DNA from: Roridomyces roridus
Lineage: Eukaryota > Basidiomycota > Agaricomycetes > Agaricales > Mycenaceae
Direction of reading: 5' to 3'
Length of the DNA: 64,000 bases
Assembly (NCBI GenBank): GCA_029378245.1
Contig: JARKIF010000021.1
Coordinates: forward strand, 620,001 to 684,000
Shown: positions 1 to 64,000 of the stretch, piece by piece
Layout of the letters: every line of letters begins with the position of its first letter
How positions within the stretch are numbered: position 1 is the first letter of the stretch
Position numbers and translations under genes: made by a program
Notes under the pieces: model-generated
What the model saw: the letters and a program-made list of their open reading frames with translations, nothing else
What the model was told of the DNA's origin: nothing
Database searches by the model: none

Positions 1-1965
1 ACATTGTGGGCCTCTCGTCGGCCTCTCGTCTTCTCCGCGATGTTAATGCCGCTCATCTTGTGCAACGCTCGAGTCTCAGCTCTCTGCGCTGAGGTTGGAA
101 GGTCAAAGCGATGGCGCGACGGGAGTGTAGGCAGTACACCGTATCTTGGCCGTACCTGTACTTTGTACTTCTTTAAATGCATATGGCTACTGGTAATCAT
201 GGTATCTTGATCTATGTATACAACTAGCCAAGATGATTCAGAGGGTTAGCTCGTCGAAGACGGCGGCAGCACGCCAGAGACGAGCGGTGTCCATCTGTGC
301 CGGAGTGCCGAATAGCCTTTTATGGTTAAATTAATCATTGATCGGGAGCACCCCGAATTCAAACTCAGATCGACCAGCCTGTCTATCGACAGTGAAGCTT
401 TCGATACGACAGGCTGGATTCGAGCCTAGCATGGAGAAATAACTGAACAGAAAATCCGTCATCAGAGTGTGACTTGGTCAAAAAGGCGGCGACACACAAA
501 TACCACCCGGGCATGGGGAATCGAACCCCAGTCTGCAAGCTGCACTCACTCCTTATCCAGAAGGACCCACCGAGGTTGTTGTGTTGGTGCATGACGACGG
601 AGTAATGAGGGGTTTTTTTTTACCTCGACGTCGTCATTGACGCGCGACAGTCCTGCCGATTCACCGCAACCACTACACTCGCCCATTGAGCTCGAGTTTG
701 TCAACACTCGGGGCAATTCAAGTGCCAAAAACGAAAACATGTTTTGGCCTACTCGCGTGGCGGGAATCGGACCCGCACACACTTGAAAGCAAGCATCCAC
801 TGCCAGAGACGATCCCTCCTCCGGAAACCAAACCGACCTTTATTACCGGCTCCACCTTTGCCCCACCGCGTCTTTTTCGATTTTTTGAACCGGTACCGGC
901 CCTTCAATTCAGAACTTTTTCGAGGAGCGAGAATCACCCTGCTTCCCATAATCATTGCTGTATGTAATCTCTTTAATTGAAAGTGAATTCCGGCACCGAC
1001 AGTGCGCAACAAATTATAATGATGCGTCCGGGGTTGATGCGTAGATAGGCGTAGAATTCAATTGGGCCTTTCTTTGTTCGGGCAGAGGAACTTTCTGACT
1101 GTAGTAGCACTGGCAGAGAATTTCTTTTGAGAAAACAGAAAACCACTCTAGAACAATCCGCTAGGACCTGGCAGGTCGAATCGGGAAAACATCGCACCGT
1201 GGTCGATAATCTTAGCCTTCAGGGTCGGAGTCGAACCGTGATCCACTGACTCTGGGGCTTGTGTTTCATTACGGATAGATGAACAACCCGAAATGTATAT
1301 TATATACGTACTTGCTGGGTTCTTTGACCCGACGCATCGGTCGTGCGCGTGAGGGGCGGCCTCGTGTTTGTGACGTATACGTACATACTGGCTCCTCCCT
1401 GCAGTGTTCAGAAGCTGGCGAAGCTATATGTAGCCTCATTTACTTTACATTGCACGGAGAGTTGGTCGAGAAGAACGTCCCCGTACTTTCGCGATCGGGC
1501 ATCCGGGCATCCCGGGCATCTCTTTTGAGTCTGCGTGCTTGTGACGTACTGTCTTCCTGTGGTTTAGCAAGTCAGGGTTCGAAATTGTTGGAGAGGTTTA
1601 CCCTGGCAGAAGAGACTTGAATAACGGAGAGGAACAGAAGAACGTACTGTCGGGCATCCCGGCCCCGCTGAAATTAAAAACAAGTCTAAAGTGCGACATG
1701 GCGTGGGTCCACAGAGAAACGAGGCGCGATGACTCGCAGCCGAGGACCGAAGATGATGCGGCCGGGCGCAATTGGAGGGGTCTAGACTCCAGACTGTGGA
1801 GGGTCTCTGCGACGCATCGGAACACAGTGTGTGCCGTGCCGGTGAAATATCGGCTGCTATTTTCGGATTTGCGATGTCTCGCACTTGCTGCAAACAACCA
1901 TCCATGCATTCCGCAGGCCTTCTTCAAATCTCTGCTCTCGACCACCATCAGCGGTACCCACCACC
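1..1965. other. Gene-poor left edge with tRNA-like debris
   Basis: I find no gene here that I can support. Three minus-strand stretches look like the 3' half of a tRNA (a T-arm such as GGGGTTCGATTCCCC): about 505-560, 755-800 and 1215-1255. None has a complete cloverleaf that I could fold by eye, so they read as tRNA-derived repeat remnants. Bases 1-92 on the plus strand form an open frame with coding-like codon use that ends at a TGA (90-92). It could be the last exon of a gene lying off the left edge, but it is too short to name. A strong hairpin sits at 374-417. Confidence 0.4.
374..417. repeat. Strong inverted repeat (hairpin)
   Basis: The left arm 374-389 pairs with the right arm 401-417, giving 16 base pairs with a single bulged C at 407 and an 11-nt loop. 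It lies in a gene-free stretch beside tRNA-like debris. It may be a transposon end or a recombination scar; nothing in the sequence assigns a function. Confidence 0.6.
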
Positions 1966-4900
1966 ATGGACGACACGTCCCCGTCGTCCTCCCCAACCCC
2001 ACCACCTAGGAGCGCTCTCAGAGGCTTCGCGATCGCTGCCACATGTACTGCAGCCATGGTAGTCAATGTGCGTAATCTGCGATGCCCCTCCTTCTCTACT
2101 CATCTCATGCTTCGAAGAACGCCAATAACACCTCGGTCGCCATCGCCCTACCCAGCATCGGCATGGACCTCCGTGCACACGCGACGACCCTGCAATGGCT
2201 CGTCTCAGCCTACGCTCTCTCCTCCGGCTGCCTTCTCGTGTTCTTTGGGCACATCGCAGACGTCCATGGCCGGAAACGCGTGTTCCTCGGAGGCTCCGTT
2301 GTCCTCGCCGCGTTTACGCTGGGCTGTGGCTTTGCGCAGAGTCAAAATGCGATGATCGTGCTCAGGACGCTGCAGGGCGTTGGTGGGGCGGCGACGATAC
2401 CAGCTGCAGTGCGTCATCCTTCTCCACAGTCGTTATCGCTATTGAGTGCTTCTATAGATTGGGATTCTTGCACACAATTTTCCACCCAGCGCAGGCCGCG
2501 CTCATGCTATTGCCTTTGCGTCACTTGCAGCTGGTGGACCTCTCGGAGCTGCGCTGGGAATGGTGCTAGGTGGTTTGCTCACACAACTCACGTCGTGCGT
2601 CGTGGTCCTCCTTCTTTATCTCATCTCACTGGGAACAGAGATACTTGGCGCGCGCAGTTCTTCCTGACGGCCGGACTCACGGTCCTGACGCTCGTCGCAG
2701 GCATGCTCTTCTTCCCAAACGATGCTCCCCCTTCATTCTCACCGACTGCTGCACCTCCACCGTCGACACCACGCCCATCCGCAGCGCCCACCGATGACGG
2801 CACAGGCAAAACAGCGGGGTATAGTAATACCTACCCACCGCCTCCTTCACCCACGCCTACGCCCCTCGTCGAACAGAGCACGAGGCACAAGACGGATTGG
2901 CTCGGTGTCTTTCTATCAACCACTGGGCTCGTCTTGCTTGTCTTTTCCTTGGGGCAGGGCGCGGGTCCCGGGCCGCCGCCGCCGATGAGGGCTGGGCCAC
3001 CGCCACCGCCGCCTGGTGGCGGATGGGCTGAGTTGGGGATGCGTGCGGATGTTGTTTGTGGGAAGGGAGGACGGTCTTGGCCCGGAACTGCACGGAGGCG
3101 GAAGGGGAAGGGGAAACGGGATGAGATGTGGGCGGCACAGGTTGTATTGGGTGAGCCTGCTGAGGCTGAGGATGGCGAAGAGGAGGCTGTTGAAGAGGTT
3201 GAGCTCGTGTTCGACGACGGCCTGGAGGAAGACATTGAACCGCACCATCCCCACGGAAGACCTCACTCTCGACCACCGCCTCCTCCACCCCGATTCGACC
3301 TCATGCGATGGCTTTTCGTCGCCCCTCCACCACGTCATCCTCCTCCTCCTCCACCGAGACCGCCGCCGTTTGGTTACCATCGCCGCCCGATCCCAGAATC
3401 GGACTTGACATCCCACGAGACGGACTTTGTCGAGATGTTGGATTCTGGTACCGGTACCGAGGATGTCACGGGCACCGTGGACACGCTTTACGAGGGCGAA
3501 GTGGATTTCGAACGATTTCAGCGACATTGTCCCGAACGTAGCAGACCCGGACGACACAGACATGGGCACCCACCACCGCCCCCGCCCCCACTTTTGCGAT
3601 GGTTGTTTGGTCACCCCCATCCGCATCCGCACCCACGGCAGGAAGATGGGAGTTGGGATTGGCCGCCGCCGGGTCCACCTGGTGGTGAGTGGAAGGGAAG
3701 CGGGGATGCGTGGGGTATGCCTTGTGAGTTTTCTCTCTCTCTGCCTCTCCCTTGATCCTCTTGTATTCAACCTCGAATTTACTCCCAGATATAATCGCAC
3801 TCCTCGCTCTCTCCATCGTTCTGCTTGGCATGTTTGCCCTATGGGAGATGTACCTGTCAAGACCGCGATCTTCGAGGACGAAAAATTCGTTCTTGGCGTG
3901 GGCGGAGGCGCCGCCTCTCCTCCCGCCTGCGTTGTTTGCGAGGGGGAGGGGGAGGGTAGGGGCTATGTATCTCGTTGCGCTGTTGCAGTTTGGGGCTTTT
4001 ATGAGTGCGTTATCTCTTGATTTTTGAACGCTGTTGTTGATTGATTCTTGCGTGCTGTAGCGTGGGCGTTTTGGGTGCAGCTGTACTACCAAATCTACAT
4101 TGGGCTGACGCCCGTGGGCACGGTGGTAAAGCTCATACCCATGTTCGTCACGGGCATTTTGTGTAATTTGCTCGTGGCTATCATCGCGGGGAGGATTCCG
4201 ACGGGGTGGTTACTCAGTGGGTCCCGTTCCTTCCTTTCCCTTCCTTCCCTCCTTTCCTTCCCTTCCTTTCAAATCCTGAACTCCGTCCGATATAGCCGCC
4301 GGAACCCTAACAACCACCATCGCACCCCTCCTCTTCACACTGATAATCCCATCGGCTTCGTACTGGGCTTTCGGCTTCCCTGCCGCCGTCTGTGTCGTCG
4401 TTGGTGTGGATTTTTTGTTTTCGGCTGGGATGATGTTCGTTGCGAGTTCGGTGGAGCCGGGGGAGCAGTCTGTGGCTGGGGGGATGTTTCAGACTATGAC
4501 GCAGGTGCGCGCCTCTTACTTATTTCTCTGTGTGAGGAGAGGTTTGTGGATGCTGAACTCTTTTGCTCTTTAGCTCGGGACGTCATTCGGCGTGACGGCG
4601 TCTACGATTGTGTTCAACCACGTACAGCAGTGGGATGCCAATGGTGGGGAGGGTGCGCTCAAGTCGTATCATGCGGCCATGTGGACTGGGGTCGCGTTTG
4701 GTGGTTTGGGTGAGTTTTTGCTTTCCTCCCCCTTCCTCCCCTTCCTTGTTGGAGCTGACTTGGTGACAGCTGCGATCGTTGCATTTGTTGCGTTTTGGGG
4801 TGTTCGCGTGCAGCCTCCGGGGCCGCCACCGTCGGTAGGGCCTACGCCAGCTCATCATGAGAACTTGGTGGCAGAGTCGAGGTCGAGGTCGGGTGATGAG

Positions 4901-4975
4901 GGGAGGGATTCTGATTCTCGTGTTGCGCAGGCGCTGGAGAAGAGTAAGAGGAGGGGTGATGGGGAGCAGGTGTAA
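1966..4975 (+). CDS. MFS drug exporter (DHA2-like) with a ~245-residue Pro/His-rich insert
   Basis: A major facilitator of the 14-helix drug:H+ antiporter type, predicted to export small molecules across the plasma membrane. Nine exons give an intact 845-residue frame: 1966-2067, 2118-2408, 2458-2594, 2639-3723, 3789-4004, 4061-4216, 4296-4504, 4574-4709, 4770-4975. The start lies in a good context (CCACCATGG). Early helices carry GHIADVHGRKRVFLGG, the MFS loop motif, and LRTLQGVGGA, the motif C region. The C-terminal half (GMMFVASSVEPGEQSVAGGMF) is typical of fungal DHA2 members. Between helix 7 (ends LGQGAG, near residue 286) and helix 8 (starts WGMPYIIALL) the family has a short loop. Here about 245 residues are inserted, with polyproline tracts, HPHPHPHP-like runs and an acidic patch. 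The reading frame is open throughout, but GC-rich bias opens other frames there too, so an unrecognised intron in the insert cannot be excluded. Confidence 0.85.
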
Positions 4976-5065
4976 GTCGGCGTTTAACGTTAAAATGGAC
5001 TCTATCTCTATTGTTTATTTAATTGTTAAGTTAATGTCATATGTGTTGTGTTTTTAGTCTGCGTT

Positions 5066-6700
5066 GAATGCCGGCTGCAGGAAAAATGGTCCAAAGAAAA
5101 GCTCCACAGCCCAATGTCAGGGTGGGGAATCGAACCCCGGTACGCGAGCCAATCATTCATGGATGTCACTCTCCTAACCTAACCTAAACACCTAAGCCTC
5201 GCTGTGTGCCATACACCGCCCTGATTCATTCTGGGGCTCTGCATGCTGTATGGAGTGTATTGCCAAGTCTGGTATCGACTCACGATTGCCTGGTCAGTGG
5301 ACTTTCAATGTTTCAACGTCGATTGCACCTCGTGGTTGAGTATGTATTTTTTTGCTTTCTGCGGATTGCGGCTTAATGCTCCTCTTCTACCGGGTTTCCT
5401 GCTAAGTCACATCGGGTGTGGTGAACGGCACACAGCGGGGACGCGCCTGAACTTCGATGAAAGGTTAGCGCTGCTTTTTTTTATCCGGTCCGTCCAGAAG
5501 GCAGCAGCCAGACCTCGGTGAGGTTTGGAAATTTACTGAGTTCAACACTGTTCAAGCGCACACAGAACAGAGTGCACACCGACGTCGCTCTATTAATATC
5601 TATCTCGAATACCAGGTTGAGTCCTCGGCACGTCGGAATGCACATAGATCTGCAGTAAAAACGGTCCACGTTGAAGACTTCGTATGTCAGGGTGGGGAAT
5701 CGAACCCCGGTCTGCGAGCTCGAGCTATTCTCTCTCAAATCCATCTTATCAGGCCTCGCTGTGTGCCATACACCGCCCTGATTCATTCTTGGGCTCTGGA
5801 TTGGTATTTCCAAGGCTATGGGAAGATAAACACGACTGCCTCGTCAGCGGAACTTGAACATCAATTGGACCTCCTCCGCGTCATATCATTCAGATCCTCG
5901 TCTGCGGATTGCAGCCTAATGTCCTCTACACTAACAGACACGGATTCCTTACATCGGGTGTGGTGAACGGCACACAGCGGGTAATCGTAGTCAAAGGGGA
6001 CTGTTTGCCTGCAGCCCGCAGTCCGGGGTTCGACTCCTCGCGCCTGAAATTTGCCAGCTGAGAAGAGGCGCTGCTTTTTTTATCCGGACCGTCCAGAAGG
6101 CAGCAGGTTGGTCAGCTTTCAAGACTTCTACTATTTATCAAGTTCGCCCACAGAACGGAACGCATCGTGCGACAGTGAAAAATCTGTGTTTTGCGTTTTA
6201 GTAGTCTGCGTTGGATGCGAGTTTGACCTCTCCGCGCGGCGGATTGTAGATCGGCAGTAAAAAATTTGCTCCCAAGGCTCCATATCAGGGTGGGGAATCG
6301 AACCCGGTCTGCGACTTCGAGTTATCCAAATCTCTGATATCAAGCCTCGCTGTGTGCCATACACCGCCCTGATTCTTCCTCCGCTCTGGATTGCTGCATG
6401 GATAATGGGGTCTTGCCAAATCTGATCTCGACTCACGATTGCCCCGTCAGCGGACCTTCAACATTTCAACGTACGTCGATCGCACCTCATGGTTGAGTAT
6501 GGATTTTGTTCTGCGGATTGTAGTCTGATGCTCCTTTTCTACACGCGTGGATACGGGTTTCTTGCAAAGTTACATCGGGTGTGATGCATGTGATGAACGG
6601 TACACAGCGGGTAATTGTATGCAAAGAAGAGGGAAATTCAACCGCAGTCCGGGGTTCGCCTCCCCGCACCTGAACCTTGAAATCCGGGTTTCGGTTTTTT
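5066..6700. repeat. Three tandem tRNA-related repeat units
   Basis: Three diverged copies of one ~450-bp unit start near 5066, 5648 and 6248, spaced about 580-600 bp. Each begins GCAGnAAAAA and then has a minus-strand tRNA-like module (for example 5688-5796: T-arm GGGGTTCGATTCCCC, and a D-arm-like end near GTGTGCCATACACCGCCCTG). About 150 bp later comes a plus-strand tRNA-like module (for example 5948-6055: GGTGTGGTGAACGGCACACAG, then GGGGTTCGACTCCTC). The first two units end in the same T-run followed by TCCGG(T/A)CCGTCCAGAAGGCAGCAG. The two modules in a unit therefore diverge from one another. This looks like a tRNA-derived non-autonomous element, possibly a dimeric SINE, amplified in tandem. 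Confidence 0.6.
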
Positions 6701-6779
6701 ACGAATCCGGGGTAGTTTCAAACCTCTTCAGAAGCGTCACCGTGCACGAATCAAGTCAGAGTCCGACACATTTACTCGG

Positions 6780-7170
6780 GTATGACACACCTTGGCACAG
6801 ATTTCCTGCTCGACCTTGATGTCGCTCTCAGTGCTCGTCTTGCGTTGACCAGAGCAAACTCAGCCCTGGCTTTCTCCGCCGACGCCCGCAGACTCTCAAG
6901 CTCCTGCTCGCGTTGCTCGACTTTGTTCTTCTCCTGTCTCAGTTCCTCGTCCTTTTTCACAATCGTAGCCCGACTTGACCCTGACTCGCTCTCAATGCCC
7001 TGAGGTGCCTCACGCAGCCTCCTCCGACCTCCGCAGATCCACGTTCTCCCGTGTTTTTCCTTCTGCACGAGCGCGATATTGAGCCGTTTCTAGTTGCTCG
7101 AGTGTCCACTGCCGCTGGAATGCTGGGGATGCTGGCGAGGGTCGCCGTCCATTGCAAGTCCATGGAAGTA
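6780..7170 (-). pseudogene. Coiled-coil gene relic
   Basis: Reading the minus strand from about 7170 gives two charged, heptad-like segments in different frames. The upstream one contains WTLEQLETAQYRARAEGKTR and ends at a stop. The downstream one contains KKDEELRQEKNKVEQREQEL followed by LESLRASAEKARAEF. Both look like a single long coiled coil broken by a frameshift, although a very short intron could also join them. No start and no flanking domain is visible. It lies between the tandem tRNA-related repeats and the truncated GH76 gene, so it is probably a fragment stranded by rearrangement. Function unknown. Confidence 0.3.
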
Positions 7171-7428
7171 TTCAAAAGCCATCCAGGACGGACTGGGCCT
7201 AGTGAATATATCTGACAAGGATTTTTCAAGTAACTTGTGAGTTTTGTGAACTTTCTTGGCAGGAGGGGCCTGACTCGTTCCAGCGTTAGTACAAAGTTGA
7301 TGGAGCGAAATTTCCGGTGCTGATTGTCTATTCCTGTGTAGATTGAAGAGACCCTGTCAGTTTTCTGCTCTTTCGTGAGCTCTATCAGCCACTTACTGGG
7401 CCACTGGCCACTCACCAGTTCATTCGGG

Positions 7429-9063
7429 CACGCAGCAACGAGTGCTTTCGTGGCGTACAAGACCCCGATCTTTCTCCAATACGCCGTCAAAGCGTGGACA
7501 CTGGGCCGTGCGCTTACCCTGTCGGCTAGAGATGTATCTGCCGGGAAAATCTCGACAAAGAACTTTACGATCCCCAAGGTTTGTCAGGATGGTGCGTTGT
7601 CGGCATGTCTTCTACTGAGAAAACGCTGAACATTCCTTTCAGCAACAATGACGGGTGGTACATTTATGGTTAGTCGAGTGCTTTCCAATTAGAAGCACAT
7701 ATTTCTTACTGCGTGCATACCAGTGGAATGACACGGGCGACGATACCGTGGGAGGCCTCTCTACCGGGTGAGTAACCAGAAACTTTCGCCGGCACCAAGT
7801 CACTTTGCTTATGTCGAAGATATTTCCTCTTGTGTGTGTTGCTATCAACGTCCGTTAAGATCTTGCTCACCTTCAACCAGGTTGTCCGCAATGCTAGCAG
7901 AAGTTACTACGAATTCCTCATATCTTCAAGCCGCCGAGGAAGCCGCCGCATTCATCCAAACACATCTATCCAACCCCGGCGGTTTCGTACAGGAGCAGAT
8001 GCAAATTCATGACCAAGACGCATGTTTCGTCTGGCCTTCCTCAGTTCCAACGAATTCTGGATTAATGATCGAGGGGTTATCCATCTTGTACTCCATCACC
8101 CGGAATACCACCGTTCTGGACAGGTGCGAGTTAATATATTCATCTTCGGCGGCTGCTGAGAATTCATACCAGTCTAAACCAGCTGTTGGAATTCGTGATC
8201 CCAAATCGTTTTTGGCAAGGCACAAATGGTGTTGTGGCGGAGCCAGGCCAAAGTAAGCATCAATTTCGATGGCAAGTCGTGATCTCCGAACATACTACAG
8301 GTTCCGATTCCAATGGAACGAGCGGGGATATGAACCTCCTCCAAGGGCTCGGAGCAGCCTACATGCGGAACGTAACCACAGCCGCGATGCGTCAGTACAT
8401 AGGGGCATATATCGGAGTTCAAGTTTGTGTTCAACCAGCCGTCTCAAATCTATCTCACGCATTTCGCAGTTCAACGCCATCCTCGATCTGGCTACGACAG
8501 GCGACTCTAACATATACGGAGGGTCCTGGACTGGTCCACCGAGCTCCAAGTTCCTCGGCGGCAACCAGACGACTGCTCTCAGTGTGCTGATCGCTGCCAT
8601 TGACATTGATGTTGGCGTTGCCGAATCAAACACTTCGAGTGCCTCCTCCTCACCCTCCCCATCCACACCTCTAACAAATCCGAATGCAAGTGGCACAGGT
8701 TCGAGCAAATCATCACATCATTCGTTAGGTGCGATCCTGGGAGGCGTCTTTGGTGGACTGGTGGCGTTTGGTGTGGTCGGAGCATCTCTCTTCTGCTTCT
8801 ATGCTCGCCGACGGCGAGCGCAAGATCAAGCAGAACAAGAGAACCTCGAACCATTTACTTCCCTATCCAGCCCCACAATGTCCGAAGTTAGGGCCGGAGG
8901 ACCGGAACAAAAACGAGGGAACTCAAGGCGTGAACTTGGCGGCTTGTCGAATGAGCCGGCTCCAATTTTGGGTTCGAGCACTGGGATTTCTTCAGGAGCG
9001 CACAGCGCTGGCCAGGAGTTGGACAGTGCGAATTCAGAGCTGCCTCCGGGATATACCGCTTGA
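7429..9063 (+). pseudogene. GH76 (alpha-1,6-mannanase family) gene, 5'-truncated
   Basis: The translation matches the C-terminal two thirds of fungal GH76 enzymes, which act on alpha-1,6-mannan or glycan backbones. Landmarks in order are FGHAATSAFVAYK, DVSAGKISTKNFTI, TMTGGTFMWNDTGDD-VGGLSTG, SAMLAEVTTNSSYLQAAEE, NSGLMIEGLSILYSITRN, a W-Q-G-T-N-G-V motif, GDMNLLQGLGAAYMRN and SNIYGGSWTGP. A Ser-rich linker, one membrane helix (AILGGVFGGLVAFGVVGASL) and a basic cytoplasmic tail follow, as in membrane-anchored members. Splice sites are consistent from 7429 to the stop at 9063. The signal peptide and N-terminal region, which in this family normally hold the catalytic aspartate pair just before the (W)G-AA-AY segment, are missing: upstream is repeat sequence. 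It is probably inactive unless distant exons exist. Confidence 0.7.
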
Positions 9064-12000
9064 ACTGTTCAAATAGCAAGCGCAGCAGGATGCAGCAGGG
9101 AGTAGGAGGAGCGGGCAGCTACCGATAATAAATGCAATAAATATTATTCAAAAAGCGAATATTCTACAGATGGGATGAGAATCCCAGATACGGCCAGAGA
9201 AAGCGCTGAATTCCTAACGCTGGGTCTGGCCATATCTGGGATTTCCGTAGATTCCGATACGGCACGATTTCCCCAGATAGCTTGAGTGTACTTGGTCTCA
9301 TGACCCAGCTCTTGCACCGCGGACTTGATTTGATCCCTTCGAGTAACGATATCGATCATCAGCGGTCTCACGCGCGAGCCATGTCGCCGTGGCATTTTTC
9401 TTATATATTTCGGCCTCCTAAAAAGTGAACCGCTTCCTCATTTTTTTCGAACGGTTGCACAGTGCTGGGTGGTCACCGTTGGCAAGGACTCTGGTCAAGT
9501 ACCCCGCGCTTTCTCCTGGCTGGGCAAGATCCGCAAGGAGCTCTCGACGCACCATTCCCTGATCAGATCTTAACGTCAACGTCCTCGGACCCGGTTCTCG
9601 AACTCACTCTCCTGTCATTCGTGCTGAATCAGGCACGCGTCATCACTATCATTCCTGACATACCACCATCATCCAAACTGAAAGTCGCCGAGGACACCCC
9701 ATTTCCTCCCTCAAGGCCGCATTAGCCCTCCACTTGAGCACTTATACTGCCTCACACACACCTGGCAATGCGAGCCTCGGGGACATGGGCAAACCCTCGA
9801 CTTCACTCCCTCAGTTTGTCGATGCACGACCGTCACCCGCCGCGACGACAGGTAGTGAGCGGGATGGTACTCATCCTGCGGCTAGACTGTGCCTTCCCGA
9901 GCGGCGAGTAGTCATCCGAGCCACGGGCGCCTTCTCGAACTCCTGAGGGCCAGGGTCGAAAAAAAACTTTTCGACCCTATATCCGAAATTCCGATCCCGA
10001 TGCCCCCTTGACGAGAGTAATATATTTGCAACTGTACCCGAGGAGTTCAAGCGCGGCGGTACCTGATTGGCATTTAATCTGACTGAATTGCACGGAACTG
10101 AATGGTCATCGGTCACCGTCTGCACATCTCCTTCAGCGGATAGTGTGAATACATAGCGTGGTTGACAATTGGCTGCCACTTGGGGTTCAGGTTGATGGAT
10201 TGCAAAGTTTATATATCGCAAGCTTGAATTGCCATTTGATCCTCGGAGGCACAAGCTTGTTCTATCCCAACCACTCAGGAACCTTACGGCTCAGACAGAC
10301 AACGTTCACAGGCGGTTCAACTTATCTTTCCTTATTCCCGCCCGAAAGTCTACAACACGTTGTAGTCATGGCAAGCCTATCATGTGGTTCAAATTCGAAG
10401 ACCTTCATTGTGGGGACAAAATCACTGTTTATTCTTCGATCCCACGGAAACCAACCTCCAGCTATATTCATGCAAAGACGAATGCTCATGAACATTGAAA
10501 TAAGAATCAATATCAAGTACATACAACTTATTGGCGAAAGCAAGGAAAAGAGGTGCCACTTGCACAAAATGGAGGGAATAGCAGGCTGCGTTGGTCAATC
10601 GACTCTAGCAGTTCAAATAGCTTGCATAAACATACCATCATGCTCACGAACTCGGAACAAGAAGTTTTTGCCCAGCATTGATGACAGTGATGCAATCGAA
10701 CTGGTTTATAAGCGCAAGCCGACTTGTGGTTCAAAGTTGTTTGAACACTTATTTCCCGCTCCAGTGTCCTGGCCCTCTTCAACTACAGACTGGGATTGTG
10801 TTGCTCCGAACTTTGTGGATGACACCAGCCTCAGGAGGACAAACGACAAGTTCACACATTGGCCAAGCAATGCACCACTAATATTTAAAGATGGGGCCGT
10901 CGCCGGCATGTGTATGCGTTTGAAATTCCTGGACTTTTTATGGTGTTCAAACCGTGGGTTTTTCGAAGCTGATCATTCCAGTTAACCATGGTGCCTCGTT
11001 TCGTTGCCTGGGTTCTACCGTGGGGCATGGGGATTCTCATGGGTAGGAATGCACACCGTACCCGTCACAAACCGTTTGACGGCCGTCCGTACACGGGTAC
11101 GTACCCGTACCCGTCCGGCTCTTGATCGAACAAATGTACGGGACGGGTACGGGACGGCAACATTGCCGTCCGTCCCGTCAATCTGCGAGATTGACGCGCC
11201 GTCTACGGGTTGGCGTCCGTGTGGGTCGGATCAGACGGAATTTCGCGAAATCGCGAAATCGGTCCTGGACTCCTGTATCTCGAAAGAATTGGCAGGACGA
11301 GGTGGTCATTCAGACGTTTACCAGTAGCTTCTTCATCTCGTATTGCCGCTTCTGGATCAATTACAAGGTGCATCGAAACCAAGCGATATGTCTGTTGGAT
11401 CATTTCACACCAACGTCACGCCATACTTATCGCAGCGTGTTTTCAGCAAATTGAGACGGAGCGTACTTACGTCCAAGATCCCTCGCAGAGATTGCGGATT
11501 GGGTCGGCGTGTTCCGCTACCTGGCCCCTGGGCAGGCAGGGAAACGAGCCATGTCGTGATTGATTCGGAAAGCCATGGAGTGTGAGGAGGCGTGTGCATC
11601 GCTTGGCGTTGTAGGATAGGATGTGCACAAGATGAATTGAAACCCCAGTGAGACTGGAATGTGGGAATACCCACGACAGCCTGAGCGGCCGGGAACCGTC
11701 AGTAAGGTGTACCGTGCGTGGCGACTCGCGACTCGCGAGTAGTGATCGCCACGGGCCTCCCGCGGGTACTGACGCTGAGACCCGTACCCGTACCCGTGAG
11801 CGCGGGTGCGGGTTCGGGTCAAGGGGCAGCGGGTGACCAGTGACCCGCAGTACCCGCGGCATCTTTTCAAACTGGTGTTGGCGTTAGATGGCAAAGGTAT
11901 GCATAAAATGGCAGAGTATGCTTACAGAAGGTCTACATCTGCGCGCAGCTCAAGATGAGCGCATTTTCAACCGTTGCCGAATTGAATCAACTGTTGCTGA

Positions 12001-13706
12001 TGGAGTGTTGATCAGGCGGCACAGGGCTGGCAGTGTGGCCTGCATAGATTTTTCACCGTGAAGACATCCGTGGTGTCCAGGGAACTCGAGGAGGGCTTAT
12101 TCGGTGCTGTCCGCTGCAAGCTGGATTGTTCTCACCGAGTTCTCACGGGTTTAGGCGGGTACCCGCGGGTGGGCAGAAAACTCGACGATGGACCCGTACC
12201 CGTACCCGAAGCGACCCGTACCCGAGGCCCGCGGCGGGTATCCCGGCCCGTGGCGATCACTACTCGCGAGAGGTCGCGCATTGAAACCGGAGGCAGCTGC
12301 TGCAGGCTCAAGTCCAGCTAGTACCAAAGCGGCAATTGTAAACATGGGCAAGAAACCCAAGGGAAGCAAAGTTGAAACAAAGAGCTAGAAGATGGCAGTG
12401 TGCTGAAAGGAGGAGTGTGATGCACGTGACAGATCACAGAGGTGACTCACGGCTTTGTTACTGCTTGCCTCCTGCCTCAACTTCAACTTCCTGCCTCCAA
12501 CGCAATCCTGAAGGACCATTGACCCACCCTTTCAGCTGCTTGACTGATCAGCGACCTGGATCAAGTCTTGCCGTAGCTTCCCTTGAGACGGCAATGGGCT
12601 GCCTGGGCACCGATGTTCCAGTGTTTGACGAGGAGGCCGGGCCCGGGGAGTCGAGACTCGAGACGAAGTTTGCCCTAATCATCGCGGCTGAGTGTCTGTC
12701 GCTTTTCGTGCCGTCACTGGTGCGTCGGCACTTGTACTTATCCTTTTGAGGGCAGAACCGGACAATGCTATCCGTTCCGCCGCGTCAGGCAGGACTAGTC
12801 TAAAGTGAGTTGGATCTGTTGTGCAGATGTTCTTTCATCGTATGCGTCAATTCTTTTCCTTTCTACTAGTAGGATAGGTTACAGAAAGCTTCCTGCCAGT
12901 AGAAAGAGTTCCCACTGCAGCTCGGGGTTCGACTTTTCGCAACTGTGAATATAATGCCTGTGAGTTCAGCTTTTTGTAAATACGGCACGGCGAGCAGGCG
13001 GCATTTTCCCGAGGAGAGCCTTCATTTTTTGCCATAAAATCAGGGGTCTCCGTCGGAATAAACTCAAGGTCACACCACAGTGACACTGGTCTTTTCGAGT
13101 GCTGCTGCATCAAGTTGAAGATAGGGCTCGGATCACCGCTGATGTAAATCATCTTCCTTCCTTTCATCCACCACGACCGTCCCCTATTCCGGCTTGTGCT
13201 TATCGATTTCTTTCTGTCTTTCCCCTCGTTCTCAGCCACGCATCACGCGCTCGTGGTGTACCGGCTGTGGGCCCGGGGAGTCGGACACTGTCGGAGACCG
13301 CCCGAAGACGCTAGATCTAAGCAAAATCTAAGTCTTGGCGATATGCAAGTGCCAACTTGAAGCGCTCAACGAAGCTCTTTCCATGTGGATTCTATTTTAA
13401 TCCTCGAGTGTACCGAGACTTTCGTTCCGCAATCATGGATCGGCATGCCACCGTCGATCCAGGCAGTATGGTGGCTTATGGTGGTCCTTCGGGAAACCGG
13501 AAGTACATAGAACCGGTCCCACTGCACTGCAGTGCACTGCACAGATAAGAGTTAGATAAGAGCCTTGCCGCATGTTGAAGATCAAAACCAAACCCTGATG
13601 TGCAAGCACAATCATGTGTGTCGCTTGGCAACGCTTCTGCTCCTTACCGTTCGATGTCCTCGCTGGGTTGGACTGGTAGCACATGCTCGTGAAAGAGGAC
13701 CTTGGG
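9064..13706. other. Gene-poor repeat-rich interval
   Basis: I see no gene I can support. Open frames occur (for example 10158-10985 on the plus strand), but their translations show no recognisable domain and no codon bias like that of the neighbours. From 11035 to 12270 the DNA is rich in ACCCGT/ACGGGT hexamers and inverted repeats (separate entry). Around 12925-12950 there is a plus-strand tRNA T-arm fragment (CGGGGTTCGACTTTTCG). Confidence 0.4.
11093..12270. repeat. ACCCGT-hexamer clusters with inverted repeats
   Basis: A perfect 16-bp palindrome built on GGGTAC/GTACCC lies at 11093-11108. Runs of ACCCGT follow at about 11101-11115, 11783-11800 and 12187-12215. A perfect 26-bp inverted repeat pairs 11732-11757 with 12245-12270, enclosing 487 bp, and the hexamer clusters lie just inside both arms. 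The arrangement resembles a small inverted-repeat element with hexamer-rich subterminal regions. I could not find a convincing target-site duplication. Confidence 0.5.
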
Positions 13707-13713
13707 TATAAAA
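13707..13713 (+). promoter_or_regulatory. TATA box of the aspartic protease gene
   Basis: TATAAAA lies about 95 bp before the ATG at 13808. It is followed by a pyrimidine-rich leader that would serve as the transcription start region, a usual layout for highly expressed secreted-enzyme genes of fungi. Confidence 0.5.
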
Positions 13714-13807
13714 TCTGGCTCCTCGATCCTCTATTCCCCAGTTTGAGTTCGACCTAGCTTCACTCGCCACGCCCATTCTCTTGGACTCCATCCCTTCCCT
13801 GCCCACC

Positions 13808-15334
13808 ATGTTCAACAAATCCGCACTCCTTCTCGCTGTCACGCTCGCCATCTCCGCCGTAGCGACCCCCGCCCCCGCGCCCGAGTCTGCCACCGCCTCG
13901 GGAACGATCATCCCTCTGCGGAAACGAAGTGCGCTCACCACCGCCGACGGCGTCTTCGACCACGACAAGGCTATCGCTGCCAACGTCGCCACCATCAACA
14001 AGCACCGCCAAAATCTCATCAATCTCGAGAAGAACAAGGGTGCTGCTGCATTCCGTGCCGTATGTAATTTCTCCGCCGCAGTTGGCCGATTCGCACTGAC
14101 TGGATCCATTTTGGTAGGGCACGTCGATCAAGCCGCTTGCTAAGCTTCCCGCCGCTGTCGAGGCTCGGATGACGCGCCGCGCGGAGAAACGTCAGGCCGA
14201 GAAACTCACTGACGAGGAGGACGACACTGAGTGGGCCGGCACGATCTCGATCGGCACTCCCGCGCAAAAGTTCCTCATCGACTTTGACAGTGCGTAACCC
14301 CGTCTCGGTCTTGCAATTGAATCCAGGTTGACGTTGTTTCTCCAGCTGGTTCTTCTGACTTGTGGATCCCGTCGTCGAGCTGCTCAAGCTCTACCTGCAA
14401 GTCCAAGTCGAAGTACGCTGCTTCGTCGTCGTCGACTTCGTCCAAGAAGAGCGGCACGTTCTCTATCGAGTACGGCGATGAGTCCACCGTCAGCGGCCCC
14501 ATTTACACTGATACTGGTGTGTTCCACATTACCATCCTACGAGTCGCAGTTGATTCATTCTGCCTCCAGTCTCTGTCGCCGGCGTCGTCGCCAAGAAGCA
14601 GTATCTCAGCGCAGTGACTACCCTCTCGTCCAGCTTCTCCGGCGACCCCATCGACGGCATCCTGGGCCTCGCGTTCCCCGCCATCTCCAACCTCGACGAA
14701 AACCCGTTCTTCGTCACGGCCAACGGACAGGGCGAGACTGATGTCAACCAATTCGGATTTTACCTCGCCAGCAGCGGTTCGCAGCTGTACCTCGGTGGCA
14801 CCGACGAGGACAAGTACGATGGAGATGTCGAGTTCAACGGGGTTGACTCAAGCACTGGTTTCTGGCAGACCACCGGCGCCAAGGTGACTGTCGGCGGGTC
14901 GACTGCCGTGTCCAACTTTGACGCCATCATCGATTCGGGGACGACTCTCGCGTATGGACCCCCGGCTGCTGTGAAGAAGCTGTACGCCAAGGTTGCCGGC
15001 TCCAAGGTCTACGACTCGGATCAAGGTGTGTCTGCTGTTTTCCCTTAACCGTCCTCTGATCCTGACCCTCCCTGTTCAAGGGCTCTACTCCTTCCCTTGC
15101 GACTCCCCTCCCAAGATCGCCTTCAGCTGGGGCGGAAAATCCTGGGCCATCTCTGCCGACAACATCAACCTCGGAACAACCGAGTCTGGATCGTCCGACT
15201 GTGTCAGCTCCGTAGGCGGCACGGACCTCGGACTTGGAGACGGGGTGTGGTTGTTGGGTGATTCGTTCATGAAGAACATGTATACCGTGTTTGATTTCGA
15301 TCAGGAGGCCGTTGGGTTTGCCGAGTTGGCGTAA
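13808..15334 (+). CDS. Secreted pepsin-like aspartic protease (A1 family)
   Basis: An extracellular acid endopeptidase of the pepsin/polyporopepsin type. Five exons give a 434-residue intact frame: 13808-14059, 14118-14289, 14346-14516, 14570-15025, 15081-15334. A signal peptide (hydrophobic stretch ending ISAVATPAPAPE) is followed by a propeptide rich in Ala and Lys, ending near a basic stretch (RRAEKR) where the mature enzyme would be released. Both active-site motifs are present: DTGSSDLW, whose Asp-Thr pair spans an intron, and DSGTTLAY. The flap Tyr lies in FSIEYGD. The C-terminal WLLGDSFMKNMYTVFDFD is the usual end of the fold. A TATA box lies 95 bp upstream. The family assignment is firm; substrate preference cannot be read from the sequence. 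Confidence 0.95.
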
Positions 15335-16349
15335 GTAGGTGGTGGATTTATTTATTTGGACAATTGTAGCATTGGATAGATCTAGACTCATACCCTTGCG
15401 TTACAAAAAATGCATTACCTTCCTTCACTTCTTCTGTGCGGTTCTCAATCTAGATTTCACCAAGGAAAGTGGCTTCAACCAGTTTTGCGGCAGGTTCGGA
15501 CCGAGGTCGGATCAAACATATGAATGGGACCGGTGAGCTGCCGAGGTGAACTGCGTGTCATGACTATTTGTGACCTCATACCTCAATATCCCATCCCCGT
15601 ATTCGTACGAAGGCTCGTGCACTTGTCCGTTCTCCCCGACTGCCTTGCTGATGTCAAAGACTGCAAGGATGGATACCACGGCTATCCACATCGACGACTC
15701 TGCCAGATGCCTGCCTGGACATACTCTGTTGTCATTGTCAGTGAGTCCTCACCGAACCTAGAGTCCAGGGCCATCTACACACCGCCGTCCAAAACCGAAA
15801 GCAGCTTGGGGATCTTTAACTGCTGGGTTGAGTTTCCCGTTCAAGAGAAATCGCTCGGGTTTGAATATGTGCGGATCAGGGTACATAGTCTAAAAAACCG
15901 CTCCGTGAATCCTGTTGGAAGAGAGAGGCTGGAAAATGCACCTCGTCGTGAAGAATTGCCCTGAATTTATCAGTAGGTGTTTCGACCACGGTACGTATGA
16001 TGACGCTCAACATGAATTAGCCAGCACGAGAGACTTGGCAGGAATTCTGTAGCCACGATATTCGTCTTCAACTCTGAGAAAATGCGGAATACCTGGTTCC
16101 TTGCGTGAGTATCATGTCAACTTACAAGGACACAAGGAAAGGATCGAACCGACGAGCAACACAACCTTCCATCGCAAGACTTCTTTAACGAGTGCCGCAA
16201 CATACGGCATTTCCTCCTGATCTCCGAAGTCCGGCAGGTGGTCTTCCTGGACAACCAAGTCAATTTCTCGCTGAGCCTTTACTTGGGCATCAGGATTGGC
16301 CAGCATTGCCAGGAAGAATGTGTACAAGGCCGATACGGTGGTGTCGGCA

Positions 16350-18090
16350 TGTCGCAAATTTATTTTTCGCCCGATAAGCCCTTACAGCCATATCAGATGC
16401 TGAACATGCACGATATTGGCCAAACCATGGCATATCAGGCCAGTCAGACAGGATAAGGGGTATTCAGCGGTCATCAGAATCTGGCCAGACGGTGGTCAGA
16501 CGACTGTCAGGGCTGATCATGCAATATTCACACAATTGGGGGTCAGGTTTCTAATTCAATGTATTTATTTGATAGCATACATGCTTCTCGACATTGAGGT
16601 GACACAGGAACATATCTCCGTCGACTGCATCAATCAGAAGATGGAGGCTCACCTGCAAGCGAGATGATGAGGACCAAGGAGAAGTCGGCCTTCTCAGAAA
16701 CATCCGTCCCACAACGTGCCCGGATGCCGGCTGCTGCGTTCTGCCTCTTGAACGACAGCAGGACCACCCGTTCTAGCAGCGCAAGCGGCACAATTGAAGA
16801 ACACAGTCCCGAGGGGGACAGCTGTTCTTCAAGTCATTCCAGCGAAGGATGTCCGCACATGCGGAATATTCAAAATTGTCAGTGGAAGAAAGAAGTGCGA
16901 AGCCGTGGATCGAAGTCGCGAAAGAGAGATGTGCCACATGCGAGCGACGTTGCCGGAGGATCTGCGGGATGCGGCGAGCGTGGTTGATTAAGGCGGCGCG
17001 CCTGCTTCGATTCTCGGCTGCTCATGATGTACTTGACGAACGGCCCCAGGTGTCATATGCGTACCACTGTCGAGATCTTCCGCGTGTGGGACGAGGCGTT
17101 GTTCGACTCTGCGTCGCGTGATGGGAGCTGGGGCCTCGGCGAAAGCACTGCGAGACGCGATCACATCACTGATGGAGGGGGTGCGAATTGAGGAAGACGA
17201 GGATTTAGGAAGCGGGCAAGAACGACTCGGAGGAGTCTCGGAGTCAAAGTGAGGAAACACGGGGAATGCAGGCGGAAGAAGGAATGCTGGGGAAACAGGA
17301 AGGAGGCGGGGACATATAGACACATAGGTCGCTCCTTGGACTCCTTCGTCGGAACTGGCAATCGCTGCCAATCTACTTCCAATCGTCTCGGACACGTGAA
17401 GTGTCTAGACCTCGGCAAACTGCAGCGGCGATAGCGCAGGACAGAAAAGGGTCGGTGGTCGTGCTGGCCAAGTGACGTCAGTGGCACTGCAGCGGATCAA
17501 GGACTTCATCAGCCCGCGAGCGAGACCAACAAGTTTCCCGTGCGGCACTGTAACCAGTGTAAGGGCCAGTCATTTTCAGCATGGGGCGGCAAAATAGTGC
17601 CCCAGAGAAATGCCGTTTAGGTTGAGGCGTGAAAGGACGCAGGAAAAAAGTTGAGTTACAACATGTATGGAACATGTTGCCTACATGTCACAATGTGCAC
17701 GTAGTCAAGTGGTTAGTACTCTTAGATTTAATTAGATAGATTCCCGTGAGGTAGCTCGTTCAAATCCCTAAAGTCGTAAGAAAGAAATTGTATCTAAGAG
17801 TGAGATCAGTGAGTCAGTAGAGAAATGAAGACACAGAGCAGTAAGAGAGAAAGGAGTAGCATTTTTTCCCTTTATCCCTTTCCAAATTGCCCTACCAGTG
17901 AGGCCCGATAAGCCCTTACCATGCCTGACAAGGCCCTCAAACCTGACCAGGTCTGACGAGCCTGATCAGCGTCTGATCAGCGGCGGATTCGGAATTTATC
18001 AAGGATATCAGCTTCCCGTAAGGCTGGCCGCCTTATCAGCCCAGATCCGGCCGAGTCAGCGCTAATTTGCCGAAAAAGAAATTTGCGACA
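16350..18090. mobile_element. TIR DNA transposon (non-autonomous) inserted in a P450 exon
   Basis: The ends are near-perfect terminal inverted repeats: TGTCGCAAATTT followed by (A/C)TTTTTCG at 16350 and, inverted, at 18090. The host P450 sequence closes up exactly if the element and one copy of the flanking CA are removed, so the target-site duplication is the dinucleotide CA. A 16-bp motif, CCCGATAAGCCCTTAC, is present in the same orientation near both ends (16370-16385 and 17904-17919). Short GTCAG/CTGAC and CTGATCAGC motifs crowd the subterminal regions, as transposase-binding sites do. The interior has no recognisable transposase. A 2-bp duplication fits CACTA-like superfamilies of basidiomycetes, but the termini are not CACTA, so the superfamily is open. 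Confidence 0.8.
17696..17760 (+). ncRNA. tRNA-like sequence with intact Pol III boxes (SINE head)
   Basis: Inside the transposable element, TAGTCAAGTGG (box A match) is followed about 45 bp later by GTTCAAATCCC (box B match), the layout of an internal RNA polymerase III promoter. The acceptor stem does not pair well, so this is unlikely to be a working tRNA gene. The downstream A/G-rich stretch to about 17860 suggests a tRNA-derived SINE nested in the element. Confidence 0.4.
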
Positions 18091-19319
18091 CACCGGCCAT
18101 GTACATGGCAGCCGCAGCGTCTTTGACCGTTGTTTCTTGGTACTTTTGATCAAAGCCTTGGCTGACGAAGGAAGGTTTTGCATCCCCTGAAGTCTGCACA
18201 AGATTGACCTCTAGATTGCGGAGAAATTATGTGCAACATACGATGCACCGTTGGCACTCATCAAAAGCTGCGTTTCTGACAGCATCACTCAAGACTCGAC
18301 CCTGGCGTGCGATCCGTTGAAAGCCTGAGCCAGGCATCCATTCTGGGGCATATTTTAGCAGCGGAAGAAAGTCCTGGTGAGTTGGATCAGATCAAAATGA
18401 TGGAATCAAAGAGAGTCTGCCCACAACGAAAAAGCGGCCGGGCACGACTTGAGCTGTGCATTCGATAGATGCTTTGGCCAAGGCAATGTACGGATCGTCA
18501 ACAGGCTGAACATCAATGGAATAGGTCAGTGGGATGATTAATTCGCCTGCCATTCTTCGCGGAATGAGACCAAGCTCAAAAGCAGAGTCGCGATCACCTA
18601 CAATCTTATGTGGTCTAGAAAGGCCTCTGGAGAGTGGAGAATCCGACGGATGAGTGCGTGAGCGGCTGTACGTTGTTGTGGTCGGAAGGATTTTGCAGCC
18701 GCGGCGTTGAGCCCTCCGTTGCATAAACGCCGTTGGGTCCGCCTGCGGAATGAAATTTGGAAATGAACACACCGCGAATGGAGACTGGAATATGCTCACC
18801 ATTTTTCTCCTGCTCAGGTATCAAGCTTAGCCCAGAGTAGTTGTGAACCCGCGCACCATATCCAAGGTTCATTACGGGAATCATGTCAGGCCTGGATAGA
18901 TTGCTGCGAAGCCAAGCACGAACCCAACAGAAAACCGAACCCCATCAACTCCATCATGTGTTGCACCGGCCTGTCCGAGTAGATAGAGGACCGCTTGTCC
19001 AATAACGCCTCGGCTGCTTCGAGTGAGGACAGAATTATGATTGACGTTCCTGCCAGATTGAGGTGAATAATGTCGGAATCTGAAGCAGTCAGTATTTCCA
19101 AGGACCTGAATGTCAAACCAACAGACTATATTGTCGACTCCAGCGCATACACACTTCCCATAGAGGCAACTGCAGCCCACGAAAGTCCAACAAATTCCCG
19201 ATGATGGGAAGCTTGCGCGGTCCTGGTGGAAGAGGTAATTTTGGACCGACAGAGTTGACGAGCCAATAGAAACACAGCGCGACGATGGGGAGCATCCACC
19301 AGAGCAAGGGGTGCGACAT

Positions 19320-19630
19320 TTGGTGTGGGAGTCGGGGTCAAGCGACCTGGATACTATATATAAGAGACTCGGCAGTGGGCACTTGCCCATACTTTACATC
19401 GACGGACGTCCGACGGGAGTGTTTCCATGTGGATGATACCCGACCTCCGCGGTACTGTATGGGCCACAAAAGGCGCCACCCGATGTCCACGGTTCGCACA
19501 TGCTACCTCACAAAAAATTATCAATAACGGAGAGCGCTGGCGCACGGAACTCGGCCGCACCGGGGTTTCGAGGTATGCAGCCGCCTTATATTTATCCAGC
19601 CATCTCGATCCTGCGATTCTCGTGGGCTCA
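19320..19630. promoter_or_regulatory. Shared 311-bp promoter region of two divergent P450 genes
   Basis: The two P450 start codons lie 311 bp apart and point away from each other. A TATATATAA sequence occurs near 19352 and could serve the minus-strand gene. A second AT-rich site, TTATATTTAT near 19586, lies about 45 bp before the plus-strand ATG. The paralogues may once have been co-regulated from this segment. Confidence 0.4.
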
Positions 19631-21781
19631 ATGGCCATGTACACCTCCTTCTTCGCCCTCGTCTTTGTGGCCTGCTTTCTACTTTGGCGGAATGCCTCGC
19701 GTCCAAAAGTCCCCTTACCCCCCGGTCCACGAAAACTCCCTTTGATCGGCAATCTACACGACATCCGCGGTCGGCGGATGTGGGAAGCGTGCAAGGAGTG
19801 GAGCAAGGAATATGGTGTGTCCAGCCTGGAGACATTCTGCCGTGGCTGCTAAAATTAACTGGCTTGCAGATTCAGATATTATTCACCTCAACCTGGTGGG
19901 AACGTCCGTCGTGTTCCTGTCCTCACTCGAAGCGATGGAAACGTTGCTGGAGAGACGCTCTTCGATCTATTCGGACAGGTAGAGTCGCGAATTCTTGCTT
20001 TTAGTGTGCTGAACAATATCCAGGCCGGCGATGCCGATGATAGAGCTGATGGGTTTCGGTTTCCTGATATGTGGGTCCACCTCTCGATTACGGACGTATA
20101 TTTGAACGGAATTTCCAGCCAGCCTGAGATACGGTATGCGATTTTGAACCACAAACACAGAATCTAATCGCTTTCAGGAAACGAATGGTGCGCTCCTGAC
20201 TCCGGAAGATCTAGTACTCACCTTGAAAACGCAGGCGTGTGCAGCGGCGTCTGATGAATCAACGTCTCAACGTATCAGAATGCAAGACGTTCAGACCACA
20301 AGAACTCACAGCTGTTCATGCCCTTCTCCGACGACTCCTACACACCCCGGATGAGTTCCTTGACCATATTAGACTGTGCGGCTATTCATCTCATTCGCCC
20401 CCGTATCACGATTGACGAGCCGAAGCATGGCCGGAGAATTGATCATACCTCTCACCTACGGCATCCGCGTGCAGCCAGTGTACGACCCGTATATCACTTT
20501 GGCAGAGGAAGGCGTGCATCAGGTCATACAAGTCGTCCCAGGGCGCTTCCTCGTCGTGAGTGGAATCGCTTTCTAGAACTCAAGCTAAAATTCCATCTCA
20601 CCTTAAGGACTTTCTCCCCTTCCTCAAATATGTCCCGGAGTGGATGCCCGGTGCGGATTTCCAGCGGGTGCTGAGGGAGGCGAGGGAGTCCCTTTCGATG
20701 AGACCAAACGTCAACTGGTACGTGGGTCGACCCGTTCTGCGGCGTATTAATCATTTTTGTGGGCAGAATACAGGTGAAGCCCAACCTTGCTTCGCTGTCG
20801 ACGCCCTCCGCGAGCTAGAGTTCGAGGGAGCGGACAAATATTACACCGAAGAAGCGGTCAAAGACGTGGCGGCAGCAATGTACGGTGCCGGAGCGGACAC
20901 GAGCGTCTCCGTGCTCTCGTCCTTTTTCCTTGCAATGCTTTCAAATCCCGAAGCGCAGAAGAAGGCGCAGAGAGAGATCGATGAGGTCGTGGGGAAAGGA
21001 CAAATGCCAGACTCTGGGGATCGGGCAGGGATGCCATACGTCGCTGCGCTGCTGAAGGAGGTGCTCAGATGGGGGACTGTGGCTCCGCTTGGTCAGCACG
21101 CGTGCCTCCTCCTTTGAGCCGGAATTCTGACTTTTGAGTGAAGCTCTCCTCCACTTCCTCACGGTGGAGGACGAGTATCGCGGGTACCGGATCCCGGCCA
21201 ATTCCATCATATTCATGAACTTGTGGTAAGTGTCCGTCGAGTCTTTGAAGTGGCGTTGATCCAGGCAGGGCCATCCTGAATGACGAGGTGAGTCAGACTC
21301 CTCGTTTGAATATCATCACAACATACGATGGTTCAGAAAATGTACCCCGACCCTCACACCTTCAACCCCGATCGATTCCTTCTGGACGGGAAGCCTAACC
21401 AAGCAGTGCAGGATCCATCCGCTGTCTTTGGTTTCGGGCGACGGTACGTACCGTCCTTTCAACTCCTGCCTCAGCCTCCTCATCTCGGCAGAATCTGCCC
21501 CGGACGCCACCTCGCGGACGCCTCGGTCTGGTTGACCATCGTCTCCATACTCGCCATGTTCGACATCACCAAGCCAGTGGGAGAAGACGGTCAAGTTATC
21601 GAGCCCTCGTACGAATACACCGAAGGGATTATATGGTGCGAGGGTGCCACCGCCAATGGAATTCAGCCATACACTTACCTCGATTCTATCCAGCGCACCA
21701 GTCCCGTTCAAATGCTCGATCCGACCTCGATCTCAGGTTGCGGTGGACGCCGTCCAAGCTACTACCTTCAGCGGTGTTTAA
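19631..21781 (+). CDS. Cytochrome P450 monooxygenase, intact, 14 exons
   Basis: A membrane-anchored microsomal P450 that would oxidise a small hydrophobic substrate with electrons from NADPH-P450 reductase. Fourteen exons give 504 residues with no stop: 19631-19814, 19870-19978, 20024-20070, 20119-20133, 20178-20187, 20235-20375, 20426-20555, 20608-20721, 20767-21091, 21144-21225, 21269-21287, 21337-21443, 21492-21635, 21694-21781. Landmarks: N-terminal anchor, hinge PLPPGPRKLPLIGNL, helix C region YGNEWRVQRR, I-helix AGADTSVS, ExxR in KEVLRW, the PERF-type segment FNPDRFL, and the heme loop FGFGRRICPGRH with ligand Cys. Exons of 10, 15 and 19 nt are unusual; the 10-nt one is conserved in the broken paralogue. 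It resembles the CYP families expanded in Agaricomycetes. The substrate is unknown. Confidence 0.9.
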
Positions 21782-22374
21782 TTCTGAGATGTAGTGAAAG
21801 GCATGTTTACACTGTGAGATGCGTCAAGGAATGTAAGAACGCGCTTGTGGAAATGTAAACACCTTCCACGCAGTGATGACATTCCACCATGGACGGCCTC
21901 GAGCTGAGATCGTAGCGACATCCACAGGAGATGGCGCGCGTCTATCAGCAGAAAAGGCGGCGACGCCGATGCCACGCAAATACGATTGAAAGCCCAAGTC
22001 CGAGGCAGCGAGGAAAGGGATTGCTCATGTCAGAGACACGGTGGTGGTCAGGAGCAGGCCGGTAAGCGACGTGATTGATCCGGATACATAATGACAAATA
22101 CTCGGGCGGAGTTCAAATCCCAATGGCTGCTTGATGGCTCCACGAGCAAAGTTTGGAAGAGTGGATCCGAAGTGGATCCGAAACCAAGTGCTCGAGGGAA
22201 GACCGAGGACTCAATTTTTATGAGCAGCTTGCATCCACCCCTCACACGGCTCGTGATGGCTCTGATTTTGCATTATTAATGGAATTTCTAATGCTGGTAA
22301 TGGCGTTTGTCATCTTGTTCAACTTGAATAAATTGAGGTCCTCGTGCCAAGGTCGTACCTAAGTCTCACCACCC
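21782..22374 (+). other. Intergenic region between P450 and GST
   Basis: No gene or repeat is evident. The GST start at 22375 follows an AT-rich stretch (about 22270-22340) that may contain its promoter. Confidence 0.4.
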
Positions 22375-23118
22375 ATGCTCGTCGTGCACCACGTCCAACG
22401 TTCTCAATCCGAGCGCGTCGTCTGGCTCTGCGAAGAGCTAGGTATTCCGTACGAACTCAAAGTCTATCAACGTGACCGCGCGACACTCCTGGCCCCGCCC
22501 GAATTCAAAGCACTGTTGCGAATTTTTCCCCGTTTTTCTTTACCTCCTTGATCAATTTTCCGTAGGCACCCCACCGGAGCTGCGCCCATCATCCAGGATG
22601 GGACTATCACCCTCGCCGAGTCGAGCGCCATAATGGAATACATCGTGCAAAAATACGCGCCGGACTCGCGCCTCAGACTCCCCGCCTCGGACCCAAATTT
22701 CGGGGAGTACATCTACTGGTACCACTATGCCATCGGTTCGGTCCAGGCCTTCATCAGCATCCCGATGTTCTTGCGTCGGGCGGGCGTCGACTCCACGAGT
22801 CCGACGGCACAGCGCCTCGATCAACGGTTGGGGAACGCGTTGAAATACATTGATGCGCGGCTACAGGAGACAAACGCGTATCTTGCGGGCGGGGAGCTCA
22901 CGCTCGCGGATATTTACATGTTCTACCAGACGACGACGGTCCGGTTGTTTCATCCGTTTGCTTTGACGGCCTATCCGGGGATTCTGGCATGGGTGAGGCG
23001 TGTTGCGGAGCGGCCGGGGTATAGGAGGTTTATCGAGAAGGCAGAGCAGGGAGACGATCGTGGGGTTGTTCCCACTGTGATGGAGGAAGAGCCGGAGCCG
23101 ATGCGTCCGGGAATGTAA
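22375..23118 (+). CDS. Glutathione S-transferase (Gtt1/GST-like)
   Basis: A cytosolic enzyme conjugating glutathione to electrophiles or acting as a glutathione peroxidase. Two exons, 22375-22514 and 22566-23118, give 230 residues. The N-terminal thioredoxin-like domain shows HHVQRSQSERVVWLCEELGI, where a Ser near the N-terminus would activate glutathione, then HPTGAAPIIQDG with the cis-Pro and LAESSAIMEYI with the glutathione-binding E-S pair. The all-helical C-terminal domain ends with AYLAGGELTLADIYMFY, the conserved N-capping region, and AERPGYRRFIEKA. Length and layout match fungal Gtt1-type GSTs. It lies between a P450 and an mpaB-like oxygenase, so a role in coping with their reactive products is possible but is inference. 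Confidence 0.92.
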
Positions 23119-23183
23119 AAACGCACATTGTGGAAATATAGAGATTGCATGGTATTCGTACACATCGTCGGACAACCGGGGAT

Positions 23184-24956
23184 TCAGACCTTCTCTTCAT
23201 TCTTTCCTTTCCAGGTGTGTGCAACGGGGCACCCCTGCAGCTCCTCAGCCATCTTGAAAACCTCATCGTGTCCCTCTTGTTCGTATCGGATCGGGCCCTG
23301 TATATGAATTATGGGACTGACACTGAAAGAAGAACGAATTCATATTACACACCAACTCGTGAAGCCTATACCCCTCGGAGTGGTACTCGATCCTAGGAAT
23401 ATCGTCGTGCCTCCCGACGAGCACCCAGAAACGGTCAGCCAGCGCACCGAATCCGCGTCCGCGGGCTTTGTACCACGGTCGGGAGGTCCACCTGGTGGGA
23501 TTCTGCCTCATCCCAGGATCTTTGGGTACATCCACCGGAACGAACGAGGAAAGTTTCCATCGCGGGAGGAGGAGGTTCTTCTCTGTGAATGCGAAGATAG
23601 CCATGAGTGTGTTGATTACGGGGCGTGCATATGCTGGGGCTTCGGGTTCCCTATTGTCTGGTTAGTATGAAGGTGTGAATGCGATGGGTACGTCGTACAT
23701 CATAGCAATCCGAACCCGATCGTCCAACATACCCCGTATGAGGCCTTCGGCAAAGTCGCGCAGTCCGAAGGCCTTGGGGACGGGGAACAGCAGCTCGCCG
23801 GTGCTGTAGGTCGCCACAATGTGGTTTGACTCTGCGGGAAGCATATGGTCCTCCTCGTATGCCTGCGCGACCGTGAGCAGTGCTAGCTAGGATTTGAATG
23901 AATTGTACTTTGAGCCACGTCTGGAGCTCCTCGGGCGTGGATGGGATATGCTGCAAGTTCAGCTTGCGTCCTATTTCGGACCAATAAACGAAGCTAGCCT
24001 GTGTTCCTCGCTTTGATACTGTCATAGGAGCAGTGGAGGAGGGAAGACGTACATATTTCTCGAGCTCAGAAAGTTCTCGCCATCCCCATCGTTTAGCCCA
24101 AATCTATATACCCTCAGCAGGACGTCCACGATTGAATACAAGATAGACTCACAGCGGGCTCAAACATGAACAACCCGAGCGTGTACAGGTAGTCGTCGTT
24201 GGACTGGGCGTTGCAGTCAGTAACGGTGCAAGAAAGCTGGGGAGGCCTGAGAAGGACGCACGATCTTGTACTTTGCGTGCAGCCAATTGACGCGCGCGAG
24301 GGCGAGCGATGCACGAGGGTCGTTCTTGTCGTCCGGGCCTGCGGACAAGGCGCGTCCAGCGAGGGGGCATGTCACCCAGGTGCCTGTGCACGCATGTGAG
24401 TTATACACCAGCCAAGATGGAGACATTAGTCGGACCGATGAGAAGAGCAGTCTGAGGAGAGGGCGTGAATGAGTGGGACGGTAGACGGGATTAGTCCTAC
24501 ATCTGCGTATCTCCTGGCGACAGTTGCCTGGGTGCCAAGCTGTCGGGTGTCCAGCAAGAGCTGGGATATCGTCGGCTGCGAAGCATTGGTTCAACGCGCC
24601 AGGGAGACCGAACGACGGCAGCACTCACGATCCCATACGTCTTGAAGAGCGCAAACGCGACAGAGTATCCGGACAACGTCGGCATGTCATACAACATCGC
24701 CAGCTGCCAGCCCGGGTTGTTGAGTGCAAGGGGACCAGAAGACGGGTATACGTACATGGACAACATCCTGGGCCTCCTCAGGCGTGAGCGTCCTGGCACG
24801 AAACTTTGCCATATACTTCTTATGGATTGCCTTGTACCTGCGCCACCGGAGGGCGCGCACAAGGAGGAGGTACGCGAGGGCGCATAGAGCCGCTATGATT
24901 GATGACCTGCGCGAGGGCGCACGCAAGGCCAGAGGGAGAGCGAATGGTAGGCGCAT
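23184..24956 (-). CDS. mpaB-like ER-bound oxygenase (DUF2236)
   Basis: A member of the fungal DUF2236 family, which includes MpaB (oxidative cleavage of a prenyl chain in mycophenolic acid synthesis) and is distantly related to latex-clearing rubber oxygenases. Eleven exons give 418 residues: 24956-24756, 24703-24629, 24575-24501, 24451-24436, 24383-24262, 24203-24153, 24103-24053, 23998-23909, 23862-23699, 23650-23353, 23297-23184. An N-terminal membrane helix (IIAALCALAYLLLVRAL) precedes FALFKTYGI, TQATVARRYADT, the conserved DPRASLALARVNWLHAKY, DDYLYTLGLFMFEPA, WRELSELEKY, WSEIGRKLN, HMLPAESNHIV and the end HELGPIRYEQEGH-DEVF. Conserved His and Asp residues would hold heme or metal. One exon is only 16 nt. 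The substrate is unknown; it is adjacent to the GST and P450s. Confidence 0.85.
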
Positions 24957-27900
24957 TTGTGGAGAAGAAATTCAGAACAGAGGGAGAAGTTTCATGCCAC
25001 TTATGAAAGAACCGGAAGTGTCTTCGAGACAAACGGAGTAATTTGCGTTGGTTGGATGTCGTCGAGGTCCGAGTGGCCTGGCTGGGCTGGATTTGGAGAC
25101 TGGATGCTCTCGCCGAGTAATTGCGATTGATGCGACGGGCGCCATTGAGGTGAAGCTCGTGTTTGCGTCGGTACTAGATACCCGGGTGCCAAAGTGTCAA
25201 ATGACCTTGCAGTTGACGAGCCTCGACTAGTCTCAGGGAGCACGTGTGGGGTACTGACATACATAGAAGTCTCGTCAGACTCAGAGAATAAAAAAGACGC
25301 CTTGCTTACCGGCCTCGACTGCGTATGCAGCCTGATGATGGTGCAGCCAGCCTGTTGATGAGCGGGGGTGCCTCCGAGTAGGACGCGTCGGAGAGGAAGA
25401 GAAGTACTTTTGTTCTCGGGATAGTTGACAGAGATAGACACAATATCGAGCTGGACGCGTGCGACGGTCTCGATTGTCTGCGCGCTATGTAACTGTTTCA
25501 GTTGGGAAGTTTCTTGAAATCCGAGTCGCATCTGGAGTGGCTGACGCCTAGGGTTTCCCGATTTTAAAGCAAGTGGCCCAGAATCAGGTGGTCCAGGAGA
25601 CAAACGGGCCTGTGCACAAGCTCATGGTGGATGGTGGAGGAAGAGATAGAAGAGAAATCGTACGATCGAGGCCCATCATGATCAATTGGGCATTTGTTTT
25701 GTTGACCGCATCACATGCCGAGTGGCCGTTGATCCCGACATAACGCAGGAGCTGACACAGATTACAAACCGATTTCGTGTTTTTTTTTTTTGCAGATGGC
25801 ATATGTAGAAGGGATGGGAGACACTGCTGAGGTGCGGCCAAGGTGCCGCATGTGGTGACAATCAAAATTGATTCGGGATCACTTGTGCCACTTGCCCACC
25901 TAGTGTACCTACGGAATGCTGACTAATGGACCTCGATGGTCCCATTGGATGTTGTTTTGATGGGGCCTTAGAGGTCCTTGGCGGAGGCGGAGGGGAGTAT
26001 GTAATGGCGTTGGCATTTATTTTAGGCACACCCGACGCGTGTCGGATCCTCCGCTGGGCAGCTCAGAACCTGCGCCAGGAGCTGGGCAGTGCGCAGGCCT
26101 GCGTTGCGTCTAGTACTGCACGCGTCAGAGACAGAGTGGGGTGTGTGCACCGAGTGCTGCAGCGGGAGGACGCAGAGAGCGCGTTTCGGGCGGAATTCCG
26201 TGCGCGAATTTGGTTGTACACCGGCATCTGGACAGTTTGGGACCTATAATGCAGGGTATCGTCTTCTGCCATGGTCAAATAAGGCTGCGAACCAGCAATT
26301 GAAACAGGGCCCCAGATGCCGCCATTTCCGTACTTGGGGTCCTGGACCGTGCAGTGATGAATAGAACGTTTGGGAGTCAATACCAAGGTGCCTCATTTGT
26401 CGTTGAACCACATGGGTGAGAAGGCTTGCGTGGAGCTGCAGTGTTCAGTTGTACGCAGCGGGCGTACCTCCGCCACCTCCGCCCCACCCGCCGCTGCCTT
26501 TCGGTATCGGGTGACAGTTTTGCTCATAAGCAATAATAAATATTCATAGCTACCTGTGGACGTCGGACAGCGAGTAGACAAGGGGAGGGTAATCCGAGGG
26601 CAGCAGAGCAATCCAGAAATTCATCTGCCTTGAACTCAATGTTCATACCATCGTTGGGCGTCGTAAACATGTGTGGGATTAGGCGAGATTCAGCTCAAAC
26701 AATTGGATTTCAGCAACCTGCGCACCTCCGCCGGCGCCGTCCCGGCCCATCCGAGCACCTTCGCGGCTCATAGTGACTGGATTAAATTCCAGAGGTCCAT
26801 GGTATCTTGGTAGCGTGTTGAATCAAGTTGGATTCAAGGAGAGGACGAATGTGAAGCACCAGCGAAGGGAGCGAAGGGAGCGAAGGTGGCGGTGGTGGCG
26901 GTGGTAGAATCATGTCCGGCGTGGTTGATCCAGCTGACCGCTCGTATTACTATTCTGCTGGACCGATTCCTTTGGCCTTCAGCATAAAATCGAGGGTTAC
27001 CTGTATGTTTTCTGCCTCTGGCCGATGGTTCTAGCCAAGAGATGTGCATTACACACCTATCATCCCAAAAACAAAGCCTTTCGAAGAGTTGGTGCCAGGT
27101 GGTGCTGCCTTGAAGGCTCACGGGGCTGAATATTTGCAGTTAGAGACACCTAGAATGTCTTGAGTTGAATTGATAACCAAGAATAGACAGTTTCGAATAT
27201 GTTCAAACATTCTGGAGGTTTGCATAAATGGCGGAGGTGGTGACCTGTGGGAGCACAATACAGGATAGGAAGTTGTTCTCGGACTCAAAAAGGGATATCT
27301 GGATGGTATATGAGCTCCATTTCAAGCAGAGAATATATTTGGGGATTGAACAATACAAGTTGAATACTTGAACACGAAATTGAACTGCGAACTTGTGTGC
27401 TTTCCGGTTGAAACAGTGCATTTCACTTGTATTTCAAAAACGAGCCTGGCAGATTAGACAGGCAACCCCGGGCGGCCCCCCTGATGTTATCGTCGCTGAT
27501 TCCGAGGCCAAATACCTTTGAAAACCATCTTATCGAGTGATATCAAGACGATCCTTGGTTTTATTCTCCTGCTGATTGGCTGATCAAAGGTCTGCGAGAA
27601 GGTCCGAGGCTGTGTGATTGACACCTCCGCCTTCTTTTCACCACCACCACCGCGCGAGCATCGTCCAAGGTTAGCTGGAATAGACCCCCATGGCCACGGA
27701 TTTCCAACCAAATTCATCCTCAGTCTTCCACAAGTCCTGCAAAAGCCGCTAATGATCACCGTTCCCGACACCTCTGCAACCTCCGCCTCCGCAGCGCTTC
27801 GCTGCAATTGGATCACCTACCTTCGGTGACCAGACTTGATTCTTTCTACAGCATCGGACAGGCGGCCAGTGAATCCACTAAATTCGCTCACGGGTGGTAC

Positions 27901-29925
27901 TGAAGAAGGTTCAGATATCGAAGGGAGGTTCGGCACGTTGTCGGCGCGTGTGGCGGAGGTACGTGAATACCCACTGACTATTTGCAACCTAGAATATCTG
28001 ACTATTCACTCACATCCATCCTAGACAGGAATCAATGTAAAAGTAGCTGAACAATGTAACCACCGGTCAATGACATTCTACGCCGCAATTTCCTGGTGGC
28101 GGTGAAACCACTCTGCTTAGGCTTTGCCTTTGCCCAGCCATTCAGACTCAAGCACTCAACGTTCACGAGTACTATAGTGCGTGCACCGTGGTTTGTGCAA
28201 GCGGGTACTGTACCTCTGCCACCTCCGCAAGCCGGCGGAGGTTCCGCCGCAGCCTGCAGGCCGAAACCACCCTCCCGCCGCCCTTCCACTACTACAGCTG
28301 CGGAGTCAGCTCCACTCCCCGTGAGTACGCGTGTGTACGGCGTGAGCTGAGGCCTCCATTCCGACTGCCTACTACCCCCCGCGCGCGTAGATCCCGCCTC
28401 ACATCAAAATTGCTTTCCACTCGCCCTCCCGCCGCCTCCCTGACCCGTACCCTAACGAGTGCGGTGCATAGCATGTACAGCGACCCGTCATGCATGCTAC
28501 CCCCACTTGCAGGCGGAGGTCCCGAAAACCACCCTCTCGCTTGGCTACCGCTCTCCTCCCATTGTGCTCGACTCGCTGCTGGCGCAACAGGCGTGCCCGA
28601 CACATACCATACCCCCGGGCAGGCCTAGACAATGCATGGCGGACGGCAATGAAGCTTTTGGTGTGTCCATCGTCTTCCAGTCTTTGGCTGACTCCAATCT
28701 TCTTCCACCTCCACTTTCCCATCTACCCCCGCGCCACCCACGAGGTACACTTTACGCTAGGGCATGAAATGTCTGTATGACAGCGCGGAGAATTAGAAGA
28801 CTGTAACGCCGTTCAATCGACATATCCAATGGTTCCAGATGAGCCCGCACGTCGCCTTTGACTACAGAAATATATAGCTGGGCCTCCGATTCCGCGGGCA
28901 AGGCAAGTCTAACTCTCACTCCCTGCACCCCGCGTTGAAGCTCCTTGTCGCCGCCCCTTCCGATATTCATAATCCCGCCGCACACATCGGTTGTTTCTCA
29001 GGCACGCCTTGGTTTTTGGACTGCCGCGAGGCTCATTACCGTGGTACGACTCGATCTGACCACCCTGTAAATTGACTGGCTCTCGTTTGCGGTGCTCCAC
29101 TATCCGTTTGTACCATGCTCCAGGTGTCTCAAGCTCGAGTGGGTATCTCAATTGCGCGCTATCAAGGTCCGGCCCTGCTATCGGTGGCTACAGAGCGCAG
29201 TCTCTCACATCCCGGTGGCCTGGTCTTGAGCACAACGCAACAGGAATCCCGAGGGAATACAAGAAGCCCAAGCAGTGGATCGACAGTGTGTCCTTTCTTT
29301 TCGTTATACTTCGAATTAACGTCAACGTCTCTGAGCTTGAGTGGGATTCACCGTACTTTATGGCACTCAGCGATCACCGGCAAGCGGTCGTCCAGCACGA
29401 AGACACCTAATGTGACTCAGTGGGGTTGTCTAGTCGAGGAAGGAAGAGGCCAGATGAGTAGCGATGCGTAACCTTGGCCGCCGACTGCTCGAAATCCACG
29501 TGGCGAGACCGCTGTAGGTGCCTTGCGTCGCTTCTGCGACTTCCAGATTTTCGAATGTCGGATAGCGTTCGGGTGCGTTTTGAATCGTACCTGGGCGACG
29601 AAAAGTTCCGCGGCAATGTGCAATCACCTGCTGAATGCTTCTGAATGCTTTTCAGGCGCGTTCCCATTTTGGGTACAATTCCGCCTGTGGTCCCTATTTA
29701 CTCTTACGCTGGGGAGACTGCGATTTTTTCTTTCTCTTTTTTCAAGCTTGCTTGACATTCGTCCTCGAACCTTTTGCCTTTAAGTTTACTGATCAATGCA
29801 TTACCTCAGGCTTTCTGCCGTAGAGCACGCCGTATGACTCAGCCTTTCAAGCATACTCGGACTCCTTGTCGATCTTTTTTGTGCCTCCTCGGCCTCAAGC
29901 ATCGTCGGCAGCTACCCAATAAATT
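24957..29925. other. Five-kilobase interval without a supported gene
   Basis: Open frames (for example 25001-25603 on the minus strand) give no recognisable domain and lack the splice pattern of the real genes. From about 26460 to 28520 the DNA repeatedly contains GGCGGAGGT/ACCTCCGCC, for example near 26465, 26722, 27232, 27620, 27953, 28215 and 28513, in both orientations and often next to short homopurine runs. A poly-T run of 13 lies near 25783. Nothing else could be assigned. Confidence 0.4.
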
Positions 29926-31853
29926 ATGACCAGGGTTTGTGGGTGCTTCAAGATACCCATGGACTGCCAGACAACACACTCACCTAGCGACGGCGAATCG
30001 CTCTACACCCCGATGCCATGGTAAATTCTCCATCGACTGCCCTCCGTGTCGCTCGTTCATCCGACGTAGGAAGCTTCAGGAGATTCGTGCTGCCATCCCC
30101 GCTCACTGTTTCGAGCGCAGCGCATCTCGGAGTCTGCTCTACTTGTCTCGCGATTTACTCCTGGCCACGGGATTCTGGTTTGCGGCTACCGCCATCGATC
30201 CGTGTGTATCTTCTCTCGGGGGTCAAGCTGTCGTTGAGCAAAGTCTCCGCTGGTTGGCTTGGTGCTGCTAGTGAGTCGCGGTCGTTCCGGAATAGGTATC
30301 GCCGGACCAACGAATTCCTTAGTTGGTGGTTCCAAGGCCTTGTATTCACGGGCATCTGGGTTATTGGGCATGAGGTGCGAGGTGGAGTTCTCTCCCATCT
30401 TTTGATTTCTGAACATCCTCTGTAAAGTGCGGCCACGGTGCTTTCTCCCCGTACAAAACTCTGAACAATACGATTGGATTCGTGAGTGAATACTTCTCTG
30501 CCTTTTCTCGAAATCACCAATTGAATCACAGATCATCCACTCGCTCCTCTGGACTCCATACTTTAGGTGAATCTCCCTTGCGCTCTCTCGTGTTGACTCT
30601 GAAGTTTATCCTTTCAGCTGGAAGATATCGCACCATCGGCACCACATCAGCCATGCATCCATGGAACGAGACGAGGTGTACGTTCCGAAGACGAGGTCCG
30701 AGCTAGGGATCCCTCCCACTGGCGTAGCCTCACGCCTCGACTATGCCGAGATATTCGGCGACACGCCGATATTCACGCTGCTCATCCTCATTCGACAACA
30801 ACTGTTTGCGTTTCCTGCGTACTTGTGTGCGTCCCATCCATCATTCCATCCGTGTTTCATTCCAATGCTCGAATGGATTAGTGTTCAACTCGTCTGGTCA
30901 GAGACGATATCCAAAATGGACGACGAACCACTTTATGCGTGAGAGCCGGCCGTTTATTCCCTTGTTCATATTGATCTGACTTGATCCAGCGAATTCAATC
31001 CTATTCACCCCAGGACAGCGAGGCGCCGTGATCATGTCCAACATTGGCCTACTTGCGATGGTGTTCGCCATTCGAAAGGCGATCTCGATATTCGGCTTGT
31101 CGGCAGTACTCAAGTACTATGGCGTCCCGTGGCTTGCAGTGACTCATTGGTGTGCGTAGGCCGTTCACTCCGCGAATTCCTAAAGTTGATTTTATTATGG
31201 CCAGTCGTCATGATCACATATCTACACCACACCGATCCGGTGCGTTCTCTGTGGCTCTCCGTGTTGTTGCTGTTGAACGCTGACTGGATTCAGGTCATTC
31301 CGCACTATCGGGGCAAGGAATGGAACTTTCAGAGGGGGGCGGCTGCTACTATCGACAGGTCCGTTGCTTCTTTGAATCATGATGAACGCAAATGAACGAC
31401 GGTTGCAGAGATTTCCTCGGCTGGCAAGGAACCTTCTTCCTACACTCTGTTGCTCGGTACCACGTTATTCACCATGTGCGTTCTCAAATCTCGAGCGTTT
31501 CCTACAGACACTAAATACTACATGATTCTCCGCCAGTTCTTTCCCAAAATGCCATTCTGTACGCACACCCACTGGGTTTGGAATTCCTCGGGTGTTTGCT
31601 TATTCGAGTCTAGACCATGCAGAGGAGGCTACCCGTGCGCTGAAAGCGTTTATCGGCAACTACTATATGTTCTCGAACAAGCCGGCGTTCACGGCTCTCT
31701 GGGACAATTACAATTCGTGCCAGTTCGTGGAGGACGAAGGTTGGCGACACTGGTTTCTTTCTCGCGTTTCATTGACTCGGCGGTGTAGGCCAGATTCTGT
31801 TTTATCGGGACAAGAAGGGACATGCCGTCCGCAGAAGCAAAAATGCGGTATAA
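29926..31853 (+). CDS. FAD2: Delta-12 (oleate) fatty acid desaturase
   Basis: An ER membrane di-iron enzyme that converts oleoyl to linoleoyl chains. Fourteen exons give 408 residues without a stop: 29926-30020, 30070-30201, 30272-30374, 30428-30481, 30532-30566, 30618-30826, 30882-30938, 30990-31151, 31205-31239, 31294-31358, 31409-31475, 31537-31558, 31614-31739, 31789-31853. All three histidine boxes are present: HECGH (HE at the end of exon 3, CGH at the start of exon 4), HHRHH after SWKI, and HVIHH before [17 protein letters not shown]. Flanking motifs [45 protein letters not shown] and [20 protein letters not shown] fit fungal delta-12 desaturases. An in-frame stop lies just before the first ATG; Met at 29959 is an alternative start. 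Confidence 0.92.
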
Positions 31854-31977
31854 ACGCGTATACAGTAATGATTTTGTTCTTTACAGAGACATTATAACCA
31901 AAATAACCTAGCTGAGCAAAAGATAACGAGTGTGATGAGAGAAATAAGTTAACGTCAACGCCCTGCCTCCACACCGC

Positions 31978-33857
31978 TCACAACCGCGCCTTCTCAGGCC
32001 CAGCCGCCTTGGCTTGCGCCTCCCGCTCTCGCCACATCAGATTCTGAGGGAACGCCCCAGAGTTGAGGTCCTCGGCGATGCGGGCGAGGAACTTGTCCTT
32101 GACCTCGGTCGGGACGCGCACGCACATGACCATGGCGCCGTCGTTCGCCTCCCAGTCGCCGTTCGGCAGCTTGACGGGCGGGGCTTGGAAGAAACGAGCG
32201 TAGCCAGCGAAGGCGCCGTATAGAACGACGCGCGTGCGCTCGGGGCCGTAACCAAAGTGTAGTTGGTTGAGGTTGACTCTGCGTGGACGAGTCAGAATAA
32301 AGGGATAAGAGGCGAGGAAGGAAACGCACTTGGGCATCGAGTTGATAACAAAAGTCCCATCGTCCGACCAGAACTTGTGCTCCTTCTGCTCGGTCGACTG
32401 GCGCATCCAGATGGGCTCGGAGACGGCGACGATACGCTTGACGTGGTCGTATTTGCGCGTATCTTTGAGCGACTGGCGGATGGCGAGAGCAACGGCGCCG
32501 ATGGAGGACGTCTGCTCGGCGGGGAGGGTGGGGGTGAAGGCCTGGAAGATGGCGTTGCCGAGGGCGAGGCCGCCGGGAATGCGCCAGTCGTCGGCCTTCA
32601 AGTCGGTCGGGTTCTTGATACCACGATACTACGCGCACAAGTCAGCGGAATTGCAGACAAATAGGAGGGGTAGGACGCACACTGAGCATGCTCGACACCT
32701 TGATGATGGGGGTAGGAAGCACACGGTTGAGCGTCGTGATGAGGTAGGCAGAGACGGCATCCTGAGCCGAAGCGTGGGTGCCCTTGCGGCCGGGGTGCAT
32801 GTCTGCGACGGCACGGAACTGGGCGATCTGGTGGGCGGAGAACATCATGTCGACCTGCGACGTGCTGCCGATGACGTCCCCAACCATGCCCATCCACTTG
32901 TCCATCGGGTACAGCGTCTTGAGATGTTGGAGGTAGCGCTCGACGAATTCGGCGGTGGCGGGGTTGTCGTTGAGCTCCGGTGTGGGGGCAGTGCGATACT
33001 TCTCGTACGTCGGTGCGCCGAAGAGAAGGGCCTTGCCCTGGTAGTACTGCGACCACGCATAGAGGAACTGGTATACAAACTCCCCATCACCTGAGGATGA
33101 GTGAGTAAACGGAGGGAGAACGACGGAGAGGCGGCGCACCCAGCATATGAGATGATGACCAGCCGATATACGTCTCATTGCTCTTGCGGCAATACGTGAC
33201 ACGAACGCGGAGCAGGGGCTCGTCCCAACTCGGCTGGATCGCGCCGGAGATGTCGCCAATGCAAGTGTCGATCAACTCGGAGGGGGCGGCTTCGAGGTAC
33301 TCGTAGTGGTTGAAAGGTTCGTCGATCTCGGCGAAAGTGAGCGGAACACCGCGCTTGCCCTGCCCAATCTGGTTGCGGTGATCAATACCAGTGGAGGTCA
33401 AACGAGGAGGGACACAGCTTACCGTCCAGTCATTCCCCTTGATACGTAGCCGCCCAGATGCGTGCGGGTAGTAAGTGAGAGCATCCTGGAAGGCCTTGAT
33501 GAGCCGTGTCGTGTCAAGGGGGCCAGCGAGAGTGTTGGTGTAAGAGATCTGAAAGAAATGTCAGGTCGGTGACAGCGAGCGGTGGGGAAGATGCGCACCT
33601 CGAAGTTGATGCGGTCGGTTCCAGGAAGAGGGAGGGGGAACAAGACGTGCAATTGGGACGTTTGGAGGGGGTTGATCCAGACTATACTCGATGAGCGCCG
33701 CGCTCCCAAAGTTTGGGGAGGAAACTCACCAGTGTGGGGCTCAACAGGTGTCCTGAAGACGCGAGTGTTGTACTCTGTGAGGGTCGTGAGTAAACGAAGA
33801 GCGAAACAGGGACAGGGACGTACCGGAAGAGCTGGGCAGTTCAACGGTGTTGGACAT
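31978..33857 (-). CDS. HXXXD-type (BAHD-like) acyltransferase
   Basis: A PF02458-type transferase that would move an acyl group from CoA to an alcohol or amine. Exons read from 33857 include 33857-33824, 33774-33730, 33681-33599, 33548-33423, 33368-33140, 33090-32681 and 32628 onward, with the stop at 31978; the frame is intact at about 480 residues. The catalytic HXXXD motif is HMLGD within SSHMLGDGEF, and an intron splits the Gly codon. The second family motif, usually DFGWG, appears as HFGYG in LHFGYGPERTR, so its first Asp is replaced. The N-terminal segment TNTLAGPLDTTRLIKAFQDA and YYPHASGRLR are typical. The gene converges on the desaturase, with 124 bp between their stop codons. Substrate unknown. 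Confidence 0.82.
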
Positions 33858-36699
33858 GGTGAGAGGTGAGGGAAGGGTGAGGGGTCGATTGAGGCACCCT
33901 CCGCCGGCATCCCCTATTATTATACCCAAAGTCAAATTCGAACTGGGCGCCGGCACAGAACGTGTGTGATGGTTCCTTGATGACTTGCTCCGATGATCGC
34001 GTCGCAAATCCGACGTTTCGCCTATCGCACAAACACCCGGCGATCAGGTACCTGCAGCAAAATCGCAAATCCCAGATACGATGGAAACCACCATTTCTGA
34101 GCTCGTCTTCACGCAGGCTCAAGCGTCTCTTTGGATGAAGCCGCGCTGTGTACAAGGGACGTAAAAAAAACTCGCCAAGCCCACACAGTAGAAACGGCTC
34201 ATCTAAACAGGCGACGGCGCCCCGAATATTTCATATTGCAGTTCAGGCTGTTCAGGCTCAGCAAAGAACTCAATTGACATACCGCTTGTTTCAGTACAAT
34301 ATTTACATTGGACTCGACCCTTTCAAGTTCGAAGAGGAAGGTCGTATGTGCCCGCAAGTGGTGAGTGTCAAACCAACGCCGCGGCCCTGTCACAACTCTA
34401 TTTCAAACGTTTGGTATCAATATTGATTGATCCGCAGCCGAAACATTTGCCTTCGGCCGAATTAGCCTAATTCAATTGTTACTGTGTGTTGCTGCAATGT
34501 TGCTACATGCACCCGGATGTTCTTGGCTAGAACCAGACGACGCATTCTACTTTTTTGCCTGGCAGATACGGGTCGAGCCGATTCATCATCATTCCATCAT
34601 CGAGATCAATCATGGTTGATTGATTGATGTCGGCAGCTCACTCTCGAAATCAGACATAGAAACCAGCGTTTCTACAGGTACAAGAAGCTCGGACTGCAGA
34701 AAAAAATGCTTGTTCCATTGATCCAGTTGGTGTTATGAAATTTGAATCCATACCATACTAGTCTCCCAATGTCAGACTCGCATCAATAAAAAATAAGATA
34801 GTCGAATTTTTTGTATTGATATAGAATACCATACATAATATATGCCGTTGTGTTGAAAATCCAACCGGCGCGCCACACTCCGAACGTCTAATTTGTACAT
34901 AGTACGGGGTTGCCGGGCTGCGGCGGTCCGACTACACTGATGGCGGTGTATTCTCAATACAGCCCGCAGAGTCAACGCAGAGTCTTGTTCATCAGACTCG
35001 CGCTTGGGTGAGATGTACTAATGTCCGCCTGGTCAAATCTGTGTTTCCTCCAGGATATCAAGTTGCGTTTATTCCGGCGTAGTTGGATCCGAATTCGAAT
35101 TCTAGGTGGTGCAATTTTGTGCAGTCTTGGGAGCCGGAGAATGTACATTCCGATAGGTCCCGGCTCTGATGCGGATTCCGCATCAGAGCCATCGGTTTGC
35201 GGGGGATCGACGCGGACACGTGTGAAACTGATTAAATTGAGCGATATGATTAAATCGCGTAGAGCAGCAGAGAGCAGCTATGAGCAGGAGTAAAGACCTG
35301 GTTGACTTACGATATCTCGACTCTCTTTGCGTATGCTAATGGTTGCATTGCCAAGAGTAGGTATGCCTCAAAACAATCAAGCTGATGTCATGCATCTTAT
35401 CTTCAACACGATTCTCCGAGAGAGGATAGGACCCCTGAGAATAGCCTGGGACGTATGATTCTGAAAACCGGATTTCCGAAATTTTGTCCGGACTGTCCGT
35501 TTTTCTGGGAACCAAATTTTTGTCCAGATTAGAATCAGAGGTCCGGATCAAATTGCCATATATGGTAATTCGGCAAGTGCCGAGAGACAGCCGAGCACCG
35601 GCAGTGCCAAAAAATTGTGATTTCACACGCAACAAGTCCAGACCCCCATGTTTTTGTCCGGACTCGAATCAGAGTTCGCGGCGTGGGAGCACCTTTTTGT
35701 CCGGACTAGTATCAAAGGTGAGAGCGGATTTCAAAATTTTTGTCCGGACTATTGAATCATAGGTCCGTGCGTATTCTCAGGGGTCCTGAGAGGATCACCG
35801 GGGGTTGATCGAGCGGGTCGGTTCAATTTGATTTTCAGGTCCACTAGTCGGGAGCCGAGAGCCGAAATCGATGGAGACCAAACGCGGGATTCAGGAACAT
35901 TCGATACGCGACAGTCTAAATCGACTCCTGTGAGAGACTACTTGACGACAAAGAATTTTGTCGATCGTCGGCCAGAAATGAGAGATTATGAGACTCGAGC
36001 CGTGGTGTATTCGCGGAGGTTGCGGTACTGAATAGTCGAGACTACGAAGATGTTGCAATTATTTTAATACTACACATACATAAATAAGCTCAGAGTTGCA
36101 TTGAAGGCAATGAAGCCACATGCACTGAAGGCAATGAAGCCACATGCGACCGCTGAAACGTCAAATCAGACTCGTCCACTTCATAATGCACCGTCCTCTC
36201 CATCTGTACGCTTATTGCGAATGTGTCCTGCAGACGGCTCAGTCTTTAAATTGAGGAAAATCAGGGGAGGATGCGTACGGAGGGAACCTTGCCCTTGCTT
36301 AACTGCCCCCGCTGTTGTTGCGCATCAGACACCGCCGAGAAGAAAGAGGGAGCGTTTAAAGACACGTACCGCGAATTCAATGGGATGTGCAGCATAATGC
36401 CGGTCAGACAAGTTGGTTGTACGGGCCCGAGGTTCCAGGACCAACGGAGTCCCTCTGAGTACGTGATTCCGAGAATTCAGACTGAGACGCCGTTAGATTA
36501 TTCAAGAAATACAACCGAGGTCGGAAGAGATGGCACGTACGTGATGAATAGCACGTTGGCGTAAACTAGATGTGTTCAGTTTCGATAGCCTTTGGGTGGA
36601 GACGACGCACATTTCCCCATGCAAAAATATACCCCGCCAAATACGAGGTTCTTCATGAGTATCCACTAGTAAACGAGTCAGAAATCCGTACATGACCAA
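33858..36699. other. Gene-poor interval with a MITE and small repeats
   Basis: No gene is supported. Besides the MITE at 35428-35787, there is a near-perfect hairpin at 35162-35190 (14-bp arms GGCTCTGATGCGGA around one T) and two tandem copies of a 24-bp unit containing TGAAGGCAATGAAGCCACAT at 36100-36147. Confidence 0.45.
35428..35787. mobile_element. 360-bp MITE with perfect TIRs and 8-bp target duplication
   Basis: A perfect 16-bp terminal inverted repeat, AGGACCCCTGAGAATA, lies at 35428-35443 and inverted at 35772-35787. The element is flanked by an exact 8-bp direct repeat, GAGAGGAT, at 35420-35427 and 35788-35795. The interior consists largely of a degenerate repeated motif, TTTTTGTCCGGACT followed by AATCAGAGGTCCG, at about 35483, 35513, 35651, 35694 and 35736. 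An 8-bp duplication fits hAT or KDZ (Zisupton-like) transposases; no coding sequence is present. The perfect ends suggest recent mobility. Confidence 0.88.
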
Positions 36700-38205
36700 T
36701 GAATCATGCCACAAACACAGAGCATCGTGGTGATGGAGCCCAGGCTTGAATTGACGACGCAAGGTCAACTGCCATCGGAGATTACACCAATCGTGCTTAC
36801 AATGTCAAGCAACCTGGAAAGGAGCTCAGCCAACTCTGACCGAAACCAAGCGCAAACTGGTACGAACCACACTCCAAACCATAGAGTATCAACTTGTCCA
36901 GGACGCGATTATACCTGCTTCGTGGTCAGAATGTTTAATCAAATGAACCCGTAAGCTCACCGGCCATTCTCAACGCGATGTTGAGCGAGGAGGTGCACCA
37001 ATGTGCCCGAGGTGACCGCATCGAGTGCGGCAGAAACGCCGAACGTAAATGTAAGAAGCCACTAAATGAGATGAGATACGAGGCCTGCTTCACGGATGTA
37101 GCACCGACATGATCGTGTTGTTCCATCAAGCTGAATCGCTTGAGTTCAAACCTGTTCGCGATTCAAATACCTGTCAGCTACAACAATTTTCGTCGCCCAA
37201 AAGACGCACTCTTTCACTGCGACAACTGATTCGAAGATGAGCTCCCGAGCGCCAGGGACTCCAGACGGACAGGAACGAACCAATTGCGGAGGCTACCACC
37301 AATCAGCGTGGATATGGCCCCCAAGGACGTGTACTCACCCAGACGAAGGCAGATGAGGATAACCTAGGAGGGTGATAATGTCAGTCCGCATCTCTCGAAG
37401 GGATAGACTAGCAGACGCACCACAGGAGCAGTTAACAGCCAATTCATCTTGCTCAGAACGAAAATCCGCTTTGCATAGAAACTTGAAAAGGCGTTCAATT
37501 TCAGCGCATTGGAGCGTTCAACCCGACGTACTAATCCACGCAGGCGACGATTAACGACTAGGTATCGCCGCCAGTCAGACGGATCAAAGTAAAGAAGGGA
37601 GGACTCGCCGTCTGAATGACAATCATCTGCCAAATCGAGGTTGAGCATCGGCGCCAAATCGGCGCTCGAAGTATTTCAATTCCCACGCACCGGGATTTGC
37701 CTGGCCATTGATTGAGCCCCACACAAAAAAAGAGAGAGAAAAAGAAAGAATTACCACGGGATAATATCTATCACCTCTTGCGATCCGTAATTCGCAATGA
37801 GATAAAACCAGACGGCGCTCCAGATGAATCCAAGGTGTATCGTATCCATGATCCTGAGGAGTCTCGACGATAAGCAGATATTTCGAATTGAATGAAAATT
37901 CCAAGTGCACGGACCAGACTACGGAGACCTGGGTGGATTCAAGTACTCGTCAACCATCAACCCTGTTCGGGTGTGCGTGCTCCACTGACCAGTAGTTTGA
38001 GCGGCCAAGGATCGTGCTTGTACGACTTGAAGTAAAACATCGCCTGAAGGTCTGAAATTCCGGAAAAACTGCCACAGAGTGTCAATGCGACAGACGCAAT
38101 GATAGAGATGCAGACTCACACCGAAGCAAAGAGCGCCCCGATGAGCACCGCGCCCAAGTTCTTCGGTATGTCGACCGTGAATGAAGGAGGGCCGGGTGTA
38201 GACAT
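36700..38205 (-). CDS. DUF6534-type seven-helix membrane protein (exon structure partly uncertain)
   Basis: A member of a large Agaricomycete family of multi-helix membrane proteins of unknown function. From the ATG at 38205 the exons 38205-38120, 38068-37990, 37928-37915 (14 nt) and 37853-37755 read PKNLGAVLIGALFAS, SDLQAMFYFKSYKHDPWPLK, and W-IMDTIHLGFIWSAVWFYL with IANYGSQEVIDIIPW, the standard start of this family. Further exons are recognisable as FYAKRIFVLSKMNWLL-TAPVV (around 37450-37500), WLLTFTFGVSAALDAVTSGT with LVHLLAQH (around 36970-37060) and YNRVLDKLILY (around 36895). I could not join the exons between about 37750 and 37500 or fix the C-terminus, so some parts may be degraded. 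Confidence 0.55.
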
Positions 38206-40072
38206 CGTGTTGTGGGGTGCAAAGGGAGTCGGATCCTCCATCGAAATGGTGGGGCCTATCATATAGGTCCTCGTTGTGCGTGGGTACTTGATCCTGATGC
38301 TGGAGAGAAGTCGCAGCTTTGCAACAATCACGGGGAGTGTGAGTAAACAAGGAAAAACCGGAGATTGTTTGGTATCCCGCTCCCCTTATAATAGGATTGT
38401 CAGTGTCGCCAAGCATTCCCAGTCTACGACTCTGAGTGCATACGCATGGACCTGGATCAACTCGAACTATGTGCTACATACCCGTATGTAGCTCAGTGGG
38501 CCGTGAGATATAGAAAGACGGACAACGGACAGGGCGGACACGACGGGCTTACTTGCATGCGAGAGCCAAAGATAAGTAGCGAACACCTCGGATGTGATAT
38601 GATATATCCTCCCGTTTGATTCTTTATTAGATTCAGAGTATTGGTCCCAGGTGCAAGAGTCGGATTGGGTCTAGATAATGAAAACGGCTTGCCGGTGGCG
38701 CCACAATGGGCTGGCTTGATACTTGGTAACCAAAGGGGGCGGCGGAGCCAGTCACCAGGCCGAGTCGGAAGCGTTGCTAAAAAGGACGTCAATGACGCTG
38801 GTTGATTGATCAAGCAGGACGGCAGAAATACGTCCCTCAGGACCCAGGGACCAAGTGCTGGCAGCGGCGGCGGTGGCGGTTTGAGAACTAGCCTTATCGT
38901 CCGGACAAACGCTGCCCATCGACGTCGGTGGCTTTAACCCTACATTTTTATCTATCCGGCGGCGCTCCGGCTGTGTTGCTCGATTTAACATGGATCCGCT
39001 CACGGCCGCAGCGGTGCCCAATGCATTGGATTCAGTATTGGGACGATTAATGAAAAGACGGGTTCGCACATGGCATGCCGCAGCTTTGAGAGCCCACGTG
39101 CTGGCCTTGATGCCACTCCCGCCCAGGTTTCCACCATCCAAGACTGAGGTTCGATGCTGATAGGCCTGCGTGATAAGCTTCTCTTCTGGTGGAGTGGCCG
39201 TGGCGACAGAGTATCCTAATTTCTCTCGGAGAGCGGCAGTGAATCAACTCCAACAAGACAAAATAGTCCGGACTGATCTAGCCCAAGACAAGTCCAAGTA
39301 TTGTTGGAAATCAGCATCGGGAAGATTAATGAAAGACGCGTGACATGCGCAGCCTTGAGAACGCACGCCGGACCGGTACTGGACTTTGATGTGCTGACCA
39401 GTCTGCAATACAAGAATACGACGCGCGAACGGTGATCACAGAACCCAGTCAAGGCACATGGACACCGGTGGAGTCTTCTACAGCGGAAATGATCACCTTC
39501 CGGGCAAGGGCGCAAGGAGCAATGCGGAGAGAATCAGCCCGAGATGTCACAAACTACAATTGACATCCCGCCGTGGAGAGCTCCAGTGTGGGCGAAGAAC
39601 AGAAGTTGAATATGACCTGAGTGAGGAAGCCGTCCGGAGCTTTTGGGAGAGCGGCAGCGGGAAGATCGTAGACTGGTGGTGGTGGTTTGAGAACAAGTCC
39701 GCGCAAGCACAACCAAACAAACGCGGGTTATGATGCCCGTTCCGTATCATCGGCGGGGATGCAACATTCGAACTTCGTGCCTAGACTGTGCAGTCCTCAC
39801 ATCATATCCGTTGCTACGTCGGTTCCGAAGCCAAGGAGCATCCACAGCTCCGCTTTCGATTCTGCTCATAGCTAAGTATCACAAGAGAACGCGCACGATC
39901 CGAATACCATCATTTACCACGGGACTCAGGCAAAAACGAACCAAAAGAGTCGTGACCATCTAAAATCAATTAAAAATCGTAAGAATCACTAGCCCAACTT
40001 CCCCTCCCTCCCCTCCCCTCATCGGCCCTCCCTCCCCGGCCCCTCCCCTCACCCCACAGATTCGCAACGTAA
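38206..40072. other. Interval with a diverged duplicated segment
   Basis: No gene is recognised. Two related stretches of about 90 bp, 39030-39125 and 39315-39410, share ATTAATGAAA(A)GACG and GCAGC(T/C)TTGAGA and lie in the same orientation. They may be diverged exons or a repeat. A minus-strand open frame covers each (38752-39141 and 39216-39515), but the translations match nothing I know. Confidence 0.3.
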
Positions 40073-42261
40073 TTACCGGATATCACCCTCAACATGCGCA
40101 CTCCCCACCTTCTCCCCCTCATCACCCTTCTTCTCATTCTTCTCATTCTCATAATCCACCGACCCCTTGTCATTCTCATGCGCAACATCAAACACATCCA
40201 CACGCGTACTCGCAAACTTGCGTGCACTGATTCCTTTTTCAAAAAGCAGGTCGAGCTCGGCGAAGGAGCGGCCTTGCGGCTATGAGAATGTGAGTTTGTA
40301 TGTATATCGTCGCATTGAAAAGAAAGGCGTACCTCAGGAACCCGGAAATACGTATACACGACACACAGGAAGCACACGCCGCCCCAGAAGAATCCAGCAT
40401 AGTTCTGCCAATTCCAGGCGGTGGGGTTGAGCATGTACGGCGTCAGCACGGAGCAAATGATCCCAACGACGTTGCTGCAAAGCCGGTAGGTAGAATCAAG
40501 TACGAAGACGACGTGATGAAATGGAAACGCACTACATGTTCCTGCCCAGCACGACACTCTTAATCTGCAACCGCCGGGTACTGAGCTCCGCGACGAGCGA
40601 GTATGCGATGGTGCCAACGGTGCACTGGTAGATGAGAGCCCAGACAAGCATGAGCGAGCCGGTAGCATTGCCCGCCTGCATTCCGAGTCGATCAGCATGC
40701 ATTGTTCCCAACGCGAGCAAAAGGTTAAAGCGTACCTGAGCGCGATGGCTGTGGGGAACGAGACCCACGAACCCGATGGCGAGGAGGATGATACAGAGAC
40801 CGATAAGCCCGGAAAGGTAGAGGGTGCGACGACCGATACCGCGGGACATGAGGAACCACGCGCCAAAGACGCCAGCCATGTTAATCCCATACTGGCCGAG
40901 CGCAAAGTCATACGACTTGGAGGGCTCGAGGCCAGCTTGTTCGAGGAAATACCTAGCAAGAGTCAGTGGGTGAAAGAAACGAAACGAGACCACAACACGC
41001 ACGTCGAATAGCCCGTAAACGAATTCCCCGCGAGATTCTGCATCGCCCACACCATACAAACAATCTCCGTCCTCCTCAAATCCGGGCCCTTGAAGCAATC
41101 CCAATACGTCGCACCCTTGGTCAACTTCTCCTCCAGGATAGTCGTATGCTGCATCATCGCCAGGGTCTCCTCCACCTCGCCCTCCTTGCGCTGCTGCTTG
41201 CTCGTAAGCCTCTCCATCGCCCGCCTCGCATCGTCCAACCGCCCACGCCGCACGAGCCACCACGGGCTCTCGGGTGCGAGAGCGATCCCGACGAGAAGAG
41301 GGACTGGCCACATCCACTGGAGGGCGTATGGGATACGGTAGGCCCACTGGTCCGTGCGGGGAAGCATGGACTTGATGACGCCGATACCGATGACTTGGCC
41401 GAGACCCCAGCAGAAGTTGACGTAGGTGGTGAGGTAGCCGCGGAGGGCGACGGGGACGACTTCCGAGGCGTATGTGATGGTCACTGTGGACGAGAAGTAG
41501 GTCAGCGGCGGGAGTGGGCAGGAACGGATCAGCGCCAAGGTCGCGCTTAGGGCAATTTCAAATTACCCCGGCGGCCGCGCTCCCCAGATCAACGGTCCAC
41601 GCAGCACACGGAGGATTGGGGTCCGATAATGAGAAGAACACGCACGCGTTTGGAAAACACCCCACGGGATACCGCACAGAATCTCCGCAACCTGCAAAAC
41701 GACAACGTCCTTGGCGGTGAAGAAGATCGCAGTGAAGCCAATGATGCAGACGAGGCACGCCATGACGGTATAACGGTATCCGTAACGCTCCGAGACCCAG
41801 CCGTTGATGAAGAGCCCGATGATCTCGCCGACGTTGGCGCCGTTACTGAGACCCGACTGCCACCGCGCAGGGACCTGGTAAGTCCCGTCAGCACCGAGCT
41901 GGCCGTACTTCTTGTTGAACTGCGGGAAAGCGTCTGCATCGGAGGTGCATTCAGCTCGTGTGATGTGGGGCAAGTGTAGCGGACGCACAGAAGTTGGAGA
42001 GGAGACAGACGTCGTAGCCCTCCATGGCAATGCAAGTGGAGATGAGGACGCTCCATGCAATGGCCTTGGGGTAAAGCCGGATGCCCTCCAAGAGTGTCAT
42101 TTGGTGCTCCCTGTCCGTAGCCACCTTTTCTTTTCGTCAATAGGGGACCCGGGGGCAGGAGGAGGCCGCACCTTGGCACGGTGGATAAGCTCTTGGGCGC
42201 TGGCATTGTCGGAGAGCTGATGCTCTGCGTCGAAATGGAGGGGGCTGTCGTCGACGGGCAT
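40073..42261 (-). CDS. MFS sugar transporter (alpha-glucoside permease-like)
   Basis: A 12-helix sugar:H+ symporter of the plasma membrane. From the ATG at 42261 the exons spell VATDREHQMTLLEGIRLYPK, the first helix (AWSVLISTCIAMEGYDVCLL), YAFPQFNKKYGQL, GLFINGWVSERYGYRYTVM (motif A), YASEVVPVALRGYLTTYVNF, the sugar-porter signature PESPWWLVRRGR, AGNSFTGYST, MSRGIGRRTLYLSG, SLVAELSTRRLQIKSVVLGR and YFRVPE-PQGRSFAELDLLFE. The stop is at 40073-40075. The PES and GRR motifs place it with fungal maltose/alpha-glucoside permeases; the exact sugar cannot be read. A Met 78 bp upstream in frame is a possible longer start. The C-terminal tail is hydrophilic and rich in Glu and Lys. Confidence 0.88.
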
Positions 42262-42339
42262 GGCGCGGGAGAGAGGCGGCGAAGCTTTTTTTTGGGAGGA
42301 AGACAGAAGAAGGTGCGACCGATCACACATGCATGCCAT

Positions 42340-43869
42340 CAGACAAATGTGGTCGGCTGATCAATCACCCGTGCGATAGGAGACTTTTCTGTGGCTGCAA
42401 AAGGAATCTCTTGTCATTGGTAAAGCAACGAACTCTATGGAAAATGAGCTGGTTTTCTTCGAGCTCACCTCGCAATTTGGGCAACGGATGTGGAAGGTCC
42501 GGTCAATGTGATAAGCGTCTACTGCCAAGAAGCAGAGAAGATGCCGTTGTTCAAGGTCACCAGATGCCTTTTTCATGTGGTTCAGGCTCCGCTGTTGAAT
42601 TGAATTTTGTTCCAGAAAAGTTCGGGCGGGATTCGGGAAACAGGCCAAAATACAACTATCCAGTTCGACAGCTTGGGCTTTGGCCATGTGGATTCAGCCA
42701 GACCGGTCTCGGGAAAAAGAATGCAATGGGAGAGTAGCGCGGGGAATCGAACCCGCGTGCCGCTGTGCTTCAAACAACAGGTGCTGCTTGTCAGTCAAGA
42801 ATTACATCGTCTTGGAGTAGGATCCAGAAGTTCCTCCACACAGAATATCTAGCTAAAGACGACATTGCAAAGAATATTGAGACTTGCCAACCGGAGTGGG
42901 ATCCAGAAGTTTGTTTCTCCTACAACTTCTCTCCAGTTGGTCCATCGCAGTCCATCAGACTCCATTTCGGTTGCATCGGCAAAAAAAAAAAAAAAAAAAA
43001 GGCGAGAAGGAAACAAAGTGGCAGTTCGGGAATCGAACCCGTTTGAATTTTCACCAGGCCGGAAAGTTGGCAAAGCCTCAGGTACTGCAAGTGATTTTCA
43101 ATTGATCCAACTGTACATTCCCAGTTCGTCCGGCCACACGGATGGCCTCGGCAGCGGTTCAAGTGGGAAACAAAGAAGAAAAAGGTCATTTCGTACAGAT
43201 CTAGAACTATTTAGCCGCGGGGAATTGAAGCCGCGCGCAGCCTACCACGGAGTCCCGCCTCTGTGGCGAGTGCTTTCTACTCGCGGACGGCGACTGGCGA
43301 TTCATGGGAATAGATTCCGGGCTGGTGGAGCAACAATTGTAGGTTCATGGCAAGAATTCAATGCAGTCCCCATCTATTGGATTTTACCCGCTCATTCGGT
43401 TGGTTCATGCACTCGATCTCGGTAGCATGGGAAAAGAACTCAAAAAGGAGCAGAAGTCACAAGAATGGGCAGTTCAGGAATCGAACCTGCTTCAACAGCC
43501 CGCAAAGTTGGCGATGGTCTGCATATGAACTCGCCTTAGATGGCCTTGGCATTCGTAAGTATAGCGAGCTGGAGCTCATGTTTGAGGTACTCCCAACATT
43601 TCAAGTGTGAAACAAAGAAAAAGAGGCAACTGGTAGGTCACTGGTCACTTGCAACTCCCATTACCAGAGGGAATCCGCAATATATCCACAACCCGAGTGA
43701 AAAAAAAGGACATAGCTCGTTTTCGCATGGGGAGGCCGAGCATCGAACCCGCTCCGTCTCCTTGACAATGACAGAGTCCAACACTTGACTGGATTCCAAT
43801 CGCCGTCTCATCTGTCCGTCAAACAGGTCAGACAATGCATCATTCATCCTACATTCCAGCAGACATACC
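42340..43869. repeat. Cluster of four tRNA 3'-half remnants
   Basis: Four minus-strand T-arm-like sequences lie within about 1 kb: near 42738 (GGGGAATCGAACCCGC), 43022 (TTCGGGAATCGAACCCG), 43468 (TTCAGGAATCGAACCTG) and 43738 (GAGCATCGAACCCG). Each is followed by an anticodon-stem-like stretch, but none has a matching D-arm. A run of 20 A residues lies at about 42980-42999. They look like truncated tRNA-derived retroelements. No gene is seen in this stretch. Confidence 0.45.
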
Positions 43870-45288
43870 TCAATAAAAACTATTCTGGTCTTTCGTCCCA
43901 ACATGAATACGCAGCCCACGCTGCGCCAAAGCCCGAAGAGCGGGGACATTCACCAACGGAAGCTGTCCAGCCTGTGGATACTTTGGCCAGACGAGACGGA
44001 AGGACTCGAGTCGCGCGCAAGTGGACTCGGAATCCGTGGGGCCGGCCAACCGCGAATCGAGCGCACCAAGCAGGTCCTCGTTCACCGCATCCGACGGACA
44101 GTCAATGAAGACGAACGCGCGGAGCTTGGGCAGGAACTCTGGGTACATGCGGCGGTCCAACGCCCGGATGACGTGCGACTGGAAAGGAAGACCCATCGGA
44201 TGGGCGAGCTCGAGCGTCGTGAGATGGCTGAGTGCATCGAGCCAGCTGAGTGGGACGGAAGGCGACAGCCCCACGGTAAAGGTGCGCAAGGTGCCCGCGA
44301 TTTTGCTCAAGAAGGGGAAGACGTAGGCGTCTGAGTATGTCTGGTACATGGTGAAACGGCTGCCCAGTTTGAAACTCTCCAACTGTGGGAGGATGAGGCA
44401 TGGGAGAATGCTCCCATCCCATTCGGGATCCAGTATGGTGAGGGAGGTAATGGTGGGGTGGGTGACCATTGATTCGTCAGGGGAAAGCCCTTCTGCGAGT
44501 TCGGCCGAGTGCTTCCGAGCAAAGTCGCGAAGCGCGGGGACTAGTCGCAAGATATCGAGACATTCTTGATGAGGTATGATGGCGAGAGTGAGTTTCGTGA
44601 GTTGCGCCCACGGAATGACGACCATCGACGGCAGTATGTGCTCCAGATGAAAGTCGCTGGGGAGAGGCGTACCATCGACGCGGAATAACTCGATCTGCGC
44701 GTCCTCATCGTCCACATCCTCGACATCGTCCATGGAAGAGAGAACGAGCTTCCTGAGAATCGGGAAGGATGGGATGGTGGTAAAGTCGACCAGAGCCTGC
44801 AAGTCGCACATCAGGTTTAGATCCTGTAATCGGGGTGCGTGCGGATGGAGGACAGATTCCAACAAAGTCGGGTCGTCGAGCTCCGAGTACCGGATGACGA
44901 GAGTCAGAGGTCGGGTGCCAGCGCGCTGGAACCAGGTGTCGATAACCATCTCTGGCTGCGGTGCTCCCAACGTGGAGCCGAATTCGATCTCAGGGATCGT
45001 GTCCCACAAGGCGGGAGTGGCAATGGCCAAAGACCTCCAATCCCGACAGATTTGAGTGAGAAGAAGTGGTGCCTCGGACGATGCGACACGTTTGCCCGTG
45101 TCGATGCACCACAAGAAGATTTCGGCCGTGATCTCTGGGGGCAGTGTGAGGACTGGATAGACGACGAGATCGAGGGCAGCAAGGACGTCTGTGCGCTGCT
45201 TTTGTAACCCATGAAGGACGGACTCTTGCTCTGAGATGCTGGCGTCCAGCGCGGCGAGATGTTCTCGAAGTTGCTCGATAGCGCACAT
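43870..45288 (-). CDS. F-box protein with N-terminal coiled coil
   Basis: Probably a substrate-recognition subunit of an SCF-type E3 ubiquitin ligase; Agaricomycetes carry very many such genes. A single exon encodes 472 residues from the ATG at 45288 (an upstream in-frame Met exists at 45378). A short coiled coil (AIEQLREHLAALDASISEQE) precedes the F-box (VLTLPPEITAEIFLWC then ICRDWRSLAIATPALWDTI). The rest is a leucine-rich, solenoid-like region that would bind the target. The lack of introns contrasts with the other genes here. It lies head to head with a damaged F-box gene. Confidence 0.85.
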   Translation of the reverse strand: MCAIEQLREHLAALDASISEQESVLHGLQKQRTDVLAALDLVVYPVLTLPPEITAEIFLWCIDTGKRVASSEAPLLLTQICRDWRSLAIATPALWDTIPEIEFGSTLGAPQPEMVIDTWFQRAGTRPLTLVIRYSELDDPTLLESVLHPHAPRLQDLNLMCDLQALVDFTTIPSFPILRKLVLSSMDDVEDVDDEDAQIELFRVDGTPLPSDFHLEHILPSMVVIPWAQLTKLTLAIIPHQECLDILRLVPALRDFARKHSAELAEGLSPDESMVTHPTITSLTILDPEWDGSILPCLILPQLESFKLGSRFTMYQTYSDAYVFPFLSKIAGTLRTFTVGLSPSVPLSWLDALSHLTTLELAHPMGLPFQSHVIRALDRRMYPEFLPKLRAFVFIDCPSDAVNEDLLGALDSRLAGPTDSESTCARLESFRLVWPKYPQAGQLPLVNVPALRALAQRGLRIHVGTKDQNSFY

Positions 45289-45480
45289 GGTGGCGAGAAC
45301 AGAGATTCTTTTGATCGGAATTGTGAACAAGTCGGCAATCAAAACATCAAGCCGGCTGATGTCCCACCTTTGTCCCACGTGTGACCTTTACCTCTTCTTT
45401 CCTCCGCGTCCCACAAGAGTGACTCAGCCAGCCTATCCACCGCTCCCTCATCTTGCCCTCATCTTACAGGGGCCAGTGCG

Positions 45481-46030
45481 ATGTCAATGCAGGAGGAGGC
45501 CGTCATCTCACCCGGCCAGCGCATACCGGATGACATTCTCTGCGAAATATTCGTACTCGTGACTCGGGGCGCCGGTCGCTTCGTGTACGATTCCGTCGAC
45601 AAGCCCCCGTGGGTGCTAGCAGGCGTGTGCCAGTCCTGGAGGCAGACAGCTTTAAATCACACCCTTCTCTGGTCCACCATCTCCATTTCGGCGGCCACTG
45701 CCTATCCCCTCGAGGCAGTCGAAGCGCAGCTCCAAAGGTCCGGTAATGCGCTCCTCAGCATCTCCTACGAGGCGCAGAGTTCCCTGCGGTCATGTTCTTA
45801 AGGATGCTCAGCTCTCGCGTCGCAGGTTTGCGGTGCGTCAGGCTGTATAATAAAACCCTTGCGGAACCGTCGGTGGTTATGATGGAAGGTATGCAGGGCC
45901 TGCAAGAGGCTGGTGTGGACGCTCTTATCTCCAGAATCCGGTGTTTACGAATAATGGGCTGGGCGAACGGGTTTTTGTTCTCTGAGGTTTCATATTTGGC
46001 TCATTCTCTATTCACTTATGGTGTAATGTG
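45481..46030 (+). pseudogene. Broken F-box gene copy
   Basis: From 45481 the frame reads a classic F-box start, ISPGQRIPDDILCEIFVLVT, then WVLAGVCQSWRQTALNHTLL and WSTISIS. It runs into a stop at about 45799-45801. The protein-like reading continues in a different frame (FLRMLSSRVAGLRCVRLYNK) and then decays beyond about 46030. This indicates a frameshift in an F-box gene related to, and divergent from, the intact one next to it. Confidence 0.6.
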
Positions 46031-47412
46031 TTGAAGAAATGACGCGTGTGAAGGGGCAAAAAAGAGGTGGAACACGCACAAGTGAGGAATCGAACACTCA
46101 CTCAGTGACTCTAAGAGAGGGCGCCTAGTTCCGTTCCTTGTGGAGTGATTCCAAATATCCCAGTGAAATTGTCACTCCGGAGCCTAGCGAGAGTATTCCG
46201 ATGGCGCGATCTGCCACGACGAAACACCTCATCGGCGTGGCGTCAAAGTTTGATACATCCAAGCTATGCTTGAAACAGATTCTTTCGCCTTTTACGGAGG
46301 AGTGCTAAATGTGTTCTTAGCTCAAAAGTGGGTACCGTTTTCCCGAGTGTCCTGGCTCTCACGCAAGTGCTCAACGTCCATCTAGATTATAATTACACGT
46401 CGCCGTTCTTCCAGCATAAGCAATATCAATCTCATCGGTCAAGTGGCTCGCTCTGAACTGTTGCACGCTTGGGACAGCAATTCCTACAGACCAGCGACGG
46501 GGAGACTTCGATGCATTCGGAGAGTCTAAGTGGACCGTCAGATTGAGCTCACCGGCGGAGTTCGGTATCCCATTGATCGCCGATCATTTATTGTTGTGAT
46601 TGTTCGCCGTTCGGCTTGTTGGAATTATTTCGGCAACTTCAAGGAAATGAGAAGGCTAACAGAGGATAAAATTCAGAGACACATTGCCGCAGGATGACTG
46701 CCAGGGCTCAATTGCAGCCGCCGACGTGGTGTTTGTTCGAAGTTTGTTCACCCGATCTTTGCCTACTACGTAACGCGCTAAAGTTATTACGGGCAGCTAC
46801 ATAGCTGCACTGGACACTGGCGCTTGACTGAGCCTTGCACAGCTGGCAAGTACTAGTCTAGTCCCCGTGTGCCAGCTGATTGGCAAGCCGTGGGCATCGG
46901 TCTTCGAACTCCGCTGATAGGAAGCTCTCTTTTCGGTAATCCTTGTTCTCTTCGAGCACGCCATCGGCATCTCAAACGCCTTGGCTGCTCCAGCGTCGCA
47001 TGGCTTGCCGCTTGTGGACAGGATTGTGCATACTTCAATAGGACTCCCACAGTTCTTTCGCAATAGCCGCCTCCTACTCCAGTGAACAAGCTCATTCTGG
47101 AGACACGACCTTGCAAGAAATCATCTGTGATCATGCATCGCCTCGTCGGATCCTCAGACCCAGAGTAACTTTGTTCAAAAAGTAAGCTGTTGCCGTGGCG
47201 TGACATGAATGGCGACTCGCGAATCAAAGGCCCCTGGAGGCTGGCGGAGATAGGGTCGTCGACTAAAACGATTTCTCACTGGTGGATATCTGCAGATCTG
47301 TGCAGATCCTGGATGAGCGGATAGATGACCGTTTCAAATCTTTGCCATTGCAACCACGAACAATTATTTCTTACTACATAAGAGAATAGCATCCAGTACC
47401 GTTCAGCCAATC
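46031..47412. other. Decayed interval
   Basis: No gene is supported. It may contain further degraded remains of the F-box copy. A minus-strand tRNA T-arm-like remnant (GTGAGGAATCGAACACTCAC) lies near 46081. Confidence 0.35.
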
Positions 47413-48421
47413 ATGTCTCACCGTGCCGGACCCAGTTGGACTGTTGTGAGCGACTGCTTTTTATGAGAGCCCGAACTAATCATGTTTCGCCAGAATGACT
47501 ACTCTTGGGATATCGAGTATCGTCCGCAGGCTGTGGATATTCACATACCCTCGCTCTTCAATTTCTGACTTGCTTCACAGACTGTGCCTTATTTGAATTT
47601 TGAACCTGAGGACAGATTCCTGGGTGAACTGTTTCTTGGGGATCTCGAGGTAAGTATTCAATACCGCCGATTCCGCCTGCCGCCTCTGAAGCTTCAGGGC
47701 CAGGTTGCGGAAAATGGACGCATGACAGAGCTCAACCACTTCGTGTTCGCTGCTCATTCGCAGCTTCCGGTGCGCACTAGTTCTCATGATGGCCACTCTT
47801 GTCGACTACATGTTCAACAGCCTACGTCTCCGGATATTATGAGTCTATCCAATCTCCCTGGGCCGTCGCGAGTCGATTCGACGTGGAGCGGCGAAAGAGT
47901 CCATTCTATCGCCCGCCGAGGCAGGACCACTGCCTTGGCACCCGCGACACCCGCGCAGCCGGCGGTCAGCCCCACTTTCCCTATCGACCTAACGCACCCT
48001 ATCGACTTTGAACACTTGTCCCGCACCTTAGGAAACCAGACCATCGCACCGCATACAAACATCTACATTCTGCCAACGACACGCGGCTCCAGCCTATTCA
48101 ACATGAACACCGGCTCCAACCCCCAAAGCATCTTGTCCATGATCACCCAGCTGCAAAAGTTCATCCACGCACCGCTGGCACTTGCGGACTTTCGAACCAA
48201 ATTAACGCCCACCGCCCAGCGCTCCGTGCGCGCTTACTTTGTTCTGCGTAGCGGGCATATTGGTGCGCGCGTATGGCGGGGTTTCCTCAAAGGCAGAATC
48301 CCTCGTCGATGGGCCGACGGGCGCCGATTTGTTGAAGGGGCATACATTCATGTGGGCTTTCTTTCGGAACCAAGATCAGTGGGTCGTTCATGTCGAGTTG
48401 CCTCCCACCACCACGGCCTAA
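47413..48421 (+). CDS. Unrecognised protein, five exons
   Basis: Five exons with good splice sites (47413-47445, 47494-47532, 47581-47649, 47692-48225, 48293-48421) give 267 residues. The last intron starts GTGCGC and ends AAAG. The N-terminal part reads SWTVNDYSWDIEY and PYLNFEPEDRFLGELFLGDL. The middle is rich in Ser, Pro and Thr. The C-terminal part reads GADLLKGHTFMWAFFRNQDQ then WVVHVELPPTTTA. No signal peptide or membrane helix is seen. I do not recognise the family. The coherent splicing and the change of frame repaired by the last intron argue for a real gene. Confidence 0.5.
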
Positions 48422-49109
48422 GGAAGAAATGTTGGAATATGGCAAGCTGTGCTGGTCACGCAGCCGTGGAACTGACCGGAGGCTGATGGAAAGTTAAACG
48501 ATTTAGGAACTTTGCGGAACAATCTGGACACTTACCTTGGCTACATCTTGTATACTATATCTTATATTGTTCTCAATCTCTCGTAGACGGACGCTTTAAC
48601 CTTTGATCTCGTACCTGGACCCGTTAGATATTGTTCCCCTGTAGAGTACAAGAGCCGGACTGGAACAATAACAGACCTTTCGCCTTGAATATTTGCGGAG
48701 GCTGGTCGCCCCGAATTGACTTCGACCTTACAAGAAAGGGCAGAAATATATTGTACTTATCGCAGCCCTGGTTGAGCGCTGGCGCCCAAGCCCTCGGTAT
48801 GCCGCGGGGAGCGCCAGATTGTCGTGTCGAAGAGATATGTACATACTAGAGCTGAGACCAAGGAGTTGAGCAAAATTTGTGTCACTCCGCATATGCACAG
48901 GTGAGGAATCGAACGCTCACTCTATGAAAGCCTGGTCTCGTCCATTTACGAGTCAGATCGCCAAGAACACAATTTCTATTATCAAGATGAACGTAGGCGC
49001 GGGGAAGTATAAAGATACGACACAATCTCTAAATCTACCTGCAGATTAAAGAATCCATCAGCTGAAAAGCCACAACGATGAGCGCCCGACCCACCCTTCC
49101 TTTACCCCA
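48422..49109. other. Intergenic; one tRNA-like remnant
   Basis: Minus-strand T-arm-like sequence (GGTGAGGAATCGAACGCTCAC) near 48900, closely matching the one near 46081. No gene is seen. Confidence 0.4.
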
Positions 49110-49864
49110 TCAAACAACACCGGGAATAAACCACTTGGTCACCCTCGCCGCATACGCATCCCACTCGTCCGGAAACAAAGCCCGCATCTGACGATCCTCG
49201 GCCTCGACGCGATTCAACCCGATCCAAAGCGTCCAAGTCCACCAAAGGGTGGCGATGACGGCGCCACTGGCAGGGACGATGTGCAGTGGACCGCACTCCC
49301 AGAGCCAACTCCCAGGCGAAAGGTGCGATGCAGCGAGGCCAGCAATGATGCTGAGCGAGCCCGTGTATGCTGGGTGCCGCACGATGCAGTAGGGACCCGT
49401 GGTGATGAGTCGGTGTTTGGGGTGCACGGTGAGGTCAAAGGTGAAGAATTCGCCGAGGACGTGGAAGCAGATGAGGCGGATGGTGGCGCCAATGACGACA
49501 GCGATAACGCCCGCTACGAAGAGCGGAGTCGTGTGGATTGTGGCCTGTGTTGACAGGGAGAGGAAGTGTGTGTAGGGTGATAGGGTAGCGGCGAGCTGGG
49601 GGAGGGACTTGAGGTAGAAGAGGACCTCGAGCACGGCGCAAAGCCGCACGATGAGCTGATGAATCTGTAGGCTCTGTGTTAGGATGGGGTCCGATCTCAT
49701 GGACAGCGACGCACTCTAAGAATCAGCGGCCCAAGGCGAAGGATGTAGAGCGTCTCGGTATTGTATCGCCATTTGTCCGGCGTAGGATTGGGAGGAGTGC
49801 ATGCCAGTTCGTTAAAGACCGTCTGGACGACGACCAGGACCACTCGGAGCAGAGAAGAAGACAT
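49110..49864 (-). CDS. Isoprenylcysteine carboxyl methyltransferase (ICMT) family protein
   Basis: A membrane methyltransferase of the ICMT/PEMT superfamily. True ICMT (yeast Ste14) methylates the C-terminal prenyl-cysteine of CaaX proteins and mating pheromones at the ER. Two exons, 49864-49715 and 49673-49110, give 237 residues. Hydrophobic helices run through the protein. The SAM-binding core shows HPKHRLITTGPYCIVRHPAY then TGSLSII. The C-terminal NRVEAEDRQMRALFPDEWDA then YAARVTKWFIP carries the acidic pair and FxxEWxxY pattern of the family. Agaricomycetes have several diverged ICMT-like paralogues, so this need not be the Ste14 orthologue. It lies about 8 kb from a CaaX pheromone-like precursor. 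Confidence 0.85.
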
Positions 49865-50963
49865 GAGGGAGACCATCCCAGGTCGTGGTCTTATATCGTT
49901 CGCATGGTGGGCGGGGTTCTCGTCATCCGAGGGAGTTTAAAGGCTGTTTCAGATGGGTAGAATACAGTTTCTGACGGGAGAAGAGGGAGTTCCTCCGCGG
50001 TGGTCACTTGATGGTGGTCGCTGGTGAAAAGTGCCGCTTGCTGCCGTAAGCATCACTCCGCCCTTTGTCCCAAACCATCACCATCGATTTATTCCACCAC
50101 GACCCGCGAGGCAATTACTCTCTTCCAACGCTAGTTAGCGGCCCTCGTGAATGTAAATCGGACCACCTTTTGTCATGGCGAAAGATCGGGCAGCATAATT
50201 GCAACCGCAAAAAAAAACGAGGCAACGCTGTCGGCGACACGCGGCCCAGTGGCACCCCCAACCTAATCGAAACTCTGTATTCTCTCGACGACGGCCTTTT
50301 CTGTTTTTCTGGACTCTGCGATGCTCGTGGGCCCTCGTTCTCTAGCGCAGGGCTATTCATCTCCGTTGAGCATACTCACCGCGACTGGGGCACACAATCC
50401 GGCAGTCCCCGTCGATACGCCCCGAATCGAGTTGCGGCGCGCTTCGAAGCTTCTATGCAGACGTGAGTGTTTCACCTGTCCTTCCATTGTACCCTAATAC
50501 TTACCCTCACAGTGTTGTGATTCCGAAGAAACAAGCTCGGTATAGCAACTGCCGCTATAGAAGGGTAGAGAGAACGCTGCCTTCCTCCGAATGGCCGCTC
50601 CGACGAAGTCCGACGATTGGTAAGTACATACGGCCCTATACGGCCTCTTGTAACTTGACAACAATTGTGGTTAGCTCACGTAAAGAAACTAGTATCTGAG
50701 CGTAAAGCCTATTCAGTCCTCCGCTCGACAACGCAGATACAGCGAAATCGAGATTTTCATGTGCGCCATGATGCTGATGGTTGGTTTTGAGATGCTTCGG
50801 GACGGGCCGTCCTTGTTCGAGATGAAGAAAATTTAAATTTGGTTGTCCTATTCAAACCGACGCAGTCGTTCGGGTACGCCAAGTGTCCATTAATTACTAC
50901 TCCAATTAATCTATGCAATTCAGTATCTCCCTCCACTGCGAACCAGTCCATCCAGCCATCCTT
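49865..50963. other. Interval without a supported gene
   Basis: A plus-strand frame at about 50077-50466 continues through a plausible GT-AG intron to about 50640, but it has no clear start codon and no recognisable domain, so I do not call it. Confidence 0.3.
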
Positions 50964-51739
50964 CTAGTAGGAGCCATTGTTCCAGTTCCTGTGAATGATG
51001 TCAATATCGTCGATCCAGAGAAACCTGCCAGACGCACCCATGTCCTTGCCCGGTTCCCTGAGGACCATAATACATATCACCCTGGTCAGAACCGCGGGGA
51101 TGCTGTCCGCCCTGATACGGATAGCCCTGCCCGTGCGCAGCGTTGTATCCCTGTTGCCCATACTGCCCGGGCTGACCCGCGTAGTTGGATTGCTGGGGCG
51201 CGTTATTCTGGGCAAGCGTCAAGTAACGCGGGTCGACGAAGCCTTGGGCCGCAGCATCCGTGGGAGCCACACCGCGGTCGAACGAGCTGCCAAGCGGGGG
51301 GAGTGTCTGGCCGTAGAAACGGGGCCTCTGACCGGCGGGGGGTGGGCCCGTGTATGGGAGCGGAGGTGCGGGCGAGTTGCGGCCTAGATGCGCCAGTCTC
51401 GGATTCTGCCTTGGGTCGACGGGCATTGGGGCAGCCATATCGGCTGCATGCACAGGACCCCCGGTATACTCTGTGTCCTGCTCGTCCGAGACTGAGACGT
51501 ATTCGCAGTGTATATTCTTCCTGGCGCAGCGCTCGCAGGGACTGTTGGGCGGCTGTTCGAAGGTGATGCACTACGATCGAAGTCAGCAAAAAGAAAGAAA
51601 ATCAGAAAGCGGGAAAAGATGTACATACCCGCAATTTGCGCTTCCTGCAAGTCAAGCAGGCGATTATGGTGCGACGCTTCTTGGTCGCCTGGGGAGCTGC
51701 GTTGGGGTTCTGAGAGTAGGAAGCGGGGGCAGTAGACAT
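50964..51739 (-). CDS. Zn2Cys6 (Gal4-type) transcription factor, short
   Basis: A fungal zinc-cluster DNA-binding protein, nuclear. Three exons, 51739-51629, 51570-51038 and 50988-50964, give 222 residues. The binuclear cluster is split by intron 1: ACLTCRKRKLR then CITFEQPPNSPCERCARKNI-HC, with six cysteines spaced C-x2-C-x6-C-x11-C-x2-C-x6-C. A basic TKKRR tract precedes it. The remainder is Pro, Gln, Gly and Tyr-rich (for example YAGQPGQYGQQGYNAAHGQG) with no fungal-specific middle domain, so it is much shorter than typical family members. The last exon, ending NWNNGSY, rests on a good GTGCGT donor; without it the frame would end at 51001. Targets are unknown. Confidence 0.82.
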
Positions 51740-54316
51740 CTTTGCAGTGGTCAGTTGCTTATTGCCTTGAACGACGATGAGCGGCTCTATATACCGTCCT
51801 CTTCAAGTCTTTGAAACTCCAATGATACGGGTGAGCTGTAAATCTAGAAAGAATATCACCGGCGAAGTGAGTCCCCTCGTGCTGGAATGACGCGTAGTCT
51901 TTCTAGAAGGAACGTCCCGCCCTCTCCAAACGAAAGATAAAACGTCGATTATCAACAAGCTGTAAGTTGGCTAGGAAATTATACCATAAGAGTGTGTTCG
52001 TGTCATGTTAGGGCTGTTGAGAAACAACCGTCGAGTACAGCCCTGAATTCCAAAGGGTTGGAACTTTATAGCTGTGCAATGCGATTTGATTCGCCATCAG
52101 TTCAATTCTGTATGATCCTTGCCGATCCGCCGCGCGCCCACAATTGCCCACCATTGACAAACCAAGGTCTTGACTCGCCTGTTTCACGTCGGACAGCCTC
52201 ATTAGCCTATTCTGCATTTTTTCGTGGAAGGATTAACACAGCATGCCAGTCGCCGGCGTGATGTCTTGTCAAGTTTGCCGATTCTTAGTGGAGTGTTCGT
52301 TCTACGACCATCCGAGGGGTCATTCAAGAAAAGACGAGAAAAGCCCCTTGAAGTCCACAGTTTATTCCTGTCTCACCACAAGAATGGAGAGGTTCATATC
52401 GCTTGCAGAGTAACTATGTAGCGTTCACAGTCATTCTTACAAGTTCAACGAAAAATGCAATGAGCGCGGTCCAGGCCGCCCAGGAGACAGATGATACTGT
52501 TCTGCCCGGGCGACGAATGCCGATGCGGGCCAGCCCCCCGGAAGAAGCGGTGTGCACTGATCAGTGGGCGCGGGCGGATTGATTGATGTGATTGCCGACC
52601 GGAGTTGTCTCACTGCATTGTCAGACATTTCAATTTTCAAGTCGTGAATCCAAGTCTTTGGATCAGTGAGTCTCTAGACTAGCGCGCCACTCCGTCATGA
52701 AGCGGAAACTCATGGGTCCTCCGGTACTGGTTCAAGAGAACCCCAAAAGACGGTTGTGCACGCCCCGGGATCACCGCCGGCGTGCTTCACTGCAGATGAC
52801 CATGAAACGACGGAGGAGTTCAATGAGGTCTACAGCCTTTTGTACCATCCAGCGGTGAGTCTCTCGTCTAGTCTTCGATACAACTTCGATGGACTTTGGA
52901 TCATTCATCTCATCATCAATCAATTACTTAGTCATGCCGGCCACGTCTGCTTCCGACTCTCATCTCGCGCTCGCTTCTCTGACTCAGGCTGCAAACAGCG
53001 CGTACAGATCTCACCAACTCATGCTGTCTTTTAGATCGCAATTGCCTTCATCTGACTCCGAGGCTCGAGTTCAGCATCCAGGGACCAGCTCGGACCCACT
53101 CCGCGTGCGGGGGCTCGTATGTAGATGATGTCTGCACCGAGTACGACATCGATCGCCGGGGCGTCAAACGGTAGTGCGAGCACGGAAGACGGGGCGAATG
53201 AAGAAGAGAGGGCTGCTGGGGGGGAAGAAAGTTGGCCGCGATGTGACGCCGGATGTCTTTCAGTGAGGGGACACAGGTGTGTCTATTGTTTATCCTTTGT
53301 TCTCGTACATTCTGCTCATGGGTGAGGAACTTGTCTTTGCGAATTTTGGATGACTAGGCATTCTGCGCCAGCCCGAATCGCACTTCTGTGATATTGCCTT
53401 CGAGCTGCGCGCCATTGTAATTGCCTACATGGATCGATTCGGACTCTACTGCCGGCCATGGCTGGACAGCGGAGCAATGTGAATCTGCGAATTATAGCGT
53501 TAGCGGTGAACACCGGCCAGAACGGGAGATTGTATGTTGAATGGTTTTACAAAGTAAACTCGATCGGAATACAACAAGTTATTGGGGCATTTCTTTCTTC
53601 TACGCAACGCAGAGCGATCAATCGGAGACGTCGGCGACATCCGGCTATTGCAAGCTTCCGATCAACCCCACGGCGCATTGCATCCTTTTACGCGTTTGAT
53701 GTCTGATGAGTACTCTACTCTGCCGTCTGCGTACAGTTCAGCCCCCATGTATTCATTCGATGGGTAGGGTACGTTGCAAATTACTGCATCGTGGAACGCC
53801 TGCTGTACTTCCCTTCCCCAGGCGAACTCGGTACGTCACTGCATTCAACTCGGCCACTTTCTCCGCTCATCCCGCTGTCTTCAGATATCAAGTAGGCGCT
53901 GAATCACAACATTGGCGGCTAACTGCACTGCTCGGCGGTACTTCAACACGGCGCGGCCCGTAATGCTCTGCAAAGGCAGCTCCTTGTCTCAAGCTCCTAG
54001 CCTATTCCTAGCCGTCTTCGTCGGTTTTCCAATCTCCTTCCGCAATACGACAATTAAGTATACTGCGATGGGGGCGTTCTGCCTGCCGAATATCAGAGTT
54101 TCATCCAACGCTCCCTCAACTCATTGATACGTCAATTGTTTCGCTGACTTAGAGTGCGCCTGAACTCCCGTGAATTGCAGTTGTTCTCTATTGGATCTTG
54201 ATTTCGCTTGCTTTGCTCTACTTCTTCTTGGCATCGGTTGCGACGGTCTTGAATCCGCAGCGGCATACCTGCGTTGAAGATGAAACACTGACCGGATGGC
54301 GCAGATTGAATTCCTC
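51740..54316. other. Interval with only weak coding hints
   Basis: A plus-strand stretch at about 52936-53130 (start PATSASDSHLALASLTQAAN) and another at 53353-53479 (ESHFCDIAFELRAIVIAYMD) look protein-like and could be exons of one unidentified gene. I cannot connect them or name a family. Confidence 0.25.
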
Positions 54317-57300
54317 TCACCAAAGAAATGCCGACGCAAAGCACCGGCAGGCTGGTGATACACTGTGGCCAAGAGGACCGCCGCACTGGCGCTCTAGGAG
54401 CCCGAGTGGACCAGATTCGTCGAAACTTTCCATTCGTGAATATATTGATGAGTTGTACTGCTGACTACCATTTGAATGCGCAGGCACGACATTGGCTTGC
54501 TCAGCTGCCCAATCCGAAGCTGCACGCCTCTCCACCTGAGCGATCTCGTTGCGCACGGCAGACAGCAACGCCCGAGAGTGGCTCGTCTCCCATGTTGAGC
54601 CCCTCGCCCCTTGCCGCATCACTCGTTCCACGGCATCCTGAAACAACTCGAGGGCCTCCAACAAATGCCGTAGAGCAGATAAGCGTATGCCCGCAACGTT
54701 GTATGCTTCTGAAGAAATTCGCGGGAGGAACATGGACAAGGCCCACAGACGCTCGTCGAATGCACGGTGGTAACCGCGCTCGGACTGTTGTGGTGGTTGT
54801 TTTGGGTCTAGAAAGACGCGGCAGTACGCCAAGAGTGCTGTGAAAAACGTGCTTTGCAGTTCGAGATCAACTTTGGACCACGAGATATTGGCAAAGTCTG
54901 GGTCGGGTCGTATATTTACCCAAGGCAGCAAACTCAACGGTGAAGTCGGGGTGGTGGACGCGAGCACCTGGGTGAGTAAGCCGAGATACTGATCCAAAGG
55001 TCGATACCTGAGCGTCTGTGCAAGGACGTCCAGGTCTGCGTCGGGTGGTAAAAAGACCGGAGAGTGCGGATGGAAAAGCTCGTTGTCGCAGATTCCCTGG
55101 AACTCGCCAATCCTGGACGAGCCGGGTAGGACCACGAAATAATGGAGGTGCAGAAGATCGTATGCGAGGCGTTGTAGACACCGGAGAAGACGAATCGCAC
55201 GGATGTTTGGGTACCCCTGCGTAGATATTCCCGCAATGATCTCGTCTGCGACTTCCACGGCTCCGCGGTCGCTGGGGATGCAACCAATTAACACCACAAT
55301 AGCATGCGCGGTGCGATCGGCAACAAGACCCGTGTGAGCTGCGAGGTGCTCGCTCAACGATCTGCCGACGACGAATGCGTCGCAGGTCGATAAGGCATAC
55401 CGGATGGCCTCCGTATTTTCACGCTCGACCAGATATTTGAGATATCCTTCTGGGTGGAGTCGACCCTGTTGAGGTACAAAGGGGAACAACCTGAAAGCAA
55501 TTTGGGCTAGATGGTCGAATGTTGGATTGGGAAACGAGAACGGAAACTTTTGCAGATTTTGGGGGAAGAGAACGGCGCGGTTGGAATCTATAAAGTTGGG
55601 CCGACTCCCTTGAATATAGGTCAGGATTTCGTCCGCGAAGACCGGCTGAAAGACAGAGATGCCCTGTTCCACGGCGTGAAACGCATCTGAAAGGAAGGTA
55701 AAAACGGAAAGTATGCACTCCGCAGCCCAATCGTATGTCGAATCTAGAGCATCCACAGCATCCCGCACTTGGTCGAGGTGTGACACAGTTGGGAAGGATT
55801 GTACGATCCCACCCGTGAGCCGTTCAAGGTCCTCTAGTGGAACGCTAAACGGCCGTGCAAATCCAAAGGGAATGGGATAATGCCCCGAGGATGCAAGCGT
55901 CTGGAGCACCGGCAGCCGTCTACGCAGTGTTGGTAAGACTTGATTGCGAAATCGCGGAGATGACGGATCGCGGCAGTCTCCCAGCATCGTACGAAGACTC
56001 TGCACCAGATGGTGATACCATATATGTCTTTGGTACGCCACGGCGAGTACACACACGGAGTATGACATGTTGTCTGGGCTGAACTGGAGGAAAATGCGCG
56101 TCTGAAACCGATGCTCCCAGGGGTGCGGGATCATGCAGAGCGCCGCGAGAGCCTTCATCCCGGCAATATACCGCCGACCGATGAGGGGATTGTCGACGAC
56201 ACCGGCGGTGCCCTGCGCTGCAACGACAAGATCGGATATCCGCATCACCAGTGGACTGGGTGTGTCAACATCCCCAAGAACTGGTGCGAATAAATTGGCG
56301 TGGAGGGTCCTGCCGAGCTTCCCAGCCAAAATATCCGGGATGACCTCGACGAAAGGAAGGAACTCGTCTTCATCGGTGAGAGAGTCCAGCGTCCACCGAA
56401 CCGCACGTTGATCCCTTTTCTCTGTGTCCTGGAGAGCGGAATCCACAACCGCCTCCGTCATGGTGACGATTTCAGGCTTTGGAGTGAGAGACGTGCGGAA
56501 AAATGCCCGAATCCGTTGGAAGACGGACCACAGCGGGGTTGATAGCGGAGTCCGATAGGGACAATCCAAGTATATGACCGGGAGGACGGTGAGGATTGAG
56601 TATACCAGCAGCAGGAGGATGAGCGCGCCAGCCATGAGGTACATGATGAAGTGGTTTATGGGGAGGAGGAACGCGACGAGCCCGGCGAAGAAGAGGAGCA
56701 GTGATCCGTGAATGAGGGACGGAATCGCGTCGACAACGGCCGGCATGTGGAATCGTTTGAGCCCAAAATACAGAAAGGAAAAAATGCGAGCTCTGCGGAC
56801 GGGGGAGGGTCGCATTTCCGTCTTGTGGAGAAACTCTCGGGCCCACTGCTCGACGAGAGTCGCCAGTAATGCGCAAATGAGGCTGAGAGATAGACTGACG
56901 AACCACAGAGCATTGCATACAAGAGATGCTGTGGTCGGCGTGAATTGGGACGGAGGTTGTACGTCGGCGATGCTTCCCGTTGAAATGGCTGCCAGTTGCT
57001 GGGACATTTGAGTCATCAAAGCAACCGTCAGGTCCCCGGAGTCCGGTTGGAGCTTCTTGTAGCTCTCAATGAGAAACGCGGTGAGACTGGCAGAGAAGAG
57101 GCCAGACTATGCAAGCTGAATGAGATTCAATTCGATGAGAAAGAAAAGACCATACGAAAATAAGCATGCCCTGCATGTCAGCTTTCCAGCTCTCCACCAA
57201 GGCTGCATCATATCTCTCCGCTTCTCCGACATAGATTGACCAGAGCTTTGCTGTTGATACTTCTCCCTCCTGATCGTTCTGAGGCCACGTATGGTACGCA

Positions 57301-57476
57301 GCGTACGCTCCAGCTGAAGATGCCGAGAAACGGAGAAATCGGAAAGCAGTGCGCGCCAGACGGCGAAACAGCGACCCTAGATGCACAATTTCAGCATATG
57401 TGCACCCAGTCATGTGGTGGCCCACCGTTCCGGGTACCTTCGGGTGGCGGAAGGCCACTTTCGAGCGCTCTTCCAA
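54317..57476 (-). CDS. DUF6535 multi-helix membrane protein
   Basis: A member of the Agaricomycete DUF6535 family, function unknown. Exon 1 (57476-57156) contains ESWKADMQGMLIF and joins in frame to exon 2 (57106-54317) at SGLFSASLTAFLIESYKKLQ, the conserved family start. Three more helices follow near residues 166-198, 239-261 and 263-288 (for example SLICALLATLVEQWAREF and SLLLFFAGLVAFLLPINHF). About 740 mostly soluble residues come after that. The total is about 1036 residues. An alternative last intron (from about 54480) would end the protein at 54394. The first exon may itself hide an intron; its start is the least certain part. Confidence 0.8.
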
Positions 57477-58004
57477 CTTTCATGGAAGTGGTAAAGGTCA
57501 AAGCGCCGCGTGTGAAGATCAGAAGCTGTCATCCTGCCACCTGGCACTGATGCCTTGAATTGCCGATTGATCCGAGACGTCACACAAGACGCGAGTGAAT
57601 TTCTGAGCATACCCACCCGAGGCCGAAGTTCAGCGCTCAACGCTCGCTCAAGGGTGGCCAAACACTACTAGTATCAGTGCGTTCGACTCCCGACAGCAGT
57701 GGATTAATCGTTACCTAGCCGGGGTTGTTGATGTCGACATGATCGCCGGACAATGGCCGGCTCAGTCCAAGTAGAACAACACACCATACAGCAATCCACA
57801 AATTTATTCACGATATTCAAACACAAAAATACATCGCACAAAGACTCGACCGAACAAAATGCGGGATGTTGTTGCCTCCGCAATGAGCCTCTCTACAACG
57901 CAGCAAGAAGAACGAATTGATTGGTTGATTGGTAGCTTCTGCTCGACGTGGTCAGCGACGTCGAATTTCGGACGGAGGGAAATACGCACCGAGCAAAAAA
58001 TAGC
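57477..58004. other. Intergenic
   Basis: No gene seen. It includes the 3' region of the pheromone-like gene on the minus strand. Confidence 0.4.
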
Positions 58005-58178
58005 TCAAGCAACGACGCACTGGCCGCTAGTCCCGCCTCCGCCGTCAGCGTTGGTGGGGGGAAGGGTGACGTCCTCCTTCGAGACGACGCATTGGCCACT
58101 AGTGCCTCCGCCGCCGTCGGCGTTGGTAGGGGGGAGGGTCTCGTCGGCTTTGGTGGGGATGGTGGTGAAAGTGTCCAT
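58005..58178 (-). CDS. Mating-pheromone-like CaaX precursor with two tandem peptide modules
   Basis: A 57-residue precursor beginning MDTFTTIP and ending in the CaaX box CVVA. Both are features of basidiomycete lipopeptide mating pheromones, which are farnesylated at the Cys, trimmed and carboxymethylated before export. The body is a duplication: the 18-residue peptide LPPTNADGGGGTSGQCVV occurs at residues 15-32 and again at 39-56, a 24-codon (72-bp) period. The first copy continues S-K-E-D-V-T into the second; only the second is C-terminal and can be prenylated directly. Over these 18 codons the copies differ at nine codons, all synonymous. Lys-(Ala/Glu)-Asp before each copy could mark processing. 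A TATAAG lies 41 bp before the ATG. No receptor gene of the Ste3 type is in the window. It could alternatively be another farnesylated small peptide. Confidence 0.78.
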   Translation of the reverse strand: MDTFTTIPTKADETLPPTNADGGGGTSGQCVVSKEDVTLPPTNADGGGGTSGQCVVA

Positions 58179-58218
58179 GAGTGGTCAACTAGGGATTTGG
58201 GGCGTCCGAGGTGGGGTT

Positions 58219-58224
58219 CTTATA
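58219..58224 (-). promoter_or_regulatory. TATA box of the pheromone-like gene
   Basis: On the minus strand GGTATAAGAA lies about 41 bp upstream of the ATG at 58178, preceded by an A-rich stretch (AACAAAAAAGAG). The position supports expression of this very short gene. Confidence 0.45.
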
Positions 58225-58890
58225 CCTTTACTCTTTTTTGTTTCGCCGAACGAGGAAGACGATCAGAGTCTGTATGCTTCATGGAAAGGGGTAGAACGAT
58301 CACAAAAGGTCTTGTTTGAGAATTCAGTCGCTATTTGAATGGGTTTTCAACCGAGTCGGAGTCGCGTCGAGGCGAAAGTGGAGCAGACCCAGGACAACCC
58401 GCTTTGTTGTAATCATTCGGTTGCATGCTCCAGGACGGAACCATTCCAGTTGGTTTTCTCGTACACCATCTCTCCCACCAAAACCAGCCTGTGCAGCTCA
58501 GAATATTCGCAGTCGCGTGCATTGTCCTGCCCAGACAGGGGTTCTTTCAATTTATTGAGCTCGTGGCGCGGACCCACAAAACACTTTTTGTTGGCCTCGA
58601 TCAGGCAACGCCTACTTCTGGAAAGGGGTAGAAGGAGCTCATTCGAGAATTCAGTTGCGCTATGAACGAGCAGAGGACAAACCGCCTTGTTTAAAAGCTA
58701 AAACTTTCAGTTCGATACCATGGCCACTCGAATTCCAGGGCCCCGGGGAGGATTGAATTATTTCTCTCGCGTCGGGTGATTTCCTACAGACCCACCCATC
58801 CCCCTGGAATAAGGCCGATCTGAAGTCATTAAAGCGACAAGGCTCGGCGGCATCGGATTTGCTGACTTGCCTCCGGGACAGGGGCAGTTA

Positions 58891-59956
58891 CAGCTAAATG
58901 CGGAACATAAGGCGCGGCTCGATTTTTGTCAAATTTCGTGACATTTCGATCACTTTCAGTAATTACGCTGTTGCGGGCTCGTTTTTTTTCCGATTGTGTT
59001 CGGATATGAACCAATCGATTCCCACCGTCCTTTTACAGTGCCTAGGGTACTTGAATAAATTGTTTTCGTATGAATATGAACCCCAGAGAAGCACATGATT
59101 AATTTCAACTATTGACACACCAGCAGTTGAGGGGAATGTACTGGGGTCCCAATATTTGACCTGGGCACTCTCCTACATCTGATACAGTGCGCCATGGCCT
59201 CAAATTGTGTCCAGATTCATGAGGAAAAAGTAGGTGTATCAATATCTCTTGCCATCACTGTTCAGTTGTATCTCAGCTCGTGGCGGGCTAATTTTCTCAA
59301 ACCACCCATGTGGTGCCACTCATAGACATCCCGTACCATCATCCCGCCTCATCCGAGGGCCATTTACGCAACGGAAAACGAGCAGAACGCTGCCCGACAG
59401 ACGCTCGGAATGCGTGACACAAGTGTGACAAGCACAATCATTCGAGTGGTTGTGCTGCACTCTGCATTGAATCAACAGATTCCGGTGCCTCCGGATAGCC
59501 CGGAACTTTGAGATGTGACCCTGAACTGTAGTCAGACATGCTCAGAATATCTGCCGCGGAGTCCTGTGGCTAACAATATGGTCATGTTGTGATGCACCTC
59601 TGTTATGATAAATAGACACAGAACCGCGGCATACCTGGCTGCACAGACCACCCTACGCACTGTGTGGCACCTGTGAGAGACTAATGGTTCAATATTTAGT
59701 GCACAAAAACATTCCAAAGGCAGTTAAAGTGTCAATGGTTGAAAAACATCGGATCCCTTGATTTGACAGAATGATGCAATAACACAAATGATTCTTGTAG
59801 CCTAAGCACTGTAAAACTACAGTGGGAATCGATTGGTCCATGTCCGAAGACACTCGGAAAAGAAACGAGCCCACAACAGCGTAATTACTGAAAGTGATCG
59901 AAATGGCACGAAATTTGACCAAAATCGAGCCGCGCCTTATGTTCCGCATTTAGCTG
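58891..59956. mobile_element. TA-flanked element with ~155-bp terminal inverted repeats
   Basis: The segment starting CAGCTAAATGCGGAACATAA at 58891 returns inverted, ending at 59956. Similarity between the arms extends for about 155 bp at roughly nine in ten positions and includes ATTTCGATCACTTTCAGTAA and CCAATCGATTCCCAC. Both outer ends are bordered by TA (58889-58890 and 59957-59958), the duplication of Tc1/mariner/pogo elements, and the CAG terminus fits that group. The 1066-bp element has no recognisable transposase, so it is probably a non-autonomous derivative. Confidence 0.78.
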
Positions 59957-60367
59957 TAAATTGAACTAGGAACGGTTCAATTCGTATTCAATGATGTGAA
60001 CGTGGCAGACTTTTGTTCGCCTCGATCAATCCTGAATCCACGTTTCGAGCCTCGATCAATGAATGCGAGCAAATGAATGTTCACTGGACTTGCGGAGGAT
60101 AGCGGAGTTAACCACGAAGTAATATGGGATATTCGGATTCTCGGAATGGACGACGAGTTTTGCATCCTTGTGGCCAGGGCGCGGTGGTGAGGTAGGAAGG
60201 AATCGGGGTGTTGGTGTTGCGCATGGAGCTGGAAGATGGCCGTAAATACTGCTTCAATTAACCTTCTACTCCTCCCTACGCCCACCACGATGGCCCTCGA
60301 ATTACGGCCTCGATTTGACAACTCGCACTCTCTCCAGCCTCATCCCATAAATCCACCCCACACTTTC

Positions 60368-61862
60368 TCACTCAGAATCCTCCTCCGACTGTGAATCATC
60401 CTCCCACTCCGAGTCTGAATCCTGTTCAACCCCAGCAGGCGCCCTTGTCCTTGGCACCCTCACTGACACCGCATCCCCAAACCAATCCACCTCTCCCCGA
60501 TACTCATACACACTCTTCTCAACAGGCACATACTCGCCAAACAAATACGGCGGCACCAAACCTGGCCCACGCCACGCCATGTACACGCAAAACTGCACTC
60601 CCCGCGCGCGCAACTCGCCACTTAGCTGCCGCACGCGATCCCTCCTGGCCTCGTTCTCCCAGAGAGCGGAGAGACTCGAGGAGCCGACGGGGGAGAGGAC
60701 GACGTCGAGGTGTCGCAGGGTAGGGAGGTACCGGAGTAGCGCCTCAGGATGGGGGATGTTTGGGATGCTCGTGGAACCGCCATGAGCAGGTAGGACGTCG
60801 AAGATGACACCGTTGTCATGCCAGACGAGACGCAATCTGTGGAGGTTGGGAGGGGCGCGGTCGGAGAGGAGGAGAGAGAGGAAGAACGCGCAGTGGCCGT
60901 CCAGCGTGAGCGTGTGGAGTTCGGTAAAGTCGGACAAGCCGGGTGACCCGCTCGTGGACATGGCCACATAAGGGACTCCGTCCGAGCTGTGAGAAAATCC
61001 TGCGTCTTTCCAGACGAGCGACTGCAGAGCGTGACGCTGGCTGCGCAGAGCGTCGAGCTGCTCCTTGGGCGAAGCTTCTTCGTGCCCCCGTGCATTCTCC
61101 ACGTCGCGACGTGTGTGCCGCAGTTGTCCTAGATGGCAGGAACGAAGAGCACGGGGGAGAGAGAGGACGGCGTATAGCCCCCGTCCAGTGACGAAACACT
61201 CTATGAGCTCGAGATGGTGTAGGGCGGTGGTGCCCTCGTTCACGCCCCAGTCTTCGGCGACGATCGCGGCGCTTGAGATTGTGAGGCTCCTCAGCGCCGG
61301 CAAGGCGAGTATCGGCTTGAACTCGGTGAGCATCCACAGCTCCGAGCCGTCACCAGTCCAGTGTATCTCCACTACAATTCGGCGTAAATGGATTGCAAAG
61401 AAGAAAAAAGTCTAGAAACTCACAGCTCTCGAGACTCTGCAACCCCACGCCAGACTGCGCACTCTGGAAGAGCGCTCGAAAAGCCCCCGTAATGACTTCC
61501 CACCGGCTCTCGCTATGGTGCCAACGACCGTAATTCGCAAAGGGACTTTCCACGGAAAGACTGCGAAGGTGCGTCATCACCGAGATAGTCGGAGTGAAGT
61601 CCTCGATGCCCTCTTCCCCGCGGTATTGTGGCCGGAGATCCAAGCTCTGTACAAAATCCGCGCGGTGCTGCTGTAAGGCCTGGGCGAGGCGCGACGCCTC
61701 CGAGCCGCTGGTGACGAGAAGTGTGCGGTACAGGATCGGCTCGGTCAAAAGGCAGGCGAGTTTACAGGTGACGGCAAAGTGACGCAGCGAATCTGAATCC
61801 GAATCCATAGCGTCGATGACAGCGAGGAGGAGCTCCGTGGGCAGGGAGAAGAGCAGCGACAT
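60368..61862 (-). CDS. F-box protein with acidic C-terminus
   Basis: A predicted SCF ubiquitin-ligase adaptor. Two exons, 61862-61424 and 61371-60368, give 480 residues. The F-box lies at the very N-terminus (LLFSLPTELLLAVIDAM then HFAVTCKLACLLTEPILYRT). Leucine-rich, repeat-like sequence follows (for example LRSLTISSAAIVAEDWG and LRYLPTLRHLDVVLSPVG), and the protein ends in a very acidic tail (SDSEWEDDSQSEEDSE). In-frame Mets upstream of 61862 exist, but SLLFSLPTELL is the usual F-box start. The target is unknown. Confidence 0.82.
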
Positions 61863-62561
61863 TGTGGGACAAGCGAAGAGCAGGCCGATCAAAGTTAGGT
61901 AAGCTCTGATGTCAATACTCGTCATCCGCACTCATCCCGGCCGATGCAGTTCACGGCCTTTGTGTCCAGCAAGCTCCCGCAGCTCCTTCGGGAAGAGGCT
62001 CTGCGAGAAGACAGTCATTCGGCCCCAGAGTGCCGGATGCGAGCAAGGATGACCTGGGGAGACAGCACAGAACTGAGAAATGACCACCCTTGCCCGCCGC
62101 GTCCTCGGACATCGATGACTATTTATCTATGCGCTCGGAGCGCTCCTAACTGCCTGCCTAACTCTCGCACGTGACGACCGCTTCCTCAAGATTCAGCACA
62201 CAAGTCTGGCTTAGAATTCCAGGGCTGAGAAGCCGCCGTCAAGGACAACATACAGCTGGTGCGGAGAGAAACCTCCCCAGTCCATGTTCGCCAGAAGAAA
62301 AAAGACCTACTTCTCCTTCGAATTCCAAGCAGGAACGCAAGCCAATCTTCTTTGTCAGGTCCTAGGAGTCGAAGTCGGACGGCGACGCAGTGAGCCTTGG
62401 ACTCGCATGCGCGAGCTTGTTGTCCGCTCTTTCGCTTCGACCGACCCCTTCTGGTATCCCTTGTACTCAGAAACGCGGACTCCTAACCCACTAGCCTGAA
62501 TTTCTATATAAACCCCAACGGTGCGCATCCACTCCCCAGTCATCCAGATTCTACTCATCCA
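61863..62561. promoter_or_regulatory. Divergent intergenic region with TATA box for the secreted protein gene
   Basis: TATATAAA at 62505-62512 lies 50 bp before the ATG at 62562 and is a good promoter element for the secreted protein gene. No gene is seen in the rest of this region. Confidence 0.5.
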
Positions 62562-63279
62562 ATGAAGTTCAGCGCCTTCGCCCTCGTCCCCCTCGCAGCC
62601 GTTCTCGCCAACGCCCAAAAGGTAGGGCGCAGCTTGCCAAATACTCGCTGATAACTAACTCCCTGCTAGTTCAAGTTCTGTAACGTCGGCCAACAAGGTT
62701 GCGCGTACACCAACGATGTCAGCGACGACACCGATCGCAACGTCCTCCTCCTCACCAACGATACCACGGCTCCCAACCAGAACGTGAGTTGTCCTTTCAG
62801 TTGTATGGCGGTGCCTGATGTAATTCTGTGGGCAGTGGGTCAAGTACAGCCCGTCGGGCGAGAACATAATTGTGCACAACGCCAACACCGACCAGTTCCT
62901 CACTGTGTACCGCGCCCCCAAGCCCGTACGCACTCACCTGTCTGCTATCGACTTGTTTCCTGAGACTTTACCTAGATGCAAGTGATCACCAGCGGACACG
63001 GTCCCTCCACGTTTATCGTTCTTTGCGGCAATGGCCAGTGCCAGGCAAATCACCATTTCTTCTCGATATATAAGCTGTTTATTGAATTTTTATTTTCAGA
63101 TTAGCGACCGGAACTCAAGCATGTGTCTCGAGGCTGGTGTCAACAAATTGGTGAACTCTTTCTACCTCTTCCAATTTGGTCGTTCCCTTTGCCTGACTGT
63201 CCCAACTCAGGTTGTGTTGAAGAATTGCACCAGCCCTCCGCTGCTCAACCAGCTTTGGGAGTTTGATGCGCCCAATTGA
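62562..63279 (+). CDS. Small secreted protein, possible beta-trefoil
   Basis: Six small exons, 62562-62621, 62670-62783, 62836-62925, 62976-63044, 63100-63150 and 63211-63279, give 150 residues. A signal peptide (FSAFALVPLAAVLANA) is encoded by exon 1. The mature part reads FKFCNVGQQGCAYTNDVSDD, WVKYSPSGENIIVHNANTDQ and CLEAGVNKLVVLKNCTS, then NQLWEFD at the end. Cysteines and the final QxW-like motif suggest a ricin-B/beta-trefoil-like fold, but this is tentative. The fourth intron has a GC donor (CAG|GCAAAT ... TTTTCAG); no GT donor nearby keeps the frame. All other introns are GT-AG. It may be a secreted effector or carbohydrate-binding protein. Confidence 0.75.
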
Positions 63280-63410
63280 AGCGCTCAGGTTTCGGATAGA
63301 CTTGACGGAATGGCGGCGGGATCGATTTCACAGTGCTTACAAGGCCAGGTCAATGAGTCACAGTACTGTGTAGTGCATAAAAAATCCGGCCGTTCTGCAT
63401 CGTGGTCAAA

Positions 63411-64000
63411 TTATATCGTCTGTCTAAACCTCGGCCCATCTTCGGTCTTGAGCGTCCTCAGCATCGTCTCTCTCAGCGTCTCCGGCTTGAAGTCAAACTT
63501 GGTGTTATCAAGCGGCTCGTTGACCGTCACCAGCCCAGAAGACCCAACTTGCCATCGAACCGCCCATAGAAGCTCATCGTACTCGTCCCCGCGTTGACGC
63601 GCCTCCTCCTGCTTCTCGATAGCCACCGTCGGATCGTGGTATGTGACTCTATATTTCACGCCCTGGACATCCTCCAGCAGGGTGATGAGTTGCGCGAAAG
63701 TCATATGGTCCCCACGGACGCAGAGTTGGCGACGAGACGTTCCTTGAGGGAACGGGAGGAGGACCGAATCGACGGTGTACCGCACTATGCTGAAGTCAAG
63801 TCAAGACTCTATTAGTAAACAACAACGGGAACCAACGAAGAACGCACTCTTCGAGAGCAGTAACAGAAATCTCCGCCTCGGGCGTACCATACGCCTCCAC
63901 AACGTGGTTCTCCACATCGATCCCACAAATCTTGCTATACGCCCACTGAGAGAACTGACCCGTCACGATCAGCGTGTATCGAAAGTCAGAGTGCGTTTTT
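63411..64000 (-). CDS. NmrA-like / isoflavone reductase-like NAD(P)-binding protein, 5' end off the window
   Basis: The C-terminal part of an atypical short-chain reductase. Exons 64000-63848 and 63789-63411 join in frame through an intron with donor GTGCGT. Visible motifs are LIVTGQFSQWAYSKICGIDV, NHVVEAYGTPEAEISVTALE, then D-IVRYTVDSVLLPFPQG, DHMTFAQLITLLEDVQGVKY and the end WAVRWQVGSSG followed by NTKFDFKPETLRE, as in NmrA/PCBER-type proteins. The N-terminal Rossmann GxxGxxG motif, needed to judge cofactor use, lies beyond the right edge. Function could be redox sensing or reduction of a small metabolite. Confidence 0.75.

Follow-up and report, generated by a model that had tools for sequence, protein, structure and literature searches.

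Pheromone precursors of basidiomycetes are described as proteins with an MDS/AF start that are farnesylated, trimmed, and methylated (PMC5100862, PMC8305134). Processing is presumed to occur at a charged pair, such as ER, ED, or EH, 10–15 residues before the end (PMC5100862), and the mature pheromones are 9–14 residues long (PMC4101180). Basidiomycete sexual pheromones are described as not being built of repeated peptides cut by KEX proteases (PMC6339444). A non-mating-type class of pheromone-like precursors, reported from A. bisporus, C. cinerea, and L. bicolor, comprises short CaaX proteins with an MD-S/A-F start that occur in several similar copies (PMC8305134). In A. bisporus, the predicted peptide is Gly-rich and 11–13 residues long, and the precursors have 44–54 residues, none of them described in the accessible passages as carrying two peptides (PMC8305134). 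Non-mating-type STE3-like receptors are widespread in Agaricomycetes, with their function and pheromone binding given as unknown (PMC8305134).

Precursors with more than one prenylated peptide have been described or proposed elsewhere in fungi. Rhodotorucine A precursors of red yeasts, encoded by several RHA genes, contain one prenylated peptide repeated in tandem, with CAAX-like spacers between the copies, and only synonymous changes in RHA2.A1 were reported between two Sporidiobolus species (PMC3068285, PMC3236058). The enzymes that process rhodotorucine A are unknown (PMC3068285). In Hypocreales, as many as three prenylated peptides are proposed to come from a single HPP1 precursor of the H type (PMC3068285).

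Here we analyze a gene of the mushroom Roridomyces roridus that encodes a CaaX precursor with two copies of one peptide. Red yeasts belong to a subphylum distant from that of mushrooms. The gene shares with the RHA genes the tandem modules, the CAAX-like spacer, the presence of several genes, and synonymous-only change (in RHA2.A1, as reported between the two Sporidiobolus species), whereas the RHA genes lie at the MAT region and encode a different peptide (PMC3068285, PMC3236058). The architecture, which the original prediction had called unusual, thus has a precedent in rhodotorucine-type tandem peptides with CAAX-like spacers (PMC3068285, PMC3236058). The HPP1 precursors are ascomycete proteins with other motifs (PMC3068285). 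Likened by description, the non-mating-type precursors resemble the R. roridus protein in their CaaX end, start, and copy number, and those of A. bisporus also in a Gly-rich core; the two modules and the internal CaaX-Lys/Arg junction set the R. roridus protein apart from them (PMC8305134). A literature search over titles, the beginnings of abstracts, and passages, with few subscription journals covered, found no two-peptide precursor in mushrooms, and nothing on a Roridomyces roridus pheromone, on Mycena pheromone precursors and mating type, or on five peptide letter strings. Within that coverage, tandem prenylated precursors are already known in red yeasts and proposed in Hypocreales, and the two-module form in mushrooms is new.

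The two-module gene and its surroundings

The window, by which we mean the whole stretch of 64,000 nucleotides that was analyzed, corresponds to C124:620001–684000 of the 90.8-Mb R. roridus genome. The two-module CaaX frame runs along the minus strand (58178→58005) and consists of 57 codons plus TGA; its open reading frame translation is MDTFTTIPTKADETLPPTNADGGGGTSGQCVVSKEDVTLPPTNADGGGGTSGQCVVA (57 residues, with an MDTF start). The 57-codon frame of the original prediction, which gave no strand, is borne out, and so are the exact duplication, the internal Cys-Val-Val-Ser, and the terminal CVVA that it had claimed: the 18-residue module LPPTNADGGGGTSGQCVV is present twice, exactly, with a 24-codon period. 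The MD-x-F start and the C-terminal Cys-aliphatic-aliphatic-X of short CaaX precursors are represented by MDTF and CVVA and are kept in relatives, and the CVVS-KEDVT between two identical modules corresponds to the rhodotorucine-type plan of copies of one peptide with CAAX-like spacers. Six open reading frames of 25–120 residues in the 64 kb have a loosely defined CaaX end, and a repeat was seen by eye only in this one. The gene is short and apparently intronless. Its parts are listed in Table 1.

Table 1. Parts of the two-module precursor gene and associated elements (positions in the window)
Feature	Position	Strand	Remarks
Complete coding frame, two-module CaaX precursor	58005..58178	-	Seven of the nine window-type places encode this protein
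Leader MDTFTTIPTKADET: MD-x-F start, Lys and acidic residues before module 1	58137..58178	-	
Module 1, LPPTNADGGGGTSGQCVV	58083..58136	-	Same as module 2 save for 9 synonymous differences
Internal CaaX-like motif Cys-Val-Val-Ser	58080..58091	-	
Linker SKEDVT, with Lys straight after the internal CaaX	58065..58082	-	
Module 2, LPPTNADGGGGTSGQCVV	58011..58064	-	
C-terminal CaaX box Cys-Val-Val-Ala	58008..58019	-	
TATA-like box TATAAG, 41–46 bases upstream of ATG	58219..58224	-	Aligned in 6 of 7 copies, missing in the C135 copy
GAAACAAA element, upstream of the TATA-like box	58237..58244	-	In 8 of 9 window-type copies
Duplicated unit common to other genome copies (approximate extent)	57801..58326	-	From BLAST blocks and conservation profile

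The profile of the fungal mating-type pheromone family (PF08015) scores the window protein at 17.1 bits (E = 0.012), which is below the curated cut-off of 22 bits; it matches 17 of 24 relatives at E-values up to 1 (best, 8.6e-5). In 24 aligned sequences, F4 of the leader is invariant, and M1, D2, K10, and E12 are at least 90 per cent conserved.

The GAAACAAA element is found in 8 of 27 upstream regions in all, compared with 1.75 per cent of random 250-base stretches of the window, with the caveat that the copies are related and hence not independent. The pheromone response element of Ustilago is ACAAAGGGA, and it does not occur in the 200 bases upstream of any of the 27 genes examined. Another motif, GAACAA[AT], which we take to resemble an HMG-box site, is present in 16 of 27 upstream regions (250 bases) of pheromone-type genes versus 9.6 per cent of random stretches, and in 8 of 14 when one gene per lineage is counted. 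Because it is absent upstream of the window gene itself, we do not use it as evidence.

Several other features adjoin the gene. Its upstream region is partly repeated ~330 bases further upstream (58282–58339 versus 58619–58666, in two pieces that are 80–87 per cent alike). An inverted repeat ~0.7 kb upstream of the gene (58888–59066 and 59781–59959), with 179-base arms that are 90 per cent complementary and 714 bases apart, may represent a small transposable element bounded by terminal inverted repeats. Also on the minus strand, an 899-residue frame (54317–57016) matches DUF6535 (PF20153; E = 4.6e-31) and another frame (57066–57413) matches the start of that domain (E = 2.1e-5); the two are perhaps exons of one gene. 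An Rfam scan of positions 50000–64000 gave no match at gathering scores.

Gene copies and selection on the modules in Roridomyces roridus

The genome contains at least nine window-type places (C124, C335, and C135, and two each on C57, C456, and C113). Two pairs look allelic and encode identical proteins, C57:857k with C456:38k (95.7 per cent DNA identity over 1428 bases) and C57:980k with C456:104k (94.8 per cent over 1978 bases), so that the nine places represent ~7 loci. Exactly the window protein is encoded at seven of the nine places, and the copies on C335 and C135 differ from the C124 copy by one and three nonsynonymous changes, respectively. The C135 copy (L015:1706–1879) looks to be decaying, since it has lost the TATA region, has the most amino-acid changes, and ends in CVVD, an improbable CaaX.

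Between modules 1 and 2 of the window gene, 9 of 54 bases differ, all of them at third codon positions, giving nine synonymous and no nonsynonymous differences. The probability that nine random single changes would all be synonymous is ~8e-6 (Fisher P ~9e-7 for the module comparison), with the qualification that the nine are not all independent substitutions, because some fall within a run of Gly codons that looks displaced by one codon from one module to the other. The comparison of whole genes gives the same picture: C124 and C113:382k are separated by 12 synonymous and no nonsynonymous changes (P ~2e-8), and among seven aligned copies, conservation is 99 per cent at codon positions 1 and 2 and 83.5 per cent at position 3. 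Outside the frame, conservation drops. Expressed as mean pairwise identity of the seven copies in 25-base bins, with gaps counted as differences, it is 91–97 per cent in the coding frame, 77 per cent in the first 25 bases upstream, and 51–65 per cent in the following 125 bases; on the other side, ~200 bases downstream remain at 58–85 per cent before values fall to 40 per cent or less. As judged from these codon comparisons, both modules are kept by purifying selection in R. roridus, and one precursor encodes one peptide twice.

Across the nine places, module 1s differ from each other at a mean of 3.6 of 54 bases and module 2s at 2.1, compared with 9.3 between module 1 and module 2 of different genes. 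Because like modules resemble each other across genes more than module 1 resembles module 2, the duplication of the module within the gene predates the nine gene copies. Within single genes, the two modules differ at 8–10 of 54 bases with no amino-acid difference anywhere, and the persistence of these differences argues that the modules have not recently been overwritten by each other. Two non-allelic places, C57:857k (856.7k) and C456:104k (104.2k), have identical coding DNA in a matched stretch whose flanks are ~90 per cent alike; copying between loci may therefore add to the sameness of the copies.

A second two-module subfamily occupies six places on C1 and two on C484, with apparent allelic pairs at C1:947k and C484:14k and at C1:962k and C484:33k; the C484:33k copy lacks the usual start and was left out of later counts. 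The internal motif of this subfamily is CVVC-Lys, and in six of the seven places analyzed the cores of the two modules are equal (SGSGTSGQC or SSSGTSGQC), the exception being C1:2855k. At C1:2951k, one matched Ser is encoded by TCG in module 1 and by AGC in module 2, a difference unlike what recent copying would leave.

More divergent forms are also present. The copies on C224 and C491 have a changed module 2 and an internal CVVL-Arg, and those on C114 and C334 have lost the Cys of module 1 while module 2 is still good. Single-module precursors occur at C491:686k, on C35, and in clusters on C105 and C157 (four of eight matched C105/C157 places were read), where the core VNDDSGTGSSGSC is the same as the module of two-module precursors such as Mycena latifolia P0010. 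The loss of the module 1 Cys on C114 and C334 and the existence of single-module paralogs indicate that two equal modules are not always needed. The C105/C157 clusters (L086–L089) have an extra inner Cys-Ile/Val-Ala-Ser that may be left over from a first module. The genome also has a copy with a broken frame on C290, and copies that are only partial on C190 and at C1:117k.

Related precursors across Mycenaceae

The original prediction tied its claim of a pheromone-like CaaX precursor with two copies of one peptide to the presence of similar precursors in related species, and these do exist. A profile made from eight R. roridus sequences was searched against proteins, with scores computed for the 8000 candidates sharing the most words, and revealed at least 45 related proteins: 5 from Roridomyces, 3 from Favolaschia claudopus, 28 from 15 Mycena species, and 9 without a species label. 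Nearly all are annotated as 'hypothetical' or have no protein name. All three genera are Mycenaceae, and the two-module design recurs in each of them; the claim is thus supported, and the design is that of a family rather than a one-off. As to relatives outside Mycenaceae, a protein search with P0045, which has an internal CVVA-Arg and two identical cores, matched only P0045 itself among 28 candidates.

An internal Cys-V/I-V/I motif is present in 44 of the 45 relatives. We tabulated it in 62 rows, namely these 44 database proteins and 18 of the 21 genome copies analyzed (the other three lack the motif); close relatives are included, and at least P0002, P0003, P0004, and P0043 among the database rows duplicate genes that the genome copies already include. 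Directly behind the internal CaaX stands a basic residue in every row (Lys in 55, Arg in 7), and the next position is Glu in 56, Ala in 4, Val in 1, and Thr in 1. In the RHA precursors, a Lys is reported to follow each internal CaaX. The X of the internal motif is Cys in 47 rows, Ser in 11, Leu in 3, and Ala in 1; in the 42 rows whose last four residues are Cys, two of V/I/L, and X, the C-terminal X is Ala in 40, Ser in 1, and Asp in 1. A metal-binding or redox CxxC motif, considered for the internal Cys-Val-Val-Cys, was rejected because other members have Ser, Ala, or Leu in place of the second Cys.

The modules share a plan in which a basic residue and an acidic stretch are followed by a motif of the LP-x-x-N-x-D type, a Gly/Ser-rich core, and a Cys-aliphatic-aliphatic-X end. 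Their spacing is near constant in 24 aligned sequences. The acidic residues before the core read N-E-D or N-D-D in most relatives and N-A-D (Ala-Asp, not Glu-Asp) in the window subfamily. Eight-residue cores are identical between the two modules in 39 of the 44 rows that could be read (database, 24 of 28; genome, 15 of 16), representing 16 distinct equal cores, and unequal in 5. The remaining 22 of 66 rows were set aside, as 5 have no usable internal motif, 3 have a truly different module 2 (C224, C491, and P0043), and 14 are models that end before the second Cys; among these 14, P0031, P0036, and P0037 disagree already in the readable part, and others agree up to where they break off. In 26 distinct module pairs, the two modules have the same residue at 242 of 260 positions, compared with 177.7 (s.d. 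6.1) for shuffled pairs, and none of 20,000 shuffles, which ignore descent, scored as high. With P0045 put aside, there are 15 equal cores; if they go back to a single duplication, both modules must at least 14 times have gained the same new core. Outside R. roridus, where only proteins were compared, repeated fresh duplication or copying between modules could be an alternative source of equal cores.

The original prediction also named an intron removing one module as a challenge. Some public models do lack the last CVVA: P0002, P0003, and P0004 have no final Cys-Val-Val-Ala, presumably due to an annotated intron. Their tails are unlike one another, whereas the plain frame with CaaX and stop is kept in paralogs and in several unspliced-looking predictions from other samples. 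The same three proteins and various Mycena models stop before the second CaaX or overrun it, again with tails unlike one another, and gene finders may be misled by what looks like a GTGCGT splice donor within the module 2 codons for Gln-Cys-Val. The many short gene models suggest that such genes are regularly mis-annotated.

Mating type, processing, and alternative explanations

In R. roridus, presumed B-locus pheromone genes (C57:1020–1022k and C456:208–209k) lie within ~2.5 kb of STE3 matches. The STE3 genes themselves (C57:1023k and C456:210k) have 82 per cent DNA identity, and two further STE3-like genes on these contigs (C57:763k and C57:1052k) are 99.8–99.9 per cent alike between haplotypes. 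Because STE3 and the adjoining single-module pheromones differ between haplotypes, we infer that this region is the active B locus. The presumed B-locus precursors resemble the window protein in their MDSF start and CVVA or CVIA end but have one module and are haplotype-specific. Two of the copies are also found on the contigs bearing this presumed locus, at least 43 kb away from it; two-module genes elsewhere are ~33 kb (C456:38k) and ~43 kb (C57:980k) away from the STE3 match closest to them, and no STE3 match was found on C124 among the best candidates scored. A B-locus pheromone differs between mating types and adjoins its receptor, which is not what the two-module genes do in the one strain represented. 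It is unlikely that the two-module precursor sets mating type, because at two allelic pairs the encoded peptide does not differ between haplotypes and the contig of the window gene has no reported receptor match. The word 'mating' in the original prediction, taken in its strict sense, is therefore not supported: allelic haplotypes encode the same protein, the proteins of the nine places are identical or almost so, the presumed B-locus genes differ, and the peptide is Gly-rich and like those of the non-mating-type class. The described features of that class are found here, in the core NADGGGGTSGQC, the nine places, and the same protein on both haplotypes at two pairs.

We propose that the gene belongs to the Gly-rich, non-mating-type pheromone-like class and encodes a two-module CaaX precursor in which both modules are under selection and both would be released as one prenylated peptide; from sequence comparisons, we assign this reading a probability of roughly 0.58. 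A protease would cut at the invariant Lys/Arg after the internal CaaX and thereby expose it, both CaaX ends would then be prenylated, trimmed, and methylated, and a cut near the acidic residues before the core would yield lipopeptides of ~10–12 residues. Each translation would thus export two doses of one ligand, and a receptor would read the products of both modules. We know of no protease that would expose an internal CaaX, and the reading is also weakened by the sub-threshold PF08015 score of the window protein, by the Ala-Asp that its subfamily has in place of Glu-Asp, and by the five readable rows with unequal cores. A broader version, in which the precursors represent a farnesylated signal of Mycenaceae independent of mating type, the internal CaaX is exposed before prenylation by a novel cut at a single basic residue, and the modules co-evolve since one receptor reads both, is advanced here tentatively and may well prove wrong.

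The main rival is that only the C-terminal module is prenylated, with module 1 being a leader that is cut off and degraded, a non-lipid peptide, or a decoy. Prenylation requires a free C-terminal CaaX, the genome has single-module paralogs for the same type of peptide (C105/C157, core VNDDSGTGSSGSC), and the C114 and C334 copies retain a good module 2 without the Cys of module 1. A leader would, however, be expected to drift, yet both cores match across genes, and module 1, including its Cys-Val-Val, equals module 2 in amino acids at all nine window-type places. We regard this explanation as less likely; the decoy or spacer copy that the original prediction had offered as an alternative is likewise disfavored by selection on both modules.

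Much less probable still is a mature product that retains both modules as a two-Cys peptide, perhaps doubly lipidated or disulfide-bonded, that acts as a bivalent ligand. The internal Cys-Val-Val-Cys of most relatives (X is Cys in 47 of 62 rows) and the near-constant module spacing would fit it, but all nine window-type places have Ser where the second Cys would stand, and Ala or Leu occurs there in other members, so that no CxxC is conserved, and mature pheromones are described as having 9–14 residues (PMC4101180). We give hardly more than token weight to the repeat being an inconsequential by-product of DNA slippage or conversion, with one module redundant. Codon shifts in the Gly run and turnover of gene copies (the frame-broken C290 and partial C190 and C1:117k copies) are of the kind it predicts, but it is at odds with the nine synonymous and no nonsynonymous differences between modules, with the retention of both modules in Mycena, Favolaschia, and Roridomyces, and with the TCG and AGC codons for a matched Ser at C1:2951k, which are unlike recent copying. 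Least plausible of all is that no pheromone-like peptide is made, and that the frame encodes a small CaaX protein of some other kind or forms exon 1 of a spliced gene, as the models P0002, P0003, and P0004 without the last Cys-Val-Val-Ala and the below-threshold PF08015 score might suggest. Against it, the annotated models have dissimilar tails, the plain frame is conserved through its CaaX and stop, and the described class likewise combines an MD-x-F start with a Gly-rich core and a CaaX (PMC8305134).

Under the reading that we prefer, in which both modules would be released as one prenylated peptide, the internal CaaX and the invariant basic residue behind it lead to a specific, testable proposal, namely that a precursor destined for prenylation could be cut beforehand. 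For the biology of these mushrooms, a multi-copy two-module precursor with near-identical peptides provides a definite ligand to test on the non-mating-type STE3-like receptors.
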